Below are positions 1 through 64,000 of a stretch of 64,000 bases of DNA, piece after piece. The stretch is from positions 1-64,000 of the forward strand of contig QOQB01000006.1 of the NCBI GenBank assembly GCA_003331305.1, given 5' to 3'. Both the position numbers and the translations under genes were made by a program. Within the stretch, counting starts at the first letter, position 1. Each line of letters opens with the position of its first letter. The notes beneath the pieces are model-generated. The model was not told the origin of the DNA, ran no database searches, and saw nothing but the letters and a program-made list of their open reading frames with translations. Source of the DNA: Flavobacteriales bacterium. Its GTDB lineage: Bacteria > Bacteroidota > Bacteroidia > Flavobacteriales > Flavobacteriaceae.

Positions 1-1
1 T

Positions 2-1555
2 TCACATTTAAAAGGATATTTTCTTCAAGGCACTTACAACACAAACAACACCAAAATTAAGGCACTAACTTTTGGGGGACACGAACGCACCTACCAAGCG
101 TGGTACGGAGTTGATCCAGCCACATTGGCATCCAACAGAACATATAATCCTGCTGGGGAACAATACGACGAGGAAGGAAATGTACAAGGCTACTACGACA
201 GCCAAGTAGATAACTACAAGCAAGATCATACACAATTGCATATCGAACAGCGATTATCAAATAATTCTAGACTCTCTTTGGGGTTAAATTATACACATGG
301 ATACGGCTATTATGAGGAATTTTATGATTCGTTTTCAGGAGGAGAGGATGTTTCATATGACTACCTAAAATTACCTCCATTATCTATTAACGGACAAGCG
401 ATTACGGAAACAGAGAATGCTGTTCGCAAATGGTTAGATAATGATTTTTATGTGGCTAACCTGATGTATCATTTCAACAATGAAAAACTCGATGTCAGCG
501 CAGGGGCTTATTACAGCACTTATAATGGAGCACATTTTGGGGAGTTATTATGGGCGTCTACCGCTAACATAAACCCAAAACATCGTTTTTATGAAAACCG
601 AGGAAAGAAAAAAGATGGTAATATTTTCACTAAATGGGACATTGCTTTAAGCGAAAACTGGAATCTTTATGCCGATGCACAAGTTCGCTGGATTGATTAT
701 ACCGTAACTGGAGAAGTTGCTGGACCTGAATCATTTACAGTCAACGATTCACACACTTTTTTTAACCCCAAGGCAGGGGTGGTATTTAAACCCAATGCGG
801 CACACCAGTTTTACGCGTCCTATGCCAAAGCACACAAGGAGCCCAACCGTACAGACTACGAAAACGGCAATCCCGTCCCTGAAGAATTGAATGATTTCGA
901 ATTAGGTTGGCGATGGAAAACGGATAAGGCGTATATAAACGCAAACGTGTATTATATGGACTACAAAAACCAGTTGGTATTAACAGGGGCTCTTGATGAC
1001 GTTGGCGCACCAATACGAGAGAATTCGGGGGACAGTTTTCGAGGAGGCATTGAGATAGACGCTGGTTGGGCATTCGCTACCAATTGGAATTGGCAAGCCA
1101 ATGTGTCTTGCAGTAAAAACAGAAATTTGGATAAATATTTTGAGCGCGATGGCGCTTTACAAGCCTTAGGTGATACGCATTTGTCGTACTCTCCTTCGTT
1201 AATTGCATCGGAACAACTGACGTATGCGCGCAATACATGGTCTATTTCTTTTGTAAGTAAATTTGTTGGGGAGCAGTATATGGGTAACATAGATGCTGAA
1301 CTCTCTAAACTGGAGAGCTATTTGGTTAACGATATTCAATTCCAGGCGGTTATCTTAAACAATGATAATGCTCCTAGATTAGATGTAAACATTCACGTTT
1401 ACAACGTTTTTGACGAAGTATTTAGTTCAAATGGATATTTCTATACCTATGACGACGATTGGAGTTCACCAACCGCAATCACAACCATAGAAGGTGTAGG
1501 CTATTATCCGCAAGCAGGACGTCACTTCATGGCAGGGCTTTCGCTGCGGTTCTAA
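2..1555 (+). CDS. TonB-dependent receptor, C-terminal part (5' end outside window)
   Basis: The frame is open from the first bases of the window, so this is the 3' part (about 517 codons) of an outer-membrane receptor. It reads as alternating beta-strand segments with aromatic girdles typical of a TonB-dependent beta-barrel, and it ends in a terminal phenylalanine (GRHFMAGLSLRF), the usual C-terminal signal for outer-membrane insertion. A fragment near the start (HERTYQAWYGVD) resembles FecA/siderophore-type receptors. The plug domain lies upstream of the window, so the substrate cannot be judged. The stop codon overlaps by 4 nt the end of the convergent lipoprotein gene. An internal TTG at 125 is not the real start, because homologous sequence continues upstream of it. 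Confidence 0.85.
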   Translation, partial: SHLKGYFLQGTYNTNNTKIKALTFGGHERTYQAWYGVDPATLASNRTYNPAGEQYDEEGNVQGYYDSQVDNYKQDHTQLHIEQRLSNNSRLSLGLNYTHGYGYYEEFYDSFSGGEDVSYDYLKLPPLSINGQAITETENAVRKWLDNDFYVANLMYHFNNEKLDVSAGAYYSTYNGAHFGELLWASTANINPKHRFYENRGKKKDGNIFTKWDIALSENWNLYADAQVRWIDYTVTGEVAGPESFTVNDSHTFFNPKAGVVFKPNAAHQFYASYAKAHKEPNRTDYENGNPVPEELNDFELGWRWKTDKAYINANVYYMDYKNQLVLTGALDDVGAPIRENSGDSFRGGIEIDAGWAFATNWNWQANVSCSKNRNLDKYFERDGALQALGDTHLSYSPSLIASEQLTYARNTWSISFVSKFVGEQYMGNIDAELSKLESYLVNDIQFQAVILNNDNAPRLDVNIHVYNVFDEVFSSNGYFYTYDDDWSSPTAITTIEGVGYYPQAGRHFMAGLSLRF

Positions 1556-1965
1556 TTGTAAATCCGCACCGCAGTTCCATTTTGCTGCACCTTATAAAAC
1601 AGTAGGCTATAGCTTGCCCCTTCCGTAAGGGGTTGACCTGTAGCCAAACTGTACTGAAAGTCTTCACAAGAGCAGGAAGCTGTAACACCAGAGATTTGAA
1701 CCGTAGAGCAGCTATTTGGCGCATGATTGGGGCAACTTGCTTCCCACGCCATAATCGTTCCAGAAAGATTAAATAACAACAATCCTTTTAGACCGCCAAT
1801 AGGCCAATATAAACTCCCCCCTTGATAGTTTAAGTTGTCAAAAGCAGGAAGGGCCAGATTGATGCTTTGGTCAAAACGCGCTTCGTATAAGTACGGATTG
1901 CGCTCTACGCTATTTTTGTCACAACTCACCAAAAATAAAAACGCTGTAAAAAAAACATATTTCAT
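1552..1965 (-). CDS. Rieske-like lipoprotein with altered cluster ligands
   Basis: A 137-residue exported protein. The ATG at 1965 gives a clean lipoprotein signal (hydrophobic stretch, then FLVSC with Cys15). An upstream in-frame start at 2010 would put 15 extra residues in front of it and would overlap the greA promoter. The C-terminal half looks like a Rieske fold: CPNH at residues 78-81 and CSCEDFQYSLATG from residue 98. A canonical Rieske protein has C-x-H and C-x-x-H. Here the first pair is C-x-x-H and the second His position is Glu101, so a normal 2Fe-2S cluster is doubtful. Small Rieske-like lipoproteins of this kind occur in Flavobacteriaceae; the function is unknown. Confidence 0.7.
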   Translation of the reverse strand: MKYVFFTAFLFLVSCDKNSVERNPYLYEARFDQSINLALPAFDNLNYQGGSLYWPIGGLKGLLLFNLSGTIMAWEASCPNHAPNSCSTVQISGVTASCSCEDFQYSLATGQPLTEGASYSLLFYKVQQNGTAVRIYN

Positions 1966-1995
1966 GTGAGTAAAACGCAAGAAAAAGGAAAATTG

Positions 1996-2003
1996 TATAT
2001 TTG
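1996..2003 (+). promoter_or_regulatory. -7 promoter element of greA
   Basis: TATATTTG matches the Bacteroidota -7 consensus TAnnTTTG, 41 nt before the greA start codon. No TTG lies at the usual 17-19 nt upstream spacing. Confidence 0.5.
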
Positions 2004-2044
2004 CATTCATCCCTTAAACATAAGGGATTTTTTAATAATACCCC

Positions 2045-2518
2045 ATGAGTAAAGTTTCATATTATACTGCCGAAGGGCTAAAAAAATTAAGGGAAGAACT
2101 CAATCATCTAAAAGATGTTGAGCGTCCGCGTGCATCACAGGCTATTGCCGAGGCACGCGACAAGGGAGATTTGAGTGAAAATGCCGAGTATGACGCTGCT
2201 AAAGAAGCACAGGGTATGCTTGAAATGAAAATCGCGAAAATGGAGGAAACTCTATCGGGAGCTCGTGTGATTGACGAGTCACAATTGGATGTTTCCAAGG
2301 TGTTGGTGCTTTCAAAAGTACGTATCAAAAACCTTACCAATAGCATGGAAATGAACTATACCCTTGTAGCTGAAAGTGAAGCGGATTTAAAAACCGGAAA
2401 AATATCAGTTAATTCACCTATTGGTAAAGGGCTTTTAGGTAAAGCCGTTGGAGAGATTGCTGATGTTACCGTTCCAAACGGCACGCTTAAATTTGAAATT
2501 TTATCCATTGACCGTTAA
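2045..2518 (+). CDS. greA: Transcription elongation factor GreA
   Basis: 157 residues, the normal GreA length. The N-terminal half is the antiparallel coiled coil that reaches into the RNA polymerase secondary channel. It carries the acidic tip signature ARDKGDLSENAEYDAAKE (about residues 36-53), whose Asp/Glu pair promotes cleavage of backtracked RNA. The C-terminal half is the FKBP-like domain ending GTLKFEILSI. It rescues arrested transcription complexes. The stop codon shares its last base with the start of the next gene (TAATG), so greA and the HIT gene are translationally coupled. Confidence 0.97.
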   Translation: MSKVSYYTAEGLKKLREELNHLKDVERPRASQAIAEARDKGDLSENAEYDAAKEAQGMLEMKIAKMEETLSGARVIDESQLDVSKVLVLSKVRIKNLTNSMEMNYTLVAESEADLKTGKISVNSPIGKGLLGKAVGEIADVTVPNGTLKFEILSIDR

Positions 2519-2910
2519 TGGCGTCTATCTTTAGCCGAATTATTGCACGTGAACTTCCAGCTTATATTGTTGCGGAAGATGATCATCACATTGCTTTTTT
2601 GGATATCAACCCTAATGCACTTGGTCATACGCTTTGTGTGCCCAAAAAAGAGGTAGATAAGCTTTTTGATTTGGACGAAGACTCCTACCTCAACCTTATG
2701 CATTTCAGTCATCGTGTGGCTACTGCGCTTAGGCAAGTCGTTTCATGTCAGCGTATAGGGTTATCGGTGATTGGACTTGAAGTTCCACATGCGCATGTTC
2801 ATTTGATTCCACTCAACGAAATGGCGGATGCTACCTTTCAAAAAAAGATTTCTCCTTCGGCTGAGGATATGAAAAACCTCGCCGAAAAAATCAAGAGTAT
2901 TTTTGTTTAA
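2518..2910 (+). CDS. HIT family nucleotide-binding hydrolase
   Basis: 130 residues. The histidine-triad motif HAHVHLIPL is at residues 91-99 (His91, His93, His95), with the preceding nucleotide-binding region GHTLCVPKKEV around residue 36. HIT proteins of this HinT/Fhit-like group hydrolyse nucleoside phosphoramidates or dinucleoside polyphosphates. It follows greA with a 1-nt overlap, an arrangement common in Bacteroidota. Its last 20 nt overlap the 3' end of the convergent histidine kinase gene. Confidence 0.92.
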   Translation: MASIFSRIIARELPAYIVAEDDHHIAFLDINPNALGHTLCVPKKEVDKLFDLDEDSYLNLMHFSHRVATALRQVVSCQRIGLSVIGLEVPHAHVHLIPLNEMADATFQKKISPSAEDMKNLAEKIKSIFV

Positions 2911-4066
2911 GAGGAAGTTGAATCTCAAAAGTGCTTCCTTTTTCTGAACTTTCCGCCAGCCTTAGCTTACCACCATGGTATTGCTCTACAATTCGCTTTG
3001 CTAACGATAGTCCAAGCCCCCAACCCCTTTTTTTGGTGGTGATACCAGGGTTAAAAATAGTTTTTTGAAGCTTTTTTGACATACCGCTACCGGTATCCTG
3101 AACCGTAACTATTGCAGTGCTTTCCCAACTCATGTCAATTGTGATGGTTCCTTTTCCTCGGATGGCATCTATACTATTTTTGATTAAATTCTCTAACACC
3201 CAAGCAATAAGCTCTGAATTAACTTCAACCTGTTTTTCATCTCCATTTTTATGTATATGCAGTGCAACTTCTTTTGGCATCCGAATTTGCATATAAGAGA
3301 CCAAATCATCTGCAACTGCACTTAGTTTCACCTCTTTTTTATTTGGTAATGAACCAATTTTTGAAAACCGAGCACTGATTGTTTCTAGGCGCTTTATATC
3401 ACGCTTTATTTGATCTAGAATTTTCTCATCTACATCATGCTGATCTAAAATCGTTAACCACCCCAAAAGAGAAGAAATTGGTGTTCCTAGCTGATGGGCT
3501 GTTTCTTTTGCCATTCCAGTCCATAATTTGTTCGAAACCACTTGTTGCGTGCTTTTGTAGTAGGCAACCATTAGCCCACCTAAAAAAGCTACAATCAAAA
3601 AAAATGCAATAGGGTAATAACGTAATTGTTGTATAAGATAGGAGTTGCCGTAATACATTTTTTGATTCAAATTTTCTCTATCAAGAATTTCAATAGGCGT
3701 ATGGATGGCGCTAAATTGTTGAATCAATTTTTCAACATACCCTATGGAATCCTGCACCAATTTTCTGTCATCTATATTATTTGAAAACAATAGTTTGTTG
3801 TCATGATCAACTACAATCATAGGAATGGTATTTTCCCCTGTGAGCACTTGGAATGTTAATGGATTAACCGGTTTATTGAGATCTGTACTTGTAGCCAGTT
3901 CTTGTTGGGCTATGCCCCAAAGTTCCATTTGTTGGCGTTCGTTTTCTTGAATACGTTGAATTAATTTGTTGGTACTCAATAGTGTAAACCCAACAAAGCA
4001 AAGCGCCAACACAAACCCCGCAATTCGGCTATTTCGTTGATTTACAAAAGAGAAGTCAAACCTCAT
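2891..4066 (-). CDS. Orphan membrane sensor histidine kinase
   Basis: 391 residues from the ATG at 4066. A GTG two codons upstream is possible but less likely. Two membrane segments (about residues 15-31 and 150-169) flank a roughly 115-residue extracytoplasmic sensor region. The H-box AKETAHQLGTP contains the phospho-accepting His191. The ATP-binding domain follows, with N-box NLIKNSIDAI, G1 box DTGSGMS and G2 box GWGLGLSLA. No HAMP domain is evident and no response regulator gene is adjacent, so the partner is unknown. A TATATTCG element (near match to the -7 consensus) lies only 5 nt before the ATG. Confidence 0.9.
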   Translation of the reverse strand: MRFDFSFVNQRNSRIAGFVLALCFVGFTLLSTNKLIQRIQENERQQMELWGIAQQELATSTDLNKPVNPLTFQVLTGENTIPMIVVDHDNKLLFSNNIDDRKLVQDSIGYVEKLIQQFSAIHTPIEILDRENLNQKMYYGNSYLIQQLRYYPIAFFLIVAFLGGLMVAYYKSTQQVVSNKLWTGMAKETAHQLGTPISSLLGWLTILDQHDVDEKILDQIKRDIKRLETISARFSKIGSLPNKKEVKLSAVADDLVSYMQIRMPKEVALHIHKNGDEKQVEVNSELIAWVLENLIKNSIDAIRGKGTITIDMSWESTAIVTVQDTGSGMSKKLQKTIFNPGITTKKRGWGLGLSLAKRIVEQYHGGKLRLAESSEKGSTFEIQLPLKQKYS

Positions 4067-4094
4067 GCGCACGAATATAGTATATTTTCAAGCG

Positions 4095-4123
4095 TTGTGT
4101 TCGCAACAAATTGAGTAAATTTG
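4095..4123 (+). promoter_or_regulatory. Promoter of DUF3127-aat
   Basis: TTG at 4095-4097, an 18-nt spacer, then TAAATTTG at 4116-4123. This is a full match to the two-part Bacteroidota promoter and ends 22 nt before the start codon of the DUF3127 gene. Confidence 0.65.
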
Positions 4124-4145
4124 TATAAACACCAGCAACAACCAC

Positions 4146-4508
4146 ATGGAAATTACAGGAAAAATTAAACAAATAGATGAGACCAAGGAGTATGGCGCAA
4201 ACGGTTTTCAAAAGCGCGAATTGGTCTTAACAACTGAAGAGCAGTATCCGCAGCACCTTCTCGTTGAATTTGTGCAAGATAAATGCGCCCTACTTAACTC
4301 ATTTGCTGTTGGTCAGCGCATAAAAGTTGGGATAAATCTTCGTGGCCGTGAGTGGCAAAGTCCACAAGGTGAAATCAAATACTTTAACTCCATTCAAGGT
4401 TGGCGCATAGATGCTGTAGAAGCAACACCGCCACCACCACCTTCCGCACCATTTGAAACCATGCCGGAAGCACCTGAAAAAGAAGCACCAGACGACTTGC
4501 CCTTCTAA
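4146..4508 (+). CDS. DUF3127 domain protein
   Basis: 120 residues. The first 90 match the DUF3127 family of small Bacteroidota proteins (MEITGKIKQIDETKEYGANG; RGREWQSPQGEIKYFNSIQGW), which look like a single OB-fold related in shape to single-stranded DNA-binding proteins. The tail is low complexity, rich in Pro and Glu, and ends in the acidic DDLPF. That ending is similar to the acidic tip of SSB proteins that recruits partner proteins. A role in single-stranded nucleic-acid binding is inference. It lies 8 nt before aat and shares its promoter. Confidence 0.8.
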   Translation: MEITGKIKQIDETKEYGANGFQKRELVLTTEEQYPQHLLVEFVQDKCALLNSFAVGQRIKVGINLRGREWQSPQGEIKYFNSIQGWRIDAVEATPPPPPSAPFETMPEAPEKEAPDDLPF

Positions 4509-4516
4509 TAAAAAGT

Positions 4517-5149
4517 ATGTATCATTTATCGGAAGAATTGCGTTTTCCTTCGCCTCACCTGGCCACCAAAGAGGGCATCGTTGCTGTCGGAGGCGATTTA
4601 AGGCCACAACGCGTGTTATTGGCATACAAAAAAGGTATTTTTCCCTGGTTTGAGCAAGACGATTTTTTGATTTGGTGGAGTCCAGACCCAAGAATGGTCC
4701 TCTTTCCAGATCAATTACGTATTTCGAAAAGCATGCGTAGTCTTTTACGAAAACAACCCTATGAAATTACATTCAATAAAGCATTTAATGAGGTTGTAAA
4801 ATCTTGCGCAAAAGTAAAGCGATTTGGGCAAACGGGTACTTGGATAACACCTGGACTCATGGAGGTCTATGAAATTTTACATGAACAAGGACACGCACAT
4901 TCTGTGGAGGTTTGGGATGGTGCAGAGCTTGTTGGTGGACTTTATGGTATAGACGTGGGTGAAGTTTTCTGCGGCGAAAGTATGTTCTCCAAAGCAAGTA
5001 ATTCGAGCAAGCTGGCGTTGATATATCTTACCCGTGAGCTAAAGAAAAACAAATATAAACTCATTGATTGTCAGGTGCCAACAGCACACTTAGCAAGTAT
5101 GGGTGCTAGTCCTATACCCCGTAAAGAATTCCTTAGATATTTGGACTAA
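4517..5149 (+). CDS. aat: Leucyl/phenylalanyl-tRNA-protein transferase
   Basis: 210 residues. Conserved Aat blocks are present: GIFPWFEQDDFLIWWSPDPR near the N-terminus and GGLYGIDVGEVFCGESMFS in the second half. The enzyme moves Leu or Phe from aminoacyl-tRNA to N-terminal Arg or Lys of proteins and so creates ClpS/ClpAP degrons of the N-end rule pathway. The last 17 nt overlap the end of the convergent tag gene. Confidence 0.97.
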   Translation: MYHLSEELRFPSPHLATKEGIVAVGGDLRPQRVLLAYKKGIFPWFEQDDFLIWWSPDPRMVLFPDQLRISKSMRSLLRKQPYEITFNKAFNEVVKSCAKVKRFGQTGTWITPGLMEVYEILHEQGHAHSVEVWDGAELVGGLYGIDVGEVFCGESMFSKASNSSKLALIYLTRELKKNKYKLIDCQVPTAHLASMGASPIPRKEFLRYLD

Positions 5150-5717
5150 GTGCTGCTATTTCGCTGTGCTTGAAACAATCTACAACATGGTCGTTTACCA
5201 TTCCAACGGCTTGCATGTGGGCATACATAGTAATTTTCCCAATGTATTTAAATCCACGTTTTTTGAGATCATTGCTCATTAGAGTAGCCAACTTCGTTGT
5301 TTGTGGAATTTGATGGGTTTGTTCATACTTATTTTGGATGGGGACTCCGTTGGTATACGACCACATAAAATCGCAAAAACTTCCTACTTCTTTTTGAATT
5401 TCCATAAATGCACGAGCGTTAGCAATTGCTCCTGTGATTTTTCCTCTATTACGAATGATTCCCTTATTCTGAAGTAGTTTTTCCACGTCATAGTCAGTTA
5501 TTTCTGCCACACGCACCACATTAAAGTCATGAAATGCTTCACGGAAATGCTCTCGTTTTTTGAGAACTGCCCACCATGACAATCCAGCTTGAAATGTCTC
5601 TAACAAAAAGGCCTCAAATAGTTTGTGGTCGTCATATATGGGCACACCCCATTCATTGTCGTGATAAGCGATATAAGTAGGATTTGCCAAACACCAATCG
5701 CAGCGAAAAGGTTCCAT
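5133..5717 (-). CDS. tag: DNA-3-methyladenine glycosylase I
   Basis: 194 residues. The Tag zinc site is recognisable: an N-terminal Cys cluster (RCDWC), the His in YHDNEWGVP, and the C-terminal His/Cys of VNDHVVDCFKH. The helix-hairpin region (ETFQAGLSWWAVLKKRE) includes the base-recognition aromatic residues. It excises 3-methyladenine from alkylated DNA. It lies 2 nt after truB on the same strand and may be the last gene of the ftsX-DUF3098-uppP-truB operon. Confidence 0.96.
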   Translation of the reverse strand: MEPFRCDWCLANPTYIAYHDNEWGVPIYDDHKLFEAFLLETFQAGLSWWAVLKKREHFREAFHDFNVVRVAEITDYDVEKLLQNKGIIRNRGKITGAIANARAFMEIQKEVGSFCDFMWSYTNGVPIQNKYEQTHQIPQTTKLATLMSNDLKKRGFKYIGKITMYAHMQAVGMVNDHVVDCFKHSEIAALSPNI

Positions 5718-5719
5718 GG

Positions 5720-6427
5720 TTACGATTTTCCATCTAAATTATGCAAAAAGACATCAAGTGTCAAGCTGTCCTCAAGATTGTATCTCCCAATAGCTGTTCT
5801 GCGTAACGAAACCAAGTGAGCACCGCATCCAAGTGTTTGGCCAAAATCATGCGCTAAAGAACGGATATAGGTCCCTTTGCTACAGGACACCAAAAAGTCT
5901 ATATCTGGAAGGTTGTTATTAGTCAAATCAAAAGAAGTAATCGTGACTTCTCGCGAGGAGACTTCCGTGGTCATTCCTGCTCTAGCGATGGTATAAAGCC
6001 GTTTTCCGTCTTTCTTTATAGCGGAATGTAATGGTGGTTTTTGCTGAATTTTCCCTAAAAAGGTATTGCGTGTTTCTTCTAACAAGGCAGTTGTGATATA
6101 ATCAGTAGGCCTTGGATTACTTACGGCAGTTTCCAAATCGTAGGAAGGGGTTGTTCCGCCCAACCGAAAGGTGCCTGTATAGGACTTATCCATACCCATA
6201 TACTGATTTATTTGCTTAGTCATTTTTCCAGTGCAGATTAGCATCAACCCTGTAGCAAGAGGATCTAAAGTACCCGCATGACCTACTTTTATTTTTTTGA
6301 TCCCGTAGGTTTTACGAATGGCCCATCTAATCTTATTCACAAGTTGAAAAGATGTCCACTCAAGGGGTTTATCAACAAGCAGCAGTTGGCCCTCTAAAAA
6401 CGCATCTTTAGAAAATATCACGTCCAT
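5720..6427 (-). CDS. truB: tRNA pseudouridine(55) synthase TruB
   Basis: 235 residues from the ATG at 6427. A start at 6463 would add a Cys/Tyr-rich stretch buried in uppP and is unlikely. Motif I LLVDKPLEWTSF and the catalytic block GHAGTLDPLATGLM, containing the nucleophilic Asp, identify TruB. It makes pseudouridine 55 in the T-loop of tRNAs. The start overlaps the uppP stop by 10 nt. In Flavobacteriaceae the order ftsX-DUF3098-uppP-truB is conserved. Confidence 0.96.
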   Translation of the reverse strand: MDVIFSKDAFLEGQLLLVDKPLEWTSFQLVNKIRWAIRKTYGIKKIKVGHAGTLDPLATGLMLICTGKMTKQINQYMGMDKSYTGTFRLGGTTPSYDLETAVSNPRPTDYITTALLEETRNTFLGKIQQKPPLHSAIKKDGKRLYTIARAGMTTEVSSREVTITSFDLTNNNLPDIDFLVSCSKGTYIRSLAHDFGQTLGCGAHLVSLRRTAIGRYNLEDSLTLDVFLHNLDGKS

Positions 6428-7212
6428 GCAATAATAGATGCAATAATTCCAACAGTCAAACAATACACGGCAAAATAGCTGAGCTTACTTTTCTTTACGA
6501 TGCTAATCATCCATGTACACGCCAAAACGCCTGATACTAAAGCAGCCACAAAGCCTGTAAGCAGCGAGAATGTGTCAATAGTTCCAAAAATTGCCGAACC
6601 GTTATCAAGTAAGGTTTTCGCCATACTTCCCAATATAAGTGGTATTACCATTAAAAAGGAAAAACGGGCAGCTTCGGGACGCGCTGCACCAACCAGTAGG
6701 GCTGTAGCAATGGTAGCACCACTTCTTGAAATTCCAGGTAGGATAGCTACAGCTTGCGCCAATCCAATAATCAAAGCAATTTTGTAGGTTATTGCTTGTT
6801 GTTTTTCACTAGCTCGGTCGGTAAAAAATAGCAGTAAGGCAGTAAGGCAAAGCATGGCGCCCACTAGGGCTAAATTTAAGCCAAAAAGAGATGTAATTTC
6901 TTCTTCAAAAAATAATCCAACTACAACAGCTGGGAACATAGAAACTGCAATTTTACCTATATAATGTCGCGCAATTGTATTCTCTTTTTGAAAAAAACCT
7001 TGAATAAGTTTAGTAATGTCTTTTCTAAATACAATCATGGTAGCAAGTGCTGTAGCTGCGTGTACCAAAATGGTAAATAGTAGGTTTTCTTCAGGAAGGG
7101 TTTCTCCGCAGAGTAGTGCTGTGAAAAGGGCCAAATGTCCGCTAGAAGATACGGGCAAAAACTCGGTAAGTCCTTGAATAATCCCTAACAATAATGCTTC
7201 CCAAAAACTCAT
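6418..7212 (-). CDS. uppP: Undecaprenyl-diphosphatase UppP (BacA family)
   Basis: 264 residues and about eight membrane helices. Both catalytic loops are present: GLTEFLPVSSSGHLAL near the N-terminus, and LPGISRSGATIATALL around residue 160. The enzyme dephosphorylates undecaprenyl pyrophosphate to recycle the lipid carrier for peptidoglycan and O-antigen synthesis, and it gives bacitracin resistance when abundant. Its start overlaps the DUF3098 stop by 4 nt, which indicates coupling. Confidence 0.97.
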   Translation of the reverse strand: MSFWEALLLGIIQGLTEFLPVSSSGHLALFTALLCGETLPEENLLFTILVHAATALATMIVFRKDITKLIQGFFQKENTIARHYIGKIAVSMFPAVVVGLFFEEEITSLFGLNLALVGAMLCLTALLLFFTDRASEKQQAITYKIALIIGLAQAVAILPGISRSGATIATALLVGAARPEAARFSFLMVIPLILGSMAKTLLDNGSAIFGTIDTFSLLTGFVAALVSGVLACTWMISIVKKSKLSYFAVYCLTVGIIASIIAWT

Positions 7213-7442
7213 TGTTTTTTCTTTGCTGCTAAAATGGCAACAACTAATGTGGCAAAACCTGCCAGTACGAATGTTGGCGCTACACGTATGCGCATCGGGC
7301 TGTAGATTTCAGGGTTAAACACATCAGGATCATCGCTACCGCCCCCTGTCATAAGGGCAAAACCTAAGACAATAAGCGCAAGGCCTATACCCATAATGCG
7401 ATAGGCACGTTTGCCAAACAAAAAAACTTTTTCATTTTTCAT
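7209..7442 (-). CDS. DUF3098 small membrane protein
   Basis: 77 residues with two predicted membrane helices (about residues 13-31 and 54-72) joined by a short acidic loop (GGGSDDPDVFNPEIY). This matches DUF3098, a Bacteroidota family found between ftsX and uppP. The function is unknown; a part in division or envelope assembly is suggested only by position. It starts 2 nt after ftsX and overlaps uppP by 4 nt. Confidence 0.85.
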   Translation of the reverse strand: MKNEKVFLFGKRAYRIMGIGLALIVLGFALMTGGGSDDPDVFNPEIYSPMRIRVAPTFVLAGFATLVVAILAAKKKQ

Positions 7443-7444
7443 AA

Positions 7445-8314
7445 TTAGTAGATAATGTCATACGTTAAACGCAAATGTTTGTATGTGGCAAACCAAGCAC
7501 TAATGCCACAAATGAGTACGGAACAACTTACAATGACAGTAGTCAAAAGCAAAAGTGAAAATTCATTTTCCCACCAACTGATTTGAGGGAGGTATTGGTC
7601 CAAAAAACTTAAAATCCCTGTAAACCCAGCTAAAGCAAATAACGCACTGATGGCTCCAAGCCCCATATAGCGCCATAAAAAAGGACGCCGAATAAAGCTT
7701 TTTTTGGCACCAACCAAAAGCATAGTTTGGATAATAAGTCGCTTACTGTAAATAGATAATTTGATCGAGTGGTTAATAAGCAGTAGCGCAATTCCAATAA
7801 AAATAGCACTACAAACGAGCAACCAAAATCCAAATTTTTGAATGTTTTCATTCAATAGCACAATTAGTGGGCGGTCATAAAGCACTTCTGAAATGAAGGG
7901 TTTTTGTTCCATCACATCGCCCAAACTATCTAATACTTCTGTAGTAACAAAATCAGCTTTAAGTCCGATATCAAGTGCATCTTGAAGCGGGTTGTATCCC
8001 AAAAAATCCATAAAATCCTCTCCAATAGCAGCACTGTGTTCAGTAGCTGCAGTTTCTTTTGAAACAAACTGAACTGCTTTGGTAAATGGCGCTAAACGTA
8101 AAGTGGTTATAAGCTGTTCACGTTCCATTTCTTTGGTTTGATCTTCCAAAAAAACTGTCATGGTTACTTGCTCCTTAAAGTAGTTGGCGATGGATTGACT
8201 GTTGAGTAAAACAAATCCCAATACGCTAAGTACAAATAACACGAGTGTTGTGCTGCTAACAACAGAAAAGTAGGAAGCGAAAAGACGTCTTTTGTATATG
8301 CGGGTTGCAGACAT
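7445..8314 (-). CDS. ftsX: Cell division protein FtsX (permease-like)
   Basis: 289 residues with the FtsX layout. One membrane helix lies at about residues 20-45, then a periplasmic domain (MTVFLEDQTKEMEREQL onward), and three C-terminal helices carry the MacB/FtsX permease fold. FtsX forms an ABC-like complex with FtsE and controls peptidoglycan hydrolases at the septum. No ftsE is adjacent, as is usual in flavobacteria. It is the first gene of the minus-strand operon; no clear -7 element was found in the 100-nt gap to leuS. Confidence 0.93.
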   Translation of the reverse strand: MSATRIYKRRLFASYFSVVSSTTLVLFVLSVLGFVLLNSQSIANYFKEQVTMTVFLEDQTKEMEREQLITTLRLAPFTKAVQFVSKETAATEHSAAIGEDFMDFLGYNPLQDALDIGLKADFVTTEVLDSLGDVMEQKPFISEVLYDRPLIVLLNENIQKFGFWLLVCSAIFIGIALLLINHSIKLSIYSKRLIIQTMLLVGAKKSFIRRPFLWRYMGLGAISALFALAGFTGILSFLDQYLPQISWWENEFSLLLLTTVIVSCSVLICGISAWFATYKHLRLTYDIIY

Positions 8315-8391
8315 AGTAGTTCTAAGCCATAAAAATAGAAAATAAGACGGAACAATCTTGCTACATTTTCTAAAGACCGTACTTAAAATGT

Positions 8392-8399
8392 TATTTTTG
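8392..8399 (+). promoter_or_regulatory. -7 promoter element of leuS
   Basis: TATTTTTG matches TAnnTTTG exactly and ends 16 nt before the leuS ATG. No TTG sits at the expected upstream spacing. Confidence 0.5.
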
Positions 8400-8415
8400 T
8401 TGTTTAATTACATGC

Positions 8416-11229
8416 ATGGGGTATCCATTTCAAGACATAGAAAAAAAATGGCAATCATTTTGGGCAGAAAAACAAACCTATAAAGTTGCGCAGCTTTCGG
8501 ATAAGCCCAAGTTTTATGTGCTGGATATGTTTCCATATCCTTCTGGAGCTGGGCTTCATGTCGGGCATCCACTGGGATATATCGCCAGTGATATTGTTGC
8601 TCGTTACAAACGCCACAAGGGCTTCAATGTATTACATCCCCAAGGGTATGATTCATTTGGACTTCCTGCCGAACAGTACGCTATTCAAACAGGACAGCAT
8701 CCGGCTGTAACTACTGATACCAACATTAAACGTTACCGTGAGCAACTAGATCGAATGGGGTTTTCGTTTGATTGGTCACGTGAGGTGCGCACCTCAGACC
8801 CTACATATTACCGCTGGACACAATGGATTTTTTCACTTTTGTTTGATGCTTGGTACGATACCAAACAAGACAAAGCACGCCCCATAGATGCCCTTAATAA
8901 GCATTTGGAACGTTTTGGCACTCAGAATTTGGAAGCCGCTTGCGATGATGATACACCGTCGTGTACAGCTGAAGATTGGCGCAGTATGTCTGCAGATGAT
9001 AAGCAAACGTTTTTACTCCGATTCCGCATAACCTATTTGGCTGAAACAGAGGTGAACTGGTGTCCTTCTTTGGGAACTGTGCTTGCAAATGATGAAGTTA
9101 TTCAAGGCGTTTCAGAACGCGGAGGGTACCCTGTAGAACGCAAAAAAATGAAGCAATGGAGCATGCGCATTTCGGCATTTGCCGATAGGCTACTCAGGGG
9201 TTTAGACACTTTAGACTGGCCTGAACCATTAAAAGAAATGCAGCGAAACTGGATTGGAAAATCTGTGGGTGCCAGTGTCCGCTTTTGTGTAGAAAACAGC
9301 CATCGTAAAATTGAAGTATTTACTACGAGACCTGATACGCTTTTTGGCGTTACTTTTTTGACCTTAGCCCCCGAGCATGAGTGGGTAAGTGAAATGACAA
9401 CTGCCGAACAAAAAATTGAAGTAGATGCCTATGTGAAGCAAGCCGCACAGCGTAGCGAACGCGAACGCATGAGCGAAGTTGATCGCATCAGCGGTGTTTT
9501 TACAGGGGCTTATGCGCTTCATCCCATTACAAACGAAAAGATACCCATTTGGATTGGCGATTATGTACTTGCCGGCTACGGAACCGGCGCCGTAATGGCT
9601 GTTCCGTGTGGAGATCAACGTGATTTTGCTTTTGCTACCCACTTTAATCTTCCCATCAAAAATATTTTCAAAGACGTGGATATTTCAACGACGGCGCATA
9701 CTGCCAAAGAAAATACCATTATGGCCAATTCCGATTTTATAGACGGCTTATCTATTCCCGAGGCTACGCAAAAAGTGATTGCGGTACTCGATGAGATCGG
9801 TATGGGTGAAGGGGCAACAACCTTCCGTTTGCGAGATGCCGTTTTTAGTCGACAACGCTATTGGGGCGAGCCCATTCCCGTATATTATGTCAACGAGCAA
9901 CCACAACTTGTTCCAGACGAATGTTTGCCCTTAGAATTACCCGAAGTATCAAAATACCTTCCTACTGCCGACGGCGCACCGCCACTTGGTAACGCTGCGG
10001 AGTGGGCGTGGGATTCGGTCAAAAATAAGGTAGTTTCTAACGATAAAATAGATAATAAAACCTTTTTTCCATTAGAAAAAAACACCATGCCGGGCTGGGC
10101 AGGGAGTTCGTGGTATTTTAATCGATATATGGATGCGAATAACACAAAGGCTTTCGCAAGCAAAGAATCGTTGGCGTATTGGAGAGAAGTAGATTTATAT
10201 TTAGGCGGAAGTGAACACGCCACAGGACACCTGCTTTATTCTAGGTTTTGGCAATATTTTATGTATGATTTAGGACTTGTTCCCGTTGAAAATTTCGCCA
10301 AAAAATTGATTAATCAAGGGATGATTTTGGGAGAAAGTGCATTTATATATCGAATTCCCGACACACAAACCTATCTCTCCAAAGGCTTGTGCAAATGCAA
10401 AAAAGTGATTTCAGTGCATGTGGATGTTTCACTGGTTTCGACTCAAAATGAATTGGATATAGAAGGATTAAAAAATTGGCAACCCCATTTTTCTGACGCT
10501 ACATTTGAAATGGAAGATGGAAAATATATCGTTGGTCGGGAAGTTGAAAAAATGTCCAAGTCCAAATACAATGTGGTTAATCCCGATGCCATTTGCGAAC
10601 AGTATGGCGCAGATACACTTCGTATGTATGAAATGTTTTTAGGCCCTATTGAGCAAGCCAAACCCTGGAATACAGCAGGGATTTCGGGAGTGAGTAATTT
10701 CTTAAATAAGTTTTGGCGCTTGTTTCACAGCGGTGAGGACTTTGTTGTAAGTGACGATAAACCCACAAAAGAATCGCTTAAAATATTGCATAAAACGATT
10801 GAAAAAGTGACTCAGGACATCGAGCAGTTTTCGCTCAATACCTCGGTTAGTGCGTTTATGATTGCCACCAATGAACTCACCAGTCAGAAGTGCAATCATA
10901 GGGAAATTTTAGCACCGCTTACGGTGCTGTTAGCTCCTTTTGCGCCACATATATGCGAAGAGCTATGGGCATTATTAGGGCATCAAGATTCGATAACGAA
11001 TGCTGCTTATCCTGTGGCAAACCCCGACTTTTTGCAAGACGACACCAAGGCATATCCGATTAGTTTTAATGGGAAGATGCGCTTTACGCTAGCATTGTCC
11101 ACTTCGCTTAGTAAAGACGAAATTGAGGCTGCTGTGATGCAAGAAGAACGCACACAAAACTATTTGGACGGCAAAACCCCCAAAAAGGTGATCGTTGTAC
11201 CAAATAAAATTGTGAATATTGTGGTGTAG
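8416..11229 (+). CDS. leuS: Leucyl-tRNA synthetase
   Basis: 937 residues, longer than the roughly 860 of E. coli LeuRS. The HIGH-type motif is HVGH in PSGAGLHVGHPLGY, and the KMSKS loop is intact (EKMSKSKYN). The CP1 editing domain includes the threonine-rich region TTRPDTLFGVTF. Extra length comes from insertions at about residues 155-195 (DALNKHLERFGTQNLEAAC) and 640-700, which are normal for Bacteroidota LeuRS. An ATG 4 nt upstream is out of frame. Confidence 0.98.
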   Translation: MGYPFQDIEKKWQSFWAEKQTYKVAQLSDKPKFYVLDMFPYPSGAGLHVGHPLGYIASDIVARYKRHKGFNVLHPQGYDSFGLPAEQYAIQTGQHPAVTTDTNIKRYREQLDRMGFSFDWSREVRTSDPTYYRWTQWIFSLLFDAWYDTKQDKARPIDALNKHLERFGTQNLEAACDDDTPSCTAEDWRSMSADDKQTFLLRFRITYLAETEVNWCPSLGTVLANDEVIQGVSERGGYPVERKKMKQWSMRISAFADRLLRGLDTLDWPEPLKEMQRNWIGKSVGASVRFCVENSHRKIEVFTTRPDTLFGVTFLTLAPEHEWVSEMTTAEQKIEVDAYVKQAAQRSERERMSEVDRISGVFTGAYALHPITNEKIPIWIGDYVLAGYGTGAVMAVPCGDQRDFAFATHFNLPIKNIFKDVDISTTAHTAKENTIMANSDFIDGLSIPEATQKVIAVLDEIGMGEGATTFRLRDAVFSRQRYWGEPIPVYYVNEQPQLVPDECLPLELPEVSKYLPTADGAPPLGNAAEWAWDSVKNKVVSNDKIDNKTFFPLEKNTMPGWAGSSWYFNRYMDANNTKAFASKESLAYWREVDLYLGGSEHATGHLLYSRFWQYFMYDLGLVPVENFAKKLINQGMILGESAFIYRIPDTQTYLSKGLCKCKKVISVHVDVSLVSTQNELDIEGLKNWQPHFSDATFEMEDGKYIVGREVEKMSKSKYNVVNPDAICEQYGADTLRMYEMFLGPIEQAKPWNTAGISGVSNFLNKFWRLFHSGEDFVVSDDKPTKESLKILHKTIEKVTQDIEQFSLNTSVSAFMIATNELTSQKCNHREILAPLTVLLAPFAPHICEELWALLGHQDSITNAAYPVANPDFLQDDTKAYPISFNGKMRFTLALSTSLSKDEIEAAVMQEERTQNYLDGKTPKKVIVVPNKIVNIVV

Positions 11230-11287
11230 TCACTTGTAGCCCATGATTTTTTAAATTTTTTATTCTCTAACAAAGTAAATAATTGTT

Positions 11288-11295
11288 TACTTTTG
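11288..11295 (+). promoter_or_regulatory. -7 promoter element of hicAB
   Basis: TACTTTTG matches TAnnTTTG and ends 25 nt before the hicA ATG at 11321. Confidence 0.5.
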
Positions 11296-11320
11296 AGACA
11301 ACATTTAGTCTTTGCCTCAA

Positions 11321-11509
11321 ATGAAGTGTTCCCAAATGTATCGCATCTTAACCAAAGATGGCTGGTATCGTATTTCGCAGCGAGGATCGCATGTTAAAAT
11401 GCGACACGAAACCAAAAGTGGAGTTATTATTTTTCCAAATCATGGAAGTCAAGAGTTAGGTAAAGGACTTGAAAAAAGGATTTTAAAAGTAGCGGGAATT
11501 AAAAAATAA
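11321..11509 (+). CDS. hicA: HicA-type mRNA interferase toxin
   Basis: 62 residues from the ATG at 11321; a TTG three codons upstream is unlikely to be used. The double-stranded RNA-binding-like fold of HicA is recognisable: MYRILTKDGWYRISQRGSH with the catalytic His in GSHVKMRH, then IIFPNHGSQELGKGLEKRIL. HicA toxins cleave mRNA when not held by HicB. It is followed 3 nt later by a HicB-type gene, in the usual toxin-first order. Tight spacing and a shared promoter support one transcription unit. Confidence 0.9.
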   Translation: MKCSQMYRILTKDGWYRISQRGSHVKMRHETKSGVIIFPNHGSQELGKGLEKRILKVAGIKK

Positions 11510-11512
11510 GAC

Positions 11513-11908
11513 ATGGGCAAAACAAAAAAAATCATTATGACTGTTGAGAAAACTAGCACAGGTTTCTCCGCCTTTTCAGAGAAGTATGCTATTTTTACAA
11601 CAGGTCAAAATGTACCAGATTTAATCAATCATGCTTACGAAGCGGTTCGTTTTTATTTTGAGACAGAGAATATAACTATTACAACAAATGATATTGGCTT
11701 TGAAATAGATTTTGAGCAGTTTTTTAAATACTATAAAGTTTTAAACGCAAAATTTCTTGCTAAAAAAATAGGCATGAATGCGTCATTGTTATCGCAGTAT
11801 GTTCAGGGTCACAAAAAACCATCAAGGAAGCAAACAGAGAAAATTTTAATGGGTATTCATCAAATTGGCCAGGAGTTATCCGATATTAAACTTTTGCAAA
11901 CAGTATAA
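11513..11908 (+). CDS. hicB: HicB-type antitoxin with C-terminal HTH
   Basis: 131 residues. The N-terminal part (about 1-55) resembles the degenerate RNase H-like HicB domain that covers HicA (VEKTSTGFSAFSEKYAIF). The C-terminal part (about 78-122) is an XRE-type helix-turn-helix (LNAKFLAKKIGMNASLLSQY, then GHKKPSRKQTEKI). That makes it the DNA-binding antitoxin, so it probably represses its own promoter together with HicA. It stands alone between leuS and unrelated small genes, as expected for a mobile two-gene addiction module. Confidence 0.9.
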   Translation: MGKTKKIIMTVEKTSTGFSAFSEKYAIFTTGQNVPDLINHAYEAVRFYFETENITITTNDIGFEIDFEQFFKYYKVLNAKFLAKKIGMNASLLSQYVQGHKKPSRKQTEKILMGIHQIGQELSDIKLLQTV

Positions 11909-11947
11909 TAACTATTTTTGGTAAACAACTAATGCCTTGCAATTTAT

Positions 11948-12250
11948 ATGATACTTGAAGTCGCCATTTTGGATGTTAAAAACGGATTAGAAATTGAATT
12001 TGAAAAAAATTTTACGTTAGCTAGACAATACATTAGCGCTGCAGTTGGTTACAAAGGGCATTCGTTACGAAAGTGTATGGAACGTCCTAGTCGATATATT
12101 CTTTTGGTCGACTGGGAAAATTTGGAAAGTCACGAAGTTGGATTTCGAAAATCTAATGAGTACGAAAAATGGAAAGCATTATTGCATAAATATTACGATT
12201 CATTTCCAACAGTTGAACATTACCAAACAGTTCACGAGAATAACATTTAA
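11948..12250 (+). CDS. Antibiotic biosynthesis monooxygenase-like (ABM) protein
   Basis: 100 residues with the ferredoxin-like alpha+beta pattern of the ABM family. It opens with a short first strand (MILEVAILDVKNG), has a long helix with the Phe/Glu-rich stretch EIEFEKNFTLARQYI, and shows the family-typical SRYILLVDWENLESHEV and final PTVEHYQ. Members are small dimeric enzymes acting on quinones or haem, or with no known substrate. Nothing nearby points to a pathway. Confidence 0.8.
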   Translation: MILEVAILDVKNGLEIEFEKNFTLARQYISAAVGYKGHSLRKCMERPSRYILLVDWENLESHEVGFRKSNEYEKWKALLHKYYDSFPTVEHYQTVHENNI

Positions 12251-12262
12251 GAAGCCATAAAT

Positions 12263-12520
12263 ATGCTAAACCCTGAATACATCGGCTTTATAGCCGCCAT
12301 CTTAACTACTTCCGCTTTTTTGCCACAGGCATTTAAAATTTGGAAAAACCGCTCAGCTGACGGTTTGTCATTAACCATGTACCTTGTAATGGGAACAGGT
12401 ACTTTGTGTTGGCTCATTTATGGCTTATTGATTCACAGCCCTTCAATAATTGTGGCAAATACTATTTCAATTTCTATTATCGTTTTTATTATTACCTTTA
12501 TAGTTCGCTCAAAAAAGTAG
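12263..12520 (+). CDS. SemiSWEET sugar transporter
   Basis: 85 residues with three membrane helices, the single triple-helix bundle of SemiSWEETs. The PQ-loop motif LPQAFKIWKNRSADGLS lies after helix 1, and an Asn in helix 3 (IIVANTISISII) fits the sugar-binding position. Such proteins work as homodimers for facilitated sugar diffusion. It starts 12 nt after the ABM-like gene and may be cotranscribed. Confidence 0.93.
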   Translation: MLNPEYIGFIAAILTTSAFLPQAFKIWKNRSADGLSLTMYLVMGTGTLCWLIYGLLIHSPSIIVANTISISIIVFIITFIVRSKK

Positions 12521-12556
12521 GGTGGTATGTTTTTTGCTTAAATTAAAATAAAAGTT

Positions 12557-13249
12557 ATGTACATAGAATATTATTTGATCATTTTGGTTTTTGCTGGTGC
12601 CAGTATGTGGATTCAACACAAACTGAAATCTAAGTTTAAACAGTATTCAAAAGTGGCGCTGCGCAACCAAATGTCGGGTAAAGAAATTGCGGAGAAAATG
12701 CTTTCAGACCATGGCATTCGGGATGTGAAGGTAACTGCTGTTCGGGGTAAACTCACCGATCATTACAACCCAAAAAACAAAACCGTAAACCTTAGCGAAA
12801 GCGTTTATCACGAACGTAATGCAGCAGCGGCGGCTGTCGCTGCTCACGAATGCGGTCATGCGGTGCAGCATGCACAAAGCTACGAATGGTTGCAATTTCG
12901 TTCGCTCTTAGTGCCCGTGGTGAGTGTGGCCTCTCAGTTTTCCATGTATGTTATTTTCGGAGGATTTATGTTGGGAATAGGTTCTGCAATGGGCTATAAT
13001 TTGGCAGTAGCAGGGGTAGTTCTTTTTGGGTTAGGCACGTTATTTAGCTTTATCACCCTTCCGGTTGAATATGATGCTAGTAATCGTGCTTTAGCGTGGC
13101 TTCAACGAAAAAACATGGTGAGTCAACAAGAATTTGCAATGTCAAAAGACGCACTTAAATGGGCTGCTCGTACTTATGTAGTAGCTGCAATAGGGTCTTT
13201 GGCAACCTTAATTTACTTTGCGCTTCGAGTAGCAAGCTCTAGGCGCTAG
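12557..13249 (+). CDS. YugP-family neutral zinc metallopeptidase
   Basis: 230 residues. The zinc motif HECGH is at residues 97-101 (His97, Glu98, His101) within VAAHECGHAVQHA, the hallmark of the YugP family of membrane metallopeptidases. A hydrophobic helix lies at the N-terminus (about 6-20), two follow the motif (about 113-135 and 143-165), and one is near the C-terminus. The substrate is unknown. The stop overlaps the convergent Lrp gene by 4 nt. Confidence 0.92.
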   Translation: MYIEYYLIILVFAGASMWIQHKLKSKFKQYSKVALRNQMSGKEIAEKMLSDHGIRDVKVTAVRGKLTDHYNPKNKTVNLSESVYHERNAAAAAVAAHECGHAVQHAQSYEWLQFRSLLVPVVSVASQFSMYVIFGGFMLGIGSAMGYNLAVAGVVLFGLGTLFSFITLPVEYDASNRALAWLQRKNMVSQQEFAMSKDALKWAARTYVVAAIGSLATLIYFALRVASSRR

Positions 13250-13716
13250 ATATTGATTTGACGATTTATTTGTTGGTGAAGCGAGATAAACGTTTCGGTT
13301 CTCGAAACGCCCTCAATAGATTGGATGTTGTGATTGAGGAGCTGCATTAGGTGCTCGTTGTTTTTACACAAAATTTTAATTAGAATACTCCAATTTCCTG
13401 TCGTGTAGTGACATTCTACCACCTCGGGAATTTTTTTTAACTGGGATACGGCTTCTGGGTTTCGCATAGCTTTGTCTAAGTACACTCCAATGTATGCTGT
13501 AGTAGTATATCCTAATGATGACGGGTTTATTTTTAGATAACTTCCTTGAATAAGGTTCGCATCCTCTAATTTTTTGATACGCTGATGCACTGCCGATCCC
13601 GAAAGATTTAGTTGTCGTGCAATTTCTTGAACTGGGATTCGAGCATTCTCCATAAGTACTCGTAAGATAGCCTTGTCAATTCCGTCAAGTGATATGTGCT
13701 CTTCTATTTTTTTCAA
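13246..13716 (-). CDS. Lrp/AsnC family transcriptional regulator
   Basis: 156 residues. The N-terminal winged helix (about 10-60: DKAILRVLMENARIPVQEIA, then LNLSGSAVHQRIKKLEDANLI) is joined to a C-terminal RAM domain (about 75-150) that binds amino acids and drives oligomerisation. Regulators of this family respond to leucine or other amino acids. The neighbouring genes give no hint of the effector, and no target operon is adjacent. The 52-nt gap to the divergent DUF423 gene carries only a near-consensus promoter. Confidence 0.95.
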   Translation of the reverse strand: MKKIEEHISLDGIDKAILRVLMENARIPVQEIARQLNLSGSAVHQRIKKLEDANLIQGSYLKINPSSLGYTTTAYIGVYLDKAMRNPEAVSQLKKIPEVVECHYTTGNWSILIKILCKNNEHLMQLLNHNIQSIEGVSRTETFISLHQQINRQINI

Positions 13717-13768
13717 TCTATTTATTTTGGTGTATAAACATAGTAAACTATTTTAGAAAAAAAATATA

Positions 13769-14146
13769 ATGACATACAAGCAATGTAGCATTTGGGGGGC
13801 ATTTTTTTGTGGAACTGCTGTTATTTTAGGAGCATTTGGGGCGCATTTGTTGGAGAACTATCTAAGCGTGAATGCATTACAATCTTATGAGGTAGGCGTG
13901 CGATATCAGTTTTTTCATGGTTTAGCGTTGCTTTTTCTGAGTATAGATAAAAGCCCGTTCGCAAAGCGTACGGCCTTGTTATTTGCGGTAGGAATACTGT
14001 TGTTTTCAGGATCGATTTATGGATTATCGCTAAGCAATTCTTCTGTTGTGCTGCTTCCAAAACTGCTAGGTCCTGTAACTCCACTAGGAGGGTTACTGCT
14101 TATTTTGGGATGGATAAATTTAGCAGTGGGTTATTTACGACTATAA
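13769..14146 (+). CDS. DUF423 (YgdD-like) membrane protein
   Basis: 125 residues with four predicted helices. The family signature GAFGAHLLENYLS lies in helix 1, followed by QFFHGLALLFL and GPVTPLGGLLLILGWINL. It is a small conserved inner-membrane protein of unknown function. It is divergent from the Lrp regulator gene and abuts the end of the convergent hemD without a gap. Confidence 0.9.
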   Translation: MTYKQCSIWGAFFCGTAVILGAFGAHLLENYLSVNALQSYEVGVRYQFFHGLALLFLSIDKSPFAKRTALLFAVGILLFSGSIYGLSLSNSSVVLLPKLLGPVTPLGGLLLILGWINLAVGYLRL

Positions 14147-14932
14147 TTAACGCTTGTTAGATAGGGCAATATACTCGTCAAGTGCTTTTGTCATCGATGG
14201 ATTTTCTGGAGTGGGAACCAAAATATCGATACGAAGGCCTTTGTCTTCAGCCGCTTTTTTCGTGGAAGGACCAAATACTGCTATGCGTGTATCGTTTTGC
14301 TCAAAATCGGGAAAATTATGAAACAACGACTCAATTCCAGATGGACTGAAAAACACCAAAATATCATAATACACATCACGTAAATCAGATAAATCACTGA
14401 TAACTGTTTTGTAGAAAACGCCTTTTGTCCACATAAGACCAGAAGCGTCAATAGCCTGTGAGATACTTGGCTTCAGTACATTTGAACAAGGTAATAAGAA
14501 CTTTTGGTCTTTATATTTGACAGCTTCTTTAAGTACGTCATCAAGAGTACGCGAGCCAACATAAACTTTACGCTTGCGGTAAACAATATATTTTTGAAGG
14601 TAATAAGCAACGGCTTCAGATTGACAAAAATAACGTAAGGTGCTAGGAACGCTATATCGAAGCTCTTCAGCAATGCGGAAAAAATGGTCAACCGCGTTAC
14701 GGCTCGTAAAGATGATAGCCGAAAATTTGGTGATATCAATTTTTTGCATGCGAACCTCTCTTGAAGACACCCCTTCAACATGGATAAAAGGACGAAAGTC
14801 AATGGAAACTTTTCGTTTTTCAATGAGTTGATTGTACGGAGAATTTTCAACTGAAGGCGCAGGTTGAGAAACCAAAATAGTTTTCACTCTTGCAGGTTTT
14901 GTCAAAATATGAGTGTTTGTGTCAATAGCCAT
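14147..14932 (-). CDS. hemD: Uroporphyrinogen-III synthase family protein
   Basis: 261 residues from the ATG at 14932. The two-domain HemD fold is suggested by the alternating segments ITKFSAIIFTSRNAVDHFFR in domain 1 and YDILVFFSPSGIESLF in domain 2, then IAVFGPSTKKAAEDKGL near the C-terminus. HemD closes and inverts ring D of hydroxymethylbilane in haem synthesis. Sequence conservation in this family is low, so the assignment rests on the fold pattern and on the neighbouring DUF4271 gene, which accompanies hemD in Bacteroidota. The start overlaps the DUF4271 gene by 31 nt. Confidence 0.85.
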   Translation of the reverse strand: MAIDTNTHILTKPARVKTILVSQPAPSVENSPYNQLIEKRKVSIDFRPFIHVEGVSSREVRMQKIDITKFSAIIFTSRNAVDHFFRIAEELRYSVPSTLRYFCQSEAVAYYLQKYIVYRKRKVYVGSRTLDDVLKEAVKYKDQKFLLPCSNVLKPSISQAIDASGLMWTKGVFYKTVISDLSDLRDVYYDILVFFSPSGIESLFHNFPDFEQNDTRIAVFGPSTKKAAEDKGLRIDILVPTPENPSMTKALDEYIALSNKR

Positions 14933-15543
14933 ACAGGGCCAATTTCTGAGGCGCAAATATACAAAATAATATACACCTTTTTGATAGGATTGTTTCTAAA
15001 ATATAATTTTAAAAAGCGGATGTGAATTGCTACCAACCCAAATAGATAAACTAGTGTTAACATACTTGTAGCAATAGCAGGTAGAGAAGCATAAATTAGC
15101 ATTAATGACACACAGCCAAATACAAAAGCCCATTTTTCTTTAAAAATAGTTCGGATGTAAAAGATCTTTAAAAGTCCTTCATTTTTCCCCATCATGGCCA
15201 TTACGCCCCCTTCAAGAAGTGTCCTTGTTAACCAAAACATCATGAATATACCTGCCCAAGATAATACAGCTAATCCAAACGTAGTAGTATTGAGGGATTC
15301 AGATAAAAACACGTGCATCATCAATCCAAAAATTAATGCTCTAAAGATAAAACCTACCCATGAAAAAGCTTTTGTTTCATTAAAGGGTTTATTAAATTCT
15401 GAATTGCTGCTAGTCCGTTTCCAGAAAAATACCATAGACTCAAACCGTGTAGGATTTAAAAATTTTAAAAACACAAAAAGTATCAGCACGACAAGCATGA
15501 ATAGACCCCAAAACGAAATATCCAACTCTCTAAGCGTGTACAT
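14902..15543 (-). CDS. DUF4271 membrane protein
   Basis: 213 residues with six or seven hydrophobic helices and a short cytoplasmic loop rich in Asn, Ser and Thr (about 40-55). It matches DUF4271, a Bacteroidota family encoded directly upstream of uroporphyrinogen-III synthase; the function is unknown. It overlaps hemD by 31 nt. A perfect TACTTTTG element lies 4 nt before the ATG, so the transcript may have almost no leader. Confidence 0.85.
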   Translation of the reverse strand: MYTLRELDISFWGLFMLVVLILFVFLKFLNPTRFESMVFFWKRTSSNSEFNKPFNETKAFSWVGFIFRALIFGLMMHVFLSESLNTTTFGLAVLSWAGIFMMFWLTRTLLEGGVMAMMGKNEGLLKIFYIRTIFKEKWAFVFGCVSLMLIYASLPAIATSMLTLVYLFGLVAIHIRFLKLYFRNNPIKKVYIILYICASEIGPVWLLTQTLIF

Positions 15544-15547
15544 AGCA

Positions 15548-15555
15548 CAAAAGTA
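15548..15555 (-). promoter_or_regulatory. -7 promoter element of DUF4271-hemD
   Basis: TACTTTTG on the minus strand, a perfect TAnnTTTG, only 4 nt from the ATG at 15543. Confidence 0.5.
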
Positions 15556-15606
15556 TCTATTTTTTTACGGCAGGCTCACACATTTAAATACGTATTTTAG
15601 CTGTTG

Positions 15607-16338
15607 ATGAATTCAATAGTAATTGTTATTCCGACCTACAACGAGGCAGACAATATCCAGCCAATAATTGAGGCGGTTTTGGCATTACCTATTTCCACTG
15701 ATATTTTGGTTGTGGATGATAATTCGCCAGATGGCACGGCATCTATTGTAAAGAAGCTGATGGAACGTAATGCGCAAGTCCAGCTTAGTGTTCGTGAAAA
15801 AAAAGAAGGACTTGGTCCGGCATATGTAGACGGGTTTAGATGGGCACTTGACAAGGGTTACGACTATCTTTTTGAAATGGATGCAGACTTCTCACACCCT
15901 CCACAGGCCCTTGTAGCAATGCATTATATGCTGGAACAAAATAAGGCTGACCTAGTTGTAGGTTCTCGTTACAAAAAAGGAATTCGCGTGCGCAATTGGC
16001 CTTTAGGGCGTATATTTTTATCGGTTGGAGCATCGTTATACGTCCGGTTAATTACGGGGCTTCCAGTAACAGATCCAACCGCTGGATTTGTTGGGTATAA
16101 AACGGCTGTACTTCGCTCATTGGACTTAGAAGATATTCGTTTTAAAGGCTATGCTTTTCAAATTGCACTTAAGTTTTGGGCTTGGAAAAAGGGTTTTCGT
16201 ATTGCCGAATTCCCCATTATTTTTACAGACAGAATTAAAGGGGACTCAAAAATGAATAATTCTATTATTAGTGAGGCCGTTTTTGGAATTATTGCCATGA
16301 AATGGCGCAGCATGTTCAAAAAAGAAAAACATGAATAA
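15607..16338 (+). CDS. Polyprenol monophosphomannose synthase-like GT2
   Basis: 243 residues from the ATG at 15607; a TTG one codon upstream is also in frame. It is a GT-A glycosyltransferase with the Dpm1 signature: VIPTYNEADNIQPIIEAVL at the N-terminus, VVDDNSPDGT, and the metal-binding DADFSHPP. No C-terminal membrane helices are present, as in the soluble Dpm1 class. It is predicted to transfer a sugar from a nucleotide donor to polyprenyl phosphate for protein or envelope glycosylation. The last 8 nt overlap pyrC. Confidence 0.9.
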   Translation: MNSIVIVIPTYNEADNIQPIIEAVLALPISTDILVVDDNSPDGTASIVKKLMERNAQVQLSVREKKEGLGPAYVDGFRWALDKGYDYLFEMDADFSHPPQALVAMHYMLEQNKADLVVGSRYKKGIRVRNWPLGRIFLSVGASLYVRLITGLPVTDPTAGFVGYKTAVLRSLDLEDIRFKGYAFQIALKFWAWKKGFRIAEFPIIFTDRIKGDSKMNNSIISEAVFGIIAMKWRSMFKKEKHE

Positions 16339-17668
16339 ATTAGTAATTCGAGGCGCACAAGTCGTTAATGAAGGCATGATAGCTCCACTTGATGTGTTGA
16401 TTGAAGATGAACGTATCTCGAAAATTGCAACATCAATTGCAGTAACACAAGACATGCAAGTTATAGACGCGCAGGGACAATATTTGTTGCCCGGTTGTAT
16501 TGACGATCAGGTTCACTTTCGTGAGCCTGGACTCACACATAAGGCAACTATCGGTACGGAGTCGAAAGCATGCGTGGCAGGGGGCATAACCTCTTATTTA
16601 GAAATGCCAAACACCAATCCGCAGACGACTAATTCTGATGCTTACTCCAAAAAATTAGCAGTCGCTGCACAAACCTCTTGGGTAAACTATGGGTTTATGT
16701 TTGGAGGCACAAATGACAATTTAGAGCAGGTTAAAGCCATTAATCCAAAAACAACACCCGCATTAAAACTTTTTTTGGGTTCTTCTACGGGAAATATGCT
16801 TGTTGATGATCCCAATACACTTAAAGAAATATTTTCTGCATTTAAATTGCCCATAGCTGTGCATTGTGAGGACGAGCAAACCATTAAAACCAATTTGGCT
16901 AAATACAAAGAAACCTTTGGAGACGCTATCCCCATTGCGCATCACCCCGATATTCGCTCAGAGGAGGCGTGTTATTTATCATCTTCAAAAGCCATTACAT
17001 TAGCTAAAGAAACAGGAGCTCGGCTTCATGTATTCCATTTGTCTACGGCCAAAGAAACAGCTCTTTTTTCAAATGAATTACCTTTAGAAAAAAAACAAAT
17101 CACAGCAGAGGTTTGCATCCATCATTTATGGTTTTCAGATGAAGATTATGCAGAAAAAGGAACTCATATCAAATGGAATCCTGCAGTAAAAACCACTCAC
17201 GACCGCGACGGATTATGGGAAGCATTAAATGATGATCGCATCGATATAATAGCCACCGATCATGCACCTCACACTCTAGACGAAAAAGCACAGGTTTACA
17301 CGAAAGCTCCTTCAGGGGGGCCAATGGTTCAGCACGCGCTTCCTGTGTTGCTGGACTGTGTGCACCAGGGTAAAATAACACTTGAGAAAGTAGTTGAAAA
17401 AATGTGCCACAACCCGGCCATTCTGTTCGATATTGAAGACCGAGGTTATGTACGCGAAGGCTATTTTGCGGACTTGGTACTGGTTGACACCATGCAATCT
17501 CAAATTGTAACTCGTGAGAATGTATTGTATAAATGTGGCTGGTCGCCCTTAGAGGGGACTACGTTACAAGGCACTGTTACACATACCATAATTAACGGAA
17601 AATTAATGTATAATCAAGGCAATTTTGCACAAACGCCTAATGCCAAAGCACTTACTTTTGCTAGATGA
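16331..17668 (+). CDS. pyrC: Dihydroorotase
   Basis: 445 residues, class I dihydroorotase. The metal-binding start is DDQVHFREPGLTHKA, the second metal region is AVHCEDE, and ATDHAPHT carries the catalytic Asp. The enzyme interconverts carbamoyl aspartate and dihydroorotate in pyrimidine synthesis. It overlaps the glycosyltransferase gene by 8 nt and the DUF4296 gene by 4 nt, so the three genes form one operon; this trio recurs in flavobacteria. Confidence 0.95.
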   Translation: MNKLVIRGAQVVNEGMIAPLDVLIEDERISKIATSIAVTQDMQVIDAQGQYLLPGCIDDQVHFREPGLTHKATIGTESKACVAGGITSYLEMPNTNPQTTNSDAYSKKLAVAAQTSWVNYGFMFGGTNDNLEQVKAINPKTTPALKLFLGSSTGNMLVDDPNTLKEIFSAFKLPIAVHCEDEQTIKTNLAKYKETFGDAIPIAHHPDIRSEEACYLSSSKAITLAKETGARLHVFHLSTAKETALFSNELPLEKKQITAEVCIHHLWFSDEDYAEKGTHIKWNPAVKTTHDRDGLWEALNDDRIDIIATDHAPHTLDEKAQVYTKAPSGGPMVQHALPVLLDCVHQGKITLEKVVEKMCHNPAILFDIEDRGYVREGYFADLVLVDTMQSQIVTRENVLYKCGWSPLEGTTLQGTVTHTIINGKLMYNQGNFAQTPNAKALTFAR

Positions 17669-18012
17669 AACAAATTATTTTATTGTTGATTTTTTTGATT
17701 TTGGCCGGTTGTGCTCAAGACCGTATTGCAAAACCGAATAACTTAATGACATTGGATCAAATGGTGAAATTTCACCTTGATTTGGCGTTAATTAACGCAT
17801 CTTCTAGTGGTGCTAAAGACCATTATGTACCTATGGATACATTGTATATGTTTCATAAAATTGATAGCTCAACCTTTGCGCAAAGCAATGTCTATTACGC
17901 ATCCAAACCCAAATTGTATATAAAAATCTTTGAATCAGTAAAAACTAAGCTGAAGCATATAGAACAGCAAGACACGTTGCAACAAGTAGAAATTCCAACG
18001 CTTCGTGAATAA
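17665..18012 (+). CDS. DUF4296 lipoprotein
   Basis: 115 residues with a lipoprotein signal (LIFLILAGC, Cys16). The body matches DUF4296, short Bacteroidota lipoproteins usually following pyrC, with the conserved stretch MVKFHLDLALINA and a DTLYMFHKIDSSTF segment. Function is unknown. It overlaps pyrC by 4 nt. Confidence 0.85.
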   Translation: MKQIILLLIFLILAGCAQDRIAKPNNLMTLDQMVKFHLDLALINASSSGAKDHYVPMDTLYMFHKIDSSTFAQSNVYYASKPKLYIKIFESVKTKLKHIEQQDTLQQVEIPTLRE

Positions 18013-18048
18013 TTTCACGATACGCTTTCGGGTTCATTTGTAGAGGTT

Positions 18049-18056
18049 TATATTTG
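18049..18056 (+). promoter_or_regulatory. -7 promoter element of tyrS
   Basis: TATATTTG matches the consensus and ends 14 nt before the tyrS ATG. Confidence 0.5.
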
Positions 18057-18070
18057 CTAAAACAATATTT

Positions 18071-19372
18071 ATGTCATCATTTGTTGAGGAACTAACATGG
18101 CGAGGAATGGTGCACGACATCATGCCTGAAACTGCCGAAACCCTATCTAAGGGTATGACAGCTGGTTATATCGGGTTTGACCCCACGGCAGATTCGCTTC
18201 ATATTGGAAGTTTGGTTCAAATCATGATTTTGATGCATTTCCAACGTTATGGACACAAGCCCTACGCCTTAGTAGGGGGTGCCACGGGTATGATTGGTGA
18301 CCCTTCAGGAAAATCAGCGGAACGAAACTTGCTTGACAGTGAAACGCTTGCGAGAAATTGCACAGGATTAGAAGACCAACTTTCTAAGTTTTTGGATTTT
18401 GACAGCACCAAAGAAAATGCTGCTGTTCTGGTGAATAACTACGATTGGATGCAATCGTTTAGCTTGATAGAGTTTGCTCGTGATATTGGAAAGCACCTCA
18501 CGGTAAACTACATGATGGCTAAAGACTCAGTAAAAAAGCGTCTTGGCACAGAAGCTAAACAGGGTATGTCATTTACCGAATTTACCTATCAGCTTATTCA
18601 AGGATACGATTTTCTTTACTTATACCAACAGCATAACTGTTTATTGCAAATGGGGGGGAGTGATCAATGGGGAAACATTACTACCGGCACAGAGCTGATT
18701 AGAAGAAAAATGTCAGGCAAAGCATATGCGTTAACATGTCCGCTGATTACTAAAGCCGATGGCACTAAATTTGGAAAAACGGAAAGTGGAAATGTATGGT
18801 TAAATCGTGAAAAAACATCCCCATACAAGTTTTATCAATACTGGCTTAATGCTTCGGACGAAGATGCTGAGAAATACATTAAGATATTTACATTTTTGAC
18901 CAAAGATGAAATAGATGCTTTAGTGACAGCCCATCGCGAGGCGCCTCACCAACGGCTGTTACAACGTAAACTAGCACAGGAAGTTACTATTATGGTGCAC
19001 AGCGAGGCAGACGTAATTCTTGCCGAACAAGCCGCTCAAATTTTATTTGGAAAAGCAACTACAGAAACACTTAAAACCTTAGATGCTCAAACTCTTTTGG
19101 ATGTATTTGATGGCGTTCCACAAGCCATCGTTTCAGCTGATTTATTAGCGGGAGACGGACTATCTATTACGGATGCACTAGCGGGAACTACAGGTTTCTT
19201 AAAATCAAATGGCGAGGCAAGGCGATCACTTAAAGAAAACTCGATTTCGGTAAACAAAGAAAAAGCTACGGAAGCAAAAAATATTACACCTGCTGATATT
19301 ATTTGTGATCGCTATGTGTTATTGCAACGCGGAAAGAAAAACTATTTTTTATTAGTCGTTACGCCGTCATAA
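18071..19372 (+). CDS. tyrS: Tyrosyl-tRNA synthetase
   Basis: 433 residues. The HIGH-type motif is [12 protein letters not shown] and the KMSKS equivalent is KFGKTESG, both typical of bacterial TyrRS. The tyrosine pocket [12 protein letters not shown] is present. The C-terminal S4-like domain (about 365-430) recognises the tRNA. The 3' end overlaps the convergent LuxE-like gene by 14 nt. Confidence 0.98.
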
Positions 19373-20294
19373 GCGAGCAACCGCGAACGTCTGCTGCATC
19401 AAAACGGCCCAACACTTCAAACTGCCCATTGTCATGGCACCTGCCTAGATCTTGAGTAGCTATAAAAGCACATGATTCTTTGTTTGATAAGTCAATGATA
19501 TTTAGCCCTCCCGACCCAGTTAAAGACACTTTTTTTGGATTGTGAACATCACGTATAAAAACGCGCATACTAGATGACGGCTCAAAAACACCCATCCCTT
19601 TGGAATAGGCTTGGGATAAAAGCTCGGTCATACCGTACTCGCTATGGATGCTATCCACGCCAAATCCCTTTTTGAGTTGCTCATGTAGCTCTTCACGAAT
19701 AAGTTCTTTTCTCCGTCCCTTCATCCCTCCAGTTTCCATAATTGTAGTGTGGTGGAGTTGGAGGGAAAATGCTTCACAAAAATCCAACAAGGCAAAACTA
19801 ACGCCAATAAGAATTGTTTTCTGTTTCTCTAGGTTCAGTGCTTTTAGGGCGTCGTTTAATGCCTCAAATTGGTTTAGATAAAAACCACTATACTTGGATT
19901 TTGCTTGCCGAATCAAGTTACGACACATATATACCAATGACGCATTAGGACGCTCAAGGTAGCCTGGTAAAAGAGCCAGAATGTGATAGTCAGAAGCACT
20001 TCCATAAAATTGTGAAAACCCCGCATTAAAGCTACGTTCGTAGGCTGCTACCGACGCTACGTGATGCTTACTAATAGGTCCTCCTGTGCCAGAACTTTCA
20101 AAAATAAGCTCGCTTTTTTCATGACAACTTATGCGGTGCGATTTGAATAATTCAATAGGAAGAAAAGGAATTTCTGTAAGTTCATGTACATCAGTTGGAC
20201 TAACGTTTATCAAGTCGCAATAAGAACGATATACATTGTTGTTTTGATATTGATATGCAAAAATATTGAACGCTTCTTTTTCGAAAGTAATCAT
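19359..20294 (-). CDS. LuxE-like acyl-protein synthetase/acyltransferase
   Basis: 311 residues. The protein resembles the LuxE acyl-protein synthetase domain of the adenylate-forming superfamily: [13 protein letters not shown] is the Thr/Gly-rich phosphate loop, and [15 protein letters not shown] corresponds to the second nucleotide motif. LuxE activates fatty acids in the luminescence system, but no other lux gene is here. In flavobacteria such stand-alone genes are annotated as acyl transferases, with no proven substrate. A perfect TACATTTG lies 7 nt before the ATG. Confidence 0.8.
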
Positions 20295-20301
20295 GATTCT
20301 T

Positions 20302-20309
20302 CAAATGTA
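20302..20309 (-). promoter_or_regulatory. -7 promoter element of the LuxE-like gene
   Basis: TACATTTG on the minus strand, 7 nt from the start codon at 20294. Confidence 0.45.
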
Positions 20310-20356
20310 TTGATGATTTTTTAATATTGGAATGATAAAAGCTAACTCTATTTTTT

Positions 20357-20364
20357 TATTTTTG
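20357..20364 (+). promoter_or_regulatory. -7 promoter element of the two-component operon
   Basis: TATTTTTG matches TAnnTTTG and ends 18 nt before the response-regulator ATG at 20383. Confidence 0.5.
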
Positions 20365-20382
20365 GTGTACCAACACCAAAGC

Positions 20383-21066
20383 ATGAAAAAAAAGCAGACA
20401 CGTATTTTATTGGTTGACGATGAGCCAGATATTCTAGAAATTTTAGCATATAATTTAACCTCTGAAGGATATCAAATTGATAAAGCAAAAAATGGTTTAG
20501 AAGCATTAGAAAAAGCTGCTGCATGGAATCCTCATTTGGTATTGTTGGATGTAATGATGCCCGAAATGGATGGCATCGAAACCTGTGAACAACTTCGAAA
20601 AAATTCTAATCTACCTAACTTGGCTATTGTGTTTTTGACGGCACGAAGTGAAGACTACTCACAGGTGGCAGGCCTTGAAGCTGGTGCTGACGACTATATT
20701 ACAAAGCCTATCAAGCCTAAAGTGTTAGTGAGCAAAATCAAAGCTATTTTGCGACGATTCAAATTATCGAATACTAAAAATGAAAATGTTGAAGTTGGCG
20801 ACTTAACCATCAATAGAGAGGAATATAAAATCATTTACAAAAGCGAAGTCATTTTTTTACCACGCAAGGAGTTTGAGTTGATTTCACTATTGGCTTCAAA
20901 GCCACAAAAGGTTTTTGAACGTGAAGAAATTTTAAATCGTGTTTGGGGAAGTGAGGTTGTTGTAGGAGGTAGAACCATAGACGTTCACATAAGAAAACTG
21001 CGTGAAAAAATAGGTGATAAACACTTTAAAACAGTCAAAGGAGTAGGGTATAAATACGTGGTTTAA
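20383..21066 (+). CDS. OmpR/PhoB-family response regulator
   Basis: 227 residues from the ATG at 20383. The start at 20332 would contain the promoter element and is rejected. The receiver domain (1-120) has the acidic pocket VDDE, phospho-acceptor Asp56 in LLDVMMPEMDG, and the Lys of TKPIKPK. The C-terminal winged helix (about 135-227) has the PhoB-type recognition region GGRTIDVHIRKLREKIG. The gene is followed after 1 nt by its histidine kinase. The pair resembles the essential RprY/PhoB-like systems of Bacteroidota; the signal is unknown. Confidence 0.95.
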   Translation: MKKKQTRILLVDDEPDILEILAYNLTSEGYQIDKAKNGLEALEKAAAWNPHLVLLDVMMPEMDGIETCEQLRKNSNLPNLAIVFLTARSEDYSQVAGLEAGADDYITKPIKPKVLVSKIKAILRRFKLSNTKNENVEVGDLTINREEYKIIYKSEVIFLPRKEFELISLLASKPQKVFEREEILNRVWGSEVVVGGRTIDVHIRKLREKIGDKHFKTVKGVGYKYVV

Positions 21067-21067
21067 C

Positions 21068-22144
21068 ATGAAAAAAACCCCACGTAAAGTTTATCGATTT
21101 TCGCTTACGCTATCCCTTCTGATAACCTTTTTTGTTATTTTTCTTAATGCTCTGTTGTTGTTCTTCTACACAGACACGAACCCCTTTAGCAAAGCCAATA
21201 TAGCCCCTTTAATTTTGTCTGTTATATTTATTTTTTCAGTTTGTTTTATTGTTTTCAATTACCGCATCGAAAATTATATTTACAAGCAAATCAAGCAATT
21301 TTATCAAGATTTAGAACCTAACCTTGGGACTGAGCTAAATGACATCCTTATTACCAATGACATGGATTCACTTTTGAATAATGTAAAACAGGTAGCCCTA
21401 AAAAGAAGTGTCGAAATTGATAGCCTAAAAGACCAAGCTGCCTTTAGGCGTGAATTTTTAGGAAATATTGCACATGAATTAAAGACTCCATTGTTTACTG
21501 TTCAAGGGTATATTTTGACTCTTTTGGACGGCGCCATGAAAGACATAAATGTGAATAAAAAGTATTTGACACGGGCTAGTAAAGGAGTTGAGCGCTTAAC
21601 TTATATTGTCAAAGATCTGGATTTACTAACTAATTTAGAAAAAGGGAATACGGAGCTAGATTTGTTTTATTTTGACGTTATTGATTTAATTCAAAGCGTA
21701 TTTGACATGCTTGAAATGCAGGCTTCTAAATCAAATATTAAGTTGGAATTTGACAAGAAATACGAAGAGCCCATTTCCGTTTACGCCGACAGGGAACGGA
21801 TACAACAAGTTTTGATTAATCTTATAATGAACTCTATCAAATACGGCAAAAATAAAGGTACAACAGAAGTTAGCATTCAGCCGATTTATGAAAATAAAAT
21901 CATTATCCGCATCCGTGATAACGGGGAAGGTATCGAAGAAGAACACTTACCGCGACTTTTTGAACGCTTTTATCGGGTAGATAAAAGTGGAAACCGTAGG
22001 ACGGGTGGCTCTGGGCTAGGCCTTGCCATCGTAAAGCATATTATCGAAGCACATGCCGAACAAATTTTTGTGGAGAGTCAGGCTGAAATCGGTTCCGAAT
22101 TTTCTTTTACCTTAGACAAGGGTGAAGATGCAGTCACCGCTTAA
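21068..22144 (+). CDS. PhoR-like sensor histidine kinase
   Basis: 358 residues. Two membrane helices (about 12-33 and 44-64) are separated by only a short loop, so sensing is probably membrane-internal or through a partner. The H-box FLGNIAHELKTPL contains His136. The N-box LIMNSIKYGKNKG, G1 box DNGEGIEEEHL and F/G2 boxes FERFYRVDKSGN and GGSGLGLAIVKH make up a complete ATPase domain. It is 1 nt downstream of its response regulator and 9 nt upstream of trmB. Confidence 0.95.
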   Translation: MKKTPRKVYRFSLTLSLLITFFVIFLNALLLFFYTDTNPFSKANIAPLILSVIFIFSVCFIVFNYRIENYIYKQIKQFYQDLEPNLGTELNDILITNDMDSLLNNVKQVALKRSVEIDSLKDQAAFRREFLGNIAHELKTPLFTVQGYILTLLDGAMKDINVNKKYLTRASKGVERLTYIVKDLDLLTNLEKGNTELDLFYFDVIDLIQSVFDMLEMQASKSNIKLEFDKKYEEPISVYADRERIQQVLINLIMNSIKYGKNKGTTEVSIQPIYENKIIIRIRDNGEGIEEEHLPRLFERFYRVDKSGNRRTGGSGLGLAIVKHIIEAHAEQIFVESQAEIGSEFSFTLDKGEDAVTA

Positions 22145-22153
22145 TTATATATC

Positions 22154-22843
22154 TTGGGAAGTAAAAATAAATTAAAGCGTTTTAAAGAAAACGAGTCATT
22201 TGCAAATGTTATTCAGCCCACCCGTGAGGAGCTTTTAACAGGAAGTTTTTCTCATAAAGGTGCCTGGCAATACTATTTCGGTAACGCCAATCCAATTGTA
22301 TTGGAGTTAGGATGTGGAAAAGGGGAATATACAATTGGACTGGCGCGTAAAAATCCAAACACGAATTATATAGGCATTGATATAAAAGGCGCCCGATTTT
22401 GGCGTGGCGCAAAGACAGCGTTAGAAGAAGACCTACAAAATGTAGCTTTTGTTCGCGCTCAAATTGAACTTTTGGAATATGCTTTTGCTGCCAAAGAAGT
22501 TTCAGAAATTTGGATAACGTTCCCCGATCCACAATATAAATTTAAGCGGGTTCACCACAGGCTGACCAACCCTACTTTTTTGCGATCGTATCGTAATGTG
22601 CTTAAATCTGACGGCTGTGTACATTTAAAAACCGATTCGGCTTTTTTACATGGATATACTTTGGGCATATTAGACGGTTGGGGTATTTCTCCCAAAATGG
22701 CACACCACGATGTGTATCAGTATGTTCATGCTCCAAAAGAAGTTATTAGTATTCAAACGTTTTACGAACAACAATACCGTCAGAAAAATATCCCCATCAC
22801 CTACCTTAAATTTTCATTTTACACAGATGTCCCAACAACATGA
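22154..22843 (+). CDS. trmB: tRNA (guanosine(46)-N7)-methyltransferase
   Basis: 229 residues from a TTG codon at 22154. No in-frame ATG lies between the kinase stop and the conserved N-terminus GSKNKLKRFKENESFANV, so TTG is the likely start. The SAM-binding motif is VLELGCGKGEYTIGLA, and the TrmB-specific block ISEIWITFPDPQYKFKR... (residues about 116-132) carries the catalytic region. It methylates G46 in the tRNA variable loop. It overlaps the alkyltransferase-like gene by 17 nt. Confidence 0.95.
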   Translation: MGSKNKLKRFKENESFANVIQPTREELLTGSFSHKGAWQYYFGNANPIVLELGCGKGEYTIGLARKNPNTNYIGIDIKGARFWRGAKTALEEDLQNVAFVRAQIELLEYAFAAKEVSEIWITFPDPQYKFKRVHHRLTNPTFLRSYRNVLKSDGCVHLKTDSAFLHGYTLGILDGWGISPKMAHHDVYQYVHAPKEVISIQTFYEQQYRQKNIPITYLKFSFYTDVPTT

Positions 22844-23150
22844 TTTTTTTGAACGCGTTTATGAAGTGGTGCGTAAAGTGCCTTACGGAAAAGTGACAAC
22901 ATATGGCACCATTGCCCGTTTTTTGGGCGCTGCGCGCAGTGCAAGAACGGTAGGCTATGCCATGAACGCAGCACATGCACTTGAAGATGTTCCTGCACAC
23001 CGTGTCGTTAACCGAAATGGTATGCTTACGGGTAAGCATCATTTTGGCGGAATTAACACCATGCAGCAACTTTTAGAAGCGGAAGGGCATATTATTATTG
23101 GTGATAAAATTCAAGATTTTGATAGCGTACTTTGGAGTCCAAACGAATAA
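22827..23150 (+). CDS. Alkyltransferase-like (ATL) DNA-binding protein
   Basis: 107 residues from the ATG at 22827. It has the DNA-binding domain of O6-alkylguanine-DNA alkyltransferases (VPYGKVTTYGTIARFLG, RTVGYAMNAA). The reactive-Cys motif PCHRV is replaced by PAHRV (Ala57), so it cannot take up alkyl groups itself. Such ATL proteins bind O6-alkylguanine and hand the lesion to nucleotide excision repair. The arginine finger (SAR) and the helix-turn-helix are kept. It is the last gene of the two-component/trmB run. Confidence 0.9.
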   Translation: MSQQHDFFERVYEVVRKVPYGKVTTYGTIARFLGAARSARTVGYAMNAAHALEDVPAHRVVNRNGMLTGKHHFGGINTMQQLLEAEGHIIIGDKIQDFDSVLWSPNE

Positions 23151-23172
23151 GCGGTTTGTAAGTCTGAAGCCC

Positions 23173-23180
23173 TATATTTG
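23173..23180 (+). promoter_or_regulatory. -7 promoter element of mrp-nifU
   Basis: TATATTTG ends 18 nt before the ATG at 23199. It supports that start over the upstream in-frame TTG at 23178, which lies inside the element. Confidence 0.5.
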
Positions 23181-23198
23181 TATTCTTATTTAGATTTA

Positions 23199-24341
23199 AT
23201 GAAAATTACACGCTCCGCAATCGAAAAGGCATTGAAAACCATTAGTTTACCTGGAGAAGGTAAAAATTTGTTGGAAGCCAAAGCTGTTAAAAACATCAAC
23301 ATATTTGGTGATGAGGTTGTGGTGGATATTGTGATGGCTAATCCTGCCTTGCAAGCCAAGAAAAAAGTGGAGGTTTCTGTGATGAAAGCCATTCATGACG
23401 ACGTATATGAAAAGGCAAAAATCACGGTGAATATTACGGTTAATGCTCCCGAGAAAAAGCAAAATGCCAATCTAATTAAAGGAAAACCTATTCCTGGAAT
23501 TCAGAATATTGTAGCCATTGCATCTGGGAAAGGCGGTGTAGGGAAATCTACCGTTACCGCTAATTTAGCCGTTTCGTTGGCCAATATGGGATTTAAAGTT
23601 GGTGTTTTAGATGCAGATATTTATGGACCATCCATGCCGTTAATGTTTGATGTTGCAAACGAAAAACCATTGGCAAAAAATATTGATGGAGTATCTAAGA
23701 TGGTGCCCGTAGAAAATTTTGGTGTCAAGTTGCTCTCAATAGGGTTTTTCACCAAGCCCGACCAAGCTGTTATTTGGCGTGGGCCAATGGCTGCCAAAGC
23801 CTTGAATCAAATGATTTTTGATGCTGCTTGGGGTGAACTTGACTTTTTGTTGATTGACTTACCTCCTGGCACAGGCGATATTCATTTGAGCATTATGCAG
23901 TCGTTACCTATAACTGGGGCAGTAGTAGTCAGTACACCTCAAACGGTTGCGCTTTCTGACGCCAAAAAAGGAATAGCGATGTTCCAACAAGAAAATATTC
24001 AAGTGCCTGTGTTGGGCGTTATTGAAAACATGGCGTATTTTACTCCTGAAGAGCTTCCAGACAACAAATATTATATTTTTGGTAAAGAGGGCGCGCGTTA
24101 TTTGGCTGCAGATTTGGGTGTGCCATTCTTGGGTGAACTGCCTTTGGTACAAAGTATCCGAGAGGCAGGAGATATTGGACGTCCAGCGGCTATGCAAGAA
24201 GCAACAGCCGTTACTGATGCTTTAACTAAAGTGACTAGAGAAGTGGTACAACAAGTTGTGTTCCGCAACGAACATTTACCACCTACAGCGGCAATTAAAA
24301 TAACCACAATGGCAGGTTGCGCTGCTGTTGCTAAAAAATAA
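23199..24341 (+). CDS. Mrp/ApbC-type iron-sulfur carrier ATPase
   Basis: 380 residues. The N-terminal MIP18/DUF59 domain (about 1-85) is followed by the deviant Walker A loop ASGKGGVGKSTVTANLA and the switch region LIDLPPGTGDIHLS. Mrp proteins are dimeric P-loop ATPases that carry Fe-S clusters to apoproteins. It is followed 3 nt later by a NifU-domain scaffold gene, which supports the Fe-S role. The ATG at 23199 was chosen because the promoter element lies just upstream. Confidence 0.94.
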   Translation: MKITRSAIEKALKTISLPGEGKNLLEAKAVKNINIFGDEVVVDIVMANPALQAKKKVEVSVMKAIHDDVYEKAKITVNITVNAPEKKQNANLIKGKPIPGIQNIVAIASGKGGVGKSTVTANLAVSLANMGFKVGVLDADIYGPSMPLMFDVANEKPLAKNIDGVSKMVPVENFGVKLLSIGFFTKPDQAVIWRGPMAAKALNQMIFDAAWGELDFLLIDLPPGTGDIHLSIMQSLPITGAVVVSTPQTVALSDAKKGIAMFQQENIQVPVLGVIENMAYFTPEELPDNKYYIFGKEGARYLAADLGVPFLGELPLVQSIREAGDIGRPAAMQEATAVTDALTKVTREVVQQVVFRNEHLPPTAAIKITTMAGCAAVAKK

Positions 24342-24344
24342 GTA

Positions 24345-24575
24345 ATGAACGACCTTAATCAACGTATAGAAAAAGCTCTTGAAGAAATCAGACCCTTCTT
24401 AAAGTCGGATGGTGGCGATATTGCGCTTTTGGGTATTGAAGACCAAACCGTTAAGGTGCAACTTATGGGCGCCTGTGTGGGGTGTTCCGTAAACCAAATG
24501 ACGTTAAAACAAGGCGTTGAACTAACTATCAAAAAATACGCTCCTGAGATTCAGGAAGTAGTAAATGTGGACTAA
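24345..24575 (+). CDS. NifU C-terminal-domain Fe-S scaffold protein
   Basis: 76 residues, a stand-alone NifU/Nfu domain. The cluster-binding motif CVGCSV (Cys-x-x-Cys) sits after the conserved start of the fold (RPFLKSDGGDIALLGI). Two chains would bind one 4Fe-4S cluster between them. It is 3 nt after mrp, so scaffold and carrier are made together. Confidence 0.95.
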   Translation: MNDLNQRIEKALEEIRPFLKSDGGDIALLGIEDQTVKVQLMGACVGCSVNQMTLKQGVELTIKKYAPEIQEVVNVD

Positions 24576-24602
24576 AACCGTAGTCAAAAAAGCCTTTAAT
24601 AT

Positions 24603-25016
24603 TTAACTCGCTTTTCTCGACAGAATTGCCGCAAGTACACCTCCAATAGCATACATGGCAATCCAGAATATACCATCTAAAATATAGAATGGTGCCTCAA
24701 AGGCGGCTTGCGTTGCATATCGAATCAAACTCATGGATATTACAAGTAATAACGACACCCAAAGCCCAAAAACAAACCCATTTTTGTTAGTAAACACTCC
24801 TCCAGACCATTTTTGAAATACATGCACAAAAGCATAAGACATAAGTAATACGCCAAAAGTAAGTAGCCCAATTTTAAACTCCGAATCTGGTCGATTAACG
24901 TCTATTAAAACATACTCTTCAAAACAGGCTTCGGTAGCATAAAAAAATAGAAAAGGAACAATGTAGAAAAACAAAAAAACTACAGCCGTGGGCCAAATGA
25001 TAGATTTAGAAAACAT
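24603..25016 (-). CDS. Four-helix membrane protein of unknown function
   Basis: 137 residues with four clear hydrophobic helices (about 7-27, 48-65, 80-98 and 110-130) and a short acidic loop after helix 1 (EACFEEYVLIDVNRPDSEF). I do not recognise the family. It is a single gene convergent with nifU and divergent from the mvaD operon. A perfect minus-strand -7 element (TATTTTTG at 25042-25049) lies 25 nt upstream, which supports it being expressed. Confidence 0.7.
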   Translation of the reverse strand: MFSKSIIWPTAVVFLFFYIVPFLFFYATEACFEEYVLIDVNRPDSEFKIGLLTFGVLLMSYAFVHVFQKWSGGVFTNKNGFVFGLWVSLLLVISMSLIRYATQAAFEAPFYILDGIFWIAMYAIGGVLAAILSRKAS

Positions 25017-25041
25017 ATATATTTATTTTGGTTAAGTCATT

Positions 25042-25049
25042 CAAAAATA
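25042..25049 (-). promoter_or_regulatory. -7 promoter element of the four-helix protein gene
   Basis: TATTTTTG on the minus strand, 25 nt before the start codon at 25016. Confidence 0.45.
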
Positions 25050-25101
25050 GGAATAATTTACATTCTCGTGATAAGTGTCAATTTTGAAAACCTTAAGATT
25101 G

Positions 25102-25109
25102 TATATTTG
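25102..25109 (+). promoter_or_regulatory. -7 promoter element of the mevalonate operon
   Basis: TATATTTG ends 6 nt before the mvaD ATG at 25116. A TTG lies 15 nt upstream of it, slightly shorter than the usual spacing. The transcript would be leaderless or nearly so. Confidence 0.5.
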
Positions 25110-25115
25110 TCAGAT

Positions 25116-26189
25116 ATGGAACAAAATTTTGTTGCAAAGAATGCACACCCCATAAAAGACAATTTTATCACCCGTTGGCAAGCACCAAGTAATATTGCTC
25201 TTATAAAATATTGGGGTAAAACTACTCCGCAGCTGCCCAAAAACGCATCGTTAAGTTTTACACTTACCCACGCAGTTACCCAAACCCAAGTGGAGTTCAA
25301 ACCACTTGAAAACCCAACGGAGAAAGTAACTTTTTCCATTATTTTTGAAGGTGAAGAAAAGTCGAGTTTTCGACCAAAACTGGAAGACTTTTTTGCCAAT
25401 ATATTGCCGTATCAGCCTTTTTTGGCACATTACAAATTGACAATAACATCCCAAAATACATTTCCGCATAGTAGTGGAATCGCTTCTTCGGCTTCTTCCA
25501 TGTCTGCTTTAGCGGCCTGTTTGGTTGACTTAGAATCTCAACTTAGTTCGCTTTCTGAAGAAGAAAAAATAAATAAAATATCGTTTTTAGCACGGTTGGG
25601 TTCTGGAAGTGCTTGTCGCAGTACGCAAGGTCCAATGATGGCATGGGGAACACATGATTCCCTGTCAAATTCAACAGATTTATTCGCAGTTACCGCAGCT
25701 AATATCCATCCTGTTTTTACAGATTTTTGTGATGCTATTTTATTGATCGACAAAGGACAAAAACAAGTAAGTAGTACCCTTGGGCACAAATTGATGCATC
25801 AGCATCCATACGCCGAACAACGCTTTGCGCAAGCCAACGACCACCTCGCTGAGCTTTTACCTATTTTACAACAAGGCGACTTAGATGCTTTTATATCTAT
25901 TGTCGAAAAAGAAGCCTTACATCTTCATGCGATGATGATGACTTCCGACCCGTATTTTATTTTGATGCAACCGAATACGCTAAGTGTAATTAATAAAATA
26001 TGGACATTCAGAAAAGAAACGGGTATTCCAGTTTGCTTTACTCTAGATGCAGGTGCAAACGTGCATGTGCTCTATCCAAACAATGTTGCAGAAGCAGTAA
26101 ACCAATTTATTGAAGCTGAACTCCTTCAATTTTGTCAAAACAGACAATGTGTACACGATAAGGTTGGCACAGGAATAAAAAAGTACTAA
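25116..26189 (+). CDS. mvaD: Diphosphomevalonate decarboxylase
   Basis: 357 residues from the ATG at 25116; an upstream in-frame GTG at 25068 would read through the promoter. The family blocks are SNIALIKYWGK at the N-terminus, the ATP loop HSSGIASSASSMSALAACL, and DAGANVHVLY near the C-terminus. It converts diphosphomevalonate to isopentenyl diphosphate in the mevalonate pathway, which flavobacteria use instead of the MEP pathway. Nine nt downstream is a GHMP kinase, then a UbiA prenyltransferase. Confidence 0.95.
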   Translation: MEQNFVAKNAHPIKDNFITRWQAPSNIALIKYWGKTTPQLPKNASLSFTLTHAVTQTQVEFKPLENPTEKVTFSIIFEGEEKSSFRPKLEDFFANILPYQPFLAHYKLTITSQNTFPHSSGIASSASSMSALAACLVDLESQLSSLSEEEKINKISFLARLGSGSACRSTQGPMMAWGTHDSLSNSTDLFAVTAANIHPVFTDFCDAILLIDKGQKQVSSTLGHKLMHQHPYAEQRFAQANDHLAELLPILQQGDLDAFISIVEKEALHLHAMMMTSDPYFILMQPNTLSVINKIWTFRKETGIPVCFTLDAGANVHVLYPNNVAEAVNQFIEAELLQFCQNRQCVHDKVGTGIKKY

Positions 26190-26198
26190 GTTTGTGTT

Positions 26199-27128
26199 GT
26201 GAAAGGTTCACTTTTTTACGCTAAGATTTTGCTTTTTGGAGAGTATGGTATCATTAAAAACTCCAAAGGTCTATCTATTCCGTATAACTATTACAAAGGC
26301 GCGCTTCGCATGGAAGACAGCGCTTCTGAAAAAGCAGTTTCCTCCAACAAAAAACTCCGAGAATTTGCGCAACACCTTGCGAGTTTAGATACTGCTTTGG
26401 TACAATTTGAACTGGACAGACTAACTGCTGATATTGAAAAAGGCATGTATTTTGATAGCAGTATTCCTCAGGGTTACGGCGTGGGAAGTAGTGGCGCATT
26501 AGTAGCAGCAATCTACGATCGGTATGCTTTTGAAAAAATTACAGTTTTAGAAAACTTAACCCGATCCAAGCTAATCAAACTCAAAACGATTTTTGCTGCA
26601 ATGGAATCTTTTTTCCATGGCAAATCTTCAGGACTTGATCCGCTGAATAGTTTTTTAAGTCTTCCTATTTTAATTCATTCCAAATCAGATATTGAGCCAA
26701 CTGGAATTCCATCTCAGTCACAACATGGTAAAGCTGCTGTATTTTTATTAGATAGCGGCATGACAAGCGAAACAGCCCCTTTGGTATCTATTTTCTTAGA
26801 CAATTTTGAGGCACCTGCTTTTCGTAAAATGATGAAAGATGAATTTATTGCGATATCCGACCGTTGTATTGAGCATTTTTTAAAAGGGAATATACAATCA
26901 CTTTTTTCAGATGTAAAAAAACTATCTGTAGTGGTTCTTGACCACTTTAGCCCCATGATTCCAAGGCGTTTTCTCAAACTTTGGAAAACGGGCCTAGACA
27001 CAAACGCTTACTACCTAAAACTTTGCGGTTCTGGTGGAGGCGGTTATATTCTTGGTTTCACGCAAGATTTACCAAAGGCAAAAGCACTTCTTTCTGACCA
27101 CAAATTAGAGGTCGTTTATACATTTTAA
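26199..27128 (+). CDS. GHMP kinase, probable mevalonate kinase
   Basis: 309 residues from a GTG at 26199; no ATG is available before the conserved KGSLFYAKILLFGEYGIIK. GHMP motif 1 is that segment, motif 2 is GYGVGSSGALVAAIYDRY, and motif 3 is KLCGSGGGGYILGF. The Ser/Lys layout of a mevalonate kinase fits (KILLFGEYG; FHGKSSGLDPLNSFL). Placement directly after mvaD supports a mevalonate or phosphomevalonate substrate; which of the two cannot be settled from sequence alone. It ends 1 nt before the prenyltransferase gene. Confidence 0.9.
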   Translation: MKGSLFYAKILLFGEYGIIKNSKGLSIPYNYYKGALRMEDSASEKAVSSNKKLREFAQHLASLDTALVQFELDRLTADIEKGMYFDSSIPQGYGVGSSGALVAAIYDRYAFEKITVLENLTRSKLIKLKTIFAAMESFFHGKSSGLDPLNSFLSLPILIHSKSDIEPTGIPSQSQHGKAAVFLLDSGMTSETAPLVSIFLDNFEAPAFRKMMKDEFIAISDRCIEHFLKGNIQSLFSDVKKLSVVVLDHFSPMIPRRFLKLWKTGLDTNAYYLKLCGSGGGGYILGFTQDLPKAKALLSDHKLEVVYTF

Positions 27129-27129
27129 G

Positions 27130-28017
27130 ATGAGTGCCTCGTCCTCACCTACCAGGTTGTTTTTACAAGCAATTGGTTTGTTTTCCTTGGTACGCGGTAT
27201 CAACGTTTCTGTTTTGATGCTGGCCCAGTTGTTAACGTCTGTTTTTATTTTTTCATCATTAGATATTGTTCCTACATTATTGGACTTAAATCTTTGGCTA
27301 ATTGCATTAGCGACAGGATTTAGCGTTTCGGGCGGCTATATTTTTAATGCCTTCTTCGACGAAGAAAAAGATTTGATTAATCGCCCTGAAAAAACCCTTT
27401 TAGAGCGTCATATCTCTGCAAAAACCAAACTAGGGGTATATTTTTCTTGTTCCATTTTAGCCTTATTGGCGGCAAGTTATGTTTCGTTTCGCGCTGTTTT
27501 ATTTTTTACATCATACATGGTTGCCATGTTTCTGTATTCCTCTTTATTAAAACGCGATCTTTGGTTTGGAACCCTTACCAGTACCTTGCTTACGGTTTTG
27601 CCATTCTTTGCCATTACAGTGTATTACAAAAATTTTTCACTAGAAATTTTAACGCATGCCGCTTATTTATACACGCTTATAAGCATACGAGAGTTTGTAA
27701 AGGATCTGCATAATATTAAGGGAGATATGGCGCAGAATTACAAAACTTTTCCAGTGGTTTGGGGAGAAAAAAAAACCAAACAACTGATTAGTGTCCTTAT
27801 TTCTTGTGCTCTTTTGGTTATTGTACTCTTAAGTGCCTTTTTTGAATTAAATGCCATGGGGTATTACTTTGTTGCAGCTGCCCTTTTTCTGATGCTTCTT
27901 TGGGTGTTGCTTTGGCGTGTCCAAACTACGCGGCACATGGGATTACTGCTTCAATTTGTGCGGCTAATTATTTTGTTGGGTATAATAAGTTTACCTTTAT
28001 TACGCTTAACCGCTTAG
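27130..28017 (+). CDS. UbiA-family prenyltransferase (geranylgeranylglycerol-phosphate geranylgeranyltransferase-like)
   Basis: 295 residues with eight or nine membrane helices. The first Asp-rich motif is NAFFDEEKDLINRPEK (NxxxDxxxD) after helix 2, and the second is REFVKDLHNIKGDM around residue 192, both required for the Mg-prenyl diphosphate site. UbiA enzymes attach prenyl chains to aromatic or glycerol-phosphate acceptors. Flavobacterial members next to mvaD are commonly annotated as the archaeal-type glycerol ether enzyme, but the acceptor is not proven. It is the third gene of the mevalonate operon. Confidence 0.88.
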   Translation: MSASSSPTRLFLQAIGLFSLVRGINVSVLMLAQLLTSVFIFSSLDIVPTLLDLNLWLIALATGFSVSGGYIFNAFFDEEKDLINRPEKTLLERHISAKTKLGVYFSCSILALLAASYVSFRAVLFFTSYMVAMFLYSSLLKRDLWFGTLTSTLLTVLPFFAITVYYKNFSLEILTHAAYLYTLISIREFVKDLHNIKGDMAQNYKTFPVVWGEKKTKQLISVLISCALLVIVLLSAFFELNAMGYYFVAAALFLMLLWVLLWRVQTTRHMGLLLQFVRLIILLGIISLPLLRLTA

Positions 28018-28023
28018 GCTTCT

Positions 28024-28031
28024 TACTTTTG
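28024..28031 (+). promoter_or_regulatory. -7 promoter element of rluB
   Basis: TACTTTTG matches TAnnTTTG, 46 nt before the rluB ATG. It gives rluB its own promoter after the prenyltransferase gene. Confidence 0.45.
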
Positions 28032-28077
28032 CACATCCGTTTGAGCATCTGCAATTAACGGCGGAAATATAAATTCG

Positions 28078-28815
28078 ATGAAAAAAGAAAATTCAAAAAA
28101 ACCTCAAGAGGGTATTCGGTTAAATAAGTTTATTGCCCATGCGGGGATATGCTCACGTCGTGAGGCGGATATGCATATTACGCTGGGGTCTGTTAAGGTT
28201 AATAATAAAGTCATGACGGAACTCGGTTATAAAGTAAAGCCTACCGATGTGGTACACTTTGACGGTCAGAAGCTTCAAGCCGAAAAACCTGAATACGTTT
28301 TGCTGAATAAACCCAAAGGGTTTATTACCACCACCCGCGATGAAAAAGCCCGCAGAACAGTGATGGATTTGATCTCAAATGCAACCAAATCACGTATAGT
28401 TCCAGTGGGAAGACTTGATCGTCCAACTACGGGACTGCTTCTTTTTACGAACGATGGCGATTTAGCAAAAAAGCTCACACATCCAAGTACAGGAGTTAAA
28501 AAATTGTATCATGTTGTACTTGACAAAACAGTAAGCGGACAACATTTACAACAGATTAAAAGTGGTATGACCCTTGATGATGGCACCATAAAAGCCGATG
28601 AGGTGAGTTTTGTACATGGCGCTTCAAAAAGAGAGGTGGGCATCGAGCTTCATTCGGGCAGAAACCGCATTGTTCGTCGCATTTTTGAACATTTGGGCTA
28701 TGAAGTAATTTCGCTCGACAGGGTATTATTTGCAGGCTTAACCAAAAAAGATCTACCTAGAGGACATTGGCGACATTTGACACAAATTGAAGTACAGCAA
28801 TTGAAAATGTTATAG
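28078..28815 (+). CDS. rluB: Ribosomal large-subunit pseudouridine synthase (RluB/RsuA family)
   Basis: 245 residues. The N-terminal S4 RNA-binding domain (about 15-70, IRLNKFIAHAGICSRREAD) is followed by the RsuA-type catalytic domain with VGRLDRPTTGLLLFTNDGDLA, where the Asp of GRLD is the nucleophile. The C-terminal motif HSGRNRIVRRIFEHLGYEV fits RluB or a close paralogue, so a 23S rRNA target is probable. It ends 1 nt before the stop of the convergent glycosyltransferase. Confidence 0.93.
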   Translation: MKKENSKKPQEGIRLNKFIAHAGICSRREADMHITLGSVKVNNKVMTELGYKVKPTDVVHFDGQKLQAEKPEYVLLNKPKGFITTTRDEKARRTVMDLISNATKSRIVPVGRLDRPTTGLLLFTNDGDLAKKLTHPSTGVKKLYHVVLDKTVSGQHLQQIKSGMTLDDGTIKADEVSFVHGASKREVGIELHSGRNRIVRRIFEHLGYEVISLDRVLFAGLTKKDLPRGHWRHLTQIEVQQLKML

Positions 28816-28816
28816 T

Positions 28817-30331
28817 TTACATCTTGCTTTTTATAGAGCTGTATGCTACAAAACCAAAACCTATAAAAAGCAGTAAGTGAAAGGGAAATAGTCCAAAATC
28901 TCCTTCTGTTCCAACAAAAAAGGCACTTGTCATCCCAAAAAGAAAATACACCATTAAAAAGCTCTCCAACAGGGTGTTTTTAGAGATGTTTTTTTGAAGG
29001 TATTTATTGGATTTAAAATTGTCTTTAAACTTAGATAGGTTAAATTTTGGTGTGCGAACAAATTCACTACGTTTACCACGGTGACCCTCTAGTACTGCTT
29101 TGGAATTATGCACTGAAAACCCCATAGCAATAGCATAAAATGTAACAAAGTTTTTACTAAACTCTATAAAGTTTATAAAACCACTTCCGTGGATTCGTTT
29201 ATAGGTAAACCAATAACATACAAAGAAGATAACTGTGCTAATAATAAACAAACTTGTGATGTTAAAAAACCAACTAAAATGTCCCCATTCATTTTTAATA
29301 TACAACATAGGTATGCTCAAAATTGCTAGCGTGAGCACAGATAAAAACATGCTGCTGTTTAGTAAGTGCATGATGGCGTGAAGTCGTGTTTTTAAACCAA
29401 GATTAGGTGTTCGGAATACTTTACCAATCATTTTTTGGAAATTTTCTGCTCCGCCTTTGTTCCATCTAAACTGTTGCGATCGGATGGCGCTGATGACAAC
29501 GGGGAGTTCAGCAGGCGTTTCAACATCTTCCAAATACTTAAATTTCCAGCCTTTTAACTGTGCTCGGTAGCTAAGGTCAAGGTCTTCCGTCAAGGTGTCT
29601 CCTTCCCAGTTTCCCGCATCTTCGATACAGGCCTTGCGCCAAACACCTGCTGTTCCGTTAAAGTTCATAAAATGCCCACCATAATTACGTCCTACCTGCT
29701 CGAGTGTAAAATGCATATCCAGGGCAAAAGCTTGCACTTTAGTCAAAATGGAATAATTCCGATTAATATGACCCCAACGGGTTTGTACTACACCAATTTT
29801 TTCGTTTTTAAAGTAGGGGATGGTTTGCAAAAGCCAGTCTTTTTTAGGTGTAAAATCCGCATCAAAAATGGCAACAAATTCCCCTTTGGCAGATTTCAAC
29901 CCTTCTTTTAGTGCGCCAGCCTTAAAACCTTCACGATTTGAACGCCGAACATGAATAATGTTGTGCCCTGCAGCGCAGAGAGCGGCAATTTTTTTTGCAG
30001 TAATTAGCACAGACTCGTCTGTAGAGTCGTCTAAAACCTGTACCTCAATTTTTTCTTGTGGGTACTCGATTTCAGACACATAGTCCAATAACCTTTCTAT
30101 CACATATAACTCATTATAAATGGGTAGTTGAATGGTTACAAAAGGTACTTCTTTTGGATTTTTGAGATCAAAAACGGGATCTTGACCAGTTTTATTTTTT
30201 TGACGGATATAGTTAAGCAGTAAACTCAATTGGCTAAGCGCGTACAAAAAAATCAAAATTAGACAGACTGCATACACCACCATAAGTATAATGGATAGGG
30301 GAACTAAAATAGCTGTCCAGTCAAAAGACAT
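28817..30331 (-). CDS. Membrane glycosyltransferase, cellulose synthase-like GT2
   Basis: 504 residues. A membrane helix (about 10-35) precedes a GT2 domain with the processive-synthase motifs: VQVLDDSTDES, the metal site AIFDADFTPK, the acceptor motif TEDLDLSYR, and QQFRWNKGG (QxxRW). Four or five C-terminal helices follow (about 330-500). This is the cellulose synthase-like or glucomannan-type family, which makes a polysaccharide or glycolipid at the inner membrane. No bcsB or other partner is adjacent, so the product is unknown. Confidence 0.92.
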   Translation of the reverse strand: MSFDWTAILVPLSIILMVVYAVCLILIFLYALSQLSLLLNYIRQKNKTGQDPVFDLKNPKEVPFVTIQLPIYNELYVIERLLDYVSEIEYPQEKIEVQVLDDSTDESVLITAKKIAALCAAGHNIIHVRRSNREGFKAGALKEGLKSAKGEFVAIFDADFTPKKDWLLQTIPYFKNEKIGVVQTRWGHINRNYSILTKVQAFALDMHFTLEQVGRNYGGHFMNFNGTAGVWRKACIEDAGNWEGDTLTEDLDLSYRAQLKGWKFKYLEDVETPAELPVVISAIRSQQFRWNKGGAENFQKMIGKVFRTPNLGLKTRLHAIMHLLNSSMFLSVLTLAILSIPMLYIKNEWGHFSWFFNITSLFIISTVIFFVCYWFTYKRIHGSGFINFIEFSKNFVTFYAIAMGFSVHNSKAVLEGHRGKRSEFVRTPKFNLSKFKDNFKSNKYLQKNISKNTLLESFLMVYFLFGMTSAFFVGTEGDFGLFPFHLLLFIGFGFVAYSSIKSKM

Positions 30332-30368
30332 GAGAAACGTTTTTAACGCGTGAGCAATTACGCAGTTG

Positions 30369-30376
30369 CAAATATA
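30369..30376 (-). promoter_or_regulatory. -7 promoter element of the GT2 gene
   Basis: TATATTTG on the minus strand, 37 nt before the start at 30331. Confidence 0.45.
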
Positions 30377-30449
30377 GGGTCTTAGCAGGGGTTTTAAAAG
30401 GTCTTTGTTATCATTAAAAGAATAACATTTAGCACGTTTGTTTTAAAAT

Positions 30450-30481
30450 AAAAACCCCTTCACTAAAGCGAAAGGGTTTTT
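30450..30481 (-). terminator. Rho-independent terminator after tRNA-Phe
   Basis: On the minus strand AAAAACCCTTTC pairs with GAAGGGGTTTTT, one G-T wobble in 12 pairs, with an 8-nt loop and a T-rich tail. It begins just past the 3' end of tRNA-Phe. Confidence 0.8.
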
Positions 30482-30482
30482 G

Positions 30483-30555
30483 TGGTACCTCCAGGAATCG
30501 AACCAGGGACACAAGGATTTTCAGTCCTTTGCTCTACCAACTGAGCTAAGGTACC
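30483..30555 (-). tRNA. tRNA-Phe (GAA)
   Basis: 73-nt cloverleaf on the minus strand. The acceptor stem GGTACCT pairs with AGGTACC, the D-arm is AGCTCAGTTGGTAGAGC, and the anticodon loop CTGAAAA gives anticodon GAA. The T-arm has TTCGATTC, and the discriminator is A. The CCA end is not encoded. A promoter lies 17 nt upstream and a strong terminator follows. Confidence 0.97.
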
Positions 30556-30572
30556 CCGCAAATTTGCAGGCA

Positions 30573-30602
30573 CAAATATACTCCCTTTCCCACAATTGAC
30601 AA
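30573..30602 (-). promoter_or_regulatory. Promoter of tRNA-Phe
   Basis: On the minus strand TTG (30602-30600), a 19-nt spacer, then TATATTTG (30580-30573), 17 nt before the tRNA. A full two-part match. Confidence 0.65.
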
Positions 30603-30622
30603 GAGGCTTGAAAAAAAACTTC

Positions 30623-30630
30623 TACTTTTG
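30623..30630 (+). promoter_or_regulatory. -7 promoter element of coaX
   Basis: TACTTTTG matches TAnnTTTG and ends 6 nt before the coaX ATG at 30637. Confidence 0.5.
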
Positions 30631-30636
30631 CTGGCA

Positions 30637-31383
30637 ATGAGAAATAATAGTAATCATTTGGTGTTAGATGTTGGCAATACGCATATCAAATACGGCTATT
30701 TTGAAAATGACAGATTAGATAAATCAGGTGTATGCACGCTGTGGACAGAAGCACAATGGCATACATTTCACCAACAAAACCCTTTTGAATCTGTTTTGGT
30801 GGGAGCGGTTGGAAACGCAACAAAGCCTCTGCTTGCCAAAATACCAAAATCATGTTCCATTCATATAGTTGACAATACAACCAATTATCCTTTCACTTCC
30901 GTATATGATAACATGCAAGACCTAGGGGTGGATCGTAAAGCGGCATTAGCAGGCGCATTAAAAACTCACCCAAATACAACTGTATTGATTATAGATGCAG
31001 GGAGCTGTATTACTTACGACTATATGAACTCAAATGCGATGCATCTTGGAGGTGCGATTTCGCCAGGAAGAGCCATGCGTTATCACGCAATGCATTTGTT
31101 TACTAACCAATTACCTCATTTAACTCCTACAGAAAAAATACCCACTATTGGCACTTCAACAAAAAGTAGCATGGAATTGGGAGTAGAATTAAGTGTTATT
31201 GCTGAAATTAAAGAGCATATTACCGCTTTTGCCCAGGAGTATGGTAATTTTACCATAATTTTAACAGGTGGCGACGCTAAATTCTTGAATAAAAAGATAA
31301 AAAATCCCATATTTGCGGTCGCAGATTTGACCCTTATAGGACTTTACCACCTACTGATGTTTAATTCATTTCATGAAAAGTAA
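30637..31383 (+). CDS. coaX: Type III pantothenate kinase
   Basis: 248 residues from the ATG at 30637; the in-frame TTG at 30628 lies within the promoter element. The type III signatures are LVLDVGNTHIKYGYF (phosphate loop), DLGVDRKAALAGAL, IIDAGSCITYDY and GGAISPGRAMRYHAMH. It phosphorylates pantothenate, the first step of coenzyme A synthesis. It opens a conserved flavobacterial block and overlaps the next gene by 11 nt. Confidence 0.96.
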   Translation: MRNNSNHLVLDVGNTHIKYGYFENDRLDKSGVCTLWTEAQWHTFHQQNPFESVLVGAVGNATKPLLAKIPKSCSIHIVDNTTNYPFTSVYDNMQDLGVDRKAALAGALKTHPNTTVLIIDAGSCITYDYMNSNAMHLGGAISPGRAMRYHAMHLFTNQLPHLTPTEKIPTIGTSTKSSMELGVELSVIAEIKEHITAFAQEYGNFTIILTGGDAKFLNKKIKNPIFAVADLTLIGLYHLLMFNSFHEK

Positions 31384-32617
31384 TTTTCTCATTCTTATAC
31401 TAGTTGTTGTTAGCTCGTATACACTCGCACAAAACGCAACGCTATCTCCGTATTCATATTACGGTATCGGGCAACCCGTCCCTACAAGAACGGCAGAAAA
31501 CAACGCTATGGGTGGTGTTACTGTCTATGCCGATAGTACGCAATTTAGCCTTGATAACCCTGCTACTCTTGGTAAGCTTAGATTTGTGCAATATCGAATA
31601 GGCGCAAACTACAATTCAACGCTGCAACACTCATCCTCTGTTACATCATCTACGGCAACTTCATCGCTTAACTATCTAGCTCTTAGTGTACCTACCAAAT
31701 ATTTTGCGTTTAGTTTTGGGCTTAAACCCAAGTCTTCAACGGGTTATAGAATTACAAACACAGGCGAGCTAAATGGATTAGAGTATCAGAACATATTTGA
31801 GGGAACTGGAGGCGTTAATAGTACTTTTTTAGGCCTTGCCGCGAATCCGATTGATGGGCTGAGTTTAGGCGTTAGTGTATTGTATAATTTTGGATACAAT
31901 GAAAAAAGATTCAATGAAGCGATAGTTGGAATACAAAATAGCACACAGGTAATTACTCGTTCTGAATTTAGCGGTGTTCATTACGCCTTTGGGCTGCATT
32001 TCAATCGGAACATTTTTTCTGATTATACACTTCAATTTTCAGCAACTATCACACCAAAATCGTCTCTTGAAAGTCAAAACTCGAAAATAATATCTGCCAT
32101 TTCAAACGGAAGTACTATTGTAGAGCAAGAACAACTAGATTTGGATAATATGGCCACCACGACTAATAAACTTGCAGCTGAAACATCCATTGGTCTTGGT
32201 ATAGGAAAATCACAACATTGGTTTGTTGGAGCTACATACGTGACGGCTGATCAGGGCATAACAAGCCCTTTTGAAAACAATTTAGATGCAAATTTTGTTG
32301 CTGCCTCAAGGATATCTGTTGGAGGATTTTACATTCCTAAATATGATTCCTTTACTAATTACTTAAGTCGAGTAGTATATCGAGTTGGAGCACGCTGGGA
32401 ACATACAGGTATGGAAGTGAAAAGTCGGGCAGTGAAGGACTTTGGCATAACCTTTGGAATTGGATTACCCATGAATGTATTATCAAAAGTGAATATCGGC
32501 GTGGAAATCGGCCAAAAGGGAACGACAGACGCAGGTTTACTAAAAGAAAATTACACAAATATTATGCTTGGTTTTTCACTAAGCGATGTTTGGTTTATAA
32601 AGAGAAAATACGATTAA
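31373..32617 (+). CDS. Outer-membrane beta-barrel protein
   Basis: 414 residues with a signal peptide (LILILVVVSSYTLAQ, cleavage after about residue 20). The mature N-terminus NATLSPYSYYGIGQPVPTRT and the later alternation of short strands fit a FadL-like outer-membrane porin family. This family follows coaX in Bacteroidota and its function is unknown. It overlaps coaX by 11 nt and is followed 10 nt later by the TPR gene, all within one presumed operon. Confidence 0.85.
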   Translation: MKSNFLILILVVVSSYTLAQNATLSPYSYYGIGQPVPTRTAENNAMGGVTVYADSTQFSLDNPATLGKLRFVQYRIGANYNSTLQHSSSVTSSTATSSLNYLALSVPTKYFAFSFGLKPKSSTGYRITNTGELNGLEYQNIFEGTGGVNSTFLGLAANPIDGLSLGVSVLYNFGYNEKRFNEAIVGIQNSTQVITRSEFSGVHYAFGLHFNRNIFSDYTLQFSATITPKSSLESQNSKIISAISNGSTIVEQEQLDLDNMATTTNKLAAETSIGLGIGKSQHWFVGATYVTADQGITSPFENNLDANFVAASRISVGGFYIPKYDSFTNYLSRVVYRVGARWEHTGMEVKSRAVKDFGITFGIGLPMNVLSKVNIGVEIGQKGTTDAGLLKENYTNIMLGFSLSDVWFIKRKYD

Positions 32618-32627
32618 AAGTAAAATT

Positions 32628-34004
32628 ATGAGAATCACGTTGTTTTTTTTGGTGTTAAGCATTGGATTAGGCGCAAGCGCACAGGATGATAAAAGCTCTT
32701 GTCCAGGTAATTTATCCATTTTTGCTGAGTTTGCAAAAGTGAAAAATTACGATTCGGCATACCAGCCTTGGAAACAAGTACGTACCATTTGCCCAGAACT
32801 CAATGTGGCAACTTTTAAGTACGGAGAGCGCATCTTAGCACATAAAATCAAAAATGCTACTGAGGATAAAGCTGTTTATCAACAAGAACTTATAGCGCTA
32901 TATGATGACTGGATTACCTATTTCCCAACAACAAAAAGAGGGGCTAGCGAAGTGGGGAAAATCCTCTCCTCAAAAGCACAGGCACTGGTTGACTACAAAT
33001 TGGGAACAACCCAAGAAGCATTTGATACGTTTAATCAAGCTTTTACGCAAGATGCGGCGAGCTTCACTAGCCCAAAGCGCTTGTATACTTTTTTTAAAAC
33101 AAGCTATCAGTTGTATAAAGAAGGAAATCAATCTACGGAAGAGTTATTTAATAAATACGAAGAAATATCTGAAAAATTTGAGTTGGAACAGACAAACTTA
33201 GCACGAAAGCTCGATGTGATATTAAAGAAGGAAGACGCTGGGGAACCTGTAACTTCTCGAGAACAACGCAATAAGCGGGTTTACGAAACCAATGTGTTGG
33301 CGTTTTCTACTTATGCAGGTAATTTAGAAGCGATGATTTCTAAGGAATCAAGCTGTGAAAATTTAATTCCATTGTATCGCAAAAACTTTGAAGTAAACAA
33401 AACGAATAGCGTATGGCTAAATCGCGCGGCAAGCAGAATGGATGCCAAAGAATGTTCAGACGATCCACTTTTTGTTGATTTGGTAGAGGCGCTTCACGGC
33501 ATTAACCCCTCTGCAAACTCTGCGTATTATTTAGGCTTACTTAAAGATAAAGCTGGAGATAGTCAAGGTGCATTGGCATATTACGAAGAGTCGTTGACAC
33601 TTGAGCAAGACCAATACCGAAAGGCTACTATTTTGTACAAAATTGCAGTAAAGTTTAAAACTAGAGGGTTGAAAAGCAAGGCGCGCACTTATGCGCTCAG
33701 AGCATTAAAAAACCAACCATCTATGGGTAAGGCGTATATGCTTATTGCCAACCTGTATGCTTCAAGCGCTAACAAGTGTGGTGCTACGCAGTTTGAAAAA
33801 CGTGCCGTATATTGGTTAGCGGCAAAAACGGCTCGCCGTGCAGCTTCTGTTGACCCTGGAGTAAAGAAAACAGCACTTAAAATGGCGGCAAGCTATAGCG
33901 GTAGAGCTCCTAGTAAAACAGATATTTTCACCGAGGGCAATTCTGGCCAAACCATCCGTTTTACATGCTGGATTAATGATAGTGTAATTGTTCCGGAGCT
34001 GTAG
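32628..34004 (+). CDS. Periplasmic tetratricopeptide-repeat protein
   Basis: 458 residues with a signal peptide (FFLVLSIGLGASAQ). Helical repeats resembling TPRs run through the C-terminal half, for example PSANSAYYLGLLKDKAGDSQ and ALAYYEESLTLEQDQYRKAT at about residues 290-330. A cysteine-containing segment (SCENLIPLYRKNFE) separates them from the N-terminal region. The role is unknown, but the fixed place between the barrel protein and lptC suggests envelope assembly. LptC starts 1 nt after its stop. Confidence 0.85.
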   Translation: MRITLFFLVLSIGLGASAQDDKSSCPGNLSIFAEFAKVKNYDSAYQPWKQVRTICPELNVATFKYGERILAHKIKNATEDKAVYQQELIALYDDWITYFPTTKRGASEVGKILSSKAQALVDYKLGTTQEAFDTFNQAFTQDAASFTSPKRLYTFFKTSYQLYKEGNQSTEELFNKYEEISEKFELEQTNLARKLDVILKKEDAGEPVTSREQRNKRVYETNVLAFSTYAGNLEAMISKESSCENLIPLYRKNFEVNKTNSVWLNRAASRMDAKECSDDPLFVDLVEALHGINPSANSAYYLGLLKDKAGDSQGALAYYEESLTLEQDQYRKATILYKIAVKFKTRGLKSKARTYALRALKNQPSMGKAYMLIANLYASSANKCGATQFEKRAVYWLAAKTARRAASVDPGVKKTALKMAASYSGRAPSKTDIFTEGNSGQTIRFTCWINDSVIVPEL

Positions 34005-34005
34005 T

Positions 34006-34560
34006 ATGCAACAACTTGCTTTGTTCAAAAAAATCATGTTTGCACTATTGGCGTTTGCCATCTGTTCATGTAAAAATAATTTTGAACAAGTAAAGCAACT
34101 CAATCAATTTGATGCGCTCCCAGTAGGAGAAGCGGACACAATACGTGTCGTATATACAGATTCAGCGCAAACCCTGGCCATTCTAACAGCACCTAAAAAC
34201 TTGGACTATACCAATCAATCATTTCCGTATTCTGAGTTTCCCACTGGCGTTGAGGTGGTGTTTTATGATGAAAACAACAAGGAAACTTTTGTGAAAGCGG
34301 ATTATGGGATTTTCTATAAACGAACCAGTTTGGTGGACTTACGCGGCAATGTACAGATTACTACTCCGGAAGGAGCTGACTTGCGTACTTCTCAACTTTA
34401 TTGGGATGTTGACAGAGAATGGGTTTTTACACAAGAAAACTTTAACTTTAAAAACAAAGATTATGACATTGCAGCGCGCGTATTAGACGCTAGTAGGTCG
34501 TTTGATAAAATAACCACAGGGCCACTAATTGGAAGTGTTGCCGTAGAAGAAGAATTATGA
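34006..34560 (+). CDS. lptC: LPS export protein LptC (lipoprotein form)
   Basis: 184 residues from the ATG at 34006. Instead of a membrane helix only, it has a lipobox (AFAICSC). The body is a beta-jellyroll of the LptC family (GVEVVFYDENNKETFVKADY, then VDLRGNVQITTPEGADLRT). LptC passes lipopolysaccharide from LptBFG to LptA across the periplasm. It overlaps the next small gene by 4 nt. Confidence 0.88.
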   Translation: MQQLALFKKIMFALLAFAICSCKNNFEQVKQLNQFDALPVGEADTIRVVYTDSAQTLAILTAPKNLDYTNQSFPYSEFPTGVEVVFYDENNKETFVKADYGIFYKRTSLVDLRGNVQITTPEGADLRTSQLYWDVDREWVFTQENFNFKNKDYDIAARVLDASRSFDKITTGPLIGSVAVEEEL

Positions 34561-34751
34561 TAAGATTTTACCGAGTTTCCGAAATTATTTACCTTGCCTT
34601 TGGGGTGTTATTTTTATTTAGAGCGTTTTACTTTTACGGAGACGCAGAATCGAGAACTACACTCGATATTGTCATTGCAGTTGTTGCTTTTTTGATGTTC
34701 TATATCAGAAGAAGATACCGTAAAAAATTGGAAAAGCGTAAGCAACCCTAA
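34557..34751 (+). CDS. Small two-helix membrane protein
   Basis: 64 residues with two predicted helices (about 8-25 and 38-54) and a basic tail (RRRYRKKLEKRK). It overlaps lptC by 4 nt and sits 3 nt before the CorC-like gene, a position kept in flavobacteria. Function unknown. Confidence 0.75.
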   Translation: MIRFYRVSEIIYLAFGVLFLFRAFYFYGDAESRTTLDIVIAVVAFLMFYIRRRYRKKLEKRKQP

Positions 34752-34754
34752 ACC

Positions 34755-36017
34755 ATGTCTGTAGAGGTAACGGTTTTACTCATTAGCCTATTGTTGTCGG
34801 CATTTTTCTCCGGTATGGAGATTGCTTTTGTGTCGTCTAACAAAATTCGGCTTGAAATTCAAAAATCACAAAAAACAGGCTACAGCGCGCTTCTGAAAAC
34901 TATTACCAAAAGCCCATCACGTTTTATTGTGTCTATGCTTGTAGGTAATAATATTGCACTTGTGGTGTATGGTATTTTTGCTGGCGAGCTCATTGTGCGT
35001 CAACTATTTCCGGATTACGCCACTTTTTCATCTTTGCCATTGCATATTATTTTCTATCAAACTCTAATCTCTACAGCAATTATTTTAATCTCTGCAGAGT
35101 TTTTACCCAAAGTGCTTTTCCAGATATATGCCAATCGATTTTTAAGCCTTTTTGCACTACCAGCTTTTGTTTTTTATCAATTAATGAAGCCCATTAGTTG
35201 GGCGATACTTCGTTTTTCTGATAACGTGCTATACCGTTTTTTTAATGTTCCAAAGCAAGAAGAACCCATTGCATTTAGTAAGGTGGAACTAGGTGATTTT
35301 GTTTCGGAGCATATTGAAACAATTAGTGATGATGACCGAGATGCCGAATTACAACTATTTCACAATGCCCTATCGTTTACTAATCTGAAAGCTAGAGAGG
35401 TCATGGTACCTCGTGCTGAAATGGTTGCCGTGGATAGATATGAGAAACCAGCAGAATTGGTTAATATATTCTCCTCCACAGGATTCTCAAAAATTTTAAT
35501 TTATGCGCAGGGCATGGACAATATTATTGGGTACGTTCATGCTTTTGATATGTTTAAAAACCCTAAATCACTTCATGCTATTATCAAGGCTGTGGAGTGG
35601 ATTCCTGAAACCATGCGTATTCAAGATGTTTTTAATTTATTGGTCAAAAAAAGACGTAGTATTGCTGTAGTATTGGACGAATACGGCGGTACTGCAGGTA
35701 TGCTTACTCTCGAAGATATTATCGAAGAATTATTTGGAGAAATTGAAGATGAACACGATACGGTTTCTAATGTAGCTATTACACATGATGATGGGGCATT
35801 TACCTTTTCGGCGCGCTTTGAAATTGATGAGATCAATGTCAACTATGGTCTTAATTTGCCTTCATCAGAATCGTACGAAACATTAGGGGGCCTTATTGTG
35901 CATCACACCGCAGATATTCCACAAGAAGGAGAACAGCTAACTATGGAAGGCTTTACCTTTGAAATGCTGGAAGTCTCCAATACCAAAGTGGAATTAGTAA
36001 AAGTCTATGTTAATTAG
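34755..36017 (+). CDS. CNNM/CorC-type hemolysin-family transporter
   Basis: 420 residues. The N-terminal DUF21/CNNM domain with four helices (about 1-190) has SAFFSGMEIAFVSSNKIRLE. A CBS pair follows (about 210-335; AREVMVPRAEMVAVD, VVLDEYGGTAGMLTLEDI). A C-terminal CorC/HlyC domain (about 345-420) completes it. Proteins of this class export or regulate Mg2+/Co2+; haemolysin is a historical name. Confidence 0.94.
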   Translation: MSVEVTVLLISLLLSAFFSGMEIAFVSSNKIRLEIQKSQKTGYSALLKTITKSPSRFIVSMLVGNNIALVVYGIFAGELIVRQLFPDYATFSSLPLHIIFYQTLISTAIILISAEFLPKVLFQIYANRFLSLFALPAFVFYQLMKPISWAILRFSDNVLYRFFNVPKQEEPIAFSKVELGDFVSEHIETISDDDRDAELQLFHNALSFTNLKAREVMVPRAEMVAVDRYEKPAELVNIFSSTGFSKILIYAQGMDNIIGYVHAFDMFKNPKSLHAIIKAVEWIPETMRIQDVFNLLVKKRRSIAVVLDEYGGTAGMLTLEDIIEELFGEIEDEHDTVSNVAITHDDGAFTFSARFEIDEINVNYGLNLPSSESYETLGGLIVHHTADIPQEGEQLTMEGFTFEMLEVSNTKVELVKVYVN

Positions 36018-36073
36018 CATTTTAAATTCTTCATTTTAATTGTATTTTCGCATCCAGTCTAAATTTTTTAACC

Positions 36074-38185
36074 ATGGCTATTTTAGGTAAAATCAGAGAA
36101 CGTTCTATCTTTTTAATTTTCATCATTGGAATGGCGCTTTTGGCGTTCGTTTTCACTGGAGTTTTCGACGGAAACTCCTCCTCAAGTCAAGACCCTGTTT
36201 TGATAGTTGGGGAAGAAGAAGTAGGCATTGATGAATTTAGTCGTCAGGTAGATTATGCCGAACGCAGCTACCGGATGTCTACCATGCAAGCGGTCAATTT
36301 TGCCTACGAACAATCAGCCAACGCAAAAGCCTATGCGCAAACTTTTGACGCCATAGGGCTACAGGTTGGAAAAGCACACATTGAGCAGTTTATAAAAAAC
36401 GACCCTAATTTTTCTTCTGACCCACAGTTTCAAGGAGAAGATGGATCTTTTGATCCCAACCTTTTCACTGATTTTATCTTAGATTTAAGTCAAAATAATC
36501 CACAAGGATTTGAGCAGTGGAAATCACAGGAGGCGTCCATAAAAAACAATCTCCGTGTTCAACAATACGTAGATATGGTTTCTACAGGGCTGAATGTAAC
36601 CGACTTTGAAGCTCAGCAAAGTTATGCTTTACAAAACGATATTATTGATTTGGATTATGTTCGCATTCCATACAGTGTGATTGCTGATAGTCTAGTAAGT
36701 GTATCAGACAAGGATATCGCAGCTTATATCGCAGATAATTCTGAGACCTATGAGCGTGAAAAAGCTATTGATTTGCAATATGTACAATTTACAGAAGCTG
36801 CAACCCCAGAAGATAAAGTACTAATTGAAAACGAACTACGTGAATTGCTTAACACACGTGTTGAGTTCAATGAAGTGTCCAAACAAGAAGAAACCTTTCC
36901 CTCGTTTGCTGATGTTTCCACTGAAGCCTTAACGTCTTTTATTAGTGAGAACTCTGATGTCGCATTTCAAGATGCTTTTGTTTCTGAAAATGAATTGACA
37001 GGCAACTATGCCAACACTTTATTTAATCTCCCTTTGGGTGAGGTTTTTGGTCCATATGAAAACGATGGTTACAGCAATATTTCCCGCGTGATTGCTAGAG
37101 AAAAAAACGGAAAAGCAAAAGCGCGTCATATTTTAATTTCCCATAAAGATGCTGCACGTGCCGCAGAAACAGTAACTCGATCAAAGACAGTCGCAAAAAA
37201 AGAAGCAAATGCACTGTTGAGAAAACTTAAAAGTGGTGGTGATTTTGCACAATTGGCACGTGAAAATTCAGATGGCCCTTCAGCCTCGCGGGGCGGTGAA
37301 TTGCCCGAATTTGTAAGGGAAGATATGGTAGCACCTTTTAGCGACTTTGTTTTTGGAAATCGAGTAGGTGCTTTTGGAGTAGCTGAAACTGAATTTGGCT
37401 TTCATGTCATTGAAGTACAAGATAAAAAGGATGTGGTAAAATTGGCCACTATTTCTAAAAAACTAATTCCCTCCGAAGCAACGAGTAACCTAGTGTTTAC
37501 TGAGGCTACACAGTTTGAGTTGGATGTGCAAAAAACAGATTTTCAAGAACTAGCTTCCTTAAAAAACTACACGGTTAGAGAAATTAATGATGTTAAGATT
37601 TTAGACGAGTCTTTGCCGATTTTGGGGGCACAGCGCCAAATCGTTCGTTGGGCATTTGAAGAAGACCGTCAGGCAGCAGACGTGAAGCGATTTGCATTAT
37701 CTTCTGGAGGATACATTATTGCTCAAGTAACATATGTCAAAGAGGCGGGGTTACCAGATGTAGAGGAAATAAAAGCAACAGTCTCATCACTTGTTATCAA
37801 GCAGAAAAAGCAAGCTCTACTTTTAAAGCAAATGGCGGATGATTACGTATCACTGGATGAGGTTGCTAATCAGTTTGAGCAAACAGTGAGCGCTGCCAAA
37901 GCGGTAAATCGTTTTACAAGCATGCTTTCAGGTGCTGCAAACGAACCTGATGTTATTGGTACTTGTTTTAGCTTGGAACAAGGCAGCATTTCTAAACCTA
38001 TTATCGGAAATTCAGGTGTTTTTGTTGTACAACTCAAAACAAAAACTGCGGCTGAAGACCTATCCAATTATGCAGGGTATAAAGCGTCACTTTTAAACGC
38101 AACTAAGCAAAATACGCAAAGCAAAGTAGCTGATGCCCTAAGAAAAACGTTTGAATTAACAGACAATCGAAGTCAGTATTATTAG
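36074..38185 (+). CDS. Membrane-anchored peptidyl-prolyl isomerase (PpiD/SurA-like)
   Basis: 703 residues. An N-terminal membrane anchor (about 12-32, IFLIFIIGMALLAFVF) is followed by a SurA-N-like helical chaperone domain. A parvulin domain at about 345-450 (KARHILISHKD, then FAQLARENSDGPSASRGGEL and FGFHVIEV) is followed by a long second helical/PPIase-like region. It folds outer-membrane proteins in the periplasm and closes the coaX-lptC-corC block. A near-consensus -7 element (TATTTTCG) lies upstream, so it may also have its own promoter. Confidence 0.92.
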   Translation: MAILGKIRERSIFLIFIIGMALLAFVFTGVFDGNSSSSQDPVLIVGEEEVGIDEFSRQVDYAERSYRMSTMQAVNFAYEQSANAKAYAQTFDAIGLQVGKAHIEQFIKNDPNFSSDPQFQGEDGSFDPNLFTDFILDLSQNNPQGFEQWKSQEASIKNNLRVQQYVDMVSTGLNVTDFEAQQSYALQNDIIDLDYVRIPYSVIADSLVSVSDKDIAAYIADNSETYEREKAIDLQYVQFTEAATPEDKVLIENELRELLNTRVEFNEVSKQEETFPSFADVSTEALTSFISENSDVAFQDAFVSENELTGNYANTLFNLPLGEVFGPYENDGYSNISRVIAREKNGKAKARHILISHKDAARAAETVTRSKTVAKKEANALLRKLKSGGDFAQLARENSDGPSASRGGELPEFVREDMVAPFSDFVFGNRVGAFGVAETEFGFHVIEVQDKKDVVKLATISKKLIPSEATSNLVFTEATQFELDVQKTDFQELASLKNYTVREINDVKILDESLPILGAQRQIVRWAFEEDRQAADVKRFALSSGGYIIAQVTYVKEAGLPDVEEIKATVSSLVIKQKKQALLLKQMADDYVSLDEVANQFEQTVSAAKAVNRFTSMLSGAANEPDVIGTCFSLEQGSISKPIIGNSGVFVVQLKTKTAAEDLSNYAGYKASLLNATKQNTQSKVADALRKTFELTDNRSQYY

Positions 38186-38430
38186 GTTATAGCTTACACA
38201 ACGTAAGATTTATCCTACATTAAATAAACGCATCTTTTTAAATGTATTTAACGGTTGAAAACGTAATTTCAGCCTATAAAGTGTATTCTCCTCACTTTAT
38301 CAAGTCATAGGCCTTGCTTATTATCACATATTTACGGTAGTGGATGAAACAAAACAACTTCAGTACACGTATTTTTACAAGTATAGTATTGTGATTTGAA
38401 AAGTAACGCACTTCCTTTTTGCTCCTGGTT
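38186..38430. other. 245-bp gap between convergent ppiD-like and DUF456 genes
   Basis: No coding frame was found. ATAAAGTG (38276-38283) and CACTTTAT (38293-38300) form an 8-bp hairpin with a 9-nt loop. There is no T-run after it, so it is at best a weak terminator. Nothing else was recognised. Confidence 0.4.
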
Positions 38431-38925
38431 CTAAAACCAACTTTCAAACCCTTTCCAAGCTGCTGAAACAAAAAATAGCAGAAAAACAAAGGACACAATA
38501 AATTTAAGGACTACCCCAGAAAGAAAGCCCAAAAAAGAACCAAAAGCCGCCTTGAGGGCAATTTTCCGATTCGGATTTTTACTAAGTTCACCTGCAAATG
38601 CTCCGACAAAAGGACCTAATATAATTCCAAAAGGCGGAAAAAAAAGTCCCAACACTAAGCCAATGGTAGAGCCAATAGCGCCTGCTTTTGTACCGCCCAA
38701 CGCTTTGGTACCCCAAATGGGAATTAAATAGTCCAATATCATGATGACTATAGCAATTGCCAACGTCCAGCCCAAAAAGGTCCAATCTTGTTCAATTTTA
38801 CTGGTATAGTGTAACGATAGTAACCCAAACCAACTGGTTAGTGGCCCAGGAATTATGGGCAAAAAACTGCCTGCCATACCCAACATGATGAGTAATGCAC
38901 CAAGAAATAATAGTACAATGTCCAT
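38431..38925 (-). CDS. DUF456 membrane protein
   Basis: 164 residues, very hydrophobic, with four to five helices. It has the DUF456 glycine-rich signature: GMAGSFLPIIPGPLTSWFGL near the N-terminus and LFFPPFGIILGPFVGAFAGEL in the middle, with Gly-zipper spacing. Function unknown. It is transcribed alone, divergently from the TonB-like lipoprotein gene. Confidence 0.88.
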   Translation of the reverse strand: MDIVLLFLGALLIMLGMAGSFLPIIPGPLTSWFGLLSLHYTSKIEQDWTFLGWTLAIAIVIMILDYLIPIWGTKALGGTKAGAIGSTIGLVLGLFFPPFGIILGPFVGAFAGELSKNPNRKIALKAAFGSFLGFLSGVVLKFIVSFVFLLFFVSAAWKGFESWF

Positions 38926-38992
38926 GTATATAAAAATACAAATTATTCATGGGTTCAATCAAATTCAAGGCTTTATTTTTTACTTTTATAAG

Positions 38993-39439
38993 ATGAAATT
39001 TTGGAGACTTTTCTTGGTAGGTTCATTCATTATTATTGGGTGTAATTTTACGAAAACGAATCCTCAAGTACCAAATATTAATTGGACGGAGCTGGACGAA
39101 CCGCCGATGTTCCCCGATTGCCCTAAAGACGATATTAGCGAAAACTGGAACTGTTTCACGGTAATACTACAAACGAAACTCGAAAATAAACTTCTCACAA
39201 ATCGTATTTCAAGCCTTGGATTAATAGATACCCTTTTTGTTAATTTGAAAGTTGATACGATTGGGCAGCTTTCAATTACGGGCTACTCTAATAACAAGAA
39301 AGTCAAGATTTCACCTCTTATTTTTTCAACTGTAGAAGAAGTAGTGGCTTCATTACCTCAATTTCAACCTGCATTTAAAACAAATTTGGAAGTTCCAGTG
39401 GAGGTCCATTGGCTGCTTCCGGTGGCAATTTATAAGTAG
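38993..39439 (+). CDS. Small lipoprotein with TonB C-terminal-like motif
   Basis: 148 residues from the ATG at 38993; the upstream frame antisense to DUF456 is not plausible. A lipobox IIIGC (Cys17) follows a hydrophobic stretch. The segment PPMFPDCPKDDISENWNCFTV with paired cysteines looks like the TonB C-terminal motif of Bacteroidota (FPGC...C). The ending FQPAFKTNLEVPVEVHWLLPV fits the last strands of that fold. There is no proline-rich linker or membrane anchor, so it is not a normal TonB. The role is unknown; the gene precedes ruvC by 22 nt. Confidence 0.7.
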   Translation: MKFWRLFLVGSFIIIGCNFTKTNPQVPNINWTELDEPPMFPDCPKDDISENWNCFTVILQTKLENKLLTNRISSLGLIDTLFVNLKVDTIGQLSITGYSNNKKVKISPLIFSTVEEVVASLPQFQPAFKTNLEVPVEVHWLLPVAIYK

Positions 39440-39461
39440 CAATTATTCCCTATTTTTACAT

Positions 39462-40013
39462 ATGGCTGATTCGCGCATAATTCTAGGAGTTGACCCAGGA
39501 ACTACCGTTATGGGTTTTGGGGTTATTAAAGTGAGTGGAAATAAACTCAACTGCCTTCAGTTAAACGAGCTCAAACTAAGCAAGTACGAAAGTCATTATG
39601 TGCGATTGGGACATATTTATACACGTACAGCAGAGCTAATTGAAACACACAAACCAGACGAAATGGCGCTTGAAGCTCCATTTTTTGGTAAAAATGTGCA
39701 ATCGATGTTAAAGCTGGGGAGGGCACAAGGCGTTGCTATAGCTGCGGGTATTGCTCACGATTTGACGGTTTTTGAATATTCGCCTCGAAAGATAAAAATG
39801 GCAATAACGGGTAGTGGAAATGCATCTAAAGAACAGGTAGCCAAAATGTTACAACAACTAACGGGGTTAAAAACACTCCCTAAAAATTTGGACGCAACCG
39901 ACGGACTTGCTGCTGCCGTATGCCATTATTTTAATCCAGCACAGCAAACCGAGAAAAGCTACTCGGGATGGAGTTCATTTGTGAAGCAACAAGAACACCG
40001 GATAAAAAAATAA
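39462..40013 (+). CDS. ruvC: Holliday junction resolvase RuvC
   Basis: 183 residues. The RNase H-like catalytic acids are in GVDPGTTVMGFG (Asp), ALEAPFFGKN (Glu) and DATDGLAAAVCH (two Asp). RuvC cuts four-way junctions during recombination repair together with RuvAB. It is 2 nt before hemW, an arrangement common in Bacteroidota. Confidence 0.97.
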   Translation: MADSRIILGVDPGTTVMGFGVIKVSGNKLNCLQLNELKLSKYESHYVRLGHIYTRTAELIETHKPDEMALEAPFFGKNVQSMLKLGRAQGVAIAAGIAHDLTVFEYSPRKIKMAITGSGNASKEQVAKMLQQLTGLKTLPKNLDATDGLAAAVCHYFNPAQQTEKSYSGWSSFVKQQEHRIKK

Positions 40014-40015
40014 TC

Positions 40016-41158
40016 ATGTCGGGTATTTACCTTCATATCCCTTTTTGTAAAAAGGCGTGTCACTACTGTAATTTTCATTTTTCAACCTCAAAAAATCACA
40101 TGAGTGAAATGATGGATGCGATTAAAAAGGAATTGAGATTGCGCACCAATGAGATAAGACAAACTGTGGAAACCATCTACTTAGGCGGGGGAACACCTTC
40201 CATCCTTGCCGCAAATGCTATTTCGGAGCTTATTGCAACGGTTTACTCTCATTACGATGTTGTTATAAATCCTGAAATTACACTGGAAGCAAACCCTGAC
40301 GACCTAACGCCAACTTACTTGGCAGCGCTAAAAAAAGCAGGAGTTAACCGATTATCGATTGGCGTGCAGTCCTTTCACGACACAGAACTCAAGCTGATGA
40401 ATCGTGCGCATAGCGGCAGGCAGGCCATCCAATCGGTAGTTTGGGCACAAGATCATTTTGATAATATATCGCTTGATTTGCTTTTTGGTACTCCACATAC
40501 CAAATTCTCCGATTGGAAAAGAAATCTTGACACTGTACTAACGCTCGGTGTTCCGCATATTTCGTCTTACGCCTTAACGCTAGAACCAAAAACGGCCTTG
40601 GAGCATTTTGTAAAAAAGGGTGTTGTTTCCCCTCTTGACGAAGAAGACGTGGAAAAACAATTTTTATACCTCGTCGATACGCTTACAGCAAATAACTATG
40701 AGCACTATGAGCTGTCCAGTTTTGGTAAAGCGGGATATCACTCCAAAAACAACACAGCTTATTGGAAAGGAAAATCGTATTTGGGTATTGGACCTTCGGC
40801 GCATGGTTTTGATGGCGCACAACGCTATTGGAATGTGAGCAATAACACAAACTATATCAAGAAAATCGAAGTCGGCGAACTGCCGCAAACGGTAGAAAAA
40901 TTAAGTGTAGTAGACAAATTTAACGAAGCCATTATGATTGGCTTACGCGCTTCTTGGGGAGTTTCATTGAGTCAAATACAGCAAGAGTTAGGAAGCATTT
41001 ACCGCACACATTTAGAGCAACAAGCCCAACGATTTATAGACGAAAAACTACTTCATATTGAAGCCAATTCGTTGAAAACCACTCGAAAAGGTGCATTTTT
41101 GGCCGACGGCATTTCTGCCGAGTTATTTCTTATTGACTTGCTTGATATAAAGCAGTAA
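40016..41158 (+). CDS. hemW: HemW-type radical SAM haem chaperone
   Basis: 380 residues from the ATG at 40016, right after the ruvC stop. The radical SAM cluster motif is FCKKACHYCNF (C-x3-C-x2-C), followed by LGGGTPS. The HemW-specific block NNTAYWKGKSYLGIGPSAHGF is present. HemW inserts haem into respiratory proteins and is often mislabelled as coproporphyrinogen oxidase. The last 29 nt overlap the convergent peptidase gene. Confidence 0.93.
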   Translation: MSGIYLHIPFCKKACHYCNFHFSTSKNHMSEMMDAIKKELRLRTNEIRQTVETIYLGGGTPSILAANAISELIATVYSHYDVVINPEITLEANPDDLTPTYLAALKKAGVNRLSIGVQSFHDTELKLMNRAHSGRQAIQSVVWAQDHFDNISLDLLFGTPHTKFSDWKRNLDTVLTLGVPHISSYALTLEPKTALEHFVKKGVVSPLDEEDVEKQFLYLVDTLTANNYEHYELSSFGKAGYHSKNNTAYWKGKSYLGIGPSAHGFDGAQRYWNVSNNTNYIKKIEVGELPQTVEKLSVVDKFNEAIMIGLRASWGVSLSQIQQELGSIYRTHLEQQAQRFIDEKLLHIEANSLKTTRKGAFLADGISAELFLIDLLDIKQ

Positions 41159-42527
41159 AGTGGTGATAAAAATGTGGTATAGTTTCGATCCCCTTTAGAA
41201 AATTAAATACGCCAAAATGTTCGTTGGGGGAGTGGATGGCATCGCTATCGAGTCCAAAACCCATCAGTACTGTTTTGCTTTTTAGGGTTTCTTCAAAAAG
41301 CGCTACAATGGGAATACTCCCGCCATCACGAACTGGAAGTGGTGCTTTTCCAAATGTTTCCACATAAGCTTTTGATGCCGCTTGAAACTCCACCCCCTCA
41401 GGGTGCATGACATAGCCTTCACCACCATGATGCGGGGTTACTTTTACAGTTACGCCTTTCGGAGCAAGCGACATAAAATGTTGCGTAAACAGCTCCGTGA
41501 TATCGTCTGAATTTTGATTAGGAACAAGTCGCATTGAAATTTTAGCAAACGCTTTACTAGGAATCACGGTTTTTGCACCCTCACCCGTATAGCCTCCCCA
41601 AATGCCATTTACGTCTAATGTTGGACGAATGGATTTACGCTCTAGTGTGGAGTAGCCATCCTCGCCATGAACGGCTTTAATGTCAAGTGCTTTTTTGTAC
41701 TCGTCTAATGCGAATGGGATTTTTGCCATTTCATCCCGTTCGGTTTTACTTACTAGTTCTACATTGTCGTAAAAACCGGGAATAGTAACCTGGTTTTTTT
41801 CATCATGCAATGTGGCAATCATTTGGGTTAAAATATTGATAGGGTTGGCAACCGCTCCACCATATAAGCCTGAGTGTAAATCTCGATTTGGCCCCGTGAC
41901 TTCCACTTCCACATAACTAAGACCTCGTAGCCCTGTTGTGATTGAGGGGATGTCATTGGCAAGCATGCCCGTATCAGAAATAAGAATTACATCGTTTTCA
42001 AGTTTTTTGGTGTTAGCGCGAACAAAATCTTCAAGGTTGTCGCTGCCCACTTCTTCTTCTCCTTCAATCATAAATTTGATGTTGCAAGGCAATCCGCCGT
42101 TTTGTTCCATTACCTCCATGGCTTTGACGTGCATAAACATTTGCCCTTTATCGTCGCAAGCACCTCGCGCAAAAATAGCTCCTACGGGGTGCGTGGGTGT
42201 TTTACGAATTTCGGGCTCAAACGGAGGTGTTTCCCAAAGAGCTAACGGATCTGGGGGCTGCACGTCATAATGCCCATATACCAACACAGTAGGCAGCTTA
42301 GGATTTATCATTTTCTCACCATATACAATGGGATACCCAACTGTTGGACACAATTCGGTGTGGGTGCAACCCACATCTCTTAGGGATTTTTGGACTGCTT
42401 CTGCGGCAGCTTCCATGTGTTGTGCAAAGGCAGAATCGGCACTTATGGATGGAATACGAATAAGGGAAAATAATTCGTCTAAAAAGCGATTTTTGTTATT
42501 ATGGATGTAATCCGAAAAGCTTGACAT
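41130..42527 (-). CDS. M20-family dipeptidase/metallopeptidase
   Basis: 465 residues. The metal ligands of M20 peptidases are seen in VYGHYDVQPPDP (His and Asp), GACDDKGQMFM (Asp), and the catalytic/metal block MIEGEEEVGSDNL (Glu pair). The bacterial dimerisation domain lies at about 215-375. It probably cleaves dipeptides or a carnosine-like substrate in the cytosol. The 3' end overlaps hemW by 29 nt; a near -7 element (TACCTTCG) is 17 nt before the start. Confidence 0.93.
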   Translation of the reverse strand: MSSFSDYIHNNKNRFLDELFSLIRIPSISADSAFAQHMEAAAEAVQKSLRDVGCTHTELCPTVGYPIVYGEKMINPKLPTVLVYGHYDVQPPDPLALWETPPFEPEIRKTPTHPVGAIFARGACDDKGQMFMHVKAMEVMEQNGGLPCNIKFMIEGEEEVGSDNLEDFVRANTKKLENDVILISDTGMLANDIPSITTGLRGLSYVEVEVTGPNRDLHSGLYGGAVANPINILTQMIATLHDEKNQVTIPGFYDNVELVSKTERDEMAKIPFALDEYKKALDIKAVHGEDGYSTLERKSIRPTLDVNGIWGGYTGEGAKTVIPSKAFAKISMRLVPNQNSDDITELFTQHFMSLAPKGVTVKVTPHHGGEGYVMHPEGVEFQAASKAYVETFGKAPLPVRDGGSIPIVALFEETLKSKTVLMGFGLDSDAIHSPNEHFGVFNFLKGIETIPHFYHHFTALYQASQ

Positions 42528-42600
42528 ATCATTGAATTAAAAAACGAAGGTAAAAAATGTTCTGCGATAAGAAAGAGGTTTTCTTTTAGGTAAACATTCT

Positions 42601-42608
42601 TATATTTG
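42601..42608 (+). promoter_or_regulatory. -7 promoter element of tRNA-Leu
   Basis: TATATTTG, 10 nt before the tRNA-Leu 5' end. No upstream TTG at the standard spacing. Confidence 0.5.
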
Positions 42609-42618
42609 CGCTCCACTT

Positions 42619-42700
42619 GCGGGTGTGGTGAAATTGGTAGACACGCTAGACTTAGGATCTAGTGCTTCACGGCGTGGGGGTTCGAGTCCCTTCACCCGCA
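42619..42700 (+). tRNA. tRNA-Leu (TAG)
   Basis: 82-nt class II tRNA. The acceptor stem GCGGGTG pairs with CACCCGC, the anticodon loop CTTAGGA gives anticodon TAG, and a long variable arm (TGCTTCACGGCGT) is typical of Leu. The T-loop TTCGAGT is present, and the discriminator is A. The CCA end is not encoded. Confidence 0.96.
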
Positions 42701-42701
42701 C

Positions 42702-42731
42702 AAAACCTCAACTAATGTTGGGGTTTTTTTA
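42702..42731 (+). terminator. Rho-independent terminator after tRNA-Leu
   Basis: AAAACCTCAAC pairs with GTTGGGGTTTT (11 pairs, one G-T) around a 4-nt loop TAAT and runs into a T-tract directly after the tRNA. Confidence 0.85.
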
Positions 42732-42867
42732 TGACTCAATATGTTGAGGTTAAATGGGTTCCTTTTACAATATTGAACACCAAAATGCCACCCTTTTTTG
42801 TATTTTAAGCATGTACTATTACACTACTATTTTTAGTATTTTACCCATGTCAATTTAAATCCATCCA

Positions 42868-43662
42868 ATGCTATATTTTAGAGCTACTTTTTTTGTTTTT
42901 ATATCTCTTTTCTTGCTTGCATGTGAAAAAGAGACGGCTGTTCAGCGAACTCAAGCATACAACACCAATGCCATTCTTTGGCATCAGCATGCAGCAGAAT
43001 ATAAGGCTCTTGCACATCAAGCATTTAATATTGCCAAAGTTCAAATAGATAATTTACCGATGCCGCAAGCTTCACTAAAACCATGGGCTGTGGTAACCGA
43101 TATAGATGAGACTGTTTTGGACAATACGCCCTATAATGCCAAAATGGCGTTATTGGGAAAAGAGTTTGACAAAGCGAGTTGGTTTGATTGGGGCTTACAG
43201 AAAAATGCTAAAGCCGTACCGGGGGCACTTACATTTTTTAACTATGTAGCGGAAAAAGGAATTGAAATTTTTTACATCTCAAATCGATATGAAGGTCAAA
43301 AACAAGAAACTATTGAAAATTTAAAAATGTTAGGTTTTCCCAATGCAGATGCCGAACACGTACTGTTAAAAGGAAGCATTAGCGGTAAAGAACCTCGCCG
43401 AGATACAGTGGAAAATACACATCAAATTGCGCTTTTGCTAGGAGATAATCTATCCGATTTTTCAGCTGTATTTGACGACAGAACAGCGGGGAAGGCACAC
43501 GAAAATGTTGAAAAGATGCGGTTGCTTTTTGGTTCAAAATTCATTGTGTTTCCAAATGCTATTTACGGACACTGGGAAACTAAAGAAATCTTTGATAACA
43601 ACTACGACTGGACTCCCGCTCAAAAAGATTCCATCCGTAAGGCAAAATTTATTACGTATTAA
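42868..43662 (+). CDS. e(P4)-family 5'-nucleotidase/acid phosphatase lipoprotein
   Basis: 264 residues with a lipoprotein signal (LFLLAC, Cys about 18). It is a class C HAD acid phosphatase: DDDD-type motif I is VVTDIDETVLDNTPY, motif III/IV is LLLGDNLSDFSAVFDDR, and FYISNRYEGQK is motif II. The H. influenzae e(P4) relative releases phosphate from nucleotides such as NMN at the outer membrane. It is a single-gene unit after tRNA-Leu. Confidence 0.93.
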   Translation: MLYFRATFFVFISLFLLACEKETAVQRTQAYNTNAILWHQHAAEYKALAHQAFNIAKVQIDNLPMPQASLKPWAVVTDIDETVLDNTPYNAKMALLGKEFDKASWFDWGLQKNAKAVPGALTFFNYVAEKGIEIFYISNRYEGQKQETIENLKMLGFPNADAEHVLLKGSISGKEPRRDTVENTHQIALLLGDNLSDFSAVFDDRTAGKAHENVEKMRLLFGSKFIVFPNAIYGHWETKEIFDNNYDWTPAQKDSIRKAKFITY

Positions 43663-43795
43663 CCCTCTAATCTAGTCATGACCCTTGTTAAAAAATAAAA
43701 AACGTTAAAAATCCTAGGTTCAAACAATAAGTGCAACAGTTAGGACAAATATCGGGAGCTAGCAAACAAAAACCATAAAATTGAATCTAAGACAC

Positions 43796-43894
43796 ATGTA
43801 CCCAAAGTATTTATCCGTATTTTTTTTGCTTTTTACAGCTTTTTCTTTTGCTCAGTCAAAAATTTTGCGTGCATCGCTATCTACCGCCCAGTAA
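43796..43894 (+). pseudogene. Truncated secreted-protein gene (signal peptide only)
   Basis: The reading frame starts ATG and codes for a perfect signal peptide (KYLSVFFLLFTAFSFAQ) followed by SKILRASLSTAQ, then a stop. The segment ILRASLSTA resembles the beginning of flavobacterial secreted proteins whose mature part opens with a similar (K)ASLSTAG motif and continues for hundreds of residues. The abrupt stop after 32 residues and the change of character behind it suggest a deletion remnant. Confidence 0.5.
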
Positions 43895-43989
43895 TTGTCA
43901 AACAAAAAAGCATATGCCTTTTTATCAGAGTTGATAAAATTATTAACCAGTAGTTTCAGGTTAAGTTTTTTGTTTGGGGGGCTAAACAT
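43852..43989 (-). pseudogene. Possible truncated gene, N-terminal fragment resembling an ECF sigma factor
   Basis: A 45-codon frame. Residues about 10-34 (NLKLLVNNFINSDKKAYAFL, then FDNYW) look like the start of ECF sigma factors, where a short helix is followed by ...D.KAF..LF..Y. After Trp34 the frame runs antisense to the signal-peptide remnant and is probably not real. A complete promoter sits just upstream. The family call is a weak inference. Confidence 0.3.
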
Positions 43990-43996
43990 AACACCT

Positions 43997-44024
43997 CAAA
44001 GTTATAAAATTAAATGAACTTCAA
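43997..44024 (-). promoter_or_regulatory. Promoter facing the minus-strand remnant
   Basis: On the minus strand TTG (44024-44022), a 17-nt spacer and TAACTTTG (44004-43997), 7 nt before the ATG at 43989. Confidence 0.45.
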
Positions 44025-44135
44025 TTTCCACTTAGGTGTTCAAAACATTAAAAAAACCATCAAATAATCCACATTTCTAAACGGTAATAATGTTTTATTA
44101 ATGTTACGCAAATGTTAACTTAATGTAAAGTTTTG

Positions 44136-44143
44136 TATATTTG
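44136..44143 (+). promoter_or_regulatory. -7 promoter element before the 31-codon frame
   Basis: TATATTTG in an AT-rich context, 23 nt before the ATG at 44167 and 143 nt before the PepSY-like gene. It may serve both. Confidence 0.45.
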
Positions 44144-44166
44144 TATATATTTTTAGCCCTAATGAT

Positions 44167-44262
44167 ATGATTATTAAACTTTTTTTTAGAAAATTCTACG
44201 GCCGTTTTAAAAGATATGCTGGCAAGTGTAGATCTTTTTTTGACGATGCCATATTTACTTAA
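44167..44262 (+). CDS. Possible 31-residue basic small protein
   Basis: The frame MIIKLFFRKFYGRFKRYAGK plus 11 more residues is strongly basic and aromatic in its first half, with an acidic end (FFDDAIFT). It has an ATG start behind a perfect -7 element and ends 24 nt before the PepSY-like gene. It is too short to classify and could be a leader peptide, a small membrane-active protein or chance. Confidence 0.3.
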   Translation: MIIKLFFRKFYGRFKRYAGKCRSFFDDAIFT

Positions 44263-44286
44263 TTTTATTTGCTCAAAATCGAGTAT

Positions 44287-44856
44287 ATGAAATTACATTT
44301 TGCACTTTTTTTGTCATTGCTGTGTTTGAATAGTATTGCTATTGCCCAAGTCAAATATGAAAAGGAAACGCGCGTAACAATTGACGATTTACCGCTAAGA
44401 GTTAAATCGCTATTGCCACAAATAGAAAAAGACGCCAAACGTATTCGCTATTACCATGAGTTTAATGGTGAGAAAGAAAGTTTTGAAGTAAAACTAAAAA
44501 AGTTCGGCACTCATTTTAGCATCGAATTTACTCAAGAGGGCGTTTTGGAGGATATAGAAATTCTTATTTCAACAGCAGAACTACCAACGCCAGTTTTAGA
44601 GACTATTGGCAAACAATTTCAACGCCATAAACTAACTCGAATTCAAAAACAATTTACGCATCCTAAAGGACAAGACCCCAAGCAAACGCTACAAGGAGTT
44701 TTTAATGGTTTGATACGTCCAACAGCCTACGAGATTGTTATAAACGGAAAAACCAATTCAGGGTATAAGCAAGTAGAATTCTTAATTGATATCAACGGGA
44801 AACTACTTAAAAAGCGAAACGTCATTACCAAAGACTATGAACATGTGGTGTACTAA
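44287..44856 (+). CDS. Exported PepSY-like domain protein
   Basis: 189 residues from the ATG at 44287 with a signal peptide (FALFLSLLCLNSIAIAQ). The mature part resembles PepSY-like repeats: a first unit near FEVKLKKFGTHFSIEFTQEG and a second near YEIVINGKTNSGYKQVEFLI with DINGKLLKKRNV. Such periplasmic proteins are thought to bind or inhibit partners, with no proven role. The stop lies inside the next gene (14-20 nt overlap, depending on its start). Confidence 0.7.
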   Translation: MKLHFALFLSLLCLNSIAIAQVKYEKETRVTIDDLPLRVKSLLPQIEKDAKRIRYYHEFNGEKESFEVKLKKFGTHFSIEFTQEGVLEDIEILISTAELPTPVLETIGKQFQRHKLTRIQKQFTHPKGQDPKQTLQGVFNGLIRPTAYEIVINGKTNSGYKQVEFLIDINGKLLKKRNVITKDYEHVVY

Positions 44857-45523
44857 ACCCTATTTGTTTTTTACACTTTTGGGTTTGGGTGTCTTTGCTT
44901 ACGCGCAACAAACCACCCCTCACTTTTTGGAGTCTCAAGTGGTGGTGTCGCATAAAGTTTCTAGTACATACAATGCCAACTTGGGTCTTTCCTCAAGAAT
45001 GGAACACCACACCAATGATAATTCCCTTCCTACTACTTTTCTGCAGGTTTCGCATTTTTCCTCATTTCGAATTGGGAATAACAACAAAATCAGCTTGGGT
45101 GTGTTGTATCGCTTTTCCGAAGATTTTGAAAACCAATACCCAAATGAGTTTAGACTTACACAGCAGTTCCATATGGCGTTTAAACCGCATGTGGTGCGTT
45201 ATACGCATCGGTTCCGAGTAGAGGAGCGATTCGTAGGCGCTGATCTCTTTACCCGCTTTCGCTATAGGTTTGGTATAGACTTTCCGCTAAACGGTCAAGT
45301 ACTTGATGTAGGCGAGACGTATGCTTTGGCTAACGTAGAATCCCAGCTTCAGCTACAAAATGCGCAATATCCAAGATATAATTTTAGGGCATTAACGGGT
45401 ATAGGTGTGGTGATAAGCTCCGATGTCAAGCTCCAAATGTCACTACAGTACCGCCTAGCACATTTTAGCACTATTCAAACCGGCAGTTGGTTCGTACACT
45501 TTGGTGGGTATATCAAGATTTAA
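44837..45523 (+). CDS. DUF2490 outer-membrane protein
   Basis: 228 residues from the ATG at 44837 (a second ATG two codons later is equally possible), with a signal peptide (FFTLLGLGVFAYAQ). The mature chain is a run of amphipathic strands (NLGLSSRMEHHTND; QQFHMAFKPHVVRYTHRFRVEER... (about residues 112-134)) as in the DUF2490 family of Bacteroidota outer-membrane barrels. The ending WFVHFGGYIKI fits a barrel terminus. The gene is coupled by overlap to the PepSY-like gene. Confidence 0.8.
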   Translation: MNMWCTKPYLFFTLLGLGVFAYAQQTTPHFLESQVVVSHKVSSTYNANLGLSSRMEHHTNDNSLPTTFLQVSHFSSFRIGNNNKISLGVLYRFSEDFENQYPNEFRLTQQFHMAFKPHVVRYTHRFRVEERFVGADLFTRFRYRFGIDFPLNGQVLDVGETYALANVESQLQLQNAQYPRYNFRALTGIGVVISSDVKLQMSLQYRLAHFSTIQTGSWFVHFGGYIKI

Positions 45524-45525
45524 TC

Positions 45526-45720
45526 TCAATCAAAATATTCCTCATAATACCCCTCACGCGCATCTTTATCCATGCTTGCAGTAGCGTCCATAAAACGGTT
45601 TCGGTCCGCTCGAGTTTGAAACACCCAAATGCAAAAAGAATCCTTGCTGTGGTAAATGGCTTTGAGTTCGTCATCAATGGCACAAAGTTCTTGAGGGATT
45701 TCAGTAGGAATACATATCAT
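45526..45720 (-). CDS. Small protein coupled to kdtA
   Basis: 64 residues, acidic, with the C-terminal run DKDAREGYYEEYFD and a Cys/Trp-containing core (SFCIWVFQTRADRNRFM). I do not recognise the family. The start overlaps the kdtA stop by 4 nt, so it is translated from the same mRNA; this speaks for a real gene despite its size. Confidence 0.7.
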   Translation of the reverse strand: MICIPTEIPQELCAIDDELKAIYHSKDSFCIWVFQTRADRNRFMDATASMDKDAREGYYEEYFD

Positions 45721-46940
45721 AATACTTGATTTAGGAGGGATAATGTCTTTTCTGTAGCCCCTTGGTTTTGGCTTACAAATCCTGCGTTTTGTTTTCCTTT
45801 TTCAGTTCGCAACGCATCGTTTTGCATGAGTTCGGATAGCTGTTTTGTGCACTCATCTGCAGCTGAAATAGATATAACGCCTTCCAAATCAATGAGTGCT
45901 TTTGCTTCTGGAAACTTCTGATAATTTTTTCCAATCACAATCGGAATTCCTTCAGAAGCTGGTTCTAAAATATTATGTAATCCCGATGTACCCATACCAC
46001 CGCCTACATAGGCAATACTACCATAGGCATAACAGCGACTTAGCATCCCTACCGTATCTAGTACCAACAGCTGACATTTTTTTCTTTCGGCTTCCTCACT
46101 TTGGGTATAGCGTAAACTTCCTTGGGGGAGTTTTGCTATGAGGATCTTAATTTTTTCTTCGTTTATTTCGTGTGGAGCAATCAGCCAGCACCAGTCGTTG
46201 GGAGTTTGCACGACTGCGTCTATAAGGACGGCTTCGTCTTCGGGCCACGTGCTTCCTGCCACTATGCATTTCCGATTTCCGACAAACGTTTCCATAAAAG
46301 GCAGTGGAGTTTTCGTAGCACCAACCCGATCGTAACGCGTATCGCCCGAAATACTTACTTGAGATATCCCAATTTGCTGCAGCAACTTTAGCGATTTTTC
46401 GTTTTGCACAAATAAATGTTTAAACCCCTTTAATAATTGGCGGTAACTACTGCCCCAAGGTTTAAAAAACACCTGTTGGGAGCGAAACTGACCGGCAATC
46501 AGATAAAGTGGCACATTTGCGTTGTGCAATGCTGCTATGATATTGGGCCAAAATTCGTACTTTACAAATAGTGCCATTTTGGGATTTACACTGGAAATAA
46601 ATCGCTGCACTTCTTTTTTGGTGTCCCACGGTAGATAAGTAGTTAAGTCAGCAACGCCATGCGCACTGCGCACCTGATACCCCGAAGGCGAAAAAAACGT
46701 AACCAAATAAAAGTAGTCGGGATTGGTGGCTTTTAGTCCTTGTAGTACGGGAAGTCCTTGTTCATATTCCCCCAACGAAGCACAGTGCATCCAAACCACT
46801 TTTGCGTCTTTTGGAATGTTTTCCAGTTGTTTCCACACTTCTTTCCTGCCTTGCACAAAGGCTTTGGCTTTGGTGCTTCGTGCCACAAGCGGAATAACAC
46901 ATCTGGCAGCCGATATCGCTAAAGCGTAAAAAAACCGCAT
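45717..46940 (-). CDS. kdtA: 3-deoxy-D-manno-octulosonic acid transferase
   Basis: 407 residues, GT30 family. An N-terminal membrane-associated helix precedes the acceptor domain with VWMHCASLGEYEQGLPVLQ, and the donor domain has VAGSTWPEDEAVLI and YVGGGMGTSGLHNILEPAS, the nucleotide-sugar pocket. It adds Kdo from CMP-Kdo to lipid A precursor. A perfect TATCTTTG lies 4 nt before the ATG. Confidence 0.96.
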   Translation of the reverse strand: MRFFYALAISAARCVIPLVARSTKAKAFVQGRKEVWKQLENIPKDAKVVWMHCASLGEYEQGLPVLQGLKATNPDYFYLVTFFSPSGYQVRSAHGVADLTTYLPWDTKKEVQRFISSVNPKMALFVKYEFWPNIIAALHNANVPLYLIAGQFRSQQVFFKPWGSSYRQLLKGFKHLFVQNEKSLKLLQQIGISQVSISGDTRYDRVGATKTPLPFMETFVGNRKCIVAGSTWPEDEAVLIDAVVQTPNDWCWLIAPHEINEEKIKILIAKLPQGSLRYTQSEEAERKKCQLLVLDTVGMLSRCYAYGSIAYVGGGMGTSGLHNILEPASEGIPIVIGKNYQKFPEAKALIDLEGVISISAADECTKQLSELMQNDALRTEKGKQNAGFVSQNQGATEKTLSLLNQVL

Positions 46941-46944
46941 GCCT

Positions 46945-46952
46945 CAAAGATA
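46945..46952 (-). promoter_or_regulatory. -7 promoter element of kdtA
   Basis: TATCTTTG on the minus strand, 4 nt before the start codon at 46940. Confidence 0.5.
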
Positions 46953-46982
46953 CTTATTTCATAAAGAGGGATTTGTTTTTTG

Positions 46983-46990
46983 TAGCTTTG
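46983..46990 (+). promoter_or_regulatory. -7 promoter element of the DegT aminotransferase
   Basis: TAGCTTTG, 18 nt before the ATG at 47009. Confidence 0.45.
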
Positions 46991-47008
46991 TCTAAACAAA
47001 AAGTTGCG

Positions 47009-48139
47009 ATGCGAAAAATCCAAATGGTCGATTTGCAGACCCAGTATGAATTCATCAAACCCCAAGTAGATGCGGGCATGCAAGAAGTGTTGTCTTCAGC
47101 ACAATTTATTAACGGCCCTGCCGTAAAAGCATTTCAAGCTAATTTAGAAAAGTATCTGGGTGTAAAGCACGTCATTCCATGTGCCAACGGTACAGATGCG
47201 CTTCTAGTTGCCATGATGGGGTTGAGGCTAAAACCCGGCGATGAGGTGATTACTGCTGATTTTACATTTGCAGCCACCGTGGAGGTAATTGCCCTTTTGG
47301 GACTTACCCCCGTGTTGGTAGATGTACTTCCCGATACCTTTAATATTGACCCTGCTGCTATCGAAAAAGCCATAACACCCAAAACCAAAGCTATAGTTCC
47401 GGTGCATTTATTTGGTCAGGCGGCTGCGATGGATCGCATTATGGAAATTGCCGAAAAGCACAAGCTTTATGTTATCGAAGACAATGCCCAAGGCATAGGC
47501 GCAACATTTACGAGTAAAGACGGCACACAAACCAAAACAGGCGGAATTGGACATGTAGCGTCAACCTCTTTTTTCCCTTCCAAAAATTTGGGTTGCTACG
47601 GAGACGGTGGCGCTATTTTTACAAATGACGATGATTTAGCACATACGCTGCGTGGTATTGTAAATCACGGTATGTACAAGCGATATCATCACGACGTTGT
47701 TGGAGTAAATTCAAGATTAGACAGTTTACAAGCTGTAGTCCTAAACGAAAAATTAAGACTGCTCGACTTCTACAACGAACGACGTAAGTGGGCGGCAATT
47801 CGCTATACGCAGCTATTGGAACACCATCCAAAAATTCAAACACCTGTTACTTCTGGGGATTGCAGCTCGCATGTATTTCACCAGTATACCTTACGTATTT
47901 TGGATGCAGACCGCGATGCCTTAGTAGCGCACCTGCAAGCAAATCAAATTCCATGTGGGGTGTATTACCCGATACCGTTGCACCGACAAAAAGCATATGT
48001 TGACAGCCGCTATAATGAAGCGGATTTCCCCGTTACTAATCAATTGATAAACGAGGTGATTTCACTTCCTATGCACAGCGAACTTGATGAAGAGCAAGTA
48101 CAGTTTATCTGTAAAACGCTATTGTCGTTTTTAGACTAG
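47009..48139 (+). CDS. DegT/DnrJ/EryC1/StrS-family sugar aminotransferase
   Basis: 376 residues from the ATG at 47009 (RKIQMVDLQTQYEFIKPQVD is the usual start; an upstream ATG at 46973 would precede the promoter). The PLP aldolase-like fold shows GTDALLVAMMGL, EDNAQGIGA with the ring-stacking Asp, and SFFPSKNLGCYGDGGA with the Schiff-base Lys. It transaminates a keto-sugar nucleotide for envelope polysaccharide. No other sugar genes are adjacent. The last 4 nt overlap fabD. Confidence 0.93.
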   Translation: MRKIQMVDLQTQYEFIKPQVDAGMQEVLSSAQFINGPAVKAFQANLEKYLGVKHVIPCANGTDALLVAMMGLRLKPGDEVITADFTFAATVEVIALLGLTPVLVDVLPDTFNIDPAAIEKAITPKTKAIVPVHLFGQAAAMDRIMEIAEKHKLYVIEDNAQGIGATFTSKDGTQTKTGGIGHVASTSFFPSKNLGCYGDGGAIFTNDDDLAHTLRGIVNHGMYKRYHHDVVGVNSRLDSLQAVVLNEKLRLLDFYNERRKWAAIRYTQLLEHHPKIQTPVTSGDCSSHVFHQYTLRILDADRDALVAHLQANQIPCGVYYPIPLHRQKAYVDSRYNEADFPVTNQLINEVISLPMHSELDEEQVQFICKTLLSFLD

Positions 48140-49017
48140 ACCATTAGTGCCGATGTTACTTGGGCTTCACGATCTATTTTTTTGACCAACCCTTGTAATA
48201 CTTTTCCAGGGCCGTATTCTGTAAACAGCGTTGCTCCGTCAGCACGCATTTGCTGAATGGTTTGCGTCCATTTTACAGGACCGGTAAGTTGCGCAATCAA
48301 ATTTTCTTTAATACTTGCAGTATCTTGAGTCGCAGCAGCGGTCACATTTTGATAAATTGGACAACTTGGTTTGTGAATTGTAGTATCCAATATTGCCTTT
48401 TCCAATTCTTCTCGAGCGGGTTCCATTAGAGGTGAATGAAACGCACCGCCAACGGGTAGAAGTAGCGCACGTTTTGCACCTGCGTCTTTGAGTACTTCGC
48501 AAGCTGTTTCAACAGCAGTAAAAGCTCCTGAAATTACCAATTGCCCAGGACAATTGTAATTCGCTGCTACCACAACACCCTCAATATTTTCACAAGCTTT
48601 TTCAACAATATCGTCTGCCAAACCGAGTACCGCAGCCATTGTTCCTTTAGCAACATCGCACGCCGCTTGCATGGCTTGTGCACGTTTGGAAACCAAGCGT
48701 AAACCATCTTCAAAAGACAAGGCACCAATTGCCGTAAGGGCAGAAAATTCTCCCAAAGAATGTCCAGCAGCCATATTCGGATTTAATTTTTGTGCAAGCT
48801 CATAGGAAATAACCGAATGTAGAAAAATGGCAGGTTGTGTTACTCTAGTTTCTTTTAGTGCATCAGCATCGCCATCAAACATAATGTCTGTGATGGAAAA
48901 TCCTAAAATTTCATTTGCGGTAGAAAAGCGTTCTTTTGCTACTGCGCTTTCTTCGTATAAGTCTTTGCCCATACCTACAAACTGGGCACCTTGCCCAGGA
49001 AACATAGCTACATTCAT
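48136..49017 (-). CDS. fabD: Malonyl CoA-acyl carrier protein transacylase
   Basis: 293 residues. The active Ser motif is GHSLGEFSALTA, the N-terminal block is FPGQGAQFVGMGKDLYEES, and the catalytic His is in GAFHSPLM. It loads malonate onto ACP for fatty-acid synthesis. Its ATG overlaps the end of the 2TM-DHFR gene by 4 nt, so it is the last gene of a long minus-strand operon. Confidence 0.97.
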   Translation of the reverse strand: MNVAMFPGQGAQFVGMGKDLYEESAVAKERFSTANEILGFSITDIMFDGDADALKETRVTQPAIFLHSVISYELAQKLNPNMAAGHSLGEFSALTAIGALSFEDGLRLVSKRAQAMQAACDVAKGTMAAVLGLADDIVEKACENIEGVVVAANYNCPGQLVISGAFTAVETACEVLKDAGAKRALLLPVGGAFHSPLMEPAREELEKAILDTTIHKPSCPIYQNVTAAATQDTASIKENLIAQLTGPVKWTQTIQQMRADGATLFTEYGPGKVLQGLVKKIDREAQVTSALMV

Positions 49018-49916
49018 ACGTCTATTTTTTCGTATCTAATAAATGAAAATGCATGTGCATGCTTTTCGTCTTTGTCATGGTTTTCGCGCCAGACCTCACG
49101 CCAAACAGCAGTATCTATTTCTGGAAAAAACGTATCAGCTTCAAAATCATCATGAACACGTGTGAGTTCAATACAGTTGGCAAAAGCCAACCCTTGACGG
49201 TAAATTTCACCGCCTCCAATAATAAAGGGACGATCATCTTCTTGCGCTAGTGCCAATGCTGCTTCTAATGTGTTAACTACATGAGCGTTTTCAGCAGCAT
49301 ATTCTGCCTGTCTAGTAATCACTACATTAGTTCGATTCGGCAATGCTTTTGGCATAGACTCAAATGTTTTTCTACCCATAATCACATGATGACCTTTGGT
49401 TAGATTTTTAAAGCGCTTAAGGTCATCTGATAAATGCCAAATCAGCTTATTATCCATACCTAGCGCATTGTTTTCGGCTACAGCTGCAATCATGGTAATG
49501 TTTTTTTGTTGCTTTTCACGTTCCCATTCGGCACTTGCTTTGAGGGCAGCTTCTTTATCCATACTACGTTTTATTTTTTCCACCATAGTGGCTTGTTTTT
49601 CAAGTAAGAATTCCATTTGTTGTGTTTCCCATGCTTTTCCCATAAACGTATAAAACACATAAACTTTAATGAAATGTATTAGTAAAAATACCCCCAATAA
49701 TGCTGCTAAAGCGAAAGACCAATGGGTGTTAAATGGGGTAAAATCAGCTTTATACTCAAAGGCAAAATTTAACACGAAGGCAAAGAATACAAGGAACAAG
49801 GTGGCAAGTAAATGGTTGTTGAAACGCTTTTTTTGGGCAATGCGTTGCTGTGCATGTTCCACAAGGGTAACTTGTTGTGGGTCAATAGTATTTTTTGGCT
49901 TCTTTTTGAAAAACAT
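49014..49916 (-). CDS. folA: 2TM-domain/dihydrofolate reductase fusion
   Basis: 300 residues, roughly twice the length of a normal DHFR. Residues about 24-100 form a 2TM domain: two helices (36-54 and 66-86) followed by the typical VYTFMGKAWETQQMEF-like basic/aromatic tail. A charged helical linker (100-138) leads into a complete DHFR (139-300): ITMIAAVAENNALG, catalytic Asp165 in WHLSDDLKRFK, the NADPH loop MGRKTFESMPK, and GGGEIYRQGL. It reduces dihydrofolate, here probably tethered to the membrane. There is no stop between the parts. Confidence 0.9.
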   Translation of the reverse strand: MFFKKKPKNTIDPQQVTLVEHAQQRIAQKKRFNNHLLATLFLVFFAFVLNFAFEYKADFTPFNTHWSFALAALLGVFLLIHFIKVYVFYTFMGKAWETQQMEFLLEKQATMVEKIKRSMDKEAALKASAEWEREKQQKNITMIAAVAENNALGMDNKLIWHLSDDLKRFKNLTKGHHVIMGRKTFESMPKALPNRTNVVITRQAEYAAENAHVVNTLEAALALAQEDDRPFIIGGGEIYRQGLAFANCIELTRVHDDFEADTFFPEIDTAVWREVWRENHDKDEKHAHAFSFIRYEKIDV

Positions 49917-49927
49917 AAATAGCGAGA

Positions 49928-50752
49928 TTAGACCGCAACAGTTCCTTTGATACTTGGATGTGGATCGTAGTTAAGTATTTCAATGTCCTCGTAACGAAAC
50001 GCCAGCAAGTCGGTAATGTTGGGGTTTAATTTTAGTATTGGTAAGGGTTTGGGCTCACGGCTCAATTGTAATGTTACCTGCTCCATGTGATTGGTATAAA
50101 TATGCGCATCGCCCAAAGTATGAATGAAATCTCCTGCTTGAAAACCACAAACTTGTGCCATCATTTCGGTAAGTAACGCATAGGAGGCGATATTAAACGG
50201 AACTCCTAGAAATATATCTGCACTGCGTTGATACAGTTGGCATGAAAGTTTGCCGTCGGCAACATAAAATTGAAAAAACGCATGACAGGGGGGAAGCGCT
50301 GCTTTTCCGTTGGCAACGTTTTCGCTAAACGATTTTGAAGTATCGGGCAGTACACTGGGATTCCAAGCGGACACCAACATGCGCCGACTATTCGGGTTGG
50401 TTTTTAGCGTTTCGATAACGTTTATAAGTTGGTCAACGCCCTCGCTGTTCCAATTGCGCCATTGATGCCCATATACGGGACCTAGGTTTCCGTTTACATC
50501 AGCCCATTCGTTCCAAATACGCACTCCATTTTCAGTAAGGTATTCAATGTTCGTATCGCCTTTTATAAACCACAGTAGTTCGTGTATCACCGATTTAAGG
50601 TGTATTTTTTTGGTGGTAACAAGCGGAAACCCTTTTGACAAATCAAAACGCATTTGGTGTCCGAATACACTACGCGTTCCGGTTCCAGTTCTGTCACCTT
50701 TAACTGCGCCATCATTCAAGGCAAGTTTGACCAAATCTAAATATTGTTGCAT
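49928..50752 (-). CDS. thyA: Thymidylate synthase
   Basis: 274 residues, ThyA type. The nucleophilic Cys lies in [12 protein letters not shown], the folate/dUMP loop is [17 protein letters not shown], and the substrate Asn region [12 protein letters not shown] is present. It makes dTMP from dUMP with methylene-tetrahydrofolate and leaves dihydrofolate, which the adjacent folA regenerates. It is 11 nt before folA. Confidence 0.98.
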
Positions 50753-50789
50753 ACGATATTTTTGTAAAGGTAAAATCTAACATCTATGA

Positions 50790-50805
50790 TCACACAATAG
50801 TGTGA
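50790..50805. repeat. 16-bp inverted repeat between nupC and thyA
   Basis: TCACAC-AATA-GTGTGA, perfect 6-bp arms, inside the 79-nt gap between nupC and thyA. It could be an operator, an mRNA hairpin for differential expression or chance. Confidence 0.4.
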
Positions 50806-50831
50806 ATAGTTTTTCAAAAGGTTTTCAACGA

Positions 50832-52178
50832 TTAACCCAACAGAACACCAACTAGCGTTGCTGATAAAAGTGATGCCAGTGTGCCGCCCAATACTGCTCG
50901 AAAACCAAATTTTGAAAGAACTTTCCGTTGATTTGGAGCCAACCCTCCAATGCCGCCAATTTGAATCCCGATGGATGCAAAATTGGCAAATCCGCAAAGC
51001 ATATAGGTCGCCATGACAATAGATTTTTGATACATAAAATGAAGATCATTTGCGCTGTTTTTTAGTTCAGCCAACTGAATGTAACCCACAAACTCACTCG
51101 CCGCTAACTTTACTCCTAATAATTGCCCCATTGGCATTAAGTCATTCCAAGGAACTCCAATCAACCACATAAGCGGTGCAAAAAGGGTTCCTAAAACGGC
51201 TTCAATCGACAAGGCATCGTATGTCGACCAATCGGCAATCCAATCATTCAAATTGGTAAACTCTCCTATTTGAAAAAGAATACCGTTTCCCATCGCAATG
51301 AGTGCTACAAAAACCAATAACATTCCACCAATGTTAGCCGCTAATTTTACACCCTCAAGTGTGCCATTTGCAATAGCATCTAAAGGATTGCTACCTACAT
51401 CTTGTTTTGAAACTTTGGTGTTTTTTTCAATTGCCTCCGTTTGCGGAAAAAGAATCTTAGCCATTACTATGGCACCTGGTGCAGCCATAACAGATGCTGC
51501 TAGCAAATGTTTGGCAAAAGCCAAGCGAAGTTCAGGATCGTCTCCGCCCAAAAACCCAATATATGCCGCCAACACACCACCTGCCACAGTTGCCATGCCC
51601 CCAACCATTACTAAAAGTATTTCGGAGCGATTCATTTTGGGCAAATAGGCCTTTATGAGCAGTGGCGCTTCGGTTTGTCCTAAGAAAATATTTCCAATTA
51701 CAGAAAGGCTTTCAGCCCCAGAAATATTGAGGAGCTTTGCCGTTCCCTTAGCTAAAATTTTAACAAAAAACTGCAATACGCCTAAGTAAAAAAACAAGGA
51801 TGTTAAGGCAGCAAAAAAAACGATAGTGGGTAAAATTTGAAACACAAAAATAAAGCCATAACTATCAGTATTCATCAAATCGCCAAAGAGGAATGTGCTT
51901 CCTGCTGCAGTAAAGTCCAAGATGCTAATAAATATTTTTCCAATAGCATTAAATATGCTTTGCACCCATCCAATTTTTAGAATACACAGTGCCAAAAAGA
52001 GTTGTAAAAGAAGTCCAAAACCAACTGTTTTCCATGGAATTGCCTTACGGTTTGCACTAAAGATATAAGCTAAAAAAAGTAGCGCGAGTACACCTAAAAG
52101 TCCTTGTAGAACCCCAAAAAGTGTGATGCCTTGATGTGCTAGAATGGGATCAAGTACAGTTCCAAAAATTATGCTCAT
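50832..52178 (-). CDS. nupC: NupC-type concentrative nucleoside transporter
   Basis: 448 residues and about ten helices. The conserved CNT blocks are GQTEAPLLIKAYLPKMNRSE, GGMATVAGGVLAAYIGFLGG, and YMLCGFANFASIGIQIGGIGG with the nucleoside-binding Asn/Ser. It imports nucleosides with Na+ or H+. The start overlaps the BFN gene by 4 nt. Its place before thyA and folA fits nucleotide salvage. Confidence 0.95.
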   Translation of the reverse strand: MSIIFGTVLDPILAHQGITLFGVLQGLLGVLALLFLAYIFSANRKAIPWKTVGFGLLLQLFLALCILKIGWVQSIFNAIGKIFISILDFTAAGSTFLFGDLMNTDSYGFIFVFQILPTIVFFAALTSLFFYLGVLQFFVKILAKGTAKLLNISGAESLSVIGNIFLGQTEAPLLIKAYLPKMNRSEILLVMVGGMATVAGGVLAAYIGFLGGDDPELRLAFAKHLLAASVMAAPGAIVMAKILFPQTEAIEKNTKVSKQDVGSNPLDAIANGTLEGVKLAANIGGMLLVFVALIAMGNGILFQIGEFTNLNDWIADWSTYDALSIEAVLGTLFAPLMWLIGVPWNDLMPMGQLLGVKLAASEFVGYIQLAELKNSANDLHFMYQKSIVMATYMLCGFANFASIGIQIGGIGGLAPNQRKVLSKFGFRAVLGGTLASLLSATLVGVLLG

Positions 52179-52768
52179 TCGCTAGCTTTGTTTTCGCGTT
52201 TAGAAATTTCGTCACGAAGTCTGGCAGCCATTTCATAGTCTTCATTTTTCACCGCTTTTTTAATAGCGCGTTCCAACTCTTCAACAGACAGGTTGGTATA
52301 ATCTTGTTCTTTGGAAAGCTCATCTACAAGTTCGCTTTTTGGTGGAGCATCTTCTTTATCAAACACTACCCCAGCTTTTTCCATAACACTTTCATGGGTG
52401 AAAATGGGTGCTTTAAAGCGCAAGGCCAATGAAATAGCATCGGAAGTTCTAGAGTCTATGATTTCTTCAATTTTATCACGTTCGCAAATAAGACTTGAAT
52501 AAAAAACACCATCAACGAGTTTGGTTATGATGACACGTTTTATAGCAACATCAAACCTAAAAGCAAAATTTTTAAATAGATCGTGTGTGAAAGGGCGATG
52601 GGGTTTGATATCTTTATCCAAAGCAACAGCAATAGATTGTGCTTCAAATTCGCCAATAACTACGGGCAACTTCCGTTTTCCATCTACTTCATCCAGAATC
52701 ATAGCATAGGCTCCGCTCTGATTTTGACTGTATGAAATACGATTTACTCGAAGTTTAATTAGACTCAT
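52175..52768 (-). CDS. Bifunctional nuclease family protein with UVR motif
   Basis: 197 residues. The DUF151/BFN domain (about 1-130) includes LPVVIGEFEAQSIAVALDKD and RTSDAISLALRFKAPIF. The C-terminal UVR-like helix pair (about 155-195) reads ELERAIKKAVKNEDYEMAAR followed by LRDEISKRE. BFN proteins from plants and Thermotoga were linked to nuclease activity, but the bacterial role is unclear. The gene is coupled to nupC by a 4-nt overlap. Confidence 0.92.
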   Translation of the reverse strand: MSLIKLRVNRISYSQNQSGAYAMILDEVDGKRKLPVVIGEFEAQSIAVALDKDIKPHRPFTHDLFKNFAFRFDVAIKRVIITKLVDGVFYSSLICERDKIEEIIDSRTSDAISLALRFKAPIFTHESVMEKAGVVFDKEDAPPKSELVDELSKEQDYTNLSVEELERAIKKAVKNEDYEMAARLRDEISKRENKASE

Positions 52769-52813
52769 TTTTTGGCTGTTGCAAATGAATTTTAAAAGTA
52801 CAAAATTCGGAGC

Positions 52814-53770
52814 TTATGCTAACGCCTTAAATGCTTTTAACTTTTGGGTAAGTTTAGGAACTACTTCAAAGGCATCTCCAACCACACCATAATCAGCTGC
52901 TTTAAAGAAGGGTGCATCGGGATCGTTGTTGATGACCACTTTGACTTTGGAGGAATTCACACCTGCCAAATGTTGGATTGCACCTGAGATACCTATAGCG
53001 ATATATAAGTTTGTAGAAACGGGTTTTCCTGTTTGACCAACATGCTCGTCATGCGAACGCCAACCCATATCTGAAACAGGCTTAGAGCAAGCTGTCGCTG
53101 CATCGAGAACCTCTGCAAGTTCTTCTATTAGGTGCCAATTTTCAGGACCTTTGAGCCCTCTGCCGCCCGAAACCACCACATCGGCATCGGCAATAGTAGC
53201 CTTACCCGTTGTCTTTTCAATAGCAACTTGCTCCAGGTTTGAGTCGCTATTTTCGGCGTCTACTTCTTTAACTGTGCAGGTTACAGGGTTTTCAATGACA
53301 CCAAATGCATTGTTTCCAACCCCAATAACAGTACAGGCTGTAAGCAACTGAGTATGCACAAAGGCTTTGTTGGTAAATGCCGTTCGCTTAACTGTAATTG
53401 GACTTAGTTCATCTGGTAGCGCAATGACGTTTGGTGCGTAACCTGCATTGAGTTTTGCCGCCAACAAAGGCGCTATAAATTTGGCATCTGCACTACTTCC
53501 CATAATAATATGGGTTACGTTGTTTTGAGAAGCAAAACCATGGATAGCATTTGCGTATGCATTGGCATCAAAATGCGTGGAAACATTGGAAACATGAATC
53601 ACTTTTGCAACACCATATTGTCCCAACTCATTTGCATTTGTAGCATGAAATGCAAGAGCAGCGCAAGAAATATTAAGCTTTTCTGCAAAAGCAACGCCGT
53701 AAGAGGCTACTTCAGCAGCATTGCGTTTTAGTAATTTGTTTTCAGATTCGACGATAATAAGCACAGACAT
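52814..53770 (-). CDS. etfA: Electron transfer flavoprotein alpha subunit
   Basis: 318 residues. The C-terminal FAD domain has VVSGGRGLKGPENW, the redox-tuning/flavin region KPVSDMGWRSHDEHVGQTGK and VAIGISGAIQHLAG-type sequence (YIAIGISGAIQHLAGV). The N-terminal Rossmann-like domain pairs with EtfB. With EtfB it carries electrons from acyl-CoA dehydrogenases to the quinone pool. It follows etfB after 9 nt. Confidence 0.97.
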   Translation of the reverse strand: MSVLIIVESENKLLKRNAAEVASYGVAFAEKLNISCAALAFHATNANELGQYGVAKVIHVSNVSTHFDANAYANAIHGFASQNNVTHIIMGSSADAKFIAPLLAAKLNAGYAPNVIALPDELSPITVKRTAFTNKAFVHTQLLTACTVIGVGNNAFGVIENPVTCTVKEVDAENSDSNLEQVAIEKTTGKATIADADVVVSGGRGLKGPENWHLIEELAEVLDAATACSKPVSDMGWRSHDEHVGQTGKPVSTNLYIAIGISGAIQHLAGVNSSKVKVVINNDPDAPFFKAADYGVVGDAFEVVPKLTQKLKAFKALA

Positions 53771-53779
53771 ATGAATGGG

Positions 53780-54526
53780 TTATAAAACGTTAGCTTCTTT
53801 GTGTAAGAGATCAATAAGTTGGTCTAAATCCTCTGCTGGCACCAACTTCACTTCGGCTTTTTCAGCTGGCTTCTCAAATTTTACGTCTTGAGTAGCCGCA
53901 ATAGCCTCTTGAGGCGGTACAATCTCAAAAGGTTTTTGACGCGCTTGCATAATACCCCGCATATTTGGGATGCGTAAGTCAGACTCCTCTACCAAACCTT
54001 TTTGACAGCCAATAACCATTGGCAATGATCCTTTTAGCTTTTCGCGTCCTCCATCAATTTCGCGTTCTGCTACAGCAGTTGTCCCATCAATATCTAAGCC
54101 AACGCAGTTGGGCACAAAAGGAATATCAAGTAGTGCGGCTAACATTCCGGGCACCATAGCTCCATTGTAGTCAATAGATTCCCTGCCTGCAATAATTAAA
54201 TCATAGGGGTTGCTTTTAACAAAAGCTGCAAGTTCTTGCGCAACGGAAACCCCATCTAACGCTGGTGTATTAATCCTGAAGGCTTTATCTGCTCCAATGG
54301 CCAAACATTTGCGTAGGGTAGGGTCTGATTTTGGAGTCCCAACGTGTATTATATGTACTTGTGCTCCAAGTTTTTCTTTAAACCAAATGGCACGAGTCAG
54401 CCCAAATTCGTCATTTGGATTAATTACATATTGCACATCTCGAGATTCAAATACGGTATTAGCTTCAATAAAATTTATTTTGGATGTGGTGTCAGGGACA
54501 TGACTTATGCACACTAAAATATTCAT
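53780..54526 (-). CDS. etfB: Electron transfer flavoprotein beta subunit
   Basis: 248 residues. The EtfB pattern is INFIEANTVFESRDVQYVIN, YDLIIAGRESIDYNGAMVPG (AMP/flavin region) and LPMVIGCQKGLVEE. It is the smaller subunit that holds AMP. The gene opens the minus-strand run etfB-etfA-BFN-nupC-thyA-folA-fabD and is divergent from pdhB; a 22-bp palindrome lies between them. Confidence 0.97.
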   Translation of the reverse strand: MNILVCISHVPDTTSKINFIEANTVFESRDVQYVINPNDEFGLTRAIWFKEKLGAQVHIIHVGTPKSDPTLRKCLAIGADKAFRINTPALDGVSVAQELAAFVKSNPYDLIIAGRESIDYNGAMVPGMLAALLDIPFVPNCVGLDIDGTTAVAEREIDGGREKLKGSLPMVIGCQKGLVEESDLRIPNMRGIMQARQKPFEIVPPQEAIAATQDVKFEKPAEKAEVKLVPAEDLDQLIDLLHKEANVL

Positions 54527-54543
54527 GATGATTTGATTTTTTA

Positions 54544-54551
54544 CAAAGGTA
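54544..54551 (-). promoter_or_regulatory. -7 promoter element of etfBA
   Basis: TACCTTTG on the minus strand, 17 nt before the etfB start. Its expected -33 region falls on the palindrome at 54566-54587. Confidence 0.5.
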
Positions 54552-54565
54552 CAAAAAAGTTTAAA

Positions 54566-54587
54566 TTTATTATGCGCGCATAATAAA
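54566..54587. promoter_or_regulatory. 22-bp perfect palindrome, candidate operator for etfBA and pdhB
   Basis: Half-site TTTATTATGCG followed directly by its exact reverse complement. It sits between the two divergent promoters, over the -33 region of etfB and 10 nt upstream of the pdhB TTG. Size and symmetry fit a TetR- or MarR-type dimer site; no such regulator gene is nearby. Confidence 0.6.
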
Positions 54588-54597
54588 ATAATGTCTT

Positions 54598-54627
54598 TTG
54601 AGATTGCCTATATTATTGCTACTTTTG
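54598..54627 (+). promoter_or_regulatory. Promoter of pdhB-hppA
   Basis: TTG at 54598-54600, a 19-nt spacer and TACTTTTG at 54620-54627, 16 nt before the pdhB ATG. Confidence 0.6.
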
Positions 54628-54643
54628 CGCCACTAAAATAGCT

Positions 54644-55618
54644 ATGAGAACCATTCAATTTAGAGAAGCAATACGTGAGGCGATGTCCGAAGAAATGCGC
54701 CGAGATGAAAGTATTTATTTGATGGGGGAGGAAGTTGCCGAATACAACGGTGCTTACAAAGCCTCAAAAGGTATGTTAGACGAATTTGGTGAAAAACGCG
54801 TAGTAGACACGCCAATTTCTGAATTGGGTTTTGCGGGAATCGGTGTTGGCTCTACCATGACGGGAAACCGTCCCATAATTGAGTTTATGACGTTTAATTT
54901 TGCGCTTGTTGGTATTGATCAAATTATTAATAATGCTGCTAAAATTCGTCAAATGTCTGCAGGTCAATTTCCATGTCCCATAGTTTTTCGTGGGCCAACG
55001 GGTTCTGCAGGTCAATTAGCCGCGACGCACTCTCAAGCGTTTGAAAGCTGGTATGCAAATTGTCCTGGACTCAAGGTAATTGTGCCTTCTAATCCATATG
55101 ATGCTAAAGGACTACTAAAAGCCGCTATTCGAGACGATGACCCTGTAATTTTTATGGAGTCTGAGCAAATGTATGGGGACAAAGGCGAGGTGCCTGAAGG
55201 CGAATTCGTCCTGCCAATAGGAGTAGCAGAAGTAAAAAAACAGGGAACTGACGTAACGCTTGTTTCTTTTGGTAAGATTTATAAAGAAGCACAGAAAGCA
55301 GCAGAGGCGTTAGAAAAAGAAAATATTTCATGCGAACTAATTGACCTTCGTACAGTTCGTCCGTTAGATATGGACACCATCATTGAGTCCGTTAAAAAAA
55401 CAAATCGATTAGTGATTTTGGAAGAAGCATGGCCTTTTGGAAATGTGTCTACAGAAATCACATATCAAATTCAAAATCAAATTTTTGATTATTTAGATGC
55501 TCCAATTCAAAAGATAAATACGGCAGATACACCAGCTCCCTATTCTCCTGTTTTACTTCAGGAGTGGCTGCCAAATCATGAAGATGTTATTCGTGCCGTT
55601 AAAAAAGTATTAATTTAA
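54644..55618 (+). CDS. pdhB: Pyruvate dehydrogenase E1 component beta subunit
   Basis: 324 residues. TPP-dependent transketolase pyrimidine domain: FREAIREAMSEEMRRDE, the TPP-contacting Glu region YLMGEEVAEYNGAYKASKG and the C-terminal domain IDLRTVRPLDMDTI. It pairs with an alpha subunit encoded elsewhere to decarboxylate pyruvate. In flavobacteria pdhB commonly lies next to etfBA. A TonB or lipoyl domain is absent. The pyrophosphatase gene begins 14 nt later. Confidence 0.95.
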   Translation: MRTIQFREAIREAMSEEMRRDESIYLMGEEVAEYNGAYKASKGMLDEFGEKRVVDTPISELGFAGIGVGSTMTGNRPIIEFMTFNFALVGIDQIINNAAKIRQMSAGQFPCPIVFRGPTGSAGQLAATHSQAFESWYANCPGLKVIVPSNPYDAKGLLKAAIRDDDPVIFMESEQMYGDKGEVPEGEFVLPIGVAEVKKQGTDVTLVSFGKIYKEAQKAAEALEKENISCELIDLRTVRPLDMDTIIESVKKTNRLVILEEAWPFGNVSTEITYQIQNQIFDYLDAPIQKINTADTPAPYSPVLLQEWLPNHEDVIRAVKKVLI

Positions 55619-55632
55619 ATTATTCCTATTTT

Positions 55633-57961
<2,329 letters not shown>

Positions 57962-57972
<11 letters not shown>

Positions 57973-58588
57973 CAGTAAATAGTCCGCTAAGTTCAGCGTC
58001 AATTTTTTCGATAACCGTGCCTAAATGATCTTTGTTGTCAACAAAGTTTAAATCATCAACATCGATGATAAGCAGTTTTCCTTTATCATAGTTGTGTACC
58101 CAAGCTTCATAACGTTCGTTAAGTCTACTTAAATACTCTATGCTAATGGAGTTTTCATAATCGCGCCCGCGCTTGTGGATTTGCGAGACAAGGTTTGAAA
58201 TGGAACTCCTTAAGTAAATCATTAAATCAGGCCCTTTAACTAAAGACTCCATGAGCTCGAAAACGGCAGAATAATTGCTAAAATCACGATGGGTCATCAA
58301 CCCCATAGCGTGTAGGTTTGGCGCAAAAATATGTGCGTCTTCATATATAGATCGATCTTGCACGACGTCATTCCCGTTTTTTTGAATGTCTAAAAGTTGT
58401 CTAAACCTGCTGTTCAAAAAATAAATTTGAAGGTTGAAGGACCAGCGCTCCATTTCAGCGTAGAAATCATCCAAATAAGGGTTTTCAACGACATCTTCGT
58501 AATGGGCTTCCCAGCCATAGTGCTTATTTAAAAGTCCAGTTAGTGTTGTTTTTCCTGCTCCTATGTTTCCTGCTATGGCTACGTGCAT
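57962..58588 (-). CDS. Deoxynucleoside kinase
   Basis: 208 residues. P-loop GNIGAGKTT at residues 7-15, the ERS/DRS motif VVQDRSIYEDAHIFA, and the lid-like LNERYEAWVHNYDKGKLLII. It belongs to the dGK/dAK/dCK-type kinase family and salvages deoxynucleosides; the preferred base cannot be read from sequence. It is a single-gene unit, functionally related to nupC and thyA on the same strand upstream. Confidence 0.94.
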
Positions 58589-58723
58589 TTCAAATATTTG
58601 TGTGCTTAAATATAAGTATCTTTATAAAAAAATTTGTTTTGTTTTTGAACTATTTATTCTTTTAAAGGTCTAAACATTAATTAAATTAATACGAATATTT
58701 TTATCTTCATTGAAATTCAGCCT

Positions 58724-59554
58724 ATGAGAGCTTTTCTGATCACGATTTTTATTTTCATTTCTTCTGTTACGTTTTCACAGCAAATCAAAGCTACATACGC
58801 TATGAAGGTCACAAGAAATGTAGATTTTAGCGGAAACCCAAACATGCCCAAGCAAGTGGTAGAACGTATAAAAAAACGCCTTTCTGAACCTGTAAACTAT
58901 GACTTGTTTTTCGATCAAAATCAGTCCATTTACAAGCAACAAGAGAAGCTTGACACTCCTCAAAGTGGCAGAGGAGGTATGTGGGCTCGATTTGGAGGTG
59001 GGTCACAAAATATTATCCATACCAATCTAGCTACTGGGCAACAAACCAATCAACAAGAGCTTTTTAGCAAATTATTTTTAGTAAACAGAGAAGTTAAAGC
59101 TCGTGAATGGAATTTTACCGGGGAGAGTAAGCAAATAGGTCAATATATGGCTTATGAGGCAACCTATACACAGATGCAAAACCCGCCACAGTTTCGGATG
59201 TCTTTTGGCAGAAGAGGTAACAATGATGAGGAAAAAGAAGAGGAACCAGAAAAAATTGAGGTAACGGTTTCGGTTTGGTTTACACCAGATATTCCTATTT
59301 CTGCTGGACCAGATAACTATTTTGGTTTACCGGGCTTAGTGTTGATGGTGCAAGACAACAAAAAGGTGTTGGTCTGTACCGAAGTACAGATTAATCCAGA
59401 AGATAAAATAAAACTTACACCACCCAAAAAGGGCGATGAAGTAACTTGGAAAGAGTTTAATGAAATCCGTGAAAAGAAAGCCAAAGAAATGAGAGAGCTT
59501 TTTCAAAACAACAGTAATCGAGACAACAAAAGTCGAGTTTTTATCAGGAATTAA
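58724..59554 (+). CDS. GLPGLI family protein
   Basis: 276 residues with a signal peptide (ITIFIFISSVTFSQ). The name-giving motif is YFGLPGLVLMV near residue 205, after WFTPDIPISAGPDN. The insert GRRGNNDEEKEEEPEKIEVT is acidic and specific to this member. It is 3 nt before a beta-barrel receptor gene, the arrangement in which GLPGLI genes usually occur. Function unknown. Confidence 0.9.
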   Translation: MRAFLITIFIFISSVTFSQQIKATYAMKVTRNVDFSGNPNMPKQVVERIKKRLSEPVNYDLFFDQNQSIYKQQEKLDTPQSGRGGMWARFGGGSQNIIHTNLATGQQTNQQELFSKLFLVNREVKAREWNFTGESKQIGQYMAYEATYTQMQNPPQFRMSFGRRGNNDEEKEEEPEKIEVTVSVWFTPDIPISAGPDNYFGLPGLVLMVQDNKKVLVCTEVQINPEDKIKLTPPKKGDEVTWKEFNEIREKKAKEMRELFQNNSNRDNKSRVFIRN

Positions 59555-59557
59555 ATC

Positions 59558-62227
59558 ATGAAATATAAAAAGTACTTCATATGGTCAGTCTTGCTGCTGA
59601 CACTAGAAATTTTTGGTCAAAATATTAGATTTGAAGGCGTGGTCTTAGATAGTTTAGGCGTTGCCATTTCCACTGCCAATGTGGTAGCAAAAAACCAAGA
59701 AACAAATCGGATGGATAGTTTTGCTATCTCAGATTTAGAGGGTAAGTTTTCTATTGGAATAAAAAAAGACGTCCCTTACCTAATTAAGGTGTCCTACCTT
59801 GGCTTTAAGCCCGTTGAGCTAGGACGAAACGCCTTATCTGACGTGAATGAAGTAATCGTTTTGTATGAGCAAGCGGAACAACTTGAGGGCGTAGAGGTAA
59901 CTTACGAAATGCCTGTTTCTATTCAAGGGGATACCATTGTGTATAATGCCGACTCATTTAACACAGGCTCTGAGCGAAAATTACGGGATGTTCTTGAAAA
60001 TCTACCGGGAGTCGAAATCAATAGTGATGGACAGATTGAGGTTGAGGGAAGGCAAGTAAATAAAGTCATGGTAGAAGGCAAAGACTTTTTTGACGGCGAC
60101 TCTAAAATTGCTACCGAAAATATTCCTGCAAATGCTATTGATAAAGTACAAGTGTTAAAGAATTTTAATGAAGTTTCTCAGCTTGGAGGCGTAACTAATA
60201 ACGACGACAACATGGCTATTAATATCAAGCTTAAACAAGGAAAAGATAAGTTTTGGTTTGGTGAAGTCGGCGCTGGCGCTGGCGAAAAAGAACGTTTTGT
60301 TTTAAATCCAAAAGTCTTTTATTATAGCCCAAAAACAAGTATCAATTTTTTGGGTAATAAAAATAATCTTGGCGAAAATCCTTTTACCCGACAAGACTAT
60401 TTCCGTTTTACAGGTGGATTTCAAAATCAAAGCAATCGCAGTGGTTCTTCTATCCAAATACAAACAGATGATGTGGGACTAACCAACCTACAAAACAATA
60501 ATGCCGCATCTATCGAAAACGACTTTGCCGCGACCAATTTTTCGTATTCTCCAAAAAAGGGAATCGATTTTTCGGGCTTTGCCATTGTGTCAAAAAACAA
60601 TACTCAAATCAAGTCCATCACAGAGAGAACGTTTACTACGACAGATTTTACAGAAACTACAGACAATGACTTTGATCAAACCAATACTTCACAGCTATAT
60701 AAGTTTAGCACGCTGTATAACACCAATCCTAATTTTCAACTAGAATATGATATTTTTTATCGAACTGCACAGGAGGACGAGTTTAGCCAAATAACCTCAA
60801 CAGCTACTCGACAAGAAGATATATCGTCAAACCGTATGCAAACTCCTCAGCAATTAAGTCAAAATTTAAACACGTATTATACGCTTAACGAAAAGCACAT
60901 TTTTGCCCTTGAAATACAGCATAAGTGGCAGGAGGAAAACCCAGTGTATAAACTTCAAAAGGAGCGTATTTTATTTCCAGACATACTCCCTATTCCCACG
61001 CAGTCCAATGGCTATTTGGTACAACAGAACCGTTTTACCAAAACCAATAAGCTAGATGGACGCTTGGAGTATTATTATATGTTGAATGATTTATCAAGTA
61101 TCAATCTTACGGCGGGCACTACACAAGTGCGTCAAGAATATGATTCTAATATGGGGAACTATGTGGATGACGAACTGGATATTTTTGAAGAAACCCACTT
61201 AATTAATAACGCACGTCTTGAATTTTCTGATCTTTATACCGCTTTGCGTTATCGATTAAAAAGTGGAAAATTTGTTTTTAATCCTGGCCTTACGCTTCAT
61301 CAATACGATATTAAAACCATTCAATCGAGTACCCTTCAAACCAATGAAGCTAGAATTTTACCCGATATTTGGATTAGGTATCAAATGCGCAAATCTGAAT
61401 CGCTACGCTTTACCTACAGAGCACAGCTGCAATATTCTGATTTAAGTAGACTGGGTGATGCATACACCTTCAATAGCTATAACCGCTTGTTTTTAGGAAA
61501 CAGCAGCTTGAAACCTGCTTATTTCAACAACTTCACGTTGAATTATTTCAACTTTAACATGTTTAATTTCACAAATATCTTTGTGAGGCTAAACTATAGA
61601 AAACAGTTTGACACCTTTAAAACCGTTAACCGTATCAGTGGAATTAACAGGGAGTCTTCCCCCTTTAATTCTCCCAAATCAGAAGAGCGCATTAATCTAA
61701 CTGGAAGGTTACAAAAAAGGTTTAATAACGTAAAAACAAGCTTCACTTTCAGAGCGAACAAAAACACATCCTATAATATTGTAAATGACGACTTACGACG
61801 ATTTGATTATTTCACCCAATTTGGTAGCGCTACCGTTGCTACTAACTTTAAGGCTGCGCCAAATGTAGAATTAGGTTATAGTTACAATATTAATCGCTCT
61901 AAAGATGAGGACAGTGTACTGCATTATATAACCGAACGTCCGTTTGTAGCAGTTGACGTTGCTTTTCTTAAAGGGTTCATCTTTTTGGCAGAGTATAGCT
62001 TTTTTGATTATCGTCGCGGTAGTGCATCGCTCAACAAGTACGATGATTTTACTATGTCTCTTGTTTACAACAAAAAGGACAGCCCGTGGGAGCTTAGTCT
62101 TCAGGCAAATAATGTTTTTGATAATGAAAGTATAAACCGGGATAATTTTTCTGGAATTGCTCAGACCACAACCTTGTACATAATTCAACCAAGGTATATT
62201 TACTTTATGCTAAAATATTTTCTTTGA
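59558..62227 (+). CDS. TonB-dependent receptor-like outer-membrane barrel protein
   Basis: 889 residues with a signal peptide (FIWSVLLLTLEIFGQ). A carboxypeptidase-regulatory-like domain (about 22-110; RFEGVVLDSLGVAISTANVV) is followed by a plug-like region (about 120-225; RKLRDVLENLPGVEINSDGQ, VMVEGKDFFDGDSK, NAIDKVQVLKNF). The rest is a large beta-barrel of the outer membrane beta-barrel family. The ending YIYFMLKYFL has the aromatic terminus. Together with the GLPGLI protein it forms a two-gene operon; the substrate is unknown. Confidence 0.92.
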   Translation: MKYKKYFIWSVLLLTLEIFGQNIRFEGVVLDSLGVAISTANVVAKNQETNRMDSFAISDLEGKFSIGIKKDVPYLIKVSYLGFKPVELGRNALSDVNEVIVLYEQAEQLEGVEVTYEMPVSIQGDTIVYNADSFNTGSERKLRDVLENLPGVEINSDGQIEVEGRQVNKVMVEGKDFFDGDSKIATENIPANAIDKVQVLKNFNEVSQLGGVTNNDDNMAINIKLKQGKDKFWFGEVGAGAGEKERFVLNPKVFYYSPKTSINFLGNKNNLGENPFTRQDYFRFTGGFQNQSNRSGSSIQIQTDDVGLTNLQNNNAASIENDFAATNFSYSPKKGIDFSGFAIVSKNNTQIKSITERTFTTTDFTETTDNDFDQTNTSQLYKFSTLYNTNPNFQLEYDIFYRTAQEDEFSQITSTATRQEDISSNRMQTPQQLSQNLNTYYTLNEKHIFALEIQHKWQEENPVYKLQKERILFPDILPIPTQSNGYLVQQNRFTKTNKLDGRLEYYYMLNDLSSINLTAGTTQVRQEYDSNMGNYVDDELDIFEETHLINNARLEFSDLYTALRYRLKSGKFVFNPGLTLHQYDIKTIQSSTLQTNEARILPDIWIRYQMRKSESLRFTYRAQLQYSDLSRLGDAYTFNSYNRLFLGNSSLKPAYFNNFTLNYFNFNMFNFTNIFVRLNYRKQFDTFKTVNRISGINRESSPFNSPKSEERINLTGRLQKRFNNVKTSFTFRANKNTSYNIVNDDLRRFDYFTQFGSATVATNFKAAPNVELGYSYNINRSKDEDSVLHYITERPFVAVDVAFLKGFIFLAEYSFFDYRRGSASLNKYDDFTMSLVYNKKDSPWELSLQANNVFDNESINRDNFSGIAQTTTLYIIQPRYIYFMLKYFL

Positions 62228-62289
62228 CAGAATAACATAAAAGGTAAATAAGAGTTGCTCAACACACAATTTTTTTCTGTTGAAAAGTC

Positions 62290-62319
62290 TTGCGATTTAT
62301 ATGAGCTATTGTATATTTG
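62290..62319 (+). promoter_or_regulatory. Promoter of metK-metY
   Basis: TTG at 62290-62292, a 19-nt spacer and TATATTTG at 62312-62319. A transcript starting about 6-7 nt later would begin at the first base pair of the riboswitch. Confidence 0.65.
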
Positions 62320-62325
62320 CAACCA

Positions 62326-62378
62326 CAGAGGAAGGATTTGACTGATTGCAACCTCTCAAAAAAACTGCTAAAACAGCT
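62326..62378 (+). promoter_or_regulatory. SAM-II riboswitch
   Basis: P1 is AGAGG (62327-62331) with CCTCT (62352-62356). Its loop carries GATTTGACTGATTGCA, matching the SAM-II consensus loop (GATTTaaCcgtaTTGCA). It is followed by an A-rich joint and TGCTAAAA, the conserved 3' strand that forms the pseudoknot. It sits right after the promoter and before metK, which makes S-adenosylmethionine. Binding of SAM should lower metK and metY expression. Confidence 0.85.
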
Positions 62379-62423
62379 TGCTTTTGATGAGTACAATCGG
62401 TCTCTATTCTTTACAAAAGCAAG
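62377..62423 (+). promoter_or_regulatory. Start-codon-proximal hairpin, candidate expression platform
   Basis: CTTGCTTTT (62377-62385) is the exact reverse complement of AAAAGCAAG (62415-62423). The 9-bp stem would cover the bases just before the metK ATG at 62427, and its 5' arm starts where the SAM-II pseudoknot strand ends. Confidence 0.5.
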
Positions 62424-62426
62424 ATT

Positions 62427-63674
62427 ATGTCATATTTTTTCACATCAGAATCAGTAGGAGAGGGTCACCCAGACAAGGTAGCAGACCAAGTTAGCGACGC
62501 ACTTTTAGATTACTTTATTGCTTTTGACCCAGCCAGTAAAGTTGCCTGCGAAACATTAGTTACCACGGGACAGGCCATCATTGCAGGTGAGGTTAAAAGT
62601 AAAACTTATCTCGACTTACAAACCATTACACGAAATACCATAAATCACATAGGGTACACTGAAGATGCATACCAATTTTCTGGTGATTCATGTGGAGTTA
62701 TATCACTTATTCACGAACAGTCTGCCGACATCAATCAGGGCGTAGAACGTGAAGAGGACAAACATCAAGGGGCAGGTGACCAGGGGATTATGTTTGGTTA
62801 TGCAAATAATGAAACTGAAAACTACATGCCGTTAGCACTTGATATTGCACATAAGATTATGCATGTTTTGTCAGATTTTAGAAGAGAAAAAACACAAATT
62901 CCGTACCTAAGACCCGATGCCAAATCACAAGTTACCCTAGAATACAGTGACGACCACAAGCCGCTGCGCGTTGATACTATAGTGATTTCTACCCAGCACG
63001 ACGCTTTTGATACAGACGAGGCTATGTTAGCTAAAATTAGAAAAGACCTAATCGAATTGGTCATTCCTAAAGTTGTGTCAAGCTATTCCAAAGAAATTCA
63101 AGGCTTGTTTGGAAAAGATATTGCGTATCATATCAATCCGACAGGGAAGTTCGTTATTGGAGGTCCTCACGGCGATACTGGATTAACAGGGCGTAAAATT
63201 ATTGTAGATACATATGGCGGAAAAGGTGCGCACGGCGGCGGTGCATTTAGCGGAAAAGACCCGTCCAAAGTGGACAGAAGTGCCGCGTATGCTGCTCGCC
63301 ACATTGCCAAAAATTTGGTAGCCGCCGGGATATGTGATGAAGTTTTAGTGCAGTTAAGCTATGCTATTGGAGTAGCTGCGCCAACATCGATTTTTATCAA
63401 TACGTATGGCACAGCAAAAACGAATCTTAACGATTCCGAAATTGCTGAAAAAATTTCCAAGTTAGTTGACTTAACACCATACGGTATTGAGCAGCGTCTA
63501 AAACTCAGAAACCCCATATATTTTGAAACCGCAGCCTACGGACACATGGGCAGAACACCCAAAATCGTAAAAAAATCATTTGAGTCTCCCTATAATGGTC
63601 GTATAGACTGTGAGGTGGAATTATTCACTTGGGAGAAACTCGACTTGGTAGAAACATTCAAAACACAATTTTAA
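62427..63674 (+). CDS. metK: S-adenosylmethionine synthetase
   Basis: 415 residues. The ATP/methionine site [11 protein letters not shown], the family signature [12 protein letters not shown], and the phosphate loop [15 protein letters not shown] are intact. It makes SAM from methionine and ATP. It is preceded by a SAM-II riboswitch and followed 9 nt later by metY, so supply of SAM and of methionine precursors is controlled together. Confidence 0.98.
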
Positions 63675-63683
63675 TTATACATT

Positions 63684-64000
63684 ATGAGTCAATCTAAATT
63701 TGCTACAAAAGCCCTTCACGAAGGGCACGATGTAACCAAAACACAAGGAACACGTGCGGTACCATTGTACCAATCTACTTCTTTTGTTTTCAACAACGCC
63801 GATCACGCTGCTAACCTTTTTGCACTTGCAGAGCCAGGCTACATTTACACAAGATTAAACAACCCAACAAATGATGTTTTAGAACAGCGTATGGCAAGCC
63901 TAGAAGGCGGTATTGCAGCTGTGGCTACATGTTCTGGAACAGCAGCGGCCTCTACTGGAATTCTAACCTTTTTAAAGGCTGGCGATCACATTGTATCTTC
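63684..64000 (+). CDS. metY: O-acetylhomoserine sulfhydrylase family (3' end outside window)
   Basis: The first 105 codons of a Cys/Met-metabolism PLP enzyme. The start SKFATKALHEGHDVTKTQGT with PLYQSTSFVFNNADHAANLF, GYIYTRLNNPTNDVLEQRMA and the PLP phosphate region ATCSGTAAAS is characteristic of O-acetylhomoserine aminocarboxypropyltransferase. It makes homocysteine from O-acetylhomoserine and sulfide. The PLP Lys lies outside the window. It is cotranscribed with metK. Confidence 0.9.
   Translation, partial: MSQSKFATKALHEGHDVTKTQGTRAVPLYQSTSFVFNNADHAANLFALAEPGYIYTRLNNPTNDVLEQRMASLEGGIAAVATCSGTAAASTGILTFLKAGDHIVS

Follow-up and report, generated by a model that had tools for sequence, protein, structure and literature searches.

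A SAM-II riboswitch before metK in a member of the Flavobacteriaceae and its probable strand-exchange platform at a start site without Shine–Dalgarno pairing

The question raised by this locus is how a SAM-II riboswitch could act on translation in the Bacteroidota, whose ribosomes, to our knowledge, make no use of Shine–Dalgarno pairing. The window analyzed here (the whole stretch of 64,000 nt from a contig of a marine Flavobacteriales bacterium, with all features below on the forward strand) ends with metK, which encodes an S-adenosylmethionine synthetase of 415 aa with three S-AdoMet_synt Pfam domains (62427–63674), followed after a gap of 9 nt by a metY-like gene for a Cys/Met metabolism PLP enzyme (63684–64000, truncated by the window end; PF01053, Cys_Met_Meta_PP, E 1e-26). 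These domain matches bear out the gene order, metK and then metY, that had been predicted after the leader, and the two genes are probably co-transcribed. The original prediction delimited the leader as 62290–62426. The leader elements do lie inside this region, but its start falls in a probable Bacteroidota-type promoter (TTG ... TAnnTTTG, 62290–62319, with the TTG at 62290 and TATATTTG at 62312–62319), and the TAnnTTTG element occupies an equivalent position before the aptamer in relatives; transcription therefore probably starts near 62325, downstream of the predicted boundary. A candidate leader peptide from an ATG at 62388 was rejected, as its frame is lost in relatives (L131 and others read GATTAC there).

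By its sequence, the aptamer is a real and ordinary SAM-II. The SAM-II long-loop family RF01726 matches 62322–62381 over its full length (positions 1–60 of 60; cmscan, 71.5 bits where the gathering threshold is 44, E 7.4e-12), and this leader of metK is the sole match to the model in the assembly searched. The predicted membership in SAM-II is thus upheld, although the model that reaches threshold is RF01726 and not RF00521, as had been anticipated. Every standard pair of the P1 stem and of the CUG/CAG pseudoknot with its UGCUAAA strand is present in the RF01726 alignment, with P1 (AGAGG/CCTCT, 62327–62331 with 62352–62356), the aptamer loop GATTTGACTGATTGCA (62335–62350), and the conserved strand TGCTAAAA (62366–62373) at the places predicted for them; the P2 pseudoknot pairs CTG at 62342–62344 with CAG at 62374–62376. 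In leader L105, ACAG with CTGT replaces ACTG with CAGT. The downstream genes, metK and the Cys/Met enzyme, are of the SAM and methionine metabolism expected for SAM-II.

Between the aptamer and the start codon lies a second stem, whose 5′ arm CTTGCTTTTG (62377–62386) begins at the base directly after the pseudoknot strand and whose 3′ arm CAAAAGCAAG (62414–62423) covers positions −13 to −4 of metK, ending 3 nt from the ATG. This stem had been foreseen as adjoining the pseudoknot strand and covering the region before the ATG, and both features hold; its length is 10 bp rather than 9. Folded alone, the hairpin reaches −13.6 kcal/mol, a value equaled by 2 of 200 shuffles. A lone fold is thus only moderately improbable by chance, and it is conservation that settles the reality of the hairpin. 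Across 28 distinct arm pairs from relatives, 93.2% of cells contain an intact stem pair, compared with 80.1% in shuffles, and the covariation score is 0.322, as against 0.083 when shuffled (0 of 500 as high) and at most 0.075 in slid controls. Five of the 10 stem pairs show compensatory change on both sides, in keeping with the covariation that had been proposed as a check: pair 1 occurs as GC, CG, AU, UA, and GU, and pairs 9 and 10 each as AU, UA, GC, and CG, while single cases among close relatives include the innermost G-C becoming U-A (L134) and the fourth pair changing from G-C to A-U (L145 and L146). In these counts CTTT and AAAG served as anchors for the arms, because whole-leader MAFFT alignment displaced the 5′ arm of the window's clade by 1 base; the four anchor pairs are invariant and therefore uninformative for covariation.

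The sampling behind these comparisons differs between sets. The 21 hairpin leaders of the family set were selected for having the stem. Sixteen close relatives, from marine Flavobacteriaceae and unclassified Bacteroidetes assemblies, were retrieved from named genomes through MetK similarity alone and so were not selected for it; the hairpin stands 2–4 nt before the ATG in all 16 of these with a readable leader (L131–L135 and L137–L147; one mismatch in L140). Across hairpin leaders the loop varies from 23 to 38 nt while the arms are retained, and the 3′ arm lies 2–8 nt from the ATG in nearly all carriers. In a quick and poorly resolved MetK tree with one long branch (L013), the hairpin leaders cluster, with L004 and L006 apart.

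The hairpin had been described as separate from the aptamer, and on this point the original prediction does not stand: the hairpin loop contains a segment predicted to base-pair with the SAM-binding core. This anti-aptamer, recognized from leader folds, duplex tests, and conservation, comprises CAATCGGTC (62394–62402) and ATTCTTT (62406–62412), and its target in the aptamer core comprises GAAGGAT (62331–62337) and GACTGATTG (62340–62348). The resulting duplex has 16 bp and −17.7 kcal/mol in the window leader, where 6 of 3000 loop shuffles are equally good; all pairing energies come from nearest-neighbor folding, which represents neither pseudoknots nor SAM. In the minimum-energy fold of the whole leader the aptamer is absent, with GACTGATTG paired to CAATCGGTC and GAAGGAT to ATTCTTT. 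Close relatives retain CAATCRGTC in the loop, the remainder of which diverges.

When the loop alone is offered to the core, the 36 hairpin leaders give a mean of −18.2 kcal/mol, against −9.6 for shuffled loops (sd 0.41), and the anti-aptamer exceeds chance (z below −1.64) in 30 of these 36 related leaders; kinship is not fully corrected in the shuffle and permutation tests. A permutation of aptamers among 136 leaders indicates that, on average, an anti-aptamer pairs better with its own core variant (0 of 5000 permutations as good), but this test is tree-free and confounded by relatedness, and we accordingly place more weight on the loop-only test and on single variant cases. In L102, which has a variant core, GGAATAATTTGGTC pairs with GACCAAATTATTCT over 14 bp, and cases such as L102 and L112 are hard to explain otherwise. 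The anti-aptamer is weak in one subclade (L007 and L144–L147), where the duplex reaches −11 to −12 kcal/mol, no better than shuffles, and the hairpin is kept.

Since the anti-aptamer pairs with the SAM-binding core, the aptamer together with the start hairpin, on the one hand, and the core:anti-aptamer duplex, on the other, constitute alternative folds. The 16-bp helix and the closed hairpin would hardly coexist, as position 62413 alone would have to bridge the longer helix. The leader thus presents two mutually exclusive conserved pairings, one of them over the metK start, as expected of strand exchange. In the folding calculation, holding the aptamer in its bound form lowers the predicted mean unpaired probability of the start region (−18 to +3) from 0.62 to 0.45 in the 36 hairpin leaders (p 6e-9), with reduced accessibility in 31 of the 36; the change is small in the other 100 family leaders (0.58 to 0.53). 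The case for these structures is strong, and from them we infer both a response to the ligand and the level at which control is exerted. On the evidence of sequence comparison and folding models, we consider it likely that this SAM-II acts through a strand-exchange platform on a translation start without a Shine–Dalgarno sequence.

The proposed mechanism would follow the order of the elements in the transcript, where the aptamer is succeeded by the 5′ arm, the anti-aptamer, the 3′ arm, and finally the ATG. Because the anti-aptamer would emerge ahead of the 3′ arm, it would have time to invade an unliganded aptamer. When SAM is scarce, the anti-aptamer would pair with the free core over 16 bp, keeping the hairpin open, the start accessible, and metK on. 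With SAM bound, the core would be locked in its pseudoknot and the anti-aptamer left without a partner, such that the 10-bp hairpin could close; it would then take up the A-rich 3′ arm, reducing 30S loading on metK and on the metY-like gene. The net effect would be ordinary feedback, with SAM turning off SAM synthetase. Initiation in F. johnsoniae needs low structure near the start and upstream adenines rather than a Shine–Dalgarno sequence (PMC6847099), which makes a hairpin over −13 to −4 a plausible block.

A different level of control is conceivable. SAM-II platforms in alpha-Proteobacteria are frequently terminators (PMC2258182), and either the hairpin or a ribosome-free leader might stop transcription when SAM is bound, intrinsically or via Rho. 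A run of six T residues does occur at 62435–62440, within metK; however, it begins 11 nt beyond the stem, in coding sequence, and a scan of the leader that allowed loops of 3–8 found no intrinsic terminator, that is, no GC-rich stem with an immediate U run. The 3′ arm, moreover, keeps within 2–8 nt of the ATG in nearly all carriers, which implicates the start site. Transcription attenuation therefore seems unlikely to us. Direct occlusion, the usual description of SAM-II (PMC10907184) and the arrangement of the Sargasso Sea metX SAM-II, where the ribosome site lies concealed within the pseudoknot, is the least probable reading: the last base of the pseudoknot strand, 62376, is 50 nt upstream of the ATG, so that the strand leaves the ribosome site outside it and contains no Shine–Dalgarno sequence usable in Bacteroidota.

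It is also conceivable that two independent elements merely adjoin here, namely a SAM-II aptamer and either a constitutive start hairpin or an inverted repeat that binds a protein or serves as an operator. The subclade of L007 and L144–L147, with its persisting hairpin and weak anti-aptamer, would fit such an arrangement. Against it stands the complementarity to the core that 30 of the 36 leaders carry in the loop, and the variable spacing of the arms and the joint base changes in both of them are unlike a DNA operator; we regard independence as quite improbable, if somewhat less so than direct occlusion. The strand-exchange platform remains the preferred reading, and the original prediction is supported both in the SAM-II identity of the aptamer and, with the covariation proposed as a check, in taking the hairpin at the start site as the output.

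SAM-II was found in 283 of the 299 genomes surveyed from the window's family, the Flavobacteriaceae, and 121 of the 129 family leaders read, as delimited by covariance-model coordinates, stand before metK. A class-wide survey, in which reverse-strand loci were parsed in part, recovered SAM-II in 16 of 119 sampled genomes. Most family leaders carry a core-complementary strand after the aptamer. The start-site hairpin is limited to a subset, and distant leaders that lack it still keep an anti-aptamer, which indicates that the hairpin is not the family's sole output. It may be that all Flavobacteriaceae drive SAM-II through a core-attacking anti-aptamer, with outputs that differ by subclade (the start hairpin in some, a GACG-N4-CGTC hairpin in others); we see the odds of this generalization as evenly balanced. 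If it is true family-wide, a previously undescribed, Shine–Dalgarno-independent riboswitch logic would extend across the Flavobacteriaceae.

Several further features of these leaders were observed. About 20 hairpin-less family leaders (including L059, L081, L094–L098, L103, L106, L111, L113, L114, L124, and L125) contain the small GACG-N4-CGTC hairpin; its 3′ arm shares sequence with the beginning of the anti-aptamer CGTCAAATC. Four leaders (L005, L032, L035, and L051) place SAM-II upstream of a queF-like gene (preQ0 reductase; PF14489 in L005), which is unusual as a SAM-riboswitch target, and L050 places a match of 68.8 bits before the gene of a DUF6580 membrane protein. A second SAM-II copy stands before a Cys/Met PLP enzyme gene in L027 and L055, with a similar anti-aptamer (AGTCAAATCTTTTCTC in L027). 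In Bacteroidales metK leaders from Parabacteroides and its kin (L168, L173, L181, and L187), a downstream strand such as CGTCAATTC is complementary to GAATTGACG, a stretch that runs from immediately upstream of the aptamer into its 5′ end, and is possibly a different switching strand.

The locus offers a concrete design for translational riboswitching without a Shine–Dalgarno sequence, its strands named and backed by compensatory changes, and it widens the range of SAM-II beyond its usual role in direct occlusion. The aptamer, the metK or met gene context, and the phylum are shared with the Bacteroidetes SAM-II long-loop riboswitches defined in 2010 (RF01726; PMC2864571). The 60-position model of that family stops just past the pseudoknot, however, and the anti-aptamer and start hairpin of the window fall outside it. 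No description of a platform with these two elements was found in the open-access literature, the supplement of PMC2864571 lying outside the scope of the search, and the output part appears to be undescribed. The SAM-II riboswitches of Sinorhizobium meliloti metA and metZ likewise combine this aptamer with feedback on methionine and SAM genes, by means of a predicted terminator at metZ and a pseudoknot that hides the Shine–Dalgarno sequence at metA (PMC9373788); the window leader differs in having a separate hairpin on a start without such a sequence and a strand that competes for the core. In sequestor/anti-sequestor translational riboswitches, as here, coverage of the start depends on which of two mutually exclusive pairings forms (reviewed in PMC10907184), but the platform in the window uses a SAM-II aptamer, carries the competitor inside the sequestor loop, and acts without a Shine–Dalgarno sequence.
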